Shown here: positions 1-64,000 of the stretch, in pieces
Layout of the letters: each line of letters begins with the position of its first letter
How positions within the stretch are numbered: position 1 is the stretch's first letter
Translations under genes and position numbers: made by a program
The notes under the pieces: model-generated
What the model saw: only the letters and a program-made list of their open reading frames with translations
Told to the model about the DNA's origin: nothing
Databases searched by the model: none
Assembly (NCBI GenBank): GCA_025934495.1
Contig: JAICXY010000003.1
Span: forward strand, 1 to 64,000
Source of the DNA: Candidatus Nitrosocosmicus sp.
Lineage (GTDB): Archaea > Thermoproteota > Nitrososphaeria > Nitrososphaerales > Nitrososphaeraceae
Length of the DNA: 64,000 nucleotides
Direction: 5' to 3'

Positions 1-580
1 ATCTGTCGATTGAGAAAATATAAGATACTTGCAGATGTATTTAGGAACCGGATCAAGAATACAATAAAGTGTCATATATAGTACAGGTCTGATAAACTAT
101 AGAATGTTATCAGCAGAACTAAAAATCCATATAGTATTCAGTAGAAGGAGTAATATAGGTTGTTTCTAATTATGCAAGAGAACTATTGTCTTACTAACCT
201 TTCAACTTTTTTAATATATCAACAAATTTTGCTCTGATCAAGGTTAGAGAGAATGCCAGCAAGAGTGTAGGTTATGTAAAGACGACATTAACTAAAAGCA
301 TGAGATCCGTTTTTTATGCCTAATTTAAAGGATTTACCGATACCAAAGATAATTTTTATATCCTATAGTCCTATTGTTTAAATTATATCTATTTATTTCC
401 TATAGTCCTTATTATTTTGCTATTTATTATCGTAAATATCATTAAATTCTTTCACGGTAAGACCAAGGAGGGATTTGAAAAGTTTTGGTTTGGAGGATAA
501 CCTTTCATATGAAAGCAAAGAAAGAACCGGTTAATGAGGAACTATTGCTGTTTGCAGCTAATTATGCAAGATATTTATTA
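1..580. repeat. Two decayed IS fragments: a plus-strand transposase C-terminal relic (about 1-185) and a minus-strand IS4/IS5-like relic (about 236-580)
   Basis: Both end near TAATTATGCAAGAKA (171-185 and about 560-575). 236-580 resembles 26280-26945 and 30600-31210 (e.g. AAGAGTGTAGGTTATGTAAAGACGA, ATGAAAGCAAAGAAAGAAC). 1-185 resembles 48420-48560. Confidence 0.5.
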
Positions 581-1108
581 TATGAATTTGGAAGAAAAGA
601 TGATAAGAATGTTATATAATGAAGATATTGTAATATTTACATATATAGCTAGGCAAATAAAATGGTTCAAATATTGCTAATACCTTCATTTTATATGTTA
701 TTGTGCAAGAAGAGTTTAGTAAAAATATCAAAGAGTTGGTAAAGAATCTTTGTTAGTCCTCACAGAATAAATCAAAATTTACCGGAAATCTATAAAATAA
801 ATTGAAGATGGCGAGTAAAGAATTTTAACACAAATTCAAAATATTTTTCAATCTTGATGGGATAAATGACAAACAAATATCCCAAAGGTTATCAACAAAA
901 ACAGGGCAAAAAAAATGTTTATTAATATATTCATATACAAATTTCTAAAAGTAGGATTCAATAACAAGAAAACAGGCTTCTGAGTAATACAAGATATTTA
1001 TTGATTTATATGGCTACAAAAAAGAACCTAAAAGAATAAACCTCCAGGTAACAAAATCCAAATGAATCGACCACCCAATTTAGTATTAGTTAAATAAAAA
1101 CCACAGGA

Positions 1109-1699
1109 TTAGCGAATCAATAATAATATTGTAATGCCTAATCCTCCAATACCAAATCCTGCATATGCTAGAAGTTTATTCTTTGCAATTTCTGCGAGTC
1201 CAGTTAATCCGGCCCCTATTATCAATAAAATGGTTATCATATCATATGTTTCTATAGTCTTTGAGATTACTGAGGATGCATTCAATGATTCATTATATAT
1301 TTTTTCTTCTAACGATGCCTTTTCATATAAATTCGCAATGGAATCATTAACAGATTTACCAGCATGTAATTTGTTAAGAAGGGATTGGTATTTAAGGAGT
1401 GATTGTTTATACATCTCCTGATCGTGTTTATTAATTTGGAGTGCCTGTTGATGGATAGTGTTATTTAAATTATCTATTTGTACTTGATATATTTTTTCTC
1501 TTAATTTATGCGATTGATAATCATTCCACCAGTCTTGAGATCTTGTTAAGTGAGAAAGAGTTTGGACTTGTAGATCACTTTTCTTGGAGCTATTTTCTGA
1601 GCCCATAATGGTACTATATATGGCCAAGACTGAAGTAACAATTGCAAATATTGATACAACAAGGAAAAATTTTGTAAGTTTATGATGTGATTCAGCCAT
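1109..1699 (-). CDS. Hypothetical membrane protein with N-terminal TM, coiled-coil middle and C-terminal TM segments
   Basis: 196-aa ORF; hydrophobic segments at both ends. Confidence 0.7.
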   Translation of the reverse strand: MAESHHKLTKFFLVVSIFAIVTSVLAIYSTIMGSENSSKKSDLQVQTLSHLTRSQDWWNDYQSHKLREKIYQVQIDNLNNTIHQQALQINKHDQEMYKQSLLKYQSLLNKLHAGKSVNDSIANLYEKASLEEKIYNESLNASSVISKTIETYDMITILLIIGAGLTGLAEIAKNKLLAYAGFGIGGLGITILLLIR

Positions 1700-2400
1700 C
1701 GATCACATGACCTCTGTTTTTCCAGAAAGTGAATCTTTGATACATATAATCTTTAAGATAAAGGGTTGAAAAATAAATACATATATTCTCCAGTATAAAG
1801 TCGTGTATATATGATACCAATTACACATTCATCCTTTTTTCCTAACAATTTATATTTATATTCTATTTATTATCTATGAAACTCTCACTATACTTCACTT
1901 TAAATATGATGTAGTTACTTTACAATTACCATTATTGATACCACCTGTTTTTTCATTATTATAAATTTTTATTTACATTATTTTTTTCTGGTTGTTTATG
2001 CACTACTTTATGCTTCAAGATAATATTTAGGTGTTCATTTTCATCTTGATAAAGAGGAGGTATTTTACTAATTTATGGAATCTCCCTATTAGTTTTAAAT
2101 GATGTTACAATATATGAATTTTTAAAGAAAGAAAATAAGGACATCGAATTTAAAATAGAATTTATTTTCAATTTATTTGAAATCAAAAATTGCTTTTTTA
2201 AGGCAATAATAAATATACAAAACTTTTAAAAGTTAAAGATTTGTTATTTAACAATATTTATATAAAAAAATTAAAAACAAAAAATAAAGGGAAAATTATT
2301 AATAACTAGTAAAATTATAATATTACAAATTAAAGCGTATGTAAAAATAACAAAAGGTATTATGATTTGAAAGTTAAATAATTTAAAAAATAAATAAATG

Positions 2401-2655
2401 TTATTTGCGATAGGTCGAATCGTCTTCTTTAAAACGACGAGTGAATTCTTTTTCTATTTCTTCCTTTTTTATTATTTCCCCCCTGCGACCAGGTGTTCTT
2501 ACTGCTTGTTGAAAAACTTGTCTTCTTTCATCTTCTAATTCATTGAATCCCCTGTCATGATTATTGATTTGTTGCCTTTTCTTGCGTAACTCGGAAGCAT
2601 AAAATTTAATAAACGTTTCTTCTTGATCATTAACAGTAACATCGCTATTAATCAT
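2401..2655 (-). CDS. Hypothetical small charged protein
   Basis: 84-aa ORF rich in Lys/Glu/Arg; no family recognised. Confidence 0.5.
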   Translation of the reverse strand: MINSDVTVNDQEETFIKFYASELRKKRQQINNHDRGFNELEDERRQVFQQAVRTPGRRGEIIKKEEIEKEFTRRFKEDDSTYRK

Positions 2656-3655
2656 TTTTCATCTATAGTATTAGATACTTTATTCCAATATATTAATATT
2701 TAATATACAAGTCAATTAATTAAACAACAAAGATAATTTTGAACAAATTTAATATTTTCAAAATAATGTCCTAATGATTTTACCTTAAATTTTTTTAAGA
2801 GATCGTTTATATATATTTTTATTAAATAGATATTCATTTTTATTTCTGAAATTATTTTATTCACTTTATTATAAATATAATTTAATTGAACATTTGAAAA
2901 AAGAGAAAATAGATTTAGTAATAACACCTCTCAAAATAGATCTAACGAATAAAATTATTTTATTTACTTTTTTTATCGTGTGTCCATAGTATTACATAAA
3001 GGAAAATGTATATCAGATATGGATCTTTCGCTTATTTCTAATTTTGTTATAATGTTTAACAAAGATTTATCTAATCGACTATAGGCTTTAGCTAATTTAT
3101 TTTTCTATGTCTTTGGAATAACATAAATACATTTCTTAGTTCTATCTTTAGTGTATGTCCAGTATTCTCTTTTTATATTTTTTTGTTATGGAAAACTGAA
3201 TTTATTTTGAAATTAAGAAAAATATAAAGGAGGATATTTCTCAAGCAAGAATAAAGTAAATAAACTGATAACGATATGATGATTGTTTTCATATTTTAAT
3301 TATTTACTTACAATGTAAACATCAAAGCTGATTTTTTTTAATTATAACTTTATGTAATTTTATATTTTTATCGTAATCATATAGTGGATTTAAAATTAAT
3401 TTTTATTTCTAATTTAAATTAACAGTTGAAAAGAATTAATTTAAAAATATTCAATGTATTTGCATTCATAATTACAAAAAAGATATTAATCTTATCTTTG
3501 AATTGTTTAATAAGTCGATTTTGTAAATAAGACTTTTTATAAAACCTAATAGTTATTTGTAAAAAATGTAAAAAAAAATAATTAAATTATCAAAAATTCA
3601 TATTTTATCTATAAAATATGGATAACTTTATTAATAGATAGATGGATGAAAGTGT

Positions 3656-4252
3656 ATGGGTTTATCTCAAACAACCTTAATTTTAATTTGTTTTGTATTG
3701 CTTGTATATATAGCATTCATTATTACCGTCAGTTATACTACAGGGGCTTTGAGGAATGTTTTGGATCAATATCTAAATCTTGATTCTGCACTTTATAATC
3801 TCATCTCTACAGGAACTGATTATATTCATCAAGCAGATACAGGTAAAACTACGTCGACAATATTACTTAATGGTCAAAATTTTAGCAAAAACCAAATTAT
3901 GTTAATAGCTGATTCAACACCATATGCAAGTAAGGGTCATATCGCAGTTACTTTTCCTTGTAATAAAAAAAATCCTGCGCAACCAATATTTCAAGTACTA
4001 GTTGGTAGAGCGCCAGACTTATTCGCAATGCCACTGGGTTATTTACAAGCTATATCTTCAGCTCCCAACATGTGTGTATATCATGGACAATTTGGATTTG
4101 GAGATCCTGTTACTGATGTAGCCTTAAAATACACTGGTGAAGGAAATTTGATATTGAAGGGACCGTATTCAGTAGTGATTACTACTCAGGAAGCATATAT
4201 TCCAAAGGCCAAATCATTTGAGGAACTACAACATTCCCAAATGTCAAAGTAA
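3656..4252 (+). CDS. Hypothetical membrane-anchored protein
   Basis: 198-aa ORF with one N-terminal TM helix and a predicted extracytoplasmic domain. Confidence 0.65.
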   Translation: MGLSQTTLILICFVLLVYIAFIITVSYTTGALRNVLDQYLNLDSALYNLISTGTDYIHQADTGKTTSTILLNGQNFSKNQIMLIADSTPYASKGHIAVTFPCNKKNPAQPIFQVLVGRAPDLFAMPLGYLQAISSAPNMCVYHGQFGFGDPVTDVALKYTGEGNLILKGPYSVVITTQEAYIPKAKSFEELQHSQMSK

Positions 4253-4424
4253 TATAATACTTGAAATATTAATTATTTTTTTGTTTATTTAAAATAATTA
4301 AATATTTGATATTGTAATGATTTTTGTTTTTATATATATAGGAGAAAGTTAAAATAGTATTAACAATTTTAAGTTGCGAATAATACAATTTTGGCGATTC
4401 TCAAGGTCTAAAAAAATATTCCTG

Positions 4425-4838
4425 TTAAATCATCTCGTTTTCATGTAATTTGTTTAACAATGGATTTAAGATACTCATAAGTTCTTTTTCTCCTAATACC
4501 ATGTGTACACCTATACCAAGAACTATGGATAGCATATTCCTATCTTCCCTCGAAGTATACATTGCACCATTCATTAAATTGAATTCTACCTGATTGGTTT
4601 GTATCCAATCTTTCCATTTTTTTACTCTTTGAGCACTATCTTCTAATGAACTAATAGCATAATCCAAATTGATTCCTTCTTCATTATCAAGAAGATACAG
4701 TTTAATCATTGGAAGCATGAGATTGCCGCCAAAGACCTTTTGATTTTCTTTATTCATTTTATCTATGACTGTTGTCTCCTCATCAAAATCATAATTTTTA
4801 AGGTATTCTTTTTCAATAACCTTCGATTCATTCATCAT
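4425..4838 (-). CDS. Hypothetical protein
   Basis: 137-aa ORF of normal composition. Confidence 0.55.
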   Translation of the reverse strand: MMNESKVIEKEYLKNYDFDEETTVIDKMNKENQKVFGGNLMLPMIKLYLLDNEEGINLDYAISSLEDSAQRVKKWKDWIQTNQVEFNLMNGAMYTSREDRNMLSIVLGIGVHMVLGEKELMSILNPLLNKLHENEMI

Positions 4839-5121
4839 ATCATAATTGGGAAAAAAATACCCAGCTAAATTCTTATTCCAATCATAGATTTTATAGATAG
4901 TATCAAAATATTCTAATTTCCATAGTTTATTATGATTTTTTTTGGAAATAGCAATACCATAGATCGTAAAATAAAACTAGTATTTCACAGTTGAGGTTTG
5001 TAATTTAGGAAAAATTATATAAATATTAAATTTATCTTTATTTTTTATTTACCTTCAAAATATGAAAGGAGAATTTTTTGGAAAACTAATACAATTTCTA
5101 TTTACCTTTAAATTTTATAAA

Positions 5122-6090
5122 TGCTCTGTTGCATAACTAGATACTATAACTCATTTCTGTATCTGTCTGGTTTATACTATTCTTCTAAATAGGTTATACA
5201 ATGACTTTTAAAATCATCTCCTTTGCCATGTTTTGAAACTTGGTTACAGATACATATACATATATTCTCCAAAGGTTCTCTTTATAGATAAAAAAACTGT
5301 TTCTGCTATCATCTTTACTTCCATACTTTCTTTTCTTTATTCATTTGAGAAGGTCTCTTGTTTGAAACTTGACTTCTCTATTTCTTATCTTGTTGTTTTT
5401 GGACAATATGATTATAGAATTCTTTCTTACTGTTATTGCAGGTGAATCCTTTTCTTTTGCAAAAGATACTTATTCTCATTACTATTATATGAGCATCACC
5501 TAAGGCTAATTCAATTTTAATATCTTTATTGTTTCTTTTCAAATAGATCTATCAATTTTGGCAGACTTTTTGCATTATGTACTTTTTCGTCTATAGTAAC
5601 TTCTAAGGCAAGAATATTTCTTTGGTCTTTATATTTACAGCAATATAGATGGATGGATCTTTTGATAGCCTTTTTTCTTTTTAATCAGCCATTTCTCTTG
5701 CATCCACTGACCGTATTTATTACCTTTATTTCTGTACTGTTTAATGCTATGATTATGCCATCATCATTATCATCCAACATGTTGAAAAAGATATCCAATT
5801 TGTTTATTCTTCTACAAATTTGTGAATAGCATGAATGATCAGGAAGATTCTTTCATATAGTGGCTTTTATGACTCCCTCGATTTGTCTGTATGGTGGATG
5901 AAAATATATTCGGATGTAACCAATGATTAGAATAAAGGAGTCAGGAAAGGAATATGGTTTACCTTTTTTATTTTCATTGATTTTATCAAGATTGTAATCA
6001 CACATGTCCAGAAAATCATGTGAAAAAAGGAATCTCACCTCTTCTTACAAGAGATTGATTATAAGAAGGCCAATTCAACAAATGATTAGT
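5122..6090 (-). mobile_element. Decayed IS5-like element, transposase pseudogene
   Basis: End sequence TGCTCTGTTGCATAACTAG at 5122. Reverse-strand fragments LNWPSYNQSLVRRGEI and NYDLDKINENKKGKPYSFPDSFILIIGYIRIYFHPPYRQIEG match the N-terminus of the IS5-like copy at 50321-51363. Confidence 0.7.
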
Positions 6091-6225
6091 TGGTTCGATC
6101 CCAGCTAAATAGGTTTAGTTATACAAAAGCAAATATAAATACAAAATTTATATAATTAATTAAAGATAAAGATAAATAAGTTTTTCGAAATCTTAAATAG
6201 AATGAATTTATAAAAAACATAGCCT

Positions 6226-6336
6226 ATGGAATTTTTTGAAGAGGAGGACGATGAAGATAGAGAGTTTGAAGCAGATTTGTTAGAAGGTGATGATGAAGAG
6301 GAAGATTTGTTAGAAGGTGATGATGAAAATAACTAG
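6226..6336 (+). CDS. 36-aa acidic microprotein MEFFEEEDDEDREFEADLLEGDDEEEDLLEGDDENN
   Basis: ATG-to-TAG ORF below the ORF-track cutoff, containing a duplicated 24-bp unit (6274-6297 and 6304-6327). Confidence 0.4.
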   Translation: MEFFEEEDDEDREFEADLLEGDDEEEDLLEGDDENN

Positions 6337-6910
6337 ATTTTTCAAAGTCTGTATTTTTGAATCCAGTGCTAAATTGAAACATGACTAATCTTTAATCAAA
6401 GTAAAAAGGAAAGATATGCTTTTATAGCATTTCTAAATGATAAACCTAAAGAGTATAGACACAATCCATAACCTATAATTTGCGAGGACGTTCTATTTCT
6501 ATATACTTTAATTGAAATGGACATTTTCGATATAGGTTTTCCTTAAAGTAAGTTAGCAGGGGCAGTAAATACTTTGTTACAATTTAATAATGATTATTTT
6601 TTAACAACTCTAAATTAAATCGATATTGTAAACAAAACAATTATTTTTTGTTTATTTTACCATTATTTTTTGCTATCGTAAAAATGCAAATAAAAATAAA
6701 ATATCTATTTTATAAACAAGATGATTTTAGCCAATTTATTCTGATAGGGGCAATGTAATAATTTAATAGATGTATAAAATAATAAATAGAAAAGAACTCA
6801 TTCTTTTCCTAACGATATCTACTTTTATTATTTCTCACCTAAAAGTAGTATTAAATTAAGCGTTGTTCTTTATTTGTGAAATAAAATTAGTTTATATTCA
6901 AAAGATTGTT

Positions 6911-7096
6911 TTATCCATTGCTGTTGACAATTTTATTCACTTCTGTTTTTGATGTTTCTGTAATGTTTTTTACTAGAGGTGAATTTTTAACTTTCTCAAT
7001 ACCATTGAAAACACTAGCTAAAAAATTTGACCAACCCATTCCTATTATTGCAAGTATAATTACTGCTATTAAAAATATTATAATTAAGGTGCTCAT
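6911..7096 (-). CDS. Small single-TM membrane protein
   Basis: 61-aa ORF; N-terminal TM followed by a polar tail. Confidence 0.5.
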   Translation of the reverse strand: MSTLIIIFLIAVIILAIIGMGWSNFLASVFNGIEKVKNSPLVKNITETSKTEVNKIVNSNG

Positions 7097-7483
7097 TAAG
7101 GCTTCACTATTATATCGTAAAGCAGATATAAAAAGTAATTGTAGTATTTAAATTTTATGCTTAAATGATTAATATAAACAAATCAGTTATACAGAACAAA
7201 TGGCTTTGTTACCTTAGGAAAGATATTTTATTTTAACTATTGATAAGTGTATCACAATTTTTACAGATATGAAATAGGAATGATATATCATTATTCTACA
7301 GGAAGCCATTGAATTGGTTATACTTGAAATCAATCTGATCAAATAATATTAAGCAGGTTTTTAATATATTTAGTAAAAAATTTCTTAATGCAAATAGATA
7401 GATAATAAAAGGCAGTGGGAAAATCATCTTCAATTGCCTTTTATGATTTCAAATTAATATTAATTTTATTTTATCTCTTTTTG

Positions 7484-8203
7484 TTAAGATATTCCTGTTG
7501 TAAAAATTGAAGATACCAAACACCCGGACAACCCCGAAACCTCGCATCCTAAAATAGTATTAGCGATAATTTTTGATACCCATTTCTTTTGTACTGTCAA
7601 ATCATTTTTTAGATTTGTATTTCCTTGGATAATAGATATGATATTATCAGAATTGATTAATAAATCAACGCTTTTAGAGGTAATATTTACTATAGAAATA
7701 GCAATAGGGGTGCTGGTTTTATCTAAATTTAAAATTTTCAATTTTCCTTGAATATTTTTCCCTAGTGAGACAATCGAATCGGTCTTTTGAATATCCTTTA
7801 TGAGTCCATCAATTAAATTTAATTCAGATATTTTTATTTGATTTTTTAAAAGGAGACTTCGTAAATATATACTAGCCAAATAAGTATCATTTTTATTTAT
7901 ACCGGATTTTACATTCGATATTTGTCTTAAAGACTTTTCAAAAAGTTGATCAATATTATTTGCAAGTTTTTTATTATCTATTATAATATTTGAAGAATTA
8001 TTTGAAAGACAACTTGGTGGGCAATCATCACATTGACTAGTTTTATAATCTATGAAACATCCCAAATAACCCGGTAAAATAGTAGTATTAATATTATTAA
8101 TAGGAACATAATTTAAAGAAAAGGTTTTTTGCGATTGTAAAAAACTTGCTAAAATAATAAAAGGTATAACATATAGAATTATTTTTTTAAAATCAATATA
8201 CAT
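7484..8203 (-). CDS. Secreted or membrane-anchored hypothetical protein with an N-terminal Cys cluster
   Basis: 239-aa ORF; signal-like N-terminus then GYLGCFIDYKTSQCDDCPPSCLS. Confidence 0.65.
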   Translation of the reverse strand: MYIDFKKIILYVIPFIILASFLQSQKTFSLNYVPINNINTTILPGYLGCFIDYKTSQCDDCPPSCLSNNSSNIIIDNKKLANNIDQLFEKSLRQISNVKSGINKNDTYLASIYLRSLLLKNQIKISELNLIDGLIKDIQKTDSIVSLGKNIQGKLKILNLDKTSTPIAISIVNITSKSVDLLINSDNIISIIQGNTNLKNDLTVQKKWVSKIIANTILGCEVSGLSGCLVSSIFTTGIS

Positions 8204-8641
8204 ATTTTACTTTATATTTAGTCCCATATTAGTTATTCTGCGAAAATCTTTTAGATTCAATAGTATTGTTACTCTGAAATAAATAAGTACCTATAAGAAT
8301 TTTGTAAATAAATTGTTAAACACAACTTTATCTTTCACAGTCAAATATTCATTGATATACATTCTTTATACAATATTGAATGCCTAAGATAAATGCTGAA
8401 TAGTTGTTATTTGTTAACGATATTAAAATTAGTAAATTAAAATATGTTTATATTTAGATACATTTACTATGCGAATACAGAATTAGTAAGCTATAATTGA
8501 TTATGGCTTTATTATTTTGCAATAGTAGTAATGTATCGATATTTAGTTTAATTTATCCTTATTAATTTTTATTCTTTAATTTCTAGTCAAGGCAAAAAGA
8601 TATCTTAATCAAAATTTTTGCAATTTTTGACTATCTCTTTG

Positions 8642-8839
8642 TTATTCTATATATTTTTTTATTTTATATTTTGGATTTCTTGAATTATTTCGTAATTTAT
8701 ATCTACAACACGGACAAGATAAGCCATTCCATCTTATGAATATTTCACAAATTTGACACCTTTTTTCATCATCTTCATAACGACATGAATTATAAACTTT
8801 TTTTGATTTATATTTGATACAAATTCCTCTACAAGTCAA
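8642..8839 (-). CDS. Small Cys-rich zinc-ribbon-like protein
   Basis: 65-aa ORF with CQIC..CPCC motifs; similar short proteins are recalled from Nitrososphaeria genomes. Confidence 0.65.
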   Translation of the reverse strand: MTCRGICIKYKSKKVYNSCRYEDDEKRCQICEIFIRWNGLSCPCCRYKLRNNSRNPKYKIKKYIE

Positions 8840-10071
8840 ATTGTGTCAATGCCCTTTTTTATTTTAATATTATTATTTATTTTGAATATAATGCTTTTCA
8901 TATTTTTTTTATCTTTGTATAAAATAACCCATGTTTTTTTATATTTAAATCAGTATATTGTGTATTTCTAATAAAGTTAGTTGATTTATATTGGTGTATT
9001 ATATATGACTTTTTAAACAGTTATTTAATGCTGTTTACTAATAATACATTATCTATATATCTTATTACCCAGATTAATAATTAACTTTTATAGTAAAGGA
9101 TATCCCTATGTTCTCTCTAAAAAGATATAGTTACTAAAGTAATAGTTTAAAAAAGAATAAGTATCACTAACCCTTTTTTCGTCAATTAAAAATAAATGAT
9201 ACAAAAATCGATTTATTTATCATCATTATCAAGATCATCAATCTATTATGGTATTCAAATTTAATTGCATTCCAAGAATTTATATATACGAAATTTTTAT
9301 GTTATCTCTTTTTCTTATATTGCATTTATAATAATTGGTAAATATTATCAATTAAATGTCTGCATTCTCTTTGTTATTATTTTTTAATATTTGAGTAATA
9401 ACACTCAATAGATAAACCATCAAATTAGGAAAATATTGTCCATGTCATTGATATTAAACAAATTACCGTCCATTACCTATTGGAATAAAGTGATATTTCT
9501 CTATGTTATTTTAAAGTTAAACAAAAAGATGAAGAACTCTTGTTCATAATTTATGATATGTCAAACAATGAATAGAGCAAAGGTTGAAGATATAATATAT
9601 ATACTTTACGCCTTTATTTCAAAGAACTATCTTCAAGAAACATAACAAAAGCACTATCGGATTTACCTCTACAAGTCATCAAACTACAGTAAGAGATTAG
9701 GTCCAATAAATCAAACTGCAAAAAGATTGATTAATCGGGAAACAAAGATTGTCAAATCTATAATCGATTAAACTCATTAGAGTTGGCTTAATATATTTGA
9801 ATAGATAATATTGAATCCATGAATAGAGATAGTCTGTTTAAGAATTTCCTATGAATCAAATATCTGTTGCATGGAGCGGTTTCTGTCCGATATTATAGAG
9901 AATAGGGAAAGAACACCATTTTTCACCTGACGAAGTAACATGTATCCTCACGAGCCTATTGGTTTTTGAACTTGTATACCAATTAGCACAAGTATGCTAA
10001 ACAATTTATCTGAATAATTATAATAAAACACAAAAGCTATCTAGACCCTTATATCATTCTACATATTCTCA

Positions 10072-10587
10072 ATGCTATCACCGACCAAATCCAAATTGGT
10101 TAATCTATACAAAAAAGAAAATGATCCAAAAGTAAAGGAAAGGTTACTGCTAATTATCAAAGTACAAGAAGATGGACAAATTCCTTTTCGTGTTGTAAAA
10201 GAGATGCATCGAAGTAATCCCTGGGCTTCCGATTGGTTAAAAAGATATGATAGGGAAGGCTTGAAAGGACTAAAAGATAGGACAAAAACCGGTAGACCAC
10301 CTGAGATGTCCGAAGAGATTAGTTTGAGTATAAAGAAAGAATTATCCAACTCTAATCAAGGTTGGACAACCAAACAGGTGGAAGAGTTAATCATAAAGAA
10401 AAGTGGAATAAAATATCACTATACCCACATATATCGTATCCTTCGAAAATGGGGATTTAAACAAAAGGTTCCAAGAAAGGTACATGTTAATACTGCATCA
10501 CCAGAGGAAAAAGAGGCTTTCAAAAAAAGGTTGCCCAAATACTTGTGGATATGCAGCAGCAGCAGCAGGAAGATAGATTTACCATAG
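10072..10587 (+). CDS. IS630-type transposase, N-terminal HTH part (ORF A)
   Basis: Helix-turn-helix/winged-helix architecture (WLKRYDREGLKGLKDRTKTGRPPEMS). Confidence 0.85.
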   Translation: MLSPTKSKLVNLYKKENDPKVKERLLLIIKVQEDGQIPFRVVKEMHRSNPWASDWLKRYDREGLKGLKDRTKTGRPPEMSEEISLSIKKELSNSNQGWTTKQVEELIIKKSGIKYHYTHIYRILRKWGFKQKVPRKVHVNTASPEEKEAFKKRLPKYLWICSSSSRKIDLP

Positions 10588-11087
10588 TATCACTGGACGA
10601 ATCATTCTTTTTTTACGATTCTCTGGTAAGACGCGTTTGGATTAATGAAAATAAAAGACCGATTGTCAGAGTAACAGGTTCACATCAGCATTCATGTATT
10701 TTTGGTTCCACAAGTATGGAAGGAAAACAAATATTCAGACAGTATGACAAATTCAATGGCGATACATTCCTTGATTATCTAAAGAAAATACATGCTAAAT
10801 TCCCACAATGCTATTTGTTCATGGATAAAGCATCGCCTCATTACAAATCAAAGAAGGTGTTAAAGTACTTTGAAGAAAATAAAGATACGCTAATTCCACT
10901 ATATCTTCCAACTGCATCACCAGAGTTTATGGTAATAGAGGAAGTTTGGAACATGACCAAACGTGATCTACTTATTCTACAATATTATCAATCATTTGCA
11001 GATTTGAAGAATAAGATTTCTAAATATTTCAGAACAAAACGATTCAATCTTGATATGAGGAACTATTTGTTACGAGATGTAATTTAG
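10545..11087 (+). CDS. IS630-type transposase, DDE part (ORF B), -1 frame relative to ORF A
   Basis: DDE_3-like motifs: IVSLDESFFFYDS, LFMDKASPHYKSKKV, LPTASPEFMVIEEVWN. Confidence 0.9.
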   Translation: MDMQQQQQEDRFTIVSLDESFFFYDSLVRRVWINENKRPIVRVTGSHQHSCIFGSTSMEGKQIFRQYDKFNGDTFLDYLKKIHAKFPQCYLFMDKASPHYKSKKVLKYFEENKDTLIPLYLPTASPEFMVIEEVWNMTKRDLLILQYYQSFADLKNKISKYFRTKRFNLDMRNYLLRDVI

Positions 11088-11455
11088 ATAACATATGCTA
11101 ATCAGTATATCATCTTCATTATGTGCATAAAATAATGAGAATATCGTTATTGAAAGAACAATATCATATATCAAAGAGAGAAACCAAAATATGTGAAACC
11201 ATGGCTTGATCTGTTTGCTTATTATTACAATAAGAAATAATATATTTATAGATGCAAAACCATGTTAATTATTACCTTTATAATCTATAAAACTAAAATA
11301 ATTTGTTTTAGATTATTATATTTGATTTTATATATTATTATATATAGAGAAAATTATATGTTTTTTATTTTTTAAAGTAAATAGTTCTATTTTTCTATTT
11401 TTGATTAGAATGGAGGTAAATTTAATAGATAGATAGTAATTGGACTATAGATAAA

Positions 11456-12262
11456 TTGAAAATAGGGAATTATGAAATCCCTGATATAAGATTATCCGAA
11501 GCTATTCAGGATGTTAAAAAAATATTTGATAAAGTCAAGAATACCCAAGATCTCACTCATTATTCAGATATAGCAGTGATGCTAGATTATAAAAGCAAAA
11601 TAGGTGGTGCATTCTACCGAAGGTTAAATAGTTTGACCCTTTTTGGGTTATTGGAAGGTCGGGCTAAATATCGCGTCACAGAATTAGGCGAAAATATTTC
11701 TTATCCCATCAATGAAAATCAAAAATCAGAATTATCTTCAAAGGCATTTTTAAATGTGCCACTCTGGAACAAATTATATAGTAAACATGGAAAACAGTTA
11801 TCAGATAATGTATGGTTTGATATAAAAAACATTACTGGCATTTCTGCTCCAGAATCCCAAGCATTAGAGAAAGAAGTAAGAAAATGGTATTTAGAAGATG
11901 TTGTTTTTATGATGGAGAAATTAATTGTTAGAAATGGGGAGCAAAATGGTTCTATAGTAGAAGATTCTACCAATTCGAATGTAGAATATGATACTAATAA
12001 CCATATAAATAAAAATGAACCAAAAATAATAAACCATGATACTTTTGCAATAAACGAAGCAATATTAGAAAAGATTCCTTTTGGTAGGGACATTATAATT
12101 TACTTACCAAAAGGGAATATACTCAAATCATGGGAAAAAGCTCAAAGATATATGGAACTTTATTTAGAAGATTATGTTGATTATGAAAAGTCATCAAAAG
12201 CATCAGAAATGGCTGAATTGGATAATGTAGAGGGAAATAATGATACATTACAAAAATCATAG
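11456..12262 (+). CDS. Conserved hypothetical protein with probable winged-helix N-terminal region
   Basis: 268-aa ORF; LTHYSDIAVMLDYKSKIGGAFYRRLNSLTLFGLLEGRAKYRVTELG resembles a wHTH. Confidence 0.65.
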   Translation: MKIGNYEIPDIRLSEAIQDVKKIFDKVKNTQDLTHYSDIAVMLDYKSKIGGAFYRRLNSLTLFGLLEGRAKYRVTELGENISYPINENQKSELSSKAFLNVPLWNKLYSKHGKQLSDNVWFDIKNITGISAPESQALEKEVRKWYLEDVVFMMEKLIVRNGEQNGSIVEDSTNSNVEYDTNNHINKNEPKIINHDTFAINEAILEKIPFGRDIIIYLPKGNILKSWEKAQRYMELYLEDYVDYEKSSKASEMAELDNVEGNNDTLQKS

Positions 12263-12479
12263 ATATTTTTTTAGATAATTTGTTTATGTATTACCTTTTT
12301 TAATACAAAACTGGAATGTTTAAAAATAAAAATTAATACAATAATTAAAAAACAATTTAATAATGATGTTGTCTATTATTCAATCCTAATCATTTAAAGT
12401 ATTTTATATTAATGTCAAAACAATGAAATAATGAAAATCATATACAAAATATTATAATTTAGTAGTTTTAATTATAACT

Positions 12480-12758
12480 ATGAATGAATTACAAGTCAAA
12501 CAACAATTAATAAGCAAATTAGAAAATAATGATTATTTTATAGAATGGGGAAGTAAAATTGCAATAGTATTCAATAAAAGAAATAAGAAATTTAGAATAG
12601 AAGTTACTGATGGTACATATTCTTTAAATTATGACTCTGATTACGAAATTATCAAAGTTGAAATTAACACCCGTGGAATGCATGAAATGATTCTAAGATC
12701 AAGCCTTCCTGATAAAGAGCAAGTTAGAAATTACTTTAGAAAAATTACCGCATATTAA
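12480..12758 (+). CDS. Hypothetical protein
   Basis: 92-aa ORF, normal composition. Confidence 0.5.
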   Translation: MNELQVKQQLISKLENNDYFIEWGSKIAIVFNKRNKKFRIEVTDGTYSLNYDSDYEIIKVEINTRGMHEMILRSSLPDKEQVRNYFRKITAY

Positions 12759-12940
12759 AAATAACTATTGATATTGGATTTTATCTAATTCAGTTCACTT
12801 ATTGACTGAAATTTTTGTAATAGTAAATATTGGCTAATTTAAAATCAGATTATTATTTTATATCTAAATCAAAAGCATTATTCTTATGATTTATAAAATT
12901 ATTAATAATACATATATGATAATTAAGAACTGGAGATATT

Positions 12941-13369
12941 ATGCGAGTTGATCATATCGCAATTGCAGTAAATAGTGCTGAAGATGCCCTTGAAAATTAT
13001 AAAAAATTATTAAATGTGGATAAAATAGAGATCGAAGAAGTCCCAAATGAAATGGTAAAAGTTGTAATGATAAATTTGCAAGATACTCGAATAGAGCTTT
13101 TAGAACCTACCAGTGAAAATAGTCCCATAAGTAAATTTTTAAAAGACCGTGGCGAGGGTATTCATCATATAGCTATTACCGCAGATGAAATAGAAACTGA
13201 TGTAAACCATGCATTGGATAAAGGTATAAAGTTCCTCGGAGGTTTAAGAACAGGTTCGTATGGTAGAAAAATAACTTTTATTCATCCAAAGTCCCTAAAT
13301 GGTGTATTGGTAGAATTATGCCAGGCACCTCCTCAGGATGATGGACAAACTTTAGAAAACAAAATATAA
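12941..13369 (+). CDS. mce: Methylmalonyl-CoA epimerase (VOC fold)
   Basis: MRVDHIAIAV..., GEGIHHIAITADEI, VLVELCQ are characteristic of the family. Confidence 0.9.
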   Translation: MRVDHIAIAVNSAEDALENYKKLLNVDKIEIEEVPNEMVKVVMINLQDTRIELLEPTSENSPISKFLKDRGEGIHHIAITADEIETDVNHALDKGIKFLGGLRTGSYGRKITFIHPKSLNGVLVELCQAPPQDDGQTLENKI

Positions 13370-13489
13370 AATAAATAATAATATTGTTTTTAATCCATTA
13401 TTTTTTTAACGAAAATTATGGTGATTTAAGAATTGGAATAATTGAAACTTTTTCGTTAAATTAATTAATATAATCTATACAATATTATT

Positions 13490-13987
13490 ATGAGATTTAT
13501 AGTCATAATTTTACATGGGATTATATTATCTTCGTTTATTATATGGACTATTTATGATATACCTCATTTTAATATAGTGAAAGATTCTATTGTGTATGCA
13601 AGTCCAAATTCATCTCACCTATCTAAAAAAAATGAAATATCCAGCAATTTTATAGAAAATTATACAGTATCCAAAACGGATAATAATAAAATGAAAGGAT
13701 TACTAATAGTGAAAATATTAGTTAATAATAACGTTGGAAACAAAACCCCTTTTGATTTTATCATCAATATACATGCAAATGATCCATCTATTGCTTCATT
13801 TCATGGAAATTCATCTGGAACTCATGTTATGTTAGGGATGGGGATGTATAGCGTTTCCGAGTTGCCCATTCCTGGTTATTTCAGTTCATATTCTACAGAT
13901 TGTTTTGGTGGGATTATGGCAATTGATATTAAGCATTGTATTATTACCAATACATATTCTCCACCACATTCTTCAATTTCCAAGTAA
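13490..13987 (+). CDS. Exported hypothetical protein
   Basis: 165-aa ORF with N-terminal hydrophobic segment. Confidence 0.6.
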   Translation: MRFIVIILHGIILSSFIIWTIYDIPHFNIVKDSIVYASPNSSHLSKKNEISSNFIENYTVSKTDNNKMKGLLIVKILVNNNVGNKTPFDFIINIHANDPSIASFHGNSSGTHVMLGMGMYSVSELPIPGYFSSYSTDCFGGIMAIDIKHCIITNTYSPPHSSISK

Positions 13988-14007
13988 TTCGATAGACCAA
14001 TCAAATC

Positions 14008-14265
14008 ATGTCTACTATAATTAGAATAACTGTACTTTATTTTGCTAATGTTAAAGATATAACTGGTGTAAAAAAGGAAACAATGAACTTAACACCGGAT
14101 ACATCTATAAAAAAACTTTTAACCAATATATCTTCAAAATACCCTGCTATTAAAAGTATATTAGATGTTGTCAAAATTTCTGTAAATTATAAAATGATGG
14201 AGATGAATACAATTCTAAATGATGGAGATGAAGTAGCGCTCTTACCTCCCGTTTCTGGAGGATAG
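14008..14265 (+). CDS. moaD: Molybdopterin synthase small subunit / ubiquitin-like MoaD
   Basis: Beta-grasp length and C-terminal DGDEVALLPPVSGG. Confidence 0.9.
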   Translation: MSTIIRITVLYFANVKDITGVKKETMNLTPDTSIKKLLTNISSKYPAIKSILDVVKISVNYKMMEMNTILNDGDEVALLPPVSGG

Positions 14266-14272
14266 ATAAAAA

Positions 14273-14824
14273 ATGCATTGTGATAACGATAAAGAAGATT
14301 TGAATAAAGAATCATATGTAAATGGCGATTCTCTATCTATAGGGAAAGATCTAAGTCAGGGTGTTCATTTAGATAACGATCATCACCGAATAACAACAAA
14401 AGAAATTGATATAGACTCTATTTTAAAATCGGTAAGCACAATTGGTGATACGGACTCCACAACTATTGGAGCAACAGTTCTTTTTATAGGTTCGGTTAGA
14501 AACTTTGGTAACGACGGTCAAGTTCAAAGTATGAAATATGAATCCTATATGGGAATGGCCGAAGAAAGAATTAAAGATATTGAAAATATTGTAAAAAAAA
14601 AATGGGATATAAAGAAAATAAAAATAATTCATAGAATCGGTGAATTGGCATTAGGCGAAAATAGTATAGCAATAGCAATCGCAACTTCTCATAGTAAAGA
14701 TGCATTTGAAGCTTGTAATTTTGCTCTTTATAAAATAAAACAAGAGGTACCTATATGGAAGAATGAAAAGTTAGCAGATGGTAGATTAAAATGGGTTGAT
14801 GGAAAACCTATTGAGAAATATTAA
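14273..14824 (+). CDS. moaE: Molybdopterin synthase catalytic subunit MoaE
   Basis: FIGSVRNFG, MKYESYMGMAEERIKDIE, HRIGELALGENSIAIAIATSHSKDAFEAC, VPIWKNEKLADG.RWVDG; adjacent to moaD. Confidence 0.92.
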   Translation: MHCDNDKEDLNKESYVNGDSLSIGKDLSQGVHLDNDHHRITTKEIDIDSILKSVSTIGDTDSTTIGATVLFIGSVRNFGNDGQVQSMKYESYMGMAEERIKDIENIVKKKWDIKKIKIIHRIGELALGENSIAIAIATSHSKDAFEACNFALYKIKQEVPIWKNEKLADGRLKWVDGKPIEKY

Positions 14825-15460
14825 CATTATTAAAAATTTATTAATTCATTATAGGGGTTGTATTTGAGATTTAAAGCCTAATCCAAAATTATCTACCATA
14901 AATAATTATACAAAGAGAGAACTATACTAATCCAAAACGGGTCTCTTTCTTTTTATATCCTGTTTTCTGAATCTGTTCTACCATCATGAATTGGTTCTTT
15001 TCCATATAATATATCTTCCAGTATTATGTTTTTTGCGATTTAAAATCAATTTAATTTATTTTTCATCTTTTCTCATTTTCTCCTATTGAGTAAATGTAAT
15101 ACATAATATATTCAATTAATAGTTGTTACCGATTTTACGGATTTAAAATTTTGTGCTCTATCGAGAATAGCTTCTCTTTTCTTGTTTTTCCATCTTCTGT
15201 TTTATGAGAAAATGTGAAATATACCATTTAATACTGAATTATAGACTCCACACAAGTTACTAATTTTTATAAAATATGTAGTAGAATATAATAACATGAT
15301 AATTAAGAAAGAAGGTAGAATACCTTCCTTATCAGCTAAAATGTATATTTTAACATTGAAAAATAAAAAAATTACAATAACCTAAATCTATTTCCATATA
15401 ATTGGTTAACAAAAGGCATACTATTTTAATTCAATTGTATTTAACTAAATAGATAGGAAA

Positions 15461-16636
15461 TTGCTAAATGGAAAACGTATAGTAATTCTTGGCGCAGGTT
15501 TTGGTGGATTAGCTTCTGCTAACATATTGCGAAAAAATCTTTCATTAAATCATCAAATTACCGTTATTGATAAAAAAGATTACTTTTTGATGGGATTTGT
15601 TAATCTATGGATTTTAAATGGAGATAGAAGATTTGAAGAATCAAAAATTTCTTTAAATAATCTAAAAAATAGAGGCATATCTTTTATACATGATGAGATA
15701 ATTGAAATAAATCCTATAAAAGGATACATTAAGACATCAAATCAAAAATACGAATACGATTATTTAATAATAGCTTTAGGTGCTGAATATGCTCCCGAAC
15801 GAGTCGAGGGATTTGTAACAAATAGAGGTTATAATCTATATGACGTACACCAAATTCTCGATATTAGAAATGAAATACTTAAATTAGAACAAGGAAGAAT
15901 AGTAATATGTATAACAAACTTTCCCTATAAATGTCCTCCAGCACCATATGAAGCATCTTTGCTAATTAATGATATTTTGATTAAAAACAATACTAGGAAT
16001 AATATTGATATTGATATATATGCACCTTCTCCAACACCTTTACCTGTAGCAGATCAAAAGGTAAATAAAGATGTAAATGACTTACTTGAAAAAAACCATA
16101 TTTGTTTTCATCCATTACATAAAATAAAATCGGTCTCAAACAGAAAATCTCTAGAATTTGAATTTAATAGTGAGAAAACAGTACACGTAGATTATAACAT
16201 CTTAATAATTATTCCTCCACATCGATCTCCTTCAATAGTAAATAATTCTGGTTTAATCAAGAATGGTCAAAATTGGATTGACGTTGACAAATTTACTTTA
16301 AAAACAAAATATGAAAATGTTTTTGCAATAGGCGATGTAACAGAAATTAAAGTTGATAAGAATATATCCATCCCTAAAGCCGGGATCTTTGCAGAAGGTC
16401 AAGCAAAGGTTGTTTGCGAACAAATTTTAAACGATATTAGAAATCAATCAAGTAATCCCCGGTTCGATGGAAAAGGATTTTGCTTTATGGAGATAGGTAA
16501 TAAAAAGGCAGGTTTTATAAATACAGATTTTTATAATTTCGGTGGCCCACTTACAATTCTTGAACCGCCTTCTGAAGAATCATATAGAAAGAAAATCGAC
16601 TTTGAGAAAAACAGACTAAATGATTGGTTGGGATAA
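15461..16636 (+). CDS. FAD/NAD(P)-dependent oxidoreductase (sulfide:quinone oxidoreductase / NDH-2-like)
   Basis: Rossmann motif VILGAGFGGLASA, FAIGDVTEIKV. Confidence 0.85.
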   Translation: MLNGKRIVILGAGFGGLASANILRKNLSLNHQITVIDKKDYFLMGFVNLWILNGDRRFEESKISLNNLKNRGISFIHDEIIEINPIKGYIKTSNQKYEYDYLIIALGAEYAPERVEGFVTNRGYNLYDVHQILDIRNEILKLEQGRIVICITNFPYKCPPAPYEASLLINDILIKNNTRNNIDIDIYAPSPTPLPVADQKVNKDVNDLLEKNHICFHPLHKIKSVSNRKSLEFEFNSEKTVHVDYNILIIIPPHRSPSIVNNSGLIKNGQNWIDVDKFTLKTKYENVFAIGDVTEIKVDKNISIPKAGIFAEGQAKVVCEQILNDIRNQSSNPRFDGKGFCFMEIGNKKAGFINTDFYNFGGPLTILEPPSEESYRKKIDFEKNRLNDWLG

Positions 16637-17019
16637 TTCCAACGATTGGTTATTTAGATATGTGGTTTTGATTAAATACTTTGTAAAGTTAAGAATTAAA
16701 ATGTTATTTTTAATCAAATGCATTTGGTCATGTAAAGTAATATTTGATAATTATACTAAAATGACCGTAATTTTTTTTATAAAAAATTAATGTTTTTGAA
16801 TTATATATTTAAAACAATTATTTAAAGAATTTTTCTCTATTATATATACCATTTAGCTTGTAATTCAAACCTTATCGAAAATTTTTCTGTTTATTTTAGA
16901 AATTCATAGTTTATATATTTATGTTAATTGGCATAGATCACAATATTGATATTCTTTAATAATGACGATATAGGCCTTAGACATCAAAATACATAACTTT
17001 TGAGGATTTTACAAAATAT

Positions 17020-17490
17020 GCTTTTGGAATTCTAGCCGTAATTTTATGTCCATTTGAAGAGATGCCAATAACAGCAAGAATCCATGGGCTTCTAATGGTC
17101 ATAAGTACAGATTGAGGTAAATAAATTCGAAGAAATACGGAATTTTAAATGTGTTTGAAATATACGATTCCAGACAAATTATATGATGCAAGTAAAATGC
17201 TATAAAAAAAAGAAAACAAAGAAACAGTTATTAACTTTTTTAACAGATTAGATAGAAAATACGATAAAATTTCAAAATTTCTTGTATTTGAAAATATATC
17301 AGTGCACAAAACTCGAAAATCCACTTGAAAGAAATAAAGTGGTTATGGTTACAAAGGTACGCGATTAACAATTCTGAATTAAAATATTGACCAAGAAATA
17401 GTAATAGCATTAGCAAATGGTTGTATATGTACAATAAAAATCGTGTTAAATCAAAGACAAAAGTCATACAAGACTATAGATGAATTTGAA
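17020..17490 (+). mobile_element. Decayed IS630-type transposase relic
   Basis: Frameshifted plus-strand fragments FNRLDRKYDKISKFLVFENISVHKTRKS and YAINNSEL resemble FIKRVDQKYDSNVKQIFLILDNISIHKSNKV and QAINNSTF of the element at 37991-39168. Confidence 0.6.
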
Positions 17491-17747
17491 ATTCTTAAAT
17501 GAATCGAGTGTTTATATCCGAAACATTGTTTATCCATACTTTAATTGTATTCTATTATTTGCAAAGTATGCTGGTACCCACCAAAAAAGATAAGCAATTA
17601 TTTGATAAGTTTATTTAATTTTGTCATATTATTATCAAGATGCAGACGAGCATGAGTCTCATGATAGATTAAACAATTATCGGAGAAATTGGAATAATCA
17701 ATAAAGACAATATATATAGGCAAATGTGGTTTACTAAAGTGTAAAGA

Positions 17748-18737
17748 TTGAAAAAGATATCCTTTTCTCTAATTCCATTAATTTTCATAATTTTTATTAT
17801 TTGTATAACATTATTTTCAGCACAAAAAGTTAATAGTACAACACGTATAACATTACAACCCCTACAACAAGGCTATAACAGTTCCAAGGTGGTAATCATT
17901 GCTTTTGATGATTCACCAAGAAGTCAATTCACATTAGCTAAACCAATTTTAGATAAATATGGATTTAAAGGTAGTTTTTTTACAGTCTGCAATTTTGTCA
18001 CTGGTACTGGGAATCACCATGACAAGACACGCATGACATGGCAGGACATTAAAGATTTACAAAACGAAGGCCATGATATTGAATCACATACAATGACCCA
18101 TACTGATCTGAATTTTAAAACACAACAAGATTTAATATATGAAGTAGGCGGATCGAAGCAATGCCTTTTAAACCATGGAATCAATTCTACTATTTTTGCA
18201 TATCCAGCTAGCTCTGGAAACCAAAATGCTACGGTAATTAATGCTGTTTCTAACTATTATGATTGGGCAAGAAGTGGAGATGCACCGCTAGCGTTTTTGC
18301 ATTGCAATGGATATAAAATAGAGAACAATTGTAATCCAATTAGCAAAAGAGGATTAATACCCTATGAAAATAGATATGATGTTAGAAATTGGAGCGATCG
18401 TCCAAAATCACCTGGTCCTAATGAATTAGCTATACCTCTTAATAGAACACAGATGCTTTATCAATTCATTAATGAAGTAAATCTTCAATCAAAGTATAAT
18501 AAAAATGGATGTATAAATGCAATTCCAATAGTTGTATATCATGACTTTATTAAAGATAGCAATTTACAATATATGCCCACCAGATCAATAACTGAGGACA
18601 CCTTGTTTGCATCCGAGATGAAATATCTGCATGATGCTGGATTTAAAGTATTAAAGGCATCAGATCTCGGATATAATCCAAATAATGGTTATATGTATAT
18701 AAGAGGACCTACCAATGAAATGATGAAAAATTGTTAA
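17748..18737 (+). CDS. Secreted polysaccharide deacetylase family protein (CE4/NodB-like)
   Basis: Signal peptide, VVIIAFDDSPRSQ, HDIESHTMTHTDL. Confidence 0.88.
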   Translation: MKKISFSLIPLIFIIFIICITLFSAQKVNSTTRITLQPLQQGYNSSKVVIIAFDDSPRSQFTLAKPILDKYGFKGSFFTVCNFVTGTGNHHDKTRMTWQDIKDLQNEGHDIESHTMTHTDLNFKTQQDLIYEVGGSKQCLLNHGINSTIFAYPASSGNQNATVINAVSNYYDWARSGDAPLAFLHCNGYKIENNCNPISKRGLIPYENRYDVRNWSDRPKSPGPNELAIPLNRTQMLYQFINEVNLQSKYNKNGCINAIPIVVYHDFIKDSNLQYMPTRSITEDTLFASEMKYLHDAGFKVLKASDLGYNPNNGYMYIRGPTNEMMKNC

Positions 18738-19320
18738 ATTATCAGCAATTTTTACAATATTAAAATAGAATATACATTGGGTAGTACACATCTACTTACA
18801 ATTGTCTTCTTTTTCTCAATACTATACCTTCAAAAATGGAAAAGTAAATGTTCTCAAAAGTAAATATGTAAGCAGAAGAGTTAAGTTTTTTTACAATAGT
18901 TCATTGTTAGAATACTTTCAAACTCTATTGTTCCGATGTCCTTTTAAGATTTTATCTAAGCCAATAATTGATTTATAGGCTATTACAAGGTTAATTTAAC
19001 GCCAGTTTTAGCAAAAATAAGGCTTATTTTGCATTTCTTTCTCAAGGGAGTAAATAACGTGGAAACGTTAGTTACCATTTAGACCATATAGATCTATGTA
19101 AAACATTAAACTTAATTTTTTGAATACTTTTGCACACTATTTTTGATGCTTATGATTTTAAATATTAATTCAGAATTTAATCCCACATATTATGGATAGT
19201 TGGATAGCTTAATTACCAAACATCACTCACTTTTTTTATCATTTTTACCTGTTCTAAATTTTATCTACAAAGACGTTATATCTATCAATATCTATTAGTA
19301 TTTAATGCTTAAATTGAAAC

Positions 19321-19600
19321 TATGATAATACTGTTTGTAATTATCGCAATAATTGGCATGATTTTAACAGTGACACTTACAATTCAATCATCAAATGCAA
19401 ATTTATAAACTTCAGTCCAATTTACTAGAATCCTAAAAAGGGTAATACAAATACTATTGCAGCTTCTTTAGATTATGGCGGTATTAAATGTTAGGATCAA
19501 AACGGTGGAACGGTTGCAACAGCAGGTATCAAATAAGATTCCGATTCTATAGGAATTCATGGAATTTAAGGTTCTAATGACAGACGCATTTTGAAGGAAT
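19321..19600 (+). pseudogene. Decayed small exported-protein gene
   Basis: MIILFVIIAIIGMILTVTLTIQSSNANL* followed by fragments ASLDYGGIKC and GGTVATAGIK broken by stops. Confidence 0.3.
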
Positions 19601-19961
19601 TATTCAAAATAATTAAATTATTTAATTGCTTATACTCTTTTATTTTTTTTTCATGTCAACCCAATATTTTTAATGATTTATTATATCTATTTTTTTGCTA
19701 TAGTAAATTAATTGATAGCTCATAGTGATTATATAGTTAATTTAATAGATTGTATGTAATGTGATTACAACATAATAATCATAGGATTGTATAGGACATT
19801 TTATTTATTAACTATTCATGTTTAATAATTTTTTCATTTTTTTTAGGTAAAAACAAAACGGAAAAAATTGTAATTAAATTCACCAATAAAAAATAAACAA
19901 CAAAAATGCAAATAGTCATTTAAAATAGGTAATTATTGTTATTTTTATTAACTATACCTTT

Positions 19962-21080
19962 TTGATATATCCATATAAATACAACCGGTTTCACAAATAT
20001 TTAATGGAGCAGCTACTTCGTACAATCAAACTTTTAGGAAATTGGTCTGCTAACCGCGTTATAGGAAGAAGGCGTCCATTAATTGCGGTCTTTAGTCTTA
20101 CACATTATTGTAATTTTTATTGCCCTATGTGTCCTTTTGGAGATTCGGATAAGGTTAGTCAAATTAAATTTGCAAAAAAAAATGATTTGAGTACAGAGCA
20201 ATGGAAATTAATTTTTGATAAGGTTTCAAAGAATTGTATTTGGTCCATTATAGAAGGGGGTGAACCAACTAGTCGCCCTGACTTTATGGATCTTGTTCGC
20301 CATATCTACAATTTAAAGCTCCCTATAACATTAATTACTAATTGTTCTTTACTTCATAAAATCGATCTAGTTGAATTGAAAAAATATATTCAATTTATTG
20401 TTTGTAGTATTGATTCTGTATTTGAGGATTCATATTGCAAAGTACGAGGCGTTCCCCCTCATATTTACCGAAAGGTAATAGAAAATTTACATCTTTTGAC
20501 AGAATATAAAGTACCACACTACTTTAACAGTGTCATAACCAAATATAATACTGAAGAATTCATTGACCAATCCTATTTTGATAAAGCATTGGAACTAGGC
20601 TCTAATGCTGTTTCTTTTACTTTTGTAGAAGATCGATCTGATGTTAATTACTCTTTGCTTCCAGATCAAAAGACGATGATCGATGTTTGTAAAAGTATAC
20701 TGGATTATAGAAAAAAACACTCTAATCCACAAATAATGATACCCTCGCAATATTTCGAGCAGATAATCGAAAATGGAAGAGGCCTTTTTGATGAATGCGG
20801 AGTATGGAAAAGTATATTTGTTAATGGCAATGGTACAGTTCTAGTCCCCTGTTGGAAGTTTAATAGTCCTCAAAATACTTATAATCTGTTGGAGCAAAGC
20901 ATAGATGAGATTTGGAGTGCACCCCAATGGGAGATTGCCAGAACATGTCATGACTGCAAAGTGCTAGGATGTATATGGTACTCTTCACAACCGGTAACTA
21001 CATTTGCAAAAAATTACATGACAGGTCTTTCAAAAATGATTTCACAGAACAAGCCTGAATATATAAAAGATACTCCGTAA
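19962..21080 (+). CDS. Radical SAM protein with SPASM-like C-terminal Cys region
   Basis: LTHYCNFYCPMCPFG (CxxxCxxC), IIEGGEPTSRPDF, C-terminal Cys cluster CHDCKVLGC. Confidence 0.85.
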   Translation: MIYPYKYNRFHKYLMEQLLRTIKLLGNWSANRVIGRRRPLIAVFSLTHYCNFYCPMCPFGDSDKVSQIKFAKKNDLSTEQWKLIFDKVSKNCIWSIIEGGEPTSRPDFMDLVRHIYNLKLPITLITNCSLLHKIDLVELKKYIQFIVCSIDSVFEDSYCKVRGVPPHIYRKVIENLHLLTEYKVPHYFNSVITKYNTEEFIDQSYFDKALELGSNAVSFTFVEDRSDVNYSLLPDQKTMIDVCKSILDYRKKHSNPQIMIPSQYFEQIIENGRGLFDECGVWKSIFVNGNGTVLVPCWKFNSPQNTYNLLEQSIDEIWSAPQWEIARTCHDCKVLGCIWYSSQPVTTFAKNYMTGLSKMISQNKPEYIKDTP

Positions 21081-21329
21081 TGTTTTGAAATAAATTTTTA
21101 CTTTAATGGATAACTAATTTCTCCTATTTTATCATAAAAATCTAGTAGTTTAAAATTCTATTGTATTTATGTTTGTTAATCCATTCCAGAGAATGTTTAT
21201 TTAATTGTTATGGTTGTAGATTTGATCTTCAATTAAACTATAGTTTATAATCCCTTTATTACGGTAGAAACCCCTTTTTTATAAGTATTTCTTTCTATAT
21301 CTTTCAGGATCGAGCTTTGAGAATAATTG

Positions 21330-22790
21330 CATATTTATTTTTGCTCTGGTTTCATTATCTCTTTTAAAACTCTGCCCGCTTCTTTTTCTTTCCACCATGT
21401 ATTACCAAATTTACTTTGCATATAAATCTCCAATTCGAATGCCCTTATGGCTGCAAGCAAATAACTTGGCACATACATTATTGAATCAGGTAATATATGA
21501 TGCAATAACCAATATTCCCCCGGCATCTCAAATCCCGTATATTCTTTGATAAGTTTAGAATATGCTTCGCTAGCTTGATCCAATGTAAAATTCTTTCGTC
21601 AGAATTTTAGATTCATTAAAGAATTTGCAGTTTAAAAGGTAATAAAAAATAAATCCATAAATATATTTCCAGAATTTAATTCATTAATTTTACTTGATCC
21701 ATCTGTGTCAACAAAATTTCTGCTAAAAAAATATGATTCTTTAAGCCCTTCAAAAAATATGGAGAATATTTCAATTATGCCATTAGACATTTGAGATTTA
21801 TCTCAATAATTGTTATCTTTGTCTATTGACGCAGCATGCACTGAATGAATACTTCCATGGAAACAAACCTGAAGATCAAAATATGGACTTGACTTGACTT
21901 TCGCTTTTGTATAATATACAGATATCCCCAGGTATTTTAACAAAAAAACACGCAGATGAAATACATTTATTCTTTCTATCTTCGCTATCAAAATGAATTT
22001 TTGATAAATCAAATTCTAAATTATTGAATAATTCTTTTACTTTATTGATTGGATCTCCCGATGAAAAATTATTTTCTATATCTACATAAACTTTAATTCT
22101 ATGATAATAAAATAATAATAGTATTCATATTCCCGATCTAGTAATTGTTTACTTATATCTATTAACGCCTCTCTAAAGGGTTTTTTAGATCTATTAACAA
22201 GTTATGTTATAAATCAACTAGTTTGTAATATAATATATTTTCATTTTCCAAATTTCCCGATAATGCACCTAGTTTGTCACTATCTTTTGATGCATTAATG
22301 GATTCATATGCTTCATAAGCTTGTCTTATGTCCAAACCCTCTTCTAATATTTGTGATATACTTTTAGTTTTTTCGATAAATTCATTAAATACTTTTTTTC
22401 TGGCTTGCTTGGGAATTTTTCTCAATACTATAGAACTGCCTACATCTATTCCTATTTACTGGAATTTATTTAATGAGTAAGTAGATGATATAATTTTTGT
22501 ATTTCTTGCTTTATGTTTTCTAAATACAATTTTATGGTCTTTGAATAGACCATACTTTCTATAGCGTTTACAAGTAGAGAACGTGGTTGAGAAAAGGAAT
22601 TAATAAAAATCCTGGAATTTGAGTTTCATCTCATCAAGGTTTTTAACTATTTCTTCATCATATACAAAACCACCACCATATTGTTTGTATTGTTCATCTG
22701 TATCTGGAACATAAAGGCTCTCAATCTTACACCATTGCTCAATGTTCAATATTAAAGAAATTGGCTAAAGCAATATTAATCAAATGTTTT
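21330..22790 (-). pseudogene. Decayed larger protein-coding gene, family uncertain
   Basis: Same-strand fragments (21335-21583, 22207-22425, about 22590-22740) with protein-like composition in different frames separated by stops. Confidence 0.45.
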
Positions 22791-23111
22791 TTTAATTTCA
22801 ATTTTTTGTATCATGAAAGTTTTTTGAATAATGTTTAATTTTACCTGCAAATAAACTCACTCTTAAAATAAAAAATGCTGGAATATATTAGTACATGAAA
22901 AACAAATTTCTTACTTTTGCTAATTTAATCATAAAATAGAAATTTGTGTCTTCTATCTATTAGCAATATTTTCAATGCATTAATCTTTTTGATTGAAATA
23001 ATCTCTTGCAAATTGACATTATAAATAAAATGTCATACTTCTCTTTTGTAGATCTAATTTTATTTTATATTGACGATATTAAACATTGATAAATATTAAT
23101 TTAAGTATAAT

Positions 23112-24296
23112 CTATTTATTATTTTTAATCAGTTTTTGCATAGTGTATCCTCCTATAAATGCAGAAAATAAAGAAATAGGAACAACAATAGGTAGAATGA
23201 TTGGAAATAGGATCTGTAGTAGAAATTCCTCTGTTCTAATATCACTTGATGGTTTAAAAAATCCACCGAAAATATCTGCAGTCCATGGAAAGAAAATAAT
23301 AATAAAAAATAAAGAAAGTAGCATCGAAGTAAACATATATCTTTTTCCATGATCGATAGAATTATTTATAGTACCAATTTTGTGATCATATTTTAAAAGA
23401 ATAATGTCTGCAGCAATTGCAGGCAATATATTTAATAGATAAAATGGAAATAGTCCCATAAAATACGAATTGGATATAATTGTAGCACTTGCTTGTATAG
23501 CAATAATTACAGCAGTTATTGAGGTAAAAATAAAAGGTATTTTAGAAGAATAAGATACCGCTGTTAAGCAAAGACTAATAATAAAAGGAATAAGAATAAT
23601 CGCCGCAAATATTGCAGTAAATGGTTCAGGATTAAAATCAAAATACTGTCCTTTTGAGAAAGGAAGAGTAAACAAAAGTATCATACCTACTGCAACCATT
23701 AGAAAGATTCCACATGATGTTACAAAACATGCCCTGGTAACAAAAGATAAAGAATTGGTTTTATAATGTCTATAAATTCCTATTAAACCACCTAAAGCTA
23801 TAAAAAGCATACCTGTTGCGAGTATAGAATGAGGCGGACTCATTAATCCATCAAATCCAAATTTAGTATGCCACCAAAAATCAAACGGTCCAGCAGTTAT
23901 TTGCAATATTTCTCCAATAATGGAGAGTTTGATGGGAAAAGGCAATACTTGAGATGAATTTGAAATATTTTGCATTAATAGCCTCAAATTGTTTTGATAT
24001 AGTTTTACGCGTGGGAAAAATAGTATTCGTAAAATTGTACTAATAATAGACAAAGCTACTCCACCATAAATTACAGTATGAGGCGGCGTTAAGAAGGATT
24101 CTACATTCTTGCTCCCGTGCCAAACAATATCCCAATTGGCACCACCTATCTGCATACCCACTCCAATACTTATAAGAAAATAAAGTAGCAATGAAGTTGG
24201 AAAAGATTTTGTTATAGTTGGGAAATCCATTTTTGGCATGAAATAATAAATATTTGAATGTCTATCTTCTAATTTATTTGTATTTTTACTAATCAT
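23112..24296 (-). CDS. Multi-pass membrane protein with duplicated DxxWH...(T/S)PPH motif
   Basis: 394-aa hydrophobic ORF with NWDIVWHGSKNVESFLTPPH and PFDFWWHTKFGFDGLMSPPH. Confidence 0.8.
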   Translation of the reverse strand: MISKNTNKLEDRHSNIYYFMPKMDFPTITKSFPTSLLLYFLISIGVGMQIGGANWDIVWHGSKNVESFLTPPHTVIYGGVALSIISTILRILFFPRVKLYQNNLRLLMQNISNSSQVLPFPIKLSIIGEILQITAGPFDFWWHTKFGFDGLMSPPHSILATGMLFIALGGLIGIYRHYKTNSLSFVTRACFVTSCGIFLMVAVGMILLFTLPFSKGQYFDFNPEPFTAIFAAIILIPFIISLCLTAVSYSSKIPFIFTSITAVIIAIQASATIISNSYFMGLFPFYLLNILPAIAADIILLKYDHKIGTINNSIDHGKRYMFTSMLLSLFFIIIFFPWTADIFGGFFKPSSDIRTEEFLLQILFPIILPIVVPISLFSAFIGGYTMQKLIKNNK

Positions 24297-24904
24297 ATTC
24301 GATGTCTATATCATAATATAGAGGATTAAATAATTGAAAACTACTAATTTATAATTTTTTTATTTCAAATTAGTAGCTAAAATATAAAGTTAAAAACTAG
24401 ATTAAATAGATACAATTGAATTACTAAGAATGAAGAAGCATATTTATCTTTGATTTTTCATTTTTGAAAAACTTATCTTAACCTATTTTAATTAATTGCT
24501 TATACTTAATCTAATCCAACCACTAATTTGATTTGTTCTATCGACGTCTCTATATATATCATCTGTGATTATTGTTTGATCATTCTAGTGCTGATTGATA
24601 AAATCATTCGATTTCAATCCTCTTTTTAGAAGTATATCCATAGCCTTTACTGAATAAATTAAATTCATTCAATTGTTTCTTTTGCCATGTTCGTACAATT
24701 TTATATCATTGTAACCAAGGTCAGCCATCATATAAAGGAAGTCGTTAAGATATATCAAATACCTCCAACAAATAGATATCCTATTGTCTATAGTCTGGTA
24801 CAGATTTGTCGTGATAATTTGAATTATACCAACTCCAATTATATTAACAATTACTTGAGAATAACGACTCTAAATTTAGGATATAATTTCTTGTTATATT
24901 GATG

Positions 24905-25495
24905 AGCAAATAGATTTGGTCATTGTTTCACATGTTTTAGTGTATAATTCTACTTTCTTCGATATGGAAAGTAGTAGTAGTCTCAAAATTTTAAGTTCTA
25001 TCCTTAATGTAGTGCATCGTCCTTTCTTTAATGCTTTTCTCAAATGGAGAATAAAGATGATGTTTTAGTTTCAGAAACTGGCAAGCTTGTGGTGGTACCA
25101 TGTTCCTCCATCGGTTGAAACAGAGTGCTTACCATATTCCTTTAATAGGTTTGATATAAAATGCTCTGCTACAAACATATTTCGTTCTTTTGATATGTCC
25201 ATTGCAAGGATTTCTTTATGTTTTGGTTCTATAGTTACCCAAAGCCATATGTATTCAGAACCTACCCTTATTTGTGTTTCATCAACAATAAATTCATCAA
25301 CATTTGTTTTCCTGTAAACCAGTCTCTTTGGTTTATACTTTTGAATCCAATCTCTTATTACTGTGTGACTTTTGTGAACAAAATTGATAATTATATCACA
25401 GTACTCCCTAAATAAAGACCATTAAAATACAGATGTAAAGCATATGCTATACCCTTAAACTTTATACTATTTCTTGTCTTACCCATCATAACTTA
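24905..25495 (-). mobile_element. IS6-like transposase relic
   Basis: Reverse-strand fragments NVDEFIVDETQIRVGSEYIWLWVTIEPKHKEILAMDISKERNMF, AEHFISNLLKEYGKHSVSTDGGTWY, EKSIKERTMHYIKDRT with frameshifts. Confidence 0.75.
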
Positions 25496-25628
25496 TGCAA
25501 GGAAGAAAACTATAGCTTTTTGCTTATATTTACAGAGCAGGTCAAATAATTATATAATCCTTCCACTTTAGCATTGTAATGTTAATATACCATCGAGCCA
25601 TATTCATATAGAAGAAGGATATTGTGTA

Positions 25629-26249
25629 ATGTCAAATTTGATTTTACATAAAGCAAATGACAGTATATACAAAGATCCTTTAACATTTATAGACACAATA
25701 GATAATAGCAAACACATTGTACTTTGCTATGAGAACCTACAATATGGAAAAAAGATTCAGTTGAGATTTATAAAAAATGGATTGCAAAAGGGAGAAAATT
25801 GCATTTTTATAACATGTGATGATGATTCAGAATTGATTGAAAGTGAAATGATGAATTATGGCATCGATGTTGAGGGATTTTACAAAAAAGGCTTGTTAGA
25901 TGTTTGGAAAGCACCTAATATCATGGATCACTCTGACGAAGTTATTAGAGATGCTGAAGGAATCATAGATAAAGTATTTTATGGTCTTGCATCTCCCTTC
26001 CGTTTAGTGGCTAGAATGTTTGATAAAATAAAGACCGAAGAGCAAATTATTGCTAATACGGTTTTAGAACGATTATTCAACTCCAAATTTGAAAGGTTTA
26101 AGGGTTTACTTTTATGTCCTTACGATTTAAATAATAATCCTCTTGAATCTAATAGAAGATGGGTGGAGAGTATACTAGAAAATCATCATTCAGTCATTTT
26201 TATAACAGACGCTGTCGAAGAAGGGATAGCCTTTGATACAATTCAATAA
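25629..26249 (+). CDS. MEDS-domain (DcmR-like sensory) protein
   Basis: HIVLCYENLQYGKKIQLRFIKNGLQKGENCIFITCDDD and RWVESILENHHSVIFITD fit the MEDS fold pattern. Confidence 0.7.
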   Translation: MSNLILHKANDSIYKDPLTFIDTIDNSKHIVLCYENLQYGKKIQLRFIKNGLQKGENCIFITCDDDSELIESEMMNYGIDVEGFYKKGLLDVWKAPNIMDHSDEVIRDAEGIIDKVFYGLASPFRLVARMFDKIKTEEQIIANTVLERLFNSKFERFKGLLLCPYDLNNNPLESNRRWVESILENHHSVIFITDAVEEGIAFDTIQ

Positions 26250-26279
26250 TATCTTTTAATTTTCCAAATAATAGGTATT

Positions 26280-26945
26280 GTTTTCTTCCTTTTTTATAGC
26301 GTATTTTTTGAAGCATATAGCCACAATTGTTAACCATAATCTGATTCTTTACGGTATGTCTTTTCTTTTTGCCTGAATAGTACGCCTTGAGTTGTATCTT
26401 ATCAACAGATCTTGATATCTGTTGTTAGGTACAATCTATAAAAGTAAGAAAGCCTGGAAAATATTTTTCTACTTGTTCAGGAGTTCGGAGCCTCTTTGTA
26501 ATATTGTATACTTTCTGTGGGTCGGCAAACATTTTCTAATCATATTCAATATTCAATCTTTTGAATATCTCTCTGCAGATAGTACTCTTCTGATCCAAAT
26601 CAAATAAAAAGCCAGCAGAGTGTAGGTTATGTAAAGACGATAATGGACTACAAGCATTAGGAATCTATTTTTGATATCTAGGTTGAAAGGTCTGCCTGCG
26701 CCTATATCTCTTTCTCGATCTTTTCGTTTGGATGATAAAAGCGTGGTATCTCATGCTTATCATATTTTTTTATTATCTTCTCGTAAATATTATTAAATTC
26801 TGATTATGTTAGGCCAGTAAATGATTTGAAAAGTAGTAGTGGTTTTCTGGATAACAATAGTATGAAAGCAAAGAAAGAACAAATGATGGAGACCTAACGG
26901 CCATAAAGCTGTTTGTGATAATTATGCAAGAGATCTTATATCTTC
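26280..26945 (-). repeat. Decayed IS4/IS5-like transposase relic
   Basis: Reverse-strand FKSFTGLT.SEFNNIYEKIIKKYDKHE and GAGRPFNLDIKNRFLMLVVHYRLYITYTL with stops; similar to 30600-31210. Confidence 0.6.
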
Positions 26946-27184
26946 TTTTAATACATCAGGATTACTTGAAAGTATTTTCTAATGAATGCCGTTTAAAGTA
27001 TAGGTATAAAGAGTATATGGTATCTAAGTTTTGTTCTCTTCTTAACTGAAATAAAAGATAAAAGCAATAATTAATCTAAATCTTTTTCCTTTATTTTGCC
27101 AAGCCTTATAATATATAATTCATGTCCAATAGAATTGATACTTATTAATAAATGTTATTTGGTATATAATTATTAGTAATAAAA

Positions 27185-28630
27185 TTGGTTTATTTTTTAA
27201 ATTCTAATATAGAAATACCTTTATTACTATTATATGTGTTGGTAATCTCCTCACTTTCTTTTTTATTAGCGTCCTCTTTTAGATCTCGTTTATCAATACC
27301 TATAATAGAGAGACAGAGTGGATATTTTCTTGGACAATCTTTAAATCTCGAGGTAAATAATGACCAATCTTATATAAATGGAAAATATCAAATACTGAAT
27401 AAAGATCATAGCAACAATAAAACCTATACTTTTTTATCGAATTATAATTCTGAGAACGAAAATAACATTTATGTTAAAAATAGTTTATTTAAAGATTTAC
27501 CATTTATTAGTATTATTATTCCAGCAAGGAATGAAGAAAAACATATCAAAAAATGCTTGTTATCTTTATTATCTCAAGAATATCCTAATTTTGAAGTTAT
27601 TGCTGTAAATGATAATTCATCAGATAATACCTTAAAAATTATGGAAGATATCAAAAACAATAAATATTATAAAACTATCGGATTATCGTCAGAAAAATTA
27701 AAAATTATTTCTTTAAATGGAAAGCCTGAGAATTGGACTGGCAAGACATGGGCATCTCAAAATGGTTATATTCATAGCAACGGATCTATTTTACTTTTTA
27801 CTGATGCTGATACTTATTATGCTAAAAAGGATGTATTATTACAAACCGTTCTCTATATGAAAAATAAAAATTTAGATGTATTAACGGGTATTCCTTCACC
27901 TGAAAAATTGGATAATTTTTGGGCAAAGATAGCGATACCTTTATGGGACTCTATTAGCGTTTTATTTGGTGTTGATTCTGCGGATGTTAACAATCCGCAA
28001 TCAAAAATTGCCTATCTAATAGGATGTTTTTTTCTTATAAAGAAGGAAGTATTTATCGATATTGGAACATTCGAGTCTGTTCATGATGCAATACAGGAAG
28101 ATAAAGCATTAGGAGTAATTGTTAAAAAAAGAGGATACAAAATAAAACTTGTTAGACTAAAAGAAATGATTTATACTCTATGGGTCGATGACCTGACAAC
28201 ACTTTGGCATGGGATAGGAAGAACGTTGGCACCTCTTGTAATGAAAAATAGGATTAAAGTTATTTTAAATTTACTAATTATCTTTTTTGCTTCTGTATTA
28301 CCATTCATTCTTTTTCCTATTTTATTGTCAGCTAGTTTTGATAAATTACTATTTTTTCCAACGTTAAAGATTTCTTTTAATTTTAACTTATTTTTTATGC
28401 TCCTTGATCTGATACCTTGTGGAATAATGTTTATTTTGGTTTCAAGAAAATATAAAGAATATAGAACCGAACCATTGTTTTCTTTAACAATTATTTTTGC
28501 ATCGATCTTTGTAATTATTGCATGTATATATAATATTGTACCTTTAATAATATTTGGAAATACCAAACCTATCTTATGGCAAGGTAGAAAATATATATAT
28601 AACAAAAAACAGGAGGGATTTACTATATAG
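27185..28630 (+). CDS. Membrane-associated family 2 glycosyltransferase (CrtQ/HpnB-like architecture)
   Basis: SIIIPARNEEKHIKKCLLSLLSQEYPNFEVIAVNDNSSDNT, LLFTDADTYY, C-terminal TM segments. Confidence 0.88.
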   Translation: MVYFLNSNIEIPLLLLYVLVISSLSFLLASSFRSRLSIPIIERQSGYFLGQSLNLEVNNDQSYINGKYQILNKDHSNNKTYTFLSNYNSENENNIYVKNSLFKDLPFISIIIPARNEEKHIKKCLLSLLSQEYPNFEVIAVNDNSSDNTLKIMEDIKNNKYYKTIGLSSEKLKIISLNGKPENWTGKTWASQNGYIHSNGSILLFTDADTYYAKKDVLLQTVLYMKNKNLDVLTGIPSPEKLDNFWAKIAIPLWDSISVLFGVDSADVNNPQSKIAYLIGCFFLIKKEVFIDIGTFESVHDAIQEDKALGVIVKKRGYKIKLVRLKEMIYTLWVDDLTTLWHGIGRTLAPLVMKNRIKVILNLLIIFFASVLPFILFPILLSASFDKLLFFPTLKISFNFNLFFMLLDLIPCGIMFILVSRKYKEYRTEPLFSLTIIFASIFVIIACIYNIVPLIIFGNTKPILWQGRKYIYNKKQEGFTI

Positions 28631-29087
28631 CAATTTTAAGTATTTATCTATTTTGTATTATAAATTGTTGTGATATTATTGACGATATTATTTTGAAGAA
28701 TAAGTAGATGATTCAAATTAAAAAGAGAAAATCGCAAAATTAACACCTTGGTTAGACCCTGATCCAATATAGAAAATATTTGTACCATATAAACACATAA
28801 AAGAAAATTTTCGATGGAAAAGGTGCATATCTTTATTTGAATAATTTATTTATTAATTCTGATAAATTAAAATCAAATTACCTGTCATATTTGAGGAAAA
28901 CCTGAGAAAAAACTAATATTTTTAATCAAGTCGTCCTTTTATCAATCATAAAAATAATGTTATTTTTTGTCCGAATGATCATTTTATATTTCCCAATGAG
29001 AATTATCTTTCTTTGATAATAGAAGAAAAATATAGAGTACAGTATTACAAATTAATAAATCCGTATGTATTAATTTAGTATCTTCTT

Positions 29088-29333
29088 TTGTATAATTTGA
29101 ATTTGAGCAAAGTACATAAGAAAAATTTTCGAAATGAGGGCGAAGATTATCTTTCTATTGGATATGTAGATACTACAAAATATTTGACAAAAAGCCAACG
29201 AAAAGAGGATAGTAAAAATAACTTTATTTGTAAATATTGCAAAAGGCGGCTTACCAATGCATTTGATTTAAAAGATCATATGCGGAATAAACATCTTCAA
29301 AAAATATCAAAAGAAAATATAAAAATTAAATAG
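29088..29333 (+). CDS. Small C2H2 zinc-finger protein
   Basis: 81-aa ORF: FICKYCKRRLTNAFDLKDHMRNKH (C-x2-C-x12-H-x4-H pattern). Confidence 0.7.
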   Translation: MYNLNLSKVHKKNFRNEGEDYLSIGYVDTTKYLTKSQRKEDSKNNFICKYCKRRLTNAFDLKDHMRNKHLQKISKENIKIK

Positions 29334-29433
29334 AATTAAATCAATTATTAATCTTGTTAATTGCTTCCAATTTATTAAAATGGTGGAATTATTTTAAAAG
29401 GGGATTTATTCAACTCTTTTATCATTTTCTTTA

Positions 29434-30522
29434 TTAAATATCTTCAATAAATGATTTTATTACTTCTGTCCATCCATCTCCAATATTTGTTTGATTATAT
29501 CCTCCACCGCCTAATGCGATTATTTTACCATTACAATATTTATGAGATAGTTTATGCAATTTATCTGCGGCATATGAATGTGATTTTGAAGTATATTGTA
29601 AATGGGTTAAAGGATCTCCTGCAATACCATCTGCACCGCACTGTAAAATTATCAGATCGGGTTTTGCGATATTATCAATGAATTCTTCAACAAATTTGAA
29701 TGCATTGATAAAATCATCATCATCTGAATTTGGATTTAAAGGCAAGTTTATTTTTGTACCTCTAGCGTTTCCAGATCCTATTTCTGCTTTATTGCCTGTA
29801 CCAGGATATAGATAACGACCATCTTCATGGATATCTGCAATAAACACATAGGGGTCTTTTTCAAATTCATAATAAACACCATCCCCATGATGAGCATCTA
29901 TATCGATATAGGCTATCCTAGATAAACCATATTTTTCTCTTGCAATCATGATCAAAATCCCTATATCATTAAATACACAAAAACCTCCGGCTGAATCTCT
30001 TCTTGCATGATGAAGACCGCCAATAGGATTAAATGCATGTAATATTCCATCTTTTTTCTCCATTACTAAATCCAATGCTTTGATACTTGTTCCAACCACA
30101 AAACAAGATGATTCAAAAATGCCATTAAAAGCGGGTGTGTCTCCTGAATCTAAAAAACCAGTCCCCTGTTTTGACGATTCCTTAACTAAATCAATATATC
30201 TTTTACCATGAAATAGTAAAAGATCTTTCTCATGTGAAATTTCTGGTCTTTCAATTTTTATTTTATTTGATTTATCAAGATTCGTTGAACTGAACTTTGA
30301 CCAAAAAGAGTATATTCTGTCAGAATTAAATGGATGGGATGAACCGAATCCATATTTTGCCAATTCGTTGCCGAAAAATACTACTGTTTTGCACATATAT
30401 TTTATGATTTGCTTAACAAAGAGATTAAGATTTACCCCAAGGTGAATTGTATTTTGAATAATATTTATTCTTGTGCACAATTTTTCATCAATATCGATCG
30501 TATTACTCAACCGTGATGCCAA
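29434..30522 (-). CDS. Histone deacetylase / AcuC family protein (true start may be the internal Met near 30396)
   Basis: GGLHHARRDSAGGFCVFND, IAYIDIDAHHGDGVYYEF, LILQCGADGIAGDPL, ALGGGGYN. Confidence 0.92.
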   Translation of the reverse strand: MASRLSNTIDIDEKLCTRINIIQNTIHLGVNLNLFVKQIIKYMCKTVVFFGNELAKYGFGSSHPFNSDRIYSFWSKFSSTNLDKSNKIKIERPEISHEKDLLLFHGKRYIDLVKESSKQGTGFLDSGDTPAFNGIFESSCFVVGTSIKALDLVMEKKDGILHAFNPIGGLHHARRDSAGGFCVFNDIGILIMIAREKYGLSRIAYIDIDAHHGDGVYYEFEKDPYVFIADIHEDGRYLYPGTGNKAEIGSGNARGTKINLPLNPNSDDDDFINAFKFVEEFIDNIAKPDLIILQCGADGIAGDPLTHLQYTSKSHSYAADKLHKLSHKYCNGKIIALGGGGYNQTNIGDGWTEVIKSFIEDI

Positions 30523-30599
30523 ACCATACCAGGTTATGAGTTATGTAAATACATCGATAATATTTATAATAAAAATATCTTTTGTATTTGTTTTACTTG

Positions 30600-31210
30600 A
30601 CTTTTTTCTATATACCTGCTTCAAATAAACTTTAGGCAGTTTATTTTTGTTGGTGAAAACAATCACAATCTGTTTCCAAAGGCACCTATACAATACCTTA
30701 GATAATTGTTATCCACGAAATGCTTTAATAATAGTATATCTTTTATTTTTACCTCGAGAATAGTACCTCTTTTTCCTTCAATCTTTAGCTACCGATCTTG
30801 GTATTTGCTGCTTTTTAGTGAATCCATAAAAGCAAAAAAGCCCGAAAAGATATCTATCTAATTATTCTGAAGGTTTTAGCCTCTTTTTTGTTTTTTTGAA
30901 TGAAAGCGATAATATACTAAAAACATAAGAAACATATTTTTTAAGTTAGGTTTGAATGATCTTCCTGAAGTATATGTATTTCTTTTTTGGTCTTGTCTTT
31001 TGGATAAACGTTTTAATTCGTATTTACCATATCTTTTTGTTATTTCTTTATCGTAAATATCGTTAAATCTGTAATGGAAGACTAGCAGCAGTAAATAATC
31101 TGAAAACAATGGCTTTTTGAATGATCTCTCATATGAAAGCAGAAATAAAAGGTTGATGAGGATATTGTAATTATAAAAATGTTTACAAGTAGTTATGCAA
31201 GAGATCTAAT
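30600..31210 (-). repeat. Decayed IS4/IS5-like transposase relic
   Basis: Homologous by eye to 26280-26945; 30876-31109 minus encodes FNDIYDKEITKRYGKYELKRLSKR...NLKNMFLMFLVYYRF. Confidence 0.6.
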
Positions 31211-31299
31211 GATGCAATTCTATATGTAACATTTCAAAAATATTATTTATACATTAGAGCTTTAGATTGCTATTAGCCAAAATCAAGGCAGAAATATCT

Positions 31300-32205
31300 T
31301 TATTGACGCTCCAATGCATATCGATCCCATTTGGCATATATAGCCTCTGCATCATAGGTGCTCTGTAGGAAAGAAAGCAGGACCTCATCAGGTGATTTTG
31401 CATTACGAACCACATCATATGGCAGTACAAACTCGCCTAAATCTTTCTGGTAGAATGCTTCCGGTGGTTGTACCGAGTAGTCCTTGAATCCTTTTGGTTC
31501 AGGGTAGGCATAAGCGTAGAAAACAGGTCTATCCACTGGACCACCACCTGGCCAAAAACCGCAACTACTCAATTCGTGTGAATATGCATCTACCATGACA
31601 AAACGGCCGCAGTTTGGTACACCGGGATGAGGTGGTGCTTTACGTCCGGAAAAACGAGTGGCGGCTAGATCAAAAGCTCCCCAGAAAAAATGCACAGGAC
31701 TCGCTTTGCCTATGAACCTTGAACGGAACAATGTAAACACCCGACTGGTCTGAATTAGAATACGCCAAAACCGTTGTGTGTATTCTGGATCATAGGATGC
31801 ATGTTTATAATCTTCTTCAAAGGGAGTCCGATCCGACACTTCTACAGGAGTAGTCCAAATAGTTATAGGCATGTCAAGCGATCTCAACGCTGCCATTGTT
31901 TCTTGATAAAACTCAGAGACAGAGCAAGGTCGGAGGGATATTGTTCTGGTAGAGCCATCAGTCGTTTCAATGATTAGCCGGTGAGCAATGAAATCAAAGT
32001 CAATCTGCAAATGCCGATTATTATAGGGCATAGCAGATGTCGTTATTCCACGGGATGTAACGTAAAATGTAGTATTCCACCAATGATTTATAGGTGGAGA
32101 AAGGGCAAGCCGGATTTTACCAATGATTTGGGTCCACCTATGTAGTGTATCATACGTATCTTTCCAGGCTGTAAATGGCAGTTCTGGCCAAAGGTCAGTA
32201 GTCAA
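31300..32205 (-). CDS. DUF5996 family protein
   Basis: LWPELPFTAWKDTYDTLHRWTQIIGKIRLALSPPINHWWNTTFYVTSRGITTSAMPY is characteristic of the family. Confidence 0.85.
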   Translation of the reverse strand: MTTDLWPELPFTAWKDTYDTLHRWTQIIGKIRLALSPPINHWWNTTFYVTSRGITTSAMPYNNRHLQIDFDFIAHRLIIETTDGSTRTISLRPCSVSEFYQETMAALRSLDMPITIWTTPVEVSDRTPFEEDYKHASYDPEYTQRFWRILIQTSRVFTLFRSRFIGKASPVHFFWGAFDLAATRFSGRKAPPHPGVPNCGRFVMVDAYSHELSSCGFWPGGGPVDRPVFYAYAYPEPKGFKDYSVQPPEAFYQKDLGEFVLPYDVVRNAKSPDEVLLSFLQSTYDAEAIYAKWDRYALERQ

Positions 32206-33177
32206 TAATTTCCTTCAACCCCCCATCAAACCAATAAATTATGTATTGAAAAGATAACGATTTTGATAACGAGTGTTTGCCTAACAATGATATTTAATAT
32301 GCTCTTTGATCGTATAATAAAACATAAGAAAAGTTGTAGTGGTATAGGTAAGGAAATATACATAATAAAAGTGAACAGGATCATCTATCTAACGTTTTCT
32401 ATAAAGAATACGATGAGCAACAACTACCAAATTGAATAAAAATAAATGTTATAATATTTCATATAATTTATATAATAATCTCTTATTAAGATGCAATAAT
32501 AAAATCATCCAAGTCCATATCAAATGCTTTTAATTATTCAAAACAAAGTCGAATTATTCTATTGTAATGATAAATTAAGATTATGATTGCAAACTTTGTT
32601 CAAGTTTAAGAAAGCCATTTATTATTAAATATTTCAAATAGACTAACCCTGATGTTTTACATGCATTTATCCAATTTGTGTTACAAATTAATGAAATTTA
32701 ATGTATCTGGTTTAGAAGTACTCAAATTTGTTGAAATTAGTCTATATGCATCCTTAACTTGAGCCCAGGTTTTAAATAATCCATTTTAACAATTTGAATA
32801 GGATTTGCAATTACATTTTTAATAGCTATGGTATTTGAACAATCGTTCAGCTTCATCAAACATTAGCAGCCCATGGGTTTTCTTGGTATGGATAAGATAC
32901 AATATTCATAATAATGGATATTTTTCTTATTTTGTATATTGAATTTGTGCAATAATAATGTGCTTTATACATACGTGGCAAGTCTTTTCAAAAACAATTT
33001 AACCAATTGTAAAAGTTACATGGGATTTTTAAATAATTTAATCTATGCAAATAAGAGTTATACTTGGCTTGGAAAATTTCGGTCGCTAATATTTTATCAA
33101 TTATTCTTTCAATACTTCTCCAGATCTTTACTGTAGTATGTTTAGATGAGATTATAATTATTAGGATATATAGGAAA

Positions 33178-34619
33178 ATGGCTGAAACTATAAATAGTGA
33201 TAACAAAAGCAATAGAAGAAAGATTTTAATCATTGGCGGGGTAGCAGCAGGAACTAGTGCCGCTTCAAAAGCAAGGCGAATAGATCCTATGGCAGATATT
33301 AAAATAATCCAAGAAGAGCCTTTAGTATCATATGGTTCTTGTGGGATACCGTATGTATTAGAAGGATTAATAGAAGGTTTTGATAAATTAATTGCAAGGT
33401 CTTTAGAAGATTTCAAAAACAAACATCATATAGATATACTAATAAATACTGTAGCAACGAGAATCGATCCTTCAAAGAATCAATTATCCATAAAAAATGT
33501 ACACAGTAAAAAAGAAAAAGTGTTTGATTATGATTCACTAGTAATAGCTACTGGTGCACGAGCAATTGTTCCTGAGATAAGAGGTTTATATGAAGGAAAT
33601 AAGGCTGCTCCCATTAGAAATCTATTTTTTTAAGGAATTTTGAAGATGGAATCAACATTGAAAAAGGATTAAGAAATAAAAAATCGGCTATTATTGTAGG
33701 TTCAGGACTGATTGGTATCGAAATGACACAGGCATTTAAAAAAAGAGGGCTTAATGTTACATTAATCGAAAGAGCAGACCATGTACTTGCCAATATTTTG
33801 GACAACGATATGGCTAAAATGATAGAAGAAGAACTCAAGTATAATGAAATAAATTTAATTTTAAATGAAAAAGTTGAGGAGATTATTTTATCTTCGTCAA
33901 ATGGTTCTTTGAATTTAGATAATAAACTGTTTGCGATTGGTATAAAAACAAACAAGAGAGAAATTTTTGCAGATTGTATATTATTAGGTGTAGGGGTAAA
34001 ACCAAACTCTGAAATTGCCAAAGATGCTGGGATAGAATTAGGATTTCAAAATGCTATAAAAGTTGATGATTTTATGAGAACCAATATCTCTAATATTTTT
34101 GCTGCTGGCGATTGTGCAACTGCCAGAAATTATATCACAAATAAGGATGACTATCTGCCATTAGGAACAACTGCAAATAAACAAGGAAGGATAACAGGAG
34201 AAAATGCTGCAGCAACAGAGAGTAATACAAAATTTGAAGGAATTGCTGGTTGTGCCATAACAAAGACATTTGGTCTATTTGCTGCAAAAACAGGCCTTAA
34301 TATAAAGGAGGCATTAGAGAATGGTTTTGATGCTATTGAAAATAAAATAGAAGATGTTACAAGAGCAGGTTATTATCCTGATAACAAGCCAATATGGATA
34401 AAACTTGTGGCAGATAGGAAAAGTAAGCGAATATTAGGTGCACAAATTGTTGGAGAAGAAGGTGTAAAAGGCAGAATCGATCTAATTTCTTTTGCATTAT
34501 TAAAAAAGGCTACTATAGAGGATTTAGCAAATTATGATTCTTGTTATGTTCCCCCAATATCTCCTGTTTGGGAGCCTCTTAATATTGCAGCATTACAGAT
34601 AATGAAATTATTTATTTGA
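33178..34619 (+). pseudogene. CoA-disulfide reductase / NADH oxidase-like flavoprotein, split by a -1 frameshift at T7 (33625-33631)
   Basis: N-part ILIIGGVAAGTSAASKARR and SYGSCGIPYVLEG; C-part IIVGSGLIGIEMTQAFKKRG and IFAAGDCATARN. One extra T at 33625-33631 joins them (NLFFLRNFEDGINIEKGLRNKKSAIIVGSG). Confidence 0.85.
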
Positions 34620-35189
34620 AATACGAATCTAATGCTTTAATATAATTATATCAAGTTTATGGATGTCCTAAACAATATACAATAAATTTTGCTTGATTGT
34701 GATTTGATATAGAAAAGTAGTGCTTTGTTGCATGATTATTTTAATTATTATTTTTTACCGTTTTGTTGATGAAAATATAACGTAAGCAGAGAAATTAATT
34801 AGCATTGTCATAGATGGAGCATAGTTTTAACTAACTGTTTTTCCAATAATTCAACAAAGTAGAAAAGTAATAATATTTCAGTAGCAATTTGACCGTTAGA
34901 TACAAATTTCATATTTATGTGAAAGAACATTAAATCGAACTCAAATTACTAAATAAACCAATCATCATTTTGTTTAACTATCTGCTATAATATTTGAGAT
35001 AAGAAAAATAGTTTTATCTTATAATAAATTCAAAGATCAAACAATGATAATATACCAACATATTCGTAGTTAGATATCCAAATATTCACTTTTAAGATAG
35101 TGATTATACAAAATAGTTCTGTTCAATTAATGGGCATAATGAATAGGCATGTTAAGTTAGGGCGATAGATCTAAAGATGTGGAGGTATC

Positions 35190-35770
35190 AATACGGTCTA
35201 TGGTCACATTGAACACCAAAGGACATCTACCAAGATAATTATTATATGTGTATATCTACTCTTTATACTTATTTCCTAGGTTTGTTTCAGAAATACATCT
35301 AGATAGATCTTTACAGCCATTTGCAGAAAAAAAGTCATTGTAGCAATATAAGAAAGAGTACAAAAGTTAGATTCAAAACAGGTCTATCCATGTGAGTAGG
35401 AAAGATGTATCTGATTGATGGAACATATACAAAAATAGGTGGTACTGAAACATGGATATGAGTGGCAATAGACCCTATGCATAGTAGTTTTGGAATGGAG
35501 ATTCATCTCCAGGTACAGAAAGGAATATGCTAGTAGTAGTAGTAGTAAAATCTTTTTTTAAATCGTTAATAGAGAAGGGCATGGAATAGACACATATATG
35601 TATGCTATATAGAGTATATTTTGTATAGTGTTACTTGGTCCTAAAGTCGGTAGTTCTCTATGTCTCGAGCATTAGTTACATTCATCATATGAGATAGTTG
35701 TGGAAAGAATAATGCGATATAAAAGATAGAGCCGCAGAAGGATTTGACGATTACTATCCCCATATATGAA
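35190..35770 (+). mobile_element. IS6-like transposase relic
   Basis: Plus-strand fragments IDGTYTKIGGTETWI.VAIDP and RAAEGFDDYYP align with the other IS6-like copies. Confidence 0.6.
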
Positions 35771-36381
35771 CGAAGAATATGAATTAGAATGTTCTATAGA
35801 TATGGATTATAATGATGACGATGACGATGACGAGGTAATTTGTTTAATGTGCTGTACGAGCCCACATCAAATTTAGATTGTTAATTCGATTGATCAGAGT
35901 TTATCCGTTAACAGTTGTGTAAAATGTTGATTAGATGTATTTGTAAACTCATTATAATTGTGTTGATATCTGAATTATTACAGCAGTAGTATTTTATTGA
36001 TATTGAAATAATTAAAAATAAGTGGTTAAAACAACTACAAATTCTATACAATAATCATTATCAACATGTTACACAGCTGTTAAGTAACAGGTCATTTTTT
36101 TAAAAGTAACATAAAAATATGACCCAATTTTTTTATAAACCTTTTTTAATATTAAATATGCTATCGTGTTTAAACAGGGTATAGTCATAATTTTATATTC
36201 TCAACTATGAGACAAGCCTAAGAGGCATTGGCATATGTTATACATGCACTGATATCCAAATAAAACGACCACAGTTTAACTAATTTATATATTATCATAT
36301 CTTCACAATATCCATTGTGATACATGTTCTACTAAATCGCTCTATTTGCTATGTTCCGAACAAGTTTTCGAAAATGTATGA

Positions 36382-37317
36382 ATGTCCTCCATGTCACTCA
36401 GAGGATTAACTATTGCAATTACAGGAAGCCGGAGGGCATCCGAGCTAGCCAAGATTGTGGAAAATTTCGGTGGCAAGTCATATATTGCTCCAACCGTTGG
36501 AATTGAAGCAAATTTAAGTAAGCCTAATGAGACCATTATTGAATTCATTAATAGAATTGTAAAACAAGAAGCTGAATATGTGATCTTCATGACTGGACCA
36601 GGTGTTTTTTCTCTTATAGCGTTGGCTAGGAGCATTGGAATGGAGGATGCGCTACTTACCTCTTTGAGGAAAGTTACTATCATCGCAAGAAGTACAAAAC
36701 CACAGATGATCTTGAGAAAATTTGGTATTAAAGTAGATTTGGTACCGCAAGAAAATACTCTTAAAGGTATCTTAGATTTACTCAAGGATACAGACATAAC
36801 GGGAAAGACTATTGCGATATTATGGCATGGCCAAGAGCAATCGACAAAGATAAAAGAGGAACTTTACAAGGCAGGGACATTGAACATCATTGAGGCATCA
36901 AGTTATAAATACTCTTTTGAAACTCAAAAGGATGGGGCCTCGATACTACGGTCAATGGGGTTTCAATTCCTTGCTCCTGAAGAAGATAAGGTAGTCAAAC
37001 TTATAGAGGATATTATTAGTGGAAATATCGATGTTATAACCTTCACAAGTCCTCCCTCCGTCAGAGATCTTTTCAAAATAGCAAATATTCATCACATGGA
37101 CAGCTCATTAAAAGATTCACTAAAGGGGAACGTCATCGTAGCTGCAGTAGGCCCTTCTACTAGAGAAGCACTTGAAGAGAATGGTTGTTATGTAGACGTA
37201 ATGCCCCCAATTTTTAAGATGGGACCTATGGTTAAGTCTCTTTGTGATTACATTGATCGGGAAGGAATATCCAAGGAAACATATTCTGCCAAAAGAAGAA
37301 AAAGAGGGCCCTGTTAA
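36382..37317 (+). CDS. hemD: Uroporphyrinogen-III synthase
   Basis: LRGLTIAITGSRRASELAKIVENFGG, DVITFTSPPSVRDLFKIA, VAAVGPSTREALEENG. Confidence 0.88.
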   Translation: MSSMSLRGLTIAITGSRRASELAKIVENFGGKSYIAPTVGIEANLSKPNETIIEFINRIVKQEAEYVIFMTGPGVFSLIALARSIGMEDALLTSLRKVTIIARSTKPQMILRKFGIKVDLVPQENTLKGILDLLKDTDITGKTIAILWHGQEQSTKIKEELYKAGTLNIIEASSYKYSFETQKDGASILRSMGFQFLAPEEDKVVKLIEDIISGNIDVITFTSPPSVRDLFKIANIHHMDSSLKDSLKGNVIVAAVGPSTREALEENGCYVDVMPPIFKMGPMVKSLCDYIDREGISKETYSAKRRKRGPC

Positions 37318-37990
37318 CTTAAGAAAACGCTATAGCTGAAAAATTGTTATACCATATATTGAAATATCAAAGAAAGAGAACCAATCCTAAAGATATTGCT
37401 TATTCTTTGTATCTCTATTTTCTTGATGGTCTTTCCTATAGAAATACAGCAAAAGCATTACAAGGGTTTGTTCGCAGAAGCCATATATCAATATGGAAAT
37501 GGATTTAGAAATACAGACCAAAGAAACTTTTAACCAAGAGAAAAAAGATTGATGAATTTATTATAGATGAAACATTGATTAGAATTGGTTCTCAATATGT
37601 CTGGTTGTGGGTTGCAATTGAACCAAAGAATAAGCAAATCCTTCATATGGATATATCCTTTGATCAAACAATGCTTATTGTAGCTGAGCATTTTATTGCA
37701 TCACTGATAAATATCTATGGCAAGTACCCTGTCTCAACAGACGATGGAACTTGGTATCCACCGCAAGCATGTAAGTTTTTAAAACAAAGACATCATCTCC
37801 ATTCTACTTATGAGAAAAGCATCATAGAGAGAGCGAGAGCGAGAACGAGCAATCCAATACATCAAGGAAAGAACTGAAGGGTTTGACGATTACTTTCCAG
37901 GTAGAATAAAGAAATGTAAATTAAAACATGTAAGTAAGTGGTTTAATCTTTTCACCGATCAACACAATAAACAGATAATGCGTTAAGTTA

Positions 37991-39168
37991 ACAGTCATGT
38001 AAACACATGGATACTTTCTTCTTGTAAACTAATACTGCTTGTTTTAGCAACATAATACATTTAGCTCACTTCTATTTGAATTATCATTGTGAGGGACACC
38101 TTCCTCAGAATGCTTACCACATATGAAAGGAACTATTTGCATCTAATGCTTGATGAGGATACGGAAGCAGGATATAGAGCCAAGATTATCCTACTCAAAA
38201 ATGATGGATACACAGTTCCTGAAATAAGAAGAACGACTAATCATCATGATAGCAACATAAGAAAATGGATACATCGTTTTAATGAGAAAGGATTGGATGG
38301 AATAGTCTCAAAAATACACGAGCACAAACCAATCAAAATAACCAATGATATAGAAAAAAGGATTGTTGAAATAGTAACTAGTAATCCAAGAACTGATTAT
38401 GGACTATCATTTTCAACATGGTCATTGCGTGTATTGGCGGGATTCATTACAAAGGAGATAAATATGGTCGAAAGTATAAGCCATACTCAAATTAGAAATA
38501 TCATTCTAAAGCATGGTATCAAATGGAGAAATTCTAAAATAACTTTGGGAACCAGCCTGGACCCAGAATATCATTTGAAAAAAAGAGAATCGAAGAATTA
38601 AGATATAATCTGCCTGCTAACTCAATCCTAGTTTATGAGGATGAAAAGGGACCAATAGTAGCAAAAACATATGGGGGAGCCTCATGGTCCTTAATTCAAT
38701 TCAAAATATCCAAAGCTCAAAAGATAAGCGGAATTTTGAATGTATTTGGTGCTTATGACCATACAAATAACCAAATGTTTACTCATGGTTACAAAAAGAA
38801 AACAGGAAAACAGTTTTTGGATTTTATAAAAAGAGTGGACCAAAAATATGATTCCAATGTAAAGCAGATATTTTTGATACTGGATAACATTTCGATACAC
38901 AAATCCAACAAAGTAAAATAAACGATGGCCAAACAATACCCAAGAATACATCTAGTATTTCTTCCAACTAGATCTCCTGAATAAAACCTAATTGAAGTCA
39001 GATGGTCATTGATGCATAGACAAGCCATAAACAATTCCACATTTTTAAACGAACAAGATATCGGTAAAGCCGTATCTGGTTGGACAATTGATTATAACAA
39101 AAAACATACAGCCAAAACAAGCATAATTATTTTACATGAAGAAGGCATCCATAAGTTTACGTAACTGT
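37991..39168 (+). mobile_element. IS630-family element (second, distinct subtype), degenerate
   Basis: Long imperfect TIRs ACAGTCATGTAAACACATGGATACTTTCTTCTTGTAAACTAAT / ACAGTTACGTAAACTTATGGATGCCTTCTTCATGTAAAATAAT; TA at 37989-37990 and 39169-39170. Confidence 0.9.
38089..38601 (+). CDS. IS630-type transposase N-terminal HTH part; DDE part continues in -1 frame but has internal stops
   Basis: YTVPEIRRTTNHHDSNIRKWIHRFNEKGLDGIVSK. The -1 frame gives EELRYNLPANSILVYEDEKGPIVAKTYGGASWS...FLILDNISIHKSNKVK*. Confidence 0.8.
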   Translation: MRDTFLRMLTTYERNYLHLMLDEDTEAGYRAKIILLKNDGYTVPEIRRTTNHHDSNIRKWIHRFNEKGLDGIVSKIHEHKPIKITNDIEKRIVEIVTSNPRTDYGLSFSTWSLRVLAGFITKEINMVESISHTQIRNIILKHGIKWRNSKITLGTSLDPEYHLKKRESKN

Positions 39169-39639
39169 TAACAGAGCCGAATAAACAGACCAATAGTTTA
39201 ATATAATCTATTAGAAAAAATTTTGGTGGAGTAATTACAATAATGCCAATTGCAATGCCAATAATAATAAAATCCTACTGCCAATGCATAATGCAGTTTC
39301 TTTTGTAAATAATATTATATATTCAAATAATTTCTCATTGTTCTCGAATATTGAAAATAACATTGAAAAGTTCCTATGATGAATCCTTTCAATTAATAAA
39401 TAAAGGTTATAGAAAATTACCTGAAATTGTTATTCAGGTAACCAATAGAGAATCAGTATTTTATTTCATAGAACAACCATAGGCGCTATAAAATTTTTTT
39501 TTATTTATTAAAATGTCAAATAAAGGATCTTGAAATCTATGCATAATCCTGACCTTATAAAGAAAAGTACATTGATTGGATAATACTTATTATGATATCA
39601 ACATTTACAATAAAATAGCATAAAAGTTGAGTATAATAC

Positions 39640-39980
39640 TCTGTATACAAAATTTTGGCTCGCATATCACTGCATTACCAATTATTATTTGCTCTGCGAT
39701 TTTAATTTGGGGAACAATGTCTGCCCTTGGTTTTTTTGTTTCTTCTTTTCTTTCACATACAAGAAATATTAGACAATTGATATCTTTTATAACAGTATTA
39801 ATAGCAGTATTACCACCTGTGTTTTATTCAATTTATCCACTTCCACCAGAAATACGTTATTTAGGCTATGTATTTCAACAAAACAAGTATCAATTACAAT
39901 TCAACATTTAACGGGATTTCCTGTTCCTATAGAATGGTCATTATATCACGCCCTATTGGTTCAGGGTATCATTTTATAGG
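39640..39980 (+). pseudogene. ABC-2-type transporter permease fragment
   Basis: ALPIIICSAILIWGTMSALGFFVSSFLSHTRNIRQLISFITVLIAVLPPVFYSIYPLPPEIRYLGYV, then a frameshift to a FPVPIEWSLYHALL segment. Confidence 0.5.
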
Positions 39981-40201
39981 ATTCATCATTTTAGCTAACA
40001 AAAGATCTATTTGGAGAAAAAAATAATGAGATCTATTATATTATATTAAAATGGAGAAATTTGTTAAATAAGCGAAAACCATATTTGAGAAATCATCAAA
40101 TTTTTGGGAATGATTAAACATTTTCTTGGTTTGTCGTCTAATTCATTTTATTTAAATATGATTTTAGTTAGTCTTATCTATAACCATGATTTAATGAGTA
40201 T

Positions 40202-40618
40202 ATGATCGATTCGACGATGGTAACGTTAGAGGACTTAATTAAAGATATACGTTCACTAGAAAATATCATGTTGTCAATTAGAAGCGAAGGTGCAGTAGCT
40301 GAATTAAGAATAGACAAAGATACTCCGTTTCGTATTAATGATCAGTATGCAACAATTGGAGATGAAAAAGGTCAATGGCATGCTCATGTTAATATTCATG
40401 AAGCAAAGGAAGCTAGATTTGTAATGGAAGAAAAAGAAAATGGAAGAAAAAGTTATAGTCTAAGATTATTTAATTCTAATAATTTATTGATATTGAGAGT
40501 AAATTTTTTGAAAATGTATACTCCCGAAAATATTGTCATACAAGAAAGATTATCACAATATGAAAAGTTATTTTCAAAGTATGGAGAAAGGGAAACATTG
40601 CGATTAGTAGGAAGATAA
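40202..40618 (+). CDS. Hypothetical protein, weakly ChuX/HutX-like
   Basis: 138-aa ORF: WHAHVNIHEAKEARFVMEE...SYSLRLFNSNNLLILRVNFLKMYTPEN. Confidence 0.6.
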   Translation: MIDSTMVTLEDLIKDIRSLENIMLSIRSEGAVAELRIDKDTPFRINDQYATIGDEKGQWHAHVNIHEAKEARFVMEEKENGRKSYSLRLFNSNNLLILRVNFLKMYTPENIVIQERLSQYEKLFSKYGERETLRLVGR

Positions 40619-40659
40619 TATAAAATGCCAAGATAACTTTTATACAAACTTAATTTTTA

Positions 40660-41700
40660 TTAATTTTCAAGTTCGGGTGATATTTGCTTTGCCCAGGTTT
40701 TCAATGAATGAAAATTAATTGCTCCTAACTTTTCAAGTGTAAGGATGCCTTTTTTTCGAATGTCTTGCCCATAGCCTTTGTCGCAAACTATTTGAGCCAA
40801 AACTATCCTTATGAGATCTTGTTTGTGCTCATCAGCATACATTTTTGAAATTAACTGAAAGTTATCCTTTTCTAGGTAATTACAAAGCAGATCTCTAGTA
40901 AAAATTTTGTTTTTGAAATTAATTTTATTGCCATATAACTTCATCATCATTTGGAACTCATCTTTTTCATATCCCTGCCATTCGGTATATTTTCCATTTC
41001 CATCAATCACTCCCCCAAATGGATCGATTTGAATTTGCGAGCTCATATCATCCTCTACTGGGATTGGAAAATTTATTCCCTTAAGTATAATATTAGGGAG
41101 AAGGTGCGTATGAGGGCCATCAATTTCATCTTTTGTGGTGGGTATTTTTTGTTTGACGACTATAGATGCAAATTTTGAATTAAACATACGAAACGGAGAA
41201 AATTCTATAATGGTTTTTAAAAATTTTGAATCATCAATTATATATTCTCCTTCATTTTGTTTCAGATATCTTTGTAAATTTTCATTGTTTACTATGATTT
41301 TTGCCTCAAAATCGTTATAACCAATTCCTAAATCCCATATTACTCCATGATCCTTATTATTATTCCATTCACCAATACAAGTTAATCTATTTCTCTTTGA
41401 TAGTTGAGCATCTTTCTTTGAGACGCATAGATAAATGTTCTGGGACCAAGGCGAACATCTAAAATTGGCATTTTCTGCTATTATTGTAGTAAGACTATCA
41501 TTAATTTCTAATTCTAAAATCGCTTTTTCTGTTTCGACAGTCAAAATATTGGTATCATAATTAAAATTTTGGTATATTGTATTAAGATCAGTATCAGTAA
41601 TAGAAAATTCTGCTACGGCACCATTTCTGACTATTGCCCAGCTTGATCTTTTGCTTAGAGATGCATTTTGTATTAACTGTTTAATACCACTATCAATCAT
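40660..41700 (-). CDS. Hypothetical protein sharing a GAVAE(F/L) motif with the convergent neighbour
   Basis: 346-aa ORF beginning MIDSGIKQLIQNASLSKRSSWAIVRNGAVAEFSI. Confidence 0.65.
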   Translation of the reverse strand: MIDSGIKQLIQNASLSKRSSWAIVRNGAVAEFSITDTDLNTIYQNFNYDTNILTVETEKAILELEINDSLTTIIAENANFRCSPWSQNIYLCVSKKDAQLSKRNRLTCIGEWNNNKDHGVIWDLGIGYNDFEAKIIVNNENLQRYLKQNEGEYIIDDSKFLKTIIEFSPFRMFNSKFASIVVKQKIPTTKDEIDGPHTHLLPNIILKGINFPIPVEDDMSSQIQIDPFGGVIDGNGKYTEWQGYEKDEFQMMMKLYGNKINFKNKIFTRDLLCNYLEKDNFQLISKMYADEHKQDLIRIVLAQIVCDKGYGQDIRKKGILTLEKLGAINFHSLKTWAKQISPELEN

Positions 41701-42184
41701 GAATTAGGTTAACTTTGGACATCTAAAAATTATTCGATCTTCAGTTGATACTTTTATTAGTAATTGTTAACAGTTTTAAAGAATCTAATATATGTTGGAT
41801 GGTTTAACCAAGTATTTAAACATAATGAATGTTATACAAAGATATGAACACATTTGAAAAATATTTTCCAATATTTAAAAATCAGATTATCTATTGGTTC
41901 AAAATTTTTGAATAAACATGGTAAATCTTTTTTATTAGTAACGTATGAAAGGAGAATAATGCATTGTAATAGTCATATATAAAAACGTGCTCATTATCAT
42001 AATCCCCTGAATAATCCTCTAAAGTCCAAAGTAAAAAATAACAATACAGAATTCAAGTTTTTGGGTTCAATGTTATCTGGAATGTTTTCTCGTTCATCTT
42101 TTTCTTCCAAGATGCACAGATTATTTCGTGACGGCAAAGCTAAAAAAACAGAATTTATGGCATTCATTACAAATGATGCAGATA

Positions 42185-42865
42185 GGCTCTGTTAACTTTA
42201 GGAAAAACCTATAGATTGAATACAATCATATGTTGTATTTTTACTAGAAATAGAACATCTTCACAAATTATCAGTTATGGATTACATTTGTATTTTCTCG
42301 GATTATCCTTTAGAAACACGGCTAAAGCATTATCTTTTTTAAAAATAATAGAAATAAGTCATCTTGTATTAATCTGAAACTGATGGCTACAAAAGTACAA
42401 ACCATTGAAATATTTCAAGAAAAGGAAAATCAAAGAATATGTCATCGATAAAACTGTGATAAAATCCGGTCCTGAATTAATATGGCTTTGGATTGTAATT
42501 GAACCAAAGAATAAAGAAATTCTTTCGTTCCGCATACCGAAAGAACGAAATATGTTTGTAGTAGCCGAACGAATTCTATTTCACGTTATAAACATGTATG
42601 GAAAACATCAAGTTTAATCTGATGGCTGTACTTGATACCCACAATCTTGTAAGTTCCTGAACCTACATCATCACCTTCTCATACCTCTTTTGAAAAAAGC
42701 ATAATTGAAAGAACAATACAGTACAAAAAAGATAGACCCAAAGAATGTTTTGACGATTATTTTCCTTGTAAAAAGAACAAATGTAAATTACATAATATAA
42801 GACAATGGCTCAAGTTGTTTGTTTATCAACATAATAAGGAAATACTATCTTAAGTTAGCAGAGCC
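42185..42865 (+). mobile_element. IS6-like element, near-complete but with a disrupted transposase
   Basis: TIRs GGCTCTGTTAACTT (42185) and AAGTTAGCAGAGCC (ending 42865). Fragments EYVIDKTVIKSGPELIWLWIVIEPKNKEIL, ERNMFVVAERILFHVINMYGK, SIIERTIQYKKDRPKECFDDYFPCKKNKCK. Confidence 0.85.
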
Positions 42866-43203
42866 TTTTGATGCAATAACTAAAAATATAGAGCAAATTT
42901 GATTCATACAGGAACTTGAAATTCTAACTCGAATCATCAAGTATTTTTCTAAATTCTTTTATCCCTCTAACATGCCTTTTTTTTAATTAATCATTTTTTG
43001 AAGTATGATGAATCTTGTAGAGGTGTAAGACTATTTGTTTTATTTTTTTATTGCTTGTACATTGATGATCTATATTTCATCTAAAAAAGATTGCTCCCTA
43101 TTATTGGAAGAAAAACTTTTCTTTAACTTTACGTTATTTTGAATTCTCAATTAATTTACCTGCATAATACAAATTTATATTTATCTGCTTTTGTAATGTA
43201 TCA

Positions 43204-44100
43204 TTATTTATTTTGAAAATGATAATCGGGTTTATCCATATCATGTTTTAAATCATTCATAGTAGAATACTCCTTCTCTTCTGATATTGATAATTCATTT
43301 CCTCGCCTATTACGAGTAACAAATCCATATCCAAAACTGGACCCGATTATTACTAATGCCAAAACAGGTCCTGTCATCGGAGGTAAAATCTTTGCACCAG
43401 TTATTATTTCATAAGATGTAAGAGCTGCAACTGTCATAGCTGCCCCACTCAAAGCATATGACATATATCTAAAACCTTTTTTATCAAATATTTTATGAAA
43501 TGCCGATCTTAAAATAACACTATCTAGAGTATCAACAGGTATCATACCTAAAGCAAAAAATCCTGCTAAAATTAATGCCACCTGTACTCCAAGTGTTGCT
43601 GAAGCTACAGCTGATAATGTAAGAGCAGAAATCTGAGTAGCAGTATCAAATCCAAGACCAAATACCATGCCAGTAATCAGTGAAGACCAAAATGGTCCTA
43701 ATATACCTGTTTTAGTAGATACTTTACCTGCAAGAATAGCAGAGCCTGTTTTTCCCCATTTTTTCATCGAATAAAGGTTAATTGCACCTATTGTAGCTAA
43801 AGCAATAGTTCCAATAACTCCTCCCCAAAGAGAAAGCTCGTCAACTTTACTGCTAGTAGCACTACCTATTACATATATTATTAAAAGCATTTCAGCTAGC
43901 ACAGATATCATATGTCCTAAACTAAATCCTGTGCCAACCCATCGAGATCTTTTTTTAGCATTGTGAAGTCTAACAAGGTTATCAATTGCAGTAATATGAT
44001 CAACATCAAGTGCATGACGCATTCCAAGCATTAACATTGAAGGAATAGATAATACTAGAAATGACTTTATATCTACTACTACCAATTTATTTACCTCCAA
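43204..44100 (-). CDS. NixA/HoxN-type nickel/cobalt transporter
   Basis: Signature RHALDVDHITAIDN plus multiple TM helices (LGFDTATQISAL). Confidence 0.92.
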   Translation of the reverse strand: MEVNKLVVVDIKSFLVLSIPSMLMLGMRHALDVDHITAIDNLVRLHNAKKRSRWVGTGFSLGHMISVLAEMLLIIYVIGSATSSKVDELSLWGGVIGTIALATIGAINLYSMKKWGKTGSAILAGKVSTKTGILGPFWSSLITGMVFGLGFDTATQISALTLSAVASATLGVQVALILAGFFALGMIPVDTLDSVILRSAFHKIFDKKGFRYMSYALSGAAMTVAALTSYEIITGAKILPPMTGPVLALVIIGSSFGYGFVTRNRRGNELSISEEKEYSTMNDLKHDMDKPDYHFQNK

Positions 44101-45239
44101 ATGTTAATATCATAATAATACTTTTTTATAAAAAAGTAATACTTAAGGATTGTTAAACATGATGTATATTACGTAAAGACCCCACATATGAAACAATTTA
44201 CAAATGTAATTTACCAATATGAAACATTTTTGAAATCACTAACAATTTTTTTTTAGTTTTCATATTATCTTTATCATGCTATGAAATGTCCATGAAGAGA
44301 TAAAACATAATAGCATAATAGACAATATCATAATAAACATGTTCCACATTGTAGCAAATACGCCAAGATCATAATAAACAATACCAACATTCATTTGATC
44401 ACAACAAAAAACAGAAAAAATAGGCAAAAGAATACCCCTTGTATCTATGCCAAAAAAATAGTAAAAATATTTATAAACATTTTTTAGTATGTAAAAAAGT
44501 AATGCTCTTATTATCTACTTGTTTCTTTTAAAGAATATAGTCACTAAAAAAATAATAACCATTAATAAATTAGAAGGGACTAGGTCAAGTAAATATGATA
44601 CACGATTATAAAAGCTTATTTCAAATAAAAAGCAGTACTTTCTCAAGGAGCCATCCAACATATAGATATAACAAGATTTGATCCTCGTCCTTTTATTGTA
44701 AGTAATAGGTCTATGATCCTTCAAGATAGAAACCTTTCTAGAGCGTGTATTATTTATCATAAAATGATTGAAGATGAATTGGATCTACAGAATCATATAT
44801 ACTAGGCCGGGTTTTTTGAATCTCGGTTTTATTCATTACCTTGGAAGTCCATTTGTAGATGAAAAATTGTAAGAACAAATTCATATCGATAAAATTTATG
44901 ATACTTTCATTATTGAAGATCAACTCCCCATTTGTGACGAACGATATATGAGATAGTTAATTCTTTGCAACCAAGCCATATTCTTCACATGAATTTGTAA
45001 TGGAGAAGGGCAAATATCTGCTTCATAAAGAAGTGTATTTGAACAAATGGTTTATGGCGAGGCAACCATAACATTTCCATTGTTTGCAGGATTTGCACGT
45101 CGCAATAAGAAATGGATAAATAGAAAGGAAAAACAGTTAAGAGCATATCCTAAAATTATCTTTCTATAAATGATCATACAACAGGATAACTGTACCAATC
45201 AAAGATAGTTTTTTGACTTTTTCTCATATCGGGTGAACA

Positions 45240-46085
45240 GTTTCCTAAATCAGTCATGCCACGAGTTGTTTCGCTCTATAACCCATCTTTTTGCAGAATG
45301 TTTTTTTCGATTTGAGCAATGCTGTACTGTAATCTTGATCTCCACTTGATCTCCTCTTACTCTTCTTTTTCCCTTTGAAGGAATATGCAGTACATATTCT
45401 CGTTTGATTAATTCTTGCTCTTCAGATTCGGAATTGTATATCTTATCTAAACATAGATGTTGAATCTTTCTTTTTCTTTCTATCTTTTTAGTTTTATGTG
45501 ATGGGAGTGGTCTTCTGATAACTGCATTATCAACCACATCTGTTACTAGTTTGATGTCATGCGTGCTTGCTGAAGAAGAAATAACTGAAGATATAGGGAT
45601 TCCTTTTTTATCTGTTAAAATATGTCTTTTTGTTTAGCCTAGTTTGCTTCTTCTATCAGTGGTGGGATTATATCCAGTCATCGCCCCACCCTAAAGGTGA
45701 CTTTATAGATATGCTATCGATGGATTGCCATGCCCAGTTGATACCAATACAGTCATCATATATTTTCAGTAATCTGATCTATCCCTTTTTGAATACATCT
45801 GATCTATTCTATTCTATTCCTGAAAACCTACGGTGACAGGTATATAGAACCCGATCCGTATTCTTTGGGTAGCATCTTCCATTTACATCCTGTTCTTAGT
45901 ACATAGAGAATTACATCGATCACTTTTCTGTATGGGATAATTGGTCGTCTACCAACTGTCCTAAGAGGTTTCTCCTTTGGGAAAGTACTCTTAATCTCAT
46001 TCCATAATTCATCAGGAATCTTGAGTACGGTAGATTGTTTATTGTTCTCCTTTGATCTCTCCTTCTTCTGTATGAAGGTCACAGT
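45240..46085 (-). mobile_element. IS5-family transposase pseudogene
   Basis: LKIPDELWNEIKSTFPKEK...RTVGRRPIIPYRKVIDVILYVLRTGCKWKMLPKEYG, and downstream fragment KTKKIERKRKIQHLCLDKIYNSES. Confidence 0.75.
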
Positions 46086-46204
46086 TTATCAAAAGAGGAA
46101 AAGAGCTATAATCCTATCGAATTTTGGAATAGGTTCTTAGTTATAGTGATTAATTGAAGAAAATTTTTATGTTCTATTACGCTTGATCTAGAATTTATTA
46201 AAAA

Positions 46205-46288
46205 TGACGATTTTTTTGACGGTTTGACGGAAAGAATGACGATAATGACAATAAAATGACGGAGGTACAGAAATTGACCGATTGACTT
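46205..46288 (+). promoter_or_regulatory. Array of eight same-orientation TGAC boxes upstream of the HTH/coiled-coil gene
   Basis: TGAC at 46205, 46217, 46225, 46237, 46246, 46257, 46275 and 46283; TTTATAAAG at 46298-46306; ORF starts at 46336. Confidence 0.6.
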
Positions 46289-46335
46289 ATTTTTTTATTT
46301 ATAAAGATTTTTGATATATATAGTAATATAAAAAG

Positions 46336-48255
46336 TTGGTAGTTTCTAATCCTTCCATTACATCTCTAGTAATACAGGGGTATCTTAATGGTAAATCCAG
46401 AGACCAAATAGCTAAAGAATTAGGGATATCTACAGGTACAGTCTCAAAGATAATTAAAGAGTGGAAATTAAGATTAGGGATACCCATTGCTGAAGAACTA
46501 CGAGACTTTGCTATTTTGGTTAAAAAATCAGATATCCCCATAGAACAATGTGCAGAAGGCTATAGAATGAAAAATATAATGAAAAACCTTGGAATTTTCG
46601 ATGATATTGACGATGAGAATGTCGTTGACTCCATTGGCAATGGCATTGGCAATAGCGATGACAATAGGAGAATAAGATACAATGAATTTTCATTTTTTGT
46701 AAAGGAGATCTATATGAATTGTAAAAGACTCGGAATTAAACCGATTATTATATCTTCTTGGATTCATGATTTATTTTCATGGTATTCTCCATATGTTAAT
46801 TTAGGATCTTCAGTAAATGGAAAGAGGATTGATGGTGAAGAAAAAAGAAATGATAAAAAACCTGCTGTGTCATCTCCTCCTCTGAAGACACCATACCTTT
46901 CTCAAGAAGCCAAACCAATGCCCGTTTCAAACTCCGATGAATTCATCATTAATCAAAGTTCCAATGCATTTACAAACAATATTACAGCTGACTTGAATCC
47001 CAAACAAAATACCGGTTCTTTAAATAATATAGAGTCTCCATTTGTTTCTCAGATTTCTAACTATATCGCCAAAAAGAAAAAAGAGTGTAGAGAATTAGAA
47101 AATTATAAATGGAAATTAGAGAAGGATATCAAAATAAAAGAATCAAAAAAAAATCAAAAAGAATTTGAACTTGAGCTATTAAAACAAGATAAAAAATATG
47201 TTATGACATTTATTGATTGGTTTTATGATTTAAAAAGAGAGCTATGGGAAAGATTCACTATTAAAATAGAGGATTTTGGAACGTTTACTTCGGTTATAAA
47301 CGATTTTAAAAAAAATGGCTTTGATATAGCGAAAATAATGGAAAAATACATAAGTGCAATCTCGCTAGATGATAAAATAAAAAAAGAAAGTGATGAACTT
47401 CAGATTCTCCATAGCCAAAAAATAGAGTCAAACAAAACTTTGGCACTGTGGCAAGACCAAGTAAATCAACATCAGCATACTATGGACATCTATTACCAGC
47501 TTGAAGATATGAATTTGGGACTCAAAGAGTTAAAACAACTAGTATACCTCATTTTAGAAGTATCAAAAGCTAACAATATTTCACCAGATAGAGCAGTTTT
47601 AAAATTCCTTGATGATATTGAAAAAGATTATGATAATAAACTTGGATTTGAGACCAAATTAAAAGAAAAACAAGATGAGCTTGCCTTTTTGAACAATAAA
47701 GTGATCAATTGCCGTACCATATTACAATCACAATCATCTATAGGAGCGGCCTTCTCCAATCTATTGCAAAAAGGAATAACTGAATCAGATATTATAACTA
47801 TCAATCAACTGGTTGAAGTTTGTACAAAAAGTAATAATATTGATTTTAGTAATTCTAAAATTGGTATTCAAAATGAAGACTTTATTACCAAATATAAGAA
47901 TACTAATGATAGCAAAGTTAAATCAGAATACTGGAAGATGTGGATAAATGACCTAAAAAGATATGGTGATATCAAGGTAACAGTACAAGAGTATCAAGTC
48001 AATGCAGAAAAGTTGCAAAAACAAGTTTATAATCTTGATAAACAAAAACAAGAGAGTACCAACTATATACAAACCGCAATCTCTTTTATAAATTCATTAA
48101 ATAATGAAATTTCTTATTACAAAGGATTCATAGATCAAATTAAAGATCAGAAAAATAAAATTAATTTAGCTTCCAGGGTTTCATTGTTGCCTATTTTCAT
48201 TCTAGTAAATAAAAATTCAGAAAAAGATGAAGAAAAAGATGAAGAAAACAATTGA
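46336..48255 (+). CDS. HTH (homeodomain-like) N-terminal plus long coiled-coil protein
   Basis: 639-aa ORF: VIQGYLNGKSRDQIAKELGISTGTVSKIIKEWKLRLG followed by extended Lys/Glu/Gln-rich heptad-like regions. Confidence 0.85.
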   Translation: MVVSNPSITSLVIQGYLNGKSRDQIAKELGISTGTVSKIIKEWKLRLGIPIAEELRDFAILVKKSDIPIEQCAEGYRMKNIMKNLGIFDDIDDENVVDSIGNGIGNSDDNRRIRYNEFSFFVKEIYMNCKRLGIKPIIISSWIHDLFSWYSPYVNLGSSVNGKRIDGEEKRNDKKPAVSSPPLKTPYLSQEAKPMPVSNSDEFIINQSSNAFTNNITADLNPKQNTGSLNNIESPFVSQISNYIAKKKKECRELENYKWKLEKDIKIKESKKNQKEFELELLKQDKKYVMTFIDWFYDLKRELWERFTIKIEDFGTFTSVINDFKKNGFDIAKIMEKYISAISLDDKIKKESDELQILHSQKIESNKTLALWQDQVNQHQHTMDIYYQLEDMNLGLKELKQLVYLILEVSKANNISPDRAVLKFLDDIEKDYDNKLGFETKLKEKQDELAFLNNKVINCRTILQSQSSIGAAFSNLLQKGITESDIITINQLVEVCTKSNNIDFSNSKIGIQNEDFITKYKNTNDSKVKSEYWKMWINDLKRYGDIKVTVQEYQVNAEKLQKQVYNLDKQKQESTNYIQTAISFINSLNNEISYYKGFIDQIKDQKNKINLASRVSLLPIFILVNKNSEKDEEKDEENN

Positions 48256-48419
48256 TAATATTTGAAATAAAATTTAAACTATACTATTTATTTCAAAAAA
48301 CAAAAAGAAAAGGAAACCTCGAATTATCCAAAGAAGAAGAAGAAGAAGAAGAAAAGAGTATAACAAAATTCATTTAAAAAAGAGAATAGTGATAGAGAGC
48401 ATACTATATTTATCAATTG

Positions 48420-48560
48420 AAAAATAAAGGATAATGAGTAATGTATTTAGAAACAAAGTGATGAATTACAATAAGTATTAGATATAGTCGCAGGGCTAGT
48501 AAACTATAGGATGATGAAACAACATCGTTATAAGAAAGGAGGAACATCAATAGCGAACCG
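48420..48560 (+). repeat. IS transposase 3' end relic
   Basis: Similar to 1-180 (TGTATTTAGRAAC..., ACTATAGRATG). Confidence 0.4.
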
Positions 48561-49411
48561 AATGAAATATTTTTACTTATATAAAAGATCTATTATTTAA
48601 AATGTAAATATTTGTAATTTGTTAAAAATTACTGGAATAATATGCTCTGTCGAATATGTCAACATTTAAAAGGACAACATGGCAACAAACCACCCTTTTA
48701 TTAATGTAAGATAGTTCTCAAAGTAAAATTGTAAAATTTCAAAAGTATGAGATCATATTAGAGAACCCTGAAAGGCATAAAACAAAACTATTAGATTTAT
48801 TAAAGGAGAAAAAGAAGCAAGCAATTAAATAAAATAATTAAAAATGTAGTTATTTAAATAATGGCAATAAAGTCCCAAAATCTACACAATGATAAAAAAT
48901 GCAAAAATATTCATTATTATAACAAAAAATCACATTTTTAATTCATTTGAGATATAATTAGCTATGCGATAAAATTATTATCTTTTGTATCCGAATTTAT
49001 CAAAAGAGATTTCAAGGAATGCTATAAAAGTAATAAGATTTTGAAAATACAATACACGAAATTTATACAGACAAAAATCTTTTCTGTCAATAGATATATC
49101 TCTAGGAAGGTATTTCATCATAGACTTGAAAAAATCTACATGTCTAATCATGTTGTTTCTTCAATTACCCAAAGGATGGTGAACCAACATCTCACTTTGA
49201 GTAAAGTAATTGCTAAAGAAAATTTTCTAACTTTATTAGGTGTACATCACATAAAATAGCATCTGTAAAGGTAAATTTTAGATTATATAATGTTGATAGA
49301 TAGAAAAGCATTAAATTTGTTAATGGATTTCTAAAACAGAAGTTTGTAATGTATAAACCGTAATAATAAATAAAAAAAATTTTATTAAATAAAAAATTAG
49401 AAATTAATTAA

Positions 49412-49798
49412 TTATTTTTTTGTGTTATTTCCACCACTAAACAGGTTTTTTAATCCTTGCATCATGTTATTTGCAGTATTAGAAATGGTTTTGCCTGTTT
49501 GATTTAATGCGGCTCCTGCACCTTGAGTTGCATTTTTAGCTGCGGCTCCTGCACCTTGAGTTGCATTTTTAGCTGCACCAGATGTTTTATTCATTGCGGC
49601 TCCTGCACCTTGAGTTGCATTTTTAGCTGCACCAGATGTTTTATTCATTGCGGCTCCTGCACTTGCCTTTGTCTGATTGGCTGCATTACTGGCATTTTGT
49701 GAAAATACATTTGTTGCTACAAGGGTACTTGCTGTTAAAAGTGCAAAGGCTCCTATTGCAACTACTGCTATTGTTAATACTATTTTGCTATCCATCAC
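49412..49798 (-). CDS. Secreted repeat protein rich in N-glycosylation sequons
   Basis: Signal peptide then repeats of AAKNATQGAGAAMNKTSG. Confidence 0.8.
   Translation of the reverse strand: MMDSKIVLTIAVVAIGAFALLTASTLVATNVFSQNASNAANQTKASAGAAMNKTSGAAKNATQGAGAAMNKTSGAAKNATQGAGAAAKNATQGAGAALNQTGKTISNTANNMMQGLKNLFSGGNNTKK
49509..49662. repeat. Tandem coding repeat units of 33, 54 and 54 bp
   Basis: GCGGCTCCTGCAC starts at 49509, 49542, 49596 and 49650. Confidence 0.9.
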
Positions 49799-50320
49799 TT
49801 AAAGAGTTTATAACTATACTTTAAATTTTATGTTTATAGATCCGATAAATCAATTAACAAATAACAAAACCTATTACAAATGAGTATTCATTTAATTTAA
49901 ATAAGAAAATTAATATTCAGTCAAGATCCAAATAAGTTTCTACTTCATTAGCTTTAATAAAAGACTATTGCCAAGGAAAAATGGCGATAAAGAATTTATA
50001 GACTGCAAAAAATCAATTATGATTTCTCTTTTTAATGACTTTGTATTTTTGGAACCACAGATAACAAAATGGAGACAATATCTATAAAAATAGGAAAAGA
50101 AGACAATGAGAAAATATTTGAATCATTTCTACCGCTTGCAAAAAGAATCTATCACAAAAAGAGGATAATCAGGAGAATGGTTGGATTACTATACAAGGTT
50201 CCATTTTATAGAATACTATAGAAAAAGGATTAAACAGGCAATTGATCCAGAAAAACTTATTGAAAAATATTTGTATTTGAATCTGAGGAAAAAGAATATG
50301 ATAATAAAATGAATAGATCT

Positions 50321-51363
50321 TGCTTTGTTGCATGATTCCCTCTCTTAAAACTTATTTAACTAACATTAATAAAAAAATTGTATGAACTGGTCTGACTATA
50401 ACCAATTTCTAGTTAGAAAAGGCGAAATCTTGCTTAGATTTGATGTCATCAACAACTAGGATATCAAATTAAGAGATGAACCCGGCAAAATAGGTGGGCC
50501 ATTTCATTATCCTAACACAGTTCTTCTTTTACTTGATTATGCTAAACCATCTCTCGTCATCCTTATAGGCAAACAGAGGGAATAGCACAAGGCCATACTA
50601 AAGGGAAAGTACCTTCTATCCCCGATTATAAAACAATAAATATAAGGATAAATCGGCTAGATATCAAAATAAAAGAAGATGATAACAAAAACAAGGAATT
50701 TGAAGACGAATACATTGTCATTGCAATAGACAGTACTGGAATAAAGGTAACAAACAGAGTCCAATGGATGGATGAGAGATAAATGGGATGTGAAAAACAA
50801 CAAGAAAGAAAGGATATTTAAAATACAAATAGTAGCCGTTAATGTCAAGACAAAGAAAATTCTGTCAATAAAGGTTACCAATGAACATGTTCATGATAGT
50901 AAAGCATTACCGGAATTAGTTGAAGAAAATATTATAAAATCAAATGGCATGTCAACAACAGCAATAGGCAAATTATTTACTGATGATGGTGCTTACGATA
51001 GTAATAATATTTTTTAGGTATCTAAGAGACAACGTAATCAAACCTTGTATTAAAGTAAGAACGAATGTAAGAATTAAACTGAAAACAGGTTATCCTTAGA
51101 AATTTATCAGTGTTGGGACAAAGAAATAATTTGCAAAGATGGAAAGAGGACAGCATTGTAAGCTACGGGAAACGATGGATTGTTGATAGAAACCGTGTTC
51201 TCTTGTATAAAAAGAACATTTGGTAGAGAATATGTATACTCTGTTAGATTAAAAAATATGATACAGGAGATAATGTTGAAAGCATTATTGTATAATAGGT
51301 TGATATCTATATAGGCAAAAGGGATAGTAAAATCAAAGATTATAGTAATCATGCAACAGAGCA
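50321..51363 (+). mobile_element. IS5-like element with TIRs, disrupted transposase
   Basis: TIRs TGCTTTGTTGCATGATT (50321-50337) and AATCATGCAACAGAGCA (51347-51363). Fragments MNWSDYNQFLVRKGEILLRFDVI, EYIVIAIDSTGIKVTNR, KILSIKVTNEHVHDSKALPELVE, ETVFSCIKRTFG. Confidence 0.85.
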
Positions 51364-51502
51364 TAAGGATACAAATTAAAATATATAGAAAATTGAATAC
51401 CTTTTGCGGATTTCAAAAGATAATCATATTATAACAGACAATGCATTAATCTAGAAATACCTTTGCTATATAATAGAGATAATAATTAAATATTATCAAT
51501 GA

Positions 51503-52672
51503 ATGTTGACTTTATTGCAAAATAATAAGGATCTCCAAATATCGGAATTAATTTTTGATCTTATTAAAGAGCAAATAATTCTTAATGCTATTTCTACTGT
51601 TATTAATTTAAAAATACCTGATTGTTTAAAAGATGGACCCAAAACTGTAGAACAGTTAGCAAAAAAAACCAATACACATCCAAATTCTCTTTCCAGACTA
51701 TTGCGTATGTTATCTAGTATTGGTATCTTTACCAAAGTAAAAGAGACACAAGAAGAAGATGGACATGAAAGAATAAAATATGGACTTACGCCTACAGCAT
51801 CTTTGCTTCAATCAAATGAAAATAATATGTTAAAAAATTTCTCTCTCCTGTTAGGGAGGCAGTCATTTAAACGATCTATTGATGATTTACAATACGTTAT
51901 ACAAACAGGAGAAAATTCATTCAAACACATAAACAACCTGAATATATTCGAATATCTTCAACAAAATCCTGTTGATGCAAAGATATTTAATGAAGCAATG
52001 ACAGCAATGACCTCATCACAGGTCTCATCAATTTCTGCTTTATATGATTTTTCACAGTTTAATACTGTTGTAGATATAGGAGGCGGGCAAGGACTATTTT
52101 TATCAAGTATTTTAAAGGATAATTCCAATCTAACGGGTATAGTATTTGACTTACCATATGCAATTGAAAGTGTTGAAAAACAACAAATTCAGCATATGGA
52201 TTCTAGTTCCAATGTTGATAATAATGGTATATTATCTCGTTGTAAATTCATATCAGGAGATTTCTTTAAATCTATTCCTTCTGGCGCAGATGGATACATT
52301 ATAAAAAACGTGCTTTTAAACTGGGATGATGAATCTGCATCAACTATCTTAAAGAATTGCTTGAATGCAATGAACTTTTCAATGAAATCTAATCAAAAAT
52401 ATAAAAAAAATAATGATCATAAAATAAAACCAAAATTGATAATTATTGATATGATTATGCCAGAAAATAATGAAATATCTTTTGGCAATTTACTGGATAT
52501 AATGATGATGATATTAACTCAAAATGGAAGAATAAGAACCAAAAAAGAATTTACCATACTGCTTGAAAGCTGTGGCTTTGAAATTACGAATATATTAGAT
52601 TCATCATCGACTTCCGATCCTATGAGCTTTTTAAGCATTATTGAAGCAATGCCCAAACCTATTAGTGATTGA
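51503..52672 (+). CDS. SAM-dependent O-methyltransferase (acetylserotonin/hydroxyneurosporene methyltransferase-like)
   Basis: N-terminal wHTH dimerisation domain, VVDIGGGQGLFLSSIL, KNVLLNWDDESASTILKNC. Confidence 0.88.
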   Translation: MLTLLQNNKDLQISELIFDLIKEQIILNAISTVINLKIPDCLKDGPKTVEQLAKKTNTHPNSLSRLLRMLSSIGIFTKVKETQEEDGHERIKYGLTPTASLLQSNENNMLKNFSLLLGRQSFKRSIDDLQYVIQTGENSFKHINNLNIFEYLQQNPVDAKIFNEAMTAMTSSQVSSISALYDFSQFNTVVDIGGGQGLFLSSILKDNSNLTGIVFDLPYAIESVEKQQIQHMDSSSNVDNNGILSRCKFISGDFFKSIPSGADGYIIKNVLLNWDDESASTILKNCLNAMNFSMKSNQKYKKNNDHKIKPKLIIIDMIMPENNEISFGNLLDIMMMILTQNGRIRTKKEFTILLESCGFEITNILDSSSTSDPMSFLSIIEAMPKPISD

Positions 52673-52973
52673 GTAATACATCCTAGACTTAATTTCCATT
52701 ATTTTAAAGTTAAAAAGCAAAAATAGAAAATCTTTTTATTATTTTAAATTCTAAAATAGATTAAATACCTTTTTTCTTTATTCCAGAAATTTAAATATGT
52801 AGTAAATCCCGAGGTAAATAGTCAAATTTAATAATATTAAGTATTTTGTATTTAAGAATAATATTTTAGTAATTGTCTACGCAAATAATGATTAAAATCT
52901 GGCCATTAACTTTAACAGTCACAAGAAAGAAATAATGAATTTATAAATGCATTATTAAATAAAGGGTTTGCTT

Positions 52974-53369
52974 TTATTTAGCTGTGCTATTTGTTTCCCA
53001 TATAGCAAAGCTATTGTTCTCCGTATCAAGACATATTGCAAAATATCCCATTCCAGGCACGGCTGTTTTTTGAAGTATTACTTTACCTCCTAATTCTTCT
53101 ACTTTTGCAGAATGCTCATCTATAGATCTTATATCAATATAATTTGTAATTCCTTGATGTTGTGGACTTTGTCTTTTTAACATACCCCCTCGTAACGCTT
53201 TATTTCCTTTGTCGTCTGTTGTTGTTATAACATAATATTCCATATCTGCAGGCATGTTATTATCTGCCCCTTGAAATTTTTCAATTGTCCATCCAAATAA
53301 TTCGTTATAGAATTTCTTTGATCTTTCGATGTCATCTGAAGGGATTTCAAAATGAACTATTGTTGGCAT
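52974..53369 (-). CDS. VOC (glyoxalase/bleomycin resistance) family protein
   Basis: IVHFEIPSDDIERSKKFYNELFGWTIEKF, ENNSFAIWE. Confidence 0.88.
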   Translation of the reverse strand: MPTIVHFEIPSDDIERSKKFYNELFGWTIEKFQGADNNMPADMEYYVITTTDDKGNKALRGGMLKRQSPQHQGITNYIDIRSIDEHSAKVEELGGKVILQKTAVPGMGYFAICLDTENNSFAIWETNSTAK

Positions 53370-53559
53370 TTAAAACAGTTCCTCCATTTTTATTAAATGT
53401 GATTGTTTCACTTGAACTAATATATAAAATGTGTTTATAAATATATGAGAGTAAAAGTATAGTTATTTTACAAAACAAGAAATATTTCTGTATTAAGAAA
53501 TGTCATAAATACTATCTCACCAAAATTCTTATATTTTATGCCTCTGTATAATAGATTTA

Positions 53560-54108
53560 TTGGCACAAAGGCTACAGACTATCGAGCAAGGAAATCATAT
53601 AATTGCGGTCTATCCTAGCAAAGAGGAAAAATTCAATGAAGCCTTTGCCTTTCTAAAAGGAGGTCTTGAAAGGAATGAGGTTGTCGTTATGACAACCACA
53701 GATCTGCCAACAGATGACATTCGTGCTAGGATGAAAAATGAATGGCAATTGAATGTTGTCGAACTTGAATCCAGAGGAGACATTATTATCAGAACCACTA
53801 AAGAAGCGTATTTTCCTGATGGGATACCCAATATTCAGCGAACAATTGCATTGTGGTCTACGTTAGTAGAAAACTGTCTTAGCAAAGGCAAGAGAGGAAT
53901 GCGAGTATTTGGGGATATGAATGCATTTTTCAAAAGTGGGTTTACAAAAGAATTACTTGAATATGAATCATGTTTGGAACAAAGATTTAACTTTCCTATT
54001 ATTGGCATTTGTGCATATGATTCCAAAGATATCAACAATAATGTAACATTAGAGCAAATAAGACAACTACAGCAACACCACAGTACTATCTGGATGGAAG
54101 GTTACTGA
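53560..54108 (+). CDS. MEDS-domain (DcmR-like sensory) protein
   Basis: HIIAVYPSKEEKFNEAFAFLKGGLERNEVVVMTTTDLP, MRVFGDMNAFFKSG, ICAYDSKDI. Confidence 0.8.
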   Translation: MAQRLQTIEQGNHIIAVYPSKEEKFNEAFAFLKGGLERNEVVVMTTTDLPTDDIRARMKNEWQLNVVELESRGDIIIRTTKEAYFPDGIPNIQRTIALWSTLVENCLSKGKRGMRVFGDMNAFFKSGFTKELLEYESCLEQRFNFPIIGICAYDSKDINNNVTLEQIRQLQQHHSTIWMEGY

Positions 54109-54208
54109 ATGATTGAATGGTTAATGGATCGATAATAAAAAACTGTCAACATGGGGTTGTCAAATGAAGTGAATTTAAAAACTTCAACAAGGACATCACA
54201 AGATAATA

Positions 54209-55498
54209 TTATTGTTCCTGCGCTGCAGGAAAAATTATACCAAATACAGTTCCCTGCGTGCAGTTCTCATATACTCTGTCTCCTACCCAGATTTTGCCTT
54301 TATACCTTTCGACCAATGTCTTTACTATAGATAAACCTAATCCGCTTCCCTTAGCTTTGGAATAAAACCGTTTGAACAATTCCTTTTTCATCGAATCCGA
54401 TATCCCTTTACCATAATCAGATATAGTTACCATCCAATATTTTACTTCGCCAATAAAATACTCCCTTATTAGAACATCAATTTTAACCTCCGACGATTCT
54501 GTGTATTTCATACTGTTGGAAAATAAATTAACAAAAATTTCCTCAAGCAGATCTTCTGCGATTACATTTATGCCAGATGGATTATTATGATCGTCCACTA
54601 CATTTAAAGAAAATTTAATTCTTTTGCCTTGTGGGTTATTGTCATATAATGTTTGCTCCAGTGTAGTGTATGCATTTCTGATAGCATCTGGGAGATTCTT
54701 TATTATTAACTTTAGATCCTTTTGTGTGTATAGTCGTTCTAATCTACGTATGTTATCTACAAGTGATTGACCTTTATTTAGTGCGTTTTTTGCAGTTGTA
54801 ATAGCTGAAAAAATTCTTTCGTTATTTTGGGATAAACCATTTGTGTCATTGTTATTTCTTTTTATAATGGAAGTTACAATATTCAAGCCACTTTGTATTA
54901 TCTGATGATAATTTCCTATATCATGTGAGATTAAATCAAACAAAAGTTCAGAGTGCATTTTTTCCTTTATGGTTTTGTCATGATTTTCTTTCTCTTCCCA
55001 TATGAGATCAAAACAATAAACAGTATTTCTCACTATAGAAATGTCTTTAGAATATGACCAATTATCAAGGGAAAAAATAGTATCGCTGTCTCGGTTATCA
55101 TGTTGGTTGGATTGTATTTGCATATTGACTGAAAAAGAAAAAATACTCTGCTTGTCTCTGATAAAGAACAAGGAATTTAACTTGGCCTTGGGTAATAATG
55201 GTTTTATTGATCTATATCCGATAAATGGGACTAAATATTTAGTTATACGCGTGCTATCCTCGTCAAATGGACATAACAATCTGATAATGATATTCTTGGC
55301 CAACTTCTGTGATATAACATAATCAATTATCTTGTAATATGACAAGAATTGCAATGATGCAATTCCTGGCAACATTATGTCCATTTCGCATTCAACTGAT
55401 TGTATAAATTTGTACAACCTATCAAGAAATTTTTTGTCTATTTTTGATGGATAGTAATTATTATAGTTATTTTCTGTATGTTCATTATGTTCACACAT
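54209..55498 (-). CDS. Sensor histidine kinase
   Basis: H-box LLFDLISHDIGNYHQIIQ, N-box NLFSNSMKYTESSEV, ISDYGKGI, GSGLGLSIVKTLVERYKGKIWV. Confidence 0.92.
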   Translation of the reverse strand: MCEHNEHTENNYNNYYPSKIDKKFLDRLYKFIQSVECEMDIMLPGIASLQFLSYYKIIDYVISQKLAKNIIIRLLCPFDEDSTRITKYLVPFIGYRSIKPLLPKAKLNSLFFIRDKQSIFSFSVNMQIQSNQHDNRDSDTIFSLDNWSYSKDISIVRNTVYCFDLIWEEKENHDKTIKEKMHSELLFDLISHDIGNYHQIIQSGLNIVTSIIKRNNNDTNGLSQNNERIFSAITTAKNALNKGQSLVDNIRRLERLYTQKDLKLIIKNLPDAIRNAYTTLEQTLYDNNPQGKRIKFSLNVVDDHNNPSGINVIAEDLLEEIFVNLFSNSMKYTESSEVKIDVLIREYFIGEVKYWMVTISDYGKGISDSMKKELFKRFYSKAKGSGLGLSIVKTLVERYKGKIWVGDRVYENCTQGTVFGIIFPAAQEQ

Positions 55499-56371
55499 TT
55501 TCTATATTTACACCGAATATTGCAATGGCATATCCAATATAGTGGATTTTAAAACTGCCAAGCCTATAAAATTATCTATATTCAAGTTATGTAAGTTATG
55601 ACTTGTCATTCTGTTTCTTATATTATATGTATTTATCAAAAATATCAAGGTCATTATTATAGTGACCATTTACCAAAATATGTTGAATGTCTTGGTTTTG
55701 GAAATAGGAAACTATCAACCAGACATGCTTGAACCGTATTTACTTATCATTAGAATCTTCAATTATCGATTAGGAATTCGAATCCCATTTTCCATTTTGC
55801 ATAGATCTGGTTGGGCTAATAGGTAAAATTTATTTTAAATCCCCCCCCAATCAATACCAACGGTTTTGATGTCTTGTTTGAGTATATCATTTTTAAATGA
55901 AAATATGATTTGTGATGTATATACTTCCAAACATATTGGCTGTATTATTTAATAAAATGACTTTAGGTTTTTAAATGTTAATTGGATCTTGCTGAATTAT
56001 GATATTTTTTGAATCACTTTATCTGCCCAAATAAGACCATACTTGGACTCATAATATATCTTCTCTATTGTATTCCTGTATCAAATTATAATTACTAGTA
56101 AATGGAAATAAAGATCTTTCTTCCTATAAGAGATTTGGCTGTTCTTTAATAACACCGGTATTATAAAGATAATATCCTAAAAGATATAATTATTTTTAGA
56201 TTATCTAAAAATTTGAGGTTTAACCATTGAAGAAAAATCACATAATTTCTATATGATGGTAAAGCAAAAAGGAAGTAATTGACTTGAATTGGCTCCAATC
56301 CTTTTTTATATAATTTATTGCTTTTGAATATTTTTTACATTCAGATGTTGAATTTGGCAGTTCAGGGCTGT

Positions 56372-57829
56372 TCATTTATATTTTTTCTTTTCAAACCTAT
56401 AAAGTATTTTATTTTTAAGTTTGTTAAACTGGGTGTGATACTGAAATACAATGATTACTATTACTACTATAGAGAATAAAGATGCGGCTAGCAAAAAAGT
56501 TAAAGGAGTGGTACCAAGGATATTAACATCTTTTGTAAGAGAATATGCATCCACTATGGCACCGAAAACAACGAATATCGAGAATAATGTAAAGATTGCA
56601 ATTAATTTATCTAGTCGATCCTGTTTAATTCTCAGATATACTTCACTGTTATAGTTACGATTCTGATCGATTGACTTTATATTATATATAATATGTCTTT
56701 CCATATGTTCTAGTCGCCATTGCTTTTCAAGTTTTGAAAGTAATAAGGGATGGTCAGAGTAAAGAATGGCATTCATTCCGTCATGAAATTGATCTAAATG
56801 TTTAATACTACTGGACCTTATATTCTGATACTTTTCTATTTTGTCTTTGACTGCTTTTTCTTTAATACCTTTTGAAAATTCAATTGATTCATCTTTTAAA
56901 ATAATTTTGGTTAAGAAAAAATTTAAGAGGTAGAGCCCATAGCAGAAATATTGTCCAATCTCTATCAAATCAATTATTTTTTTAATTTCGTCAATTTTTT
57001 GACTTGACGGGATAATTATAAGTGACCTTCCTAAACCAAAGAAAATATATTTATCAAATAAATAAGGAGTATCATCTTCAGGTGTTTGTTGAAGCAAATA
57101 AATTAAATTTTTATTGATTCCTTCATTGAAGTTTTTTCCTTTTGCCTCCTTGAATAATTCTTCATTATCGCAAAAACAATAAATTCTATGTATCCATAGA
57201 AATTTTGAATCAACATGAGAAATGTTAATACCATTATCAAAATAAGATTCATTTTTCTCTTTTGAAAGAAATATAGTATAATCGGTATTGCTAGATAATA
57301 ATTTAGTTAGTGTATTATTGAAATTTTTAACTTCCTTTAATAATATAGTATCTATTTCTTCATCTATCTTTTTTTCTACTATGTCTTTTAAATATGCCGT
57401 ATTTATACTATTATCTTGAAACTCAAATCCAACCTTGAGAGAAAATATTCCTATGCCCGAAGTAAAGAAATTAATATGTTTATTAATAAATGTGATTTTA
57501 GTTTTTCCTGTAGACAGTTTTTCAGTGAGTTCAAGATTTTCTATATCAATTGAAATGAATCCTTTAGAGAAATCTTGTTCATCAGAAAAAATGTTTGGTT
57601 TAATTTCCTCATATATTTTACCTGCAGTTTTGATGAATACATGATTATTCTTATCTAATGTTTTTGTTATATTTTCTGTATATTCTTTTATTAAATTCTC
57701 AAAATGAGTTTGATATGATATATTTTCTTTTTTTCCTAACTGCTGTAACAATTCTATATTAAGATAGATACCGGTAGCAAATGGTGCAATAATATACATA
57801 AAAATATCCATTTTAACAGTCAACATCAA
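56372..57829 (-). CDS. Hypothetical protein with large soluble domain and two C-terminal TM helices
   Basis: 485-aa ORF; C-terminal 2-TM hairpin; no GMN motif. Confidence 0.75.
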   Translation of the reverse strand: MMLTVKMDIFMYIIAPFATGIYLNIELLQQLGKKENISYQTHFENLIKEYTENITKTLDKNNHVFIKTAGKIYEEIKPNIFSDEQDFSKGFISIDIENLELTEKLSTGKTKITFINKHINFFTSGIGIFSLKVGFEFQDNSINTAYLKDIVEKKIDEEIDTILLKEVKNFNNTLTKLLSSNTDYTIFLSKEKNESYFDNGINISHVDSKFLWIHRIYCFCDNEELFKEAKGKNFNEGINKNLIYLLQQTPEDDTPYLFDKYIFFGLGRSLIIIPSSQKIDEIKKIIDLIEIGQYFCYGLYLLNFFLTKIILKDESIEFSKGIKEKAVKDKIEKYQNIRSSSIKHLDQFHDGMNAILYSDHPLLLSKLEKQWRLEHMERHIIYNIKSIDQNRNYNSEVYLRIKQDRLDKLIAIFTLFSIFVVFGAIVDAYSLTKDVNILGTTPLTFLLAASLFSIVVIVIIVFQYHTQFNKLKNKILYRFEKKKYK

Positions 57830-58988
57830 GCATCAACTATTTAAGATTGAATAAAGAAAAAAATAATCAAAGTTTGGATAATATAATTTGTTTTTTGTTT
57901 AAAAGTTTAGAAAGGACACGGTAATAAAAAATCATTTGTAGAAAAGCCTATCTTTTTTTTATGTAGTATTATAGAATAAAAAGAAAAACGAACTAAAACC
58001 AATGAACTCAAAGCATAACAATTTAGCGACACAATATTTTTCTGAAATAAAGTTAAGATGATACACTAGATCTACAAGGGAATAAGGGATCTTTGCATTT
58101 GAATTTACAATTACTAAAATATATAATTCATTTTTAATTTTTATAACTAACTGATTTAAAATTTAACCGAATCAGTGTTTTAATTTAAAAATAATATCAA
58201 ATCATAAAAAATAATGGAATCTCTATGTTGAAGAAAATAATATACCATTATCCGACAGTTTCGATAGATTTTTAACTCAATTTCTTGTTAGATTTAAATA
58301 TTTTATATTTCTATATATTTTTTAAACTGAAACATTACATAACAACTCTTAAATGCATAACATCCAAAATCTCTGTCAGGATTGGTAAAACAGGATACCC
58401 AGTTCTAGATAATATATATTTAGTGACATCCACTAAAATGTGGTAAATAAATGATCTATGCAAAACTGAGTTATTGGTATTAAAGATTCACTAGTTTTCG
58501 TGGAAGAAAAAATGATTTTTCTTGATTTTACATCTTAATTTCCTTGTATTGAGCATGGATGTCCTTTTTGGACAGATTATGGTTCATTGAATTTTAGACC
58601 AGGATCAATTGTTATAGTTCCGTTTACATTGCCAATATTATCAACTGACAATACGTTTATCCAATCGACCTTCGTATACTACACTTCAATCGTCAAAATG
58701 ATCTGACATATTTGTTATATGACAATAAATCCGATAGTAATTTTATTGACATGACACCCTGTAATAGGAATACCAAATGTTTGGATTTTTTACATAAATT
58801 ATGATATTGGATTTAACTCCGCTATATTTGATATAAGCATAATAATAATTGAGATCTTGAAAGGATTTTATAAGTTATTATATATTTTTAATTTTAGCTT
58901 TTTTGGAAGTTTACCTGCGATATCTTTTATAATACATCAATAGTATTTGAACTAATGTGTAATATAAAGAAAAGGATGAGAAAATAAA

Positions 58989-59198
58989 ATGGAAAATAAA
59001 AGTAATAAGTCATATCATTCAATATTTATTCGCAATGAAAGTTATAACAATTTTAATAAAGAAATAGAGAAAAACCTAGAAAACCTGAATCCCCTAATTC
59101 ACAAAATAATATCTGTAAATCACAGTATGTCATCTACTGAATATACTGCTCTAATAATATACGAATCGGATAATAATATAGTTAAAGAACAATATTGA
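58989..59198 (+). CDS. Small hypothetical protein
   Basis: 69-aa ORF after a purine-rich stretch. Confidence 0.4.
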   Translation: MENKSNKSYHSIFIRNESYNNFNKEIEKNLENLNPLIHKIISVNHSMSSTEYTALIIYESDNNIVKEQY

Positions 59199-59753
59199 TA
59201 ACAATTAATTTACATCAACCTATCTAAAACCATAGATAGATATACAAATTACCGTTTAAGAAATAAATGAATAAAGAAGCGAAGTTTATTTTGAAAATAT
59301 GCATGCATATTCAATCAAATACTTGAACTGGGTCAATTCGATTAAATTATCAAAATAAACCATAAATATTGTAAAAGATAACACATAATAAAAAATTATA
59401 ATTTATAAATACACTATTAAGTTTGCTTACATAACAGAGTATCTCTATCTAAATATTTAATATATTAGTTGAGGCTTGTCATAAATCAAATTATCTTGAT
59501 ATATTATACAACAGCTCAAATCTAAACCTCGAAATATCATTTTGAGATATACTGTACCAAAGTAACTCGATAGATTAAAGGAATATACTCTTTAACATCC
59601 TATATATGATAGGCTACACATCTTGTGCAGGATATTACGAAATCTTGATAGACCGTATAATTAAAACATATAATAATATATGGAATCTTTTTGTACTAAT
59701 TTTCAATATGTCTCTATAAATATTTTAATAAATTTTATATCATATTTGTTATA

Positions 59754-60068
59754 TTGAGTCAACAACCGCAATTTCTGTATCTTATCACGAGAGGATGGAA
59801 AACGGCAAAACATCACAAAATAGAGATTTGGTTTGTGGAATATTGCAAGAAATACTATATTATTTCTGAACGCAAAAAATATGCGCATTGGGTTCAAAAT
59901 ATTTTGCATAATTCTAATGTTACATTCACCATACTTAATAAAACGTTAAAAGGATATGCAAGGTTGGTTGATTTTACGGAGTCAGAATTAATTACAAATG
60001 TTTCAAATTTGATGAATCAGAAATATGGATGGAACGATGGATTAATAGTAGAGATATATTCAGTTTAA
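59754..60068 (+). CDS. Deazaflavin (F420)-dependent nitroreductase family protein
   Basis: FLYLITRGWKTAKHHKIEIWFVEYCKKYYIISERKKYAHWVQNILHNSNVTFTI fits the DDN/F420 family. Confidence 0.75.
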   Translation: MSQQPQFLYLITRGWKTAKHHKIEIWFVEYCKKYYIISERKKYAHWVQNILHNSNVTFTILNKTLKGYARLVDFTESELITNVSNLMNQKYGWNDGLIVEIYSV

Positions 60069-60190
60069 AAATATTAATAACTATACAAAAGACAAAAATT
60101 TTCCATTTAGATGTTCAAAGATCCAAGGAAATAATGTAGATTATTCCGAGGATATTGTGCTGTGTTTGTTTAAAGTAAACGTACTACCGT

Positions 60191-60520
60191 ATGGAGATAA
60201 GGAAGGGAATAATTATCATTATACAATCTATTATAATTTGCCTTTCTCAAGTCTGCCCAAGAATATTTGACAGGTCTTCGTTGATAGTCCTTATTTTAAG
60301 GAAAATAAATTCAGAGATAATGATTATTTTATCAGTGTTATGGTTGATTATTTTAGGGGAATATGGAACTGTAGCACTAAAAAGTTGGTCAAATGGTAAA
60401 GTCCAATTAGGAAAAGTAATCGAAAAAATACAAAGTGATGATAATTTAGAAAAATCCGTTTCAGTAGATTATTATCTTAAATGTGAAACAATTGATAGAA
60501 AAAAAAAGAATCAAGGGTAA
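60191..60520 (+). CDS. Small membrane protein, start uncertain
   Basis: 109-aa ORF; IIMILSVLWLIILGEYGTVAL helix then a polar C-terminus; likely starts at an internal Met. Confidence 0.4.
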   Translation: MEIRKGIIIIIQSIIICLSQVCPRIFDRSSLIVLILRKINSEIMIILSVLWLIILGEYGTVALKSWSNGKVQLGKVIEKIQSDDNLEKSVSVDYYLKCETIDRKKKNQG

Positions 60521-60834
60521 AGAAAAAAGTAATATCTGATTTCCTAATATGAGGCATTTTTTTGAATATAAGTTGTAATTTGCATGAGCATTAAAAAAAA
60601 ATTAAATACATTGATCCCGAATAATACCCCCATTGACTTTACCTAACCATACAAAAAAACACCTTGAATCCATATAATATATTGCTCAAAAAGAGTTTAA
60701 TCCTATAGCAATTGTATTGAAAGAACATCTCATAATAGTAACAATGCCCTTAACATATATTACAACTTTGACATATATGGCTTGGTAAGAGTGAACTATG
60801 AAGATTAAAGTAGTATGCTGTATCACATAATAAC

Positions 60835-60999
60835 ATGGTTTTTATGATAAAATGTAAACAATGCAATATAGATCATATTTCTAATTTATACAGAATGGAT
60901 GGACATATATTTCGTAGGCATTTTTCAAACAATGAATGTTGTCCTAGTTGTGGACAGGTATCTAAATATAATGAATTGGATTATAATTTTAAACTATAA
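60835..60999 (+). CDS. 54-aa zinc-ribbon-like microprotein
   Basis: MVFMIKCKQCNIDHISNLYRMDGHIFRRHFSNNECCPSCGQVSKYNELDYNFKL; not in the ORF track. Confidence 0.5.
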   Translation: MVFMIKCKQCNIDHISNLYRMDGHIFRRHFSNNECCPSCGQVSKYNELDYNFKL

Positions 61000-61539
61000 G
61001 TATCCGATCTTCCACAATAGAGTTAATAGAATTGACATTTAAGATACATATTTTAATAATTGTGGAGTTTCCATAAAGAAATTAGTAAATTTATTGATTA
61101 CAATTTATATCAAAATCAAGAAATAGATTTGATTATGATATGTGATATATTTATTTATAATTCATAAAAATTTCTATATTATCTAAATATAATGATAAAC
61201 AGATCAAATAATTTTTCTCCAATTTTATCAATGGTTAATGTATATGATGTTGAATGCGTTCTAAAATTAATCGGGAAGGCAAGTAAAAGTTATTGATGGG
61301 TTGAGTAATTCTCCCCCTATAGCACATTAACCTATAATTAATATATGATGGTCATAGTGGTACCTATTGATAATCATACCTTATCATAATATTAGTTAAG
61401 AAATGAATCTTAAATTAGATTTAGATAATTCAGCAAATGACCTTTCAACTAGGTATTGACTATTAAAAATGATGAGATAAAGAAAGAAATATTTAGCATA
61501 TCTCCAACTTTTTGATTGTATCTATATATCAAATATTCT

Positions 61540-62300
61540 GTCATATTATTCATTATTGTTCTGCAAGTTATAATTTTTATATTATTTCCAAAGGTACGAT
61601 ATGTCTAGGCACTGGAAAGGCTTGGTTTGTAGATGCAATGTCATTCTCTGTTGAATTCCAATTTCTAACATCGCTATTTTCTCTGAAACGCTCAGGACTA
61701 CTTGTCTTCGGAATCGCAATGATGTAATACAAGTATTTACAAGGTTGACCACCATTTGATGAAGGGTTTTCTGACTTCCCTTAACAATCTTTGTAAGTAT
61801 TTGTTTACGGTTGCTCTATAGAGGGTGGGGAAAAATTGCTATAACTAGATGTGTATACCCTTACTACATCTATTTCCTTTTTATTACAACATGTAAGTAG
61901 TTTCGTTTGATTCCTGGAATTTAAATTATAAGTGACTTGATCGAATGAGATTTGCTCATTGATAAGAGCTATTTCAGACTCTTTTAGTTATTTCAAATCA
62001 AAATTGCTGACTCCAATAAATTTTACTAGACCTTTCCATTTCCAATGTCTCCATACTCATATGATGTCTCCCATATTGAATGGTTGCTGCTAGGCCAATG
62101 AATCAACTATAAATCAAACCTCTCGGTATTTAATCATTTTAAGCTGTATTCATAAGCCATAAATGTATCATATTTGAAAGCATTTGATAGTAAGATCTTT
62201 CTAGCAAAAATAAATCGTTCCATCGCCCTGCAATAGTTTGGCCTAACAATTCAAGTTCTAATAGAAGAGACTCCTGGAAGATTATAGATTTCATAATGAC
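61540..62300 (-). pseudogene. Aldo/keto reductase pseudogene
   Basis: Reverse-strand GLVKFIGVSNFDLK, EQISFDQVTYNL and AIPKTSSPERFREN are AKR signatures interrupted by stops and frameshifts. Confidence 0.75.
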
Positions 62301-62406
62301 TTTGTAATCATAACTTTATCATGCCAAAACTATACAAAAAGTTTGTACAGAATAAGGGTAATTGTAAATTATTTGTTATTATGTTTTGAGTATGATATTG
62401 AATGAA

Positions 62407-63360
62407 TTATTTAACATTTATAGGTCGTGGCAAAAGTTGTATTTCCTTATCAAATCTTCTCCCATATCTATTTATTCCCAGGATTACTTTGTCTTTAATA
62501 TTCTTTTTTCTAATATCCAATGATACTTGAAATGAATCGATAACCCTTTTACCGTCAAGTGATTCTATAATATCCCCCTTTCTTAAATCTGCATATTCCC
62601 CAGGACTATTTGATTGTACATCTGCAATAAGGGCACCTTCGTGTGTAGGCAATCTGTAATATTTTGCTAATTGCCTTGTTATCTTTATTGTTGAAATTCC
62701 TATCCATGGTCTGTTTGTAACCTGACCATTTTCAATTAAATCTAATAATATTGATTTTGCAATATTTATCGGAACTGCAAAACCAATTCCTTGCGCATAT
62801 GGTATCTTGGCAGTATTTATTCCTATAACCTGGCCATTTGTATTGATTAGCGGACCACCAGAATTTCCGGGATTAATTGAAGCGTCTGTTTGAACTAATT
62901 CCTGGATCCCATTTTCAAATTGTAATTTTCTGCTTAATGCGCTTATAATACCTGCAGTAACAGTCGGGCCACCATCAAGGCCAAATGGATTTCCTATTGC
63001 AATTACTATTTGTCCTATTTTTAAATCGTCTGAATTTCCAAAATCAGCAAATGGTAAAGCCTCTTTTGATTCAATTTTAATTATGGCAAGATCAGTAAGA
63101 TCATCCGAACCCACAATAACACCATCGAAAATATTGCCATCTTTAGTTGTAATTTTTATCTTGTCTGCTCTTTCTATAACATGATTATTGGTAAGTATAT
63201 GTCCTTTTTTATCAACTATTACACCAGAACCAACACCCTCTATAGGAAATATGCGCAATAATTGATCTTTCATCATTCTCACACTCGCGATATTTACTAC
63301 ATTTTTACTTCCCTTTTCTACTGCATCTATGATTAAATTTTCATTATAAATCGGAATCAA
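62407..63360 (-). CDS. HtrA/DegP-like trypsin-fold serine protease with PDZ domain
   Basis: ILTNNHVIERAD, GNPFGLDGGPTVTAGIIS, QTDASINPGNSGGPLIN, C-terminal PDZ (GEYADLRKGDIIESLDG). Confidence 0.93.
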   Translation of the reverse strand: MIPIYNENLIIDAVEKGSKNVVNIASVRMMKDQLLRIFPIEGVGSGVIVDKKGHILTNNHVIERADKIKITTKDGNIFDGVIVGSDDLTDLAIIKIESKEALPFADFGNSDDLKIGQIVIAIGNPFGLDGGPTVTAGIISALSRKLQFENGIQELVQTDASINPGNSGGPLINTNGQVIGINTAKIPYAQGIGFAVPINIAKSILLDLIENGQVTNRPWIGISTIKITRQLAKYYRLPTHEGALIADVQSNSPGEYADLRKGDIIESLDGKRVIDSFQVSLDIRKKNIKDKVILGINRYGRRFDKEIQLLPRPINVK

Positions 63361-63827
63361 TTATTGGATTCCTCCTTCGAGATATTAGTATTGGTGTTTA
63401 AAAATTCTCTTAATGATCTTAATAATGTAGCAAATAATGGAAATGATTCAAATCTTTTATTTTCGATTACAAATATTTTTGTATTCACTTATTATATATA
63501 TTGAGGTAATCTAATATAAATAATAAAGTAACTTTAAGTAAACTAAATTACCATATCGAAACTTGATGCCTATTCGCTTTAAAAACAGGGTATTGTTATA
63601 TTGCTTTGTTAAATGATTAGAAAAATTGTAAGTTAAAATTATATTATGTTCGAGTTATAACAATTATAATACAGATTAAACATTAAAAATTATACCTTAA
63701 TTAATAAGATAAAAATAAAAATTATAATTAAATCTTATATAACATTCTTCGAATAGTTTGTTTACTATGCAAGCTAACAAATGCTATTATATTTAAAAAG
63801 CACATCAATTCTGGACTGAATTAAGTA

Positions 63828-64000
63828 ATGTTATCAAATGCAGATAGTAAGGTAATGCTAATAACGGGCACTAGACCTGAAATTATAAAGTTATATCCTC
63901 TTATGCGATTATTTGATACCGAAAATATAGATTATACTTTTGTACATACAGGTCAACATCATGATTTTAATTTATTTCTAAATTTTATTAAAGAATTTAA
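63828..64000 (+). CDS. wecB: UDP-N-acetylglucosamine 2-epimerase, N-terminal part (truncated by window end)
   Basis: KVMLITGTRPEIIKLYPLMR...VHTGQHHDFNLFLNF. Confidence 0.85.
   Translation, partial: MLSNADSKVMLITGTRPEIIKLYPLMRLFDTENIDYTFVHTGQHHDFNLFLNFIKEF

Follow-up and report, generated by a model that had tools for sequence, protein, structure and literature searches.

TGAC box arrays before an archaeal helix-turn-helix and coiled-coil gene family as likely autogenous operators

Eight TGAC boxes at positions 46205 to 46288 of the analysed stretch of Candidatus Nitrosocosmicus DNA (64,000 nucleotides, hereafter the window) probably form a cooperative, cis-acting operator of the gene that follows, bound by the helix-turn-helix (HTH) protein encoded there, with repression slightly preferred as the outcome. 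Comparable arrays precede relatives of this gene within the same genome and in other species, with box spacings that follow a narrow rule and with box types that vary together with residues of the HTH. The array lies in the promoter of its own gene and is conserved in orthologs and paralogs. The autoregulatory arrangement appears to be real and conserved, and the family apparently undescribed.

The Array and the Gene Behind It

The sequence-only reading had described eight TGAC boxes in a single orientation with start-to-start spacings of 12, 8, 12, 9, 11, 18, and 8 bp, comprising three TGACGG, two TGACGA, and one each of TGACAA, TGACCG, and TGACTT, followed by a TATA-like element at 46298 and a TTG start at 46336. 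Orientation and spacings hold to the base, the composition matches exactly, and both promoter landmarks are present. The boxes start at 46205 (TGACGA), 46217 (TGACGG), 46225 (TGACGG), 46237 (TGACGA), 46246 (TGACAA), 46257 (TGACGG), 46275 (TGACCG), and 46283 (TGACTT). The features of the region are as follows:

45140-46132, minus strand: IS4/5-type transposase copy, DUF4096 match, 86% to contig C2:5536-6500
46205-46288, plus strand: array of eight TGAC boxes, read directly and kept at paralogs
46217-46230, plus strand: close box pair TGACGGTTTGACGG, 8-bp step
46283-46288, plus strand: final box (TGACTT), which begins 15 bp ahead of the TATA-like element, just upstream of the BRE position
46298-46306, plus strand: TATA-like element TTTATAAAG, 8/8 match to TTTATAAA
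46336-48255, plus strand: family gene, TTG start, 639 aa, with the start position kept in the C72 and C200 copies
46369-46467, plus strand: HTH_23 helix-turn-helix, residues 12-44 (PF13384, E 5.6e-7)
46399-46401, plus strand: residue R22, specificity-associated through box type
46444-46446, plus strand: residue S37, specificity-associated through box type
47044-48150, plus strand: residues 237-605, largely helical and predicted (AlphaFold2) to form long coiled-coil helices

From the start of the TATA-like element to the start codon, the window gene has 38 bp and many family members have about 28-43 bp, and leaderless transcription of the window gene is plausible from this layout. The transposase copy consists of short separate frames, ends some 70 bp before the array begins, and is not part of the system. 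A search of 45100-49000 against Rfam returned no match. Further downstream, the minus strand at 49412-49798 encodes a small secreted-looking protein with tandem NATQGAGAAMNKTSGAAK-type repeats.

With 29.6 bits against a curated PF13384 cut-off of 24.6, the window protein belongs to HTH_23. Searches of the protein against Pfam, NCBIfam, PHROGs, and PADLOC gave HTH-type and weak coiled-coil matches only, with no Rep initiator domain among them, and a search of the PDB by sequence and by fold yielded generic HTHs only, none significant. The coiled-coil part of one relative, L091 (G006:C1:178946-180706), is matched by PADLOC LmuB (E 1.8e-7), which probably reflects coiled-coil similarity, and a weak match of the window protein to PDC-M09A in a defence library (7e-4) is taken in the same way. 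In the AlphaFold2 model (mean pLDDT 63.9, pTM 0.24), the helices are credible and their overall arrangement is not.

Across the window, TGAC occurs about once per 485 bp per strand; its density is low elsewhere, and no other part of the window matches the box density of the array. On the plus strand, the next densest 84-bp stretch comes from an Asp-coding tract (35745-35833); on the minus strand, no stretch of 84 bp holds more than two boxes. A first-order Markov simulation of the intergenic region reached at most five boxes per 84 bp in 20,000 draws (five in 3 draws), and simulation with the composition of the window reached at most four. Asp-coding (GATGAC)n tracts do mimic such arrays, so that an origin by chance or as a coding-repeat artefact deserves mention, but the window array is intergenic, its spacers form no simple repeat, and the spacing rule, the conservation, and the simulations all contradict such an origin; box-count and spacing simulations refute it, and its probability is close to nil.

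Asp-coding GATGAC repeats, seen in the window at 35816-35833 and at L183 and L109, can mislead motif scans of these genomes. Apparent arrays of 8 and 9 boxes close to radA copies likewise proved to be Asp-rich coding repeats.

Arrays Across the Family

The window genome comprises 3.56 Mb in 200 contigs (C numbers below denote contigs), and genome-wide counts were obtained by pattern searches. Intact relatives of the window gene in this genome are a near copy on C72 (87%) and a remote copy on C200 (42-46%); copies on C49 and C119 are broken, and C152 carries an N-terminal copy at the contig end. As the sequence-only reading had asked, clusters were sought before paralogs, and arrays are present there and at distant homologs: in the same genome they precede the C72 and C200 paralogs and the C49 and C119 pseudogenes, and they mark relic sites on C59 and C62. 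That arrays outlast broken (C49, C119) or lost (C59, C62) genes is accounted for if the array belongs to the gene and decays later.

Arrays were counted as same-strand TGAC or TGAAC boxes in one chain within 260 bp upstream of the start codon; the sample comprised 66 family loci drawn from about 30 genomes. At least three boxes were found at 45 of the 66 loci vs. 4 of 492 window stretches of 260 bp, and at least four at 41 of the 66 vs. 1 of 492, that one being the studied array. The remote homologs L171-L174 also carry arrays. Twenty new loci from other genera of the taxonomic family were fetched once the rule was fixed and served as a held-out test; with a slightly wider box pattern that allowed CGAC, at least three boxes were present at 16 of the 19 with enough upstream DNA, the best array being that of L212, with ten boxes in strict 9/12 alternation. 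The array is weak or absent at L112, L116, L175, L176, and L223. Where only two boxes are found (L091, L092, L095, L098, L109, and L166), these retain the 9-bp close pair, which is therefore probably the minimal unit.

A shorter HTH subfamily (L014, L178, L180, and L177; about 185-285 aa where complete) has boxes on the opposite strand, in near-exact 11-bp tandem arrays (e.g., GTCATTCTGTC) that lie more distant from the gene.

Spacing Rule and Distance to the TATA Element

In 38 non-redundant arrays, 94.8% of the 135 spacings equal 8, 9, 11, 12, 20, or 21 bp; random box placement puts 30% on those values, with a maximum of 46.7% in 20,000 draws. Neighboring spacings cluster at 8/9, 11/12, and 20-22 bp; values of 10 bp and of 14-17 bp do not occur. 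Steps of 8/9 and 11/12 bp alternate, and consecutive pairs mostly total 20 or 21 bp, or two helical turns. Calculated for B-DNA with 10.5 bp per turn, the 12- and 9-bp steps amount to rotations of about +51 and -51 degrees, and thus all boxes would lie near one face of the helix.

The distance from the start of the last box to the TATA element falls into two groups about one turn apart, 7-9 bp and 15-19 bp, with TATA calls of 5-6 of 8 matches being uncertain. About half of the typed members fall in the 7-9 bp group, whose last boxes overlap the position of the BRE. The window array belongs to the 15-19 bp group.

Box Type and HTH Residues

Across the family, the boxes drift between TGACGR, TGAC[CT]A, and TGAAC. 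Each locus was assigned a box type (TGACG, TGAC[CT], or TGAAC) from the DNA alone, and at least ten changes of type occur on a protein tree from which the first 46 residues had been left out. When 335 well-filled alignment columns were ranked for association with box type on one shared tree, HTH residues 22 and 37 came first and second, and residue 23 was fourth by z-score. In the AlphaFold2 model, these residues fall at the beginning of helix 2 and within the recognition helix. TGAAC boxes are found with none of 25 members that have R22 and with 12 of 25 others. A nested switch is seen at L086 and L092 (L22, H37), which have TGACCA within a largely TGACG clade. VYN at positions 36-38 accompanies TGAC[TC] boxes within the genus and TGAC[TA] boxes in the held-out loci L208, L209, and L218. 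A comparison of phylogenetically independent pairs, of which the tree holds only 2-3, fell short of significance for this co-variation. The finer rule that R22 specifies TGACG fails outside the genus, where L210, L214, and L216 combine R22 with TGACC.

Targets and Decayed Sites

The pattern TGACGRN{2,3}TGACGR has seven matches in the 3.56 Mb of the window genome, and all seven lie at family genes, pseudogenes, or relics, an exclusivity that applies to the TGACGR type in this genome. Two-box pairs of the form TGAACRN3TGAACR also occur away from family loci, and four relatives have close TGACGR pairs that lie elsewhere too, most of them GATGAC-type repeats. As far as these patterns show, each protein would thus target its own promoter; pair searches of this kind would be blind to targets with a single weak box.

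Arrays of the TGACC type with 9/12 spacing occur at five sites in the window genome, inside a repeated unit of about 260 bp:

G000:C2:4333-4410, C2:9751-9850, C49:26515-26576, C109:15982-16027, and C157:18287-18332: TGACC-type arrays (L045-L048)

Only decayed HTH remnants lie behind them. Those at C49 (SQSEKSIVIQIYLQGKSIN) and C2 (ETGISRVSIKYL) could be made out by eye, although a tblastn search at E 0.05 missed them. Either the spread of a non-autonomous unit or the old loss of five genes might have produced these arrays.

Two exact 11-bp arrays have no recognizable family gene near them, one of nine boxes (TGACGGGCATT, G000:C23:6483-6574) and one of four (TGACGGACATT, G000:C59:14744-14780).

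Distribution and Genomic Context

The HTH and coiled-coil family is multi-copy, lineage-expanded, and scattered through the phylum. Every one of the 15 genomes from the genus contains members, with 1-14 matches to an N-terminal profile and many of these broken; full-length profile matches are found in 41 of 70 genomes of the taxonomic family, and 13 of 300 genomes in a phylum-wide draw match, far relatives included. Ten copies inspected with their neighbors look solitary, with radA and other ordinary genes around them, and no tRNAs lie beside family copies. At the radA-adjoining site, the gene is intact in four species (G003, G005, G009, and G011) and decayed in G004, G012, and G013. Searches by tblastn in plasmid and phage collections found no relatives. 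No relatives of two members among genome contigs, or of the window protein among viral contigs, were confirmed in a search whose short-peptide seeding was probably too strict for a fast-evolving family. A literature search for an HTH and coiled-coil family with such arrays found no description.

Mode of Action and Alternative Explanations

The sequence-only reading had left a choice between an autoregulatory operator and a partition or replication site. The former is favored by the arrays at homologs, the occurrence of close TGACGR pairs at family loci alone in the window genome, and the co-variation of boxes with the HTH, and autoregulation of the window gene is likely on this pattern; the latter found no support. 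As a centromere-like site, the array would be coated by the protein so as to anchor or segregate DNA, and a direct-repeat array in the promoter of the binder's own gene, together with a coiled coil, fits such a role, as does the similar layout of omega/parS (PMC9499535). Against it, no ATPase or filament partner adjoins the ten inspected copies, whose neighbors are ordinary genes (radA among them), plasmid and phage collections are without matches, and genomes hold several copies with many pseudogenes, so that partition is very unlikely. No ParA, ParM, TubZ, or Rep partner was found among the ORFs around the ten copies, in Pfam searches of eight neighbors, or among the window neighbors; a ParABS, ParMRC, or TubZRC module was rejected since the adjacent ATPase or GTPase is missing, and an iteron-type replication initiator since the Rep domain is.

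Somewhat less improbable, although still unlikely, is a mobile or selfish transposon-like unit composed of array and gene, with the boxes as ends recognized by its own protein. High copy number, many decayed copies, the gene-less arrays on C59 and C62, the TGACC-array unit of about 260 bp present five times in the genome, and the fact that the copies on C46 and C72 cease to be homologous about 50 bp past the stop codon are what such a unit might leave behind. Yet the protein has no nuclease or DDE domain, neither terminal inverted repeats nor a target duplication was seen at copy-pair ends as judged by BLAST, and the presence of the radA-adjoining copy in several species, intact or decayed, looks like vertical inheritance. 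A search for an empty site at the radA locus gave no clean case, the corresponding stretches of gene-less genomes also being without the HD neighbor.

For the autogenous operator, we infer physical binding, cooperativity, and the direction of control. Copies of the HTH protein would bind TGAC boxes as directly repeated half-sites, which the alternating 9/12-bp steps (21 bp, two turns) may hold on about one helix face. Adjacent HTHs, linked via the coiled-coil region, could then bind cooperatively beside the BRE and TATA element, and the bound array would set the level of the gene's own mRNA. About half of the typed members have a last box that covers part of the BRE position, where bound protein should compete with TFB, and this tips the balance slightly from activation toward repression, perhaps through blocking of TFB at the BRE. 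An operator of the opposite sign is nonetheless a serious, if less probable, possibility, given that archaeal activators bind upstream of the BRE and TATA element (PMC5512572; PMC4158304), where the array also lies, and that the last box of the window array starts 15 bp before the TATA element. A more far-reaching and rather doubtful proposal is that each protein reads essentially only its own array, with both shifting specificity together and paralogs thereby insulated, so that the system would be semi-selfish or nucleoid-organizing and serve no other promoter.

Significance and Comparison With Known Systems

The family offers dozens of natural HTH/operator pairs with visible switches (TGACGR, TGAC[CT]A, and TGAAC), a series in which a DNA-recognition code for the HTH could be tested residue by residue. 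It also points to a large, apparently undescribed family in archaea for which few genetic tools exist. The combination of a TATA element and, ahead of it, same-strand TGA(A)C boxes at 9/12 spacing provides a simple sequence mark for finding family genes and for re-annotating them, the latter being of use where, as appears for several members, the start is TTG.

Direct repeats adjoin the gene of the presumed binding protein in the Rep/iteron systems of iteron plasmids as well, but the window protein lacks a Rep domain, and no evidence of an origin or a plasmid was found. ArdK of R388 (PDB 7bca) resembles the proposed complex in placing an HTH on directly repeated half-sites, although its Foldseek match is weak and not significant (E about 0.5). 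Omega (ParB) of pSM19035 binds WATCACW heptads that overlap promoters (PMC9499535), and the likeness lies in short, non-palindromic direct repeats overlapping the promoter of the binder's own gene. Omega differs in being a ribbon-helix-helix protein of a plasmid with a ParA partner, whereas the window family combines an HTH with a coiled coil, is chromosomal, and shows no ATPase. In Methanococcus, EarA uses four 6-bp sites upstream of the BRE at the fla promoter (PMC5512572), and the layout is alike in that an archaeal regulator has several short sites directly upstream of the BRE and TATA element. The window family is not classed as a member of either the omega or the EarA system. While EarA regulates another operon, the sites of the window family precede its own genes, and they do so as same-orientation boxes with 9/12 spacing in a multi-copy family.
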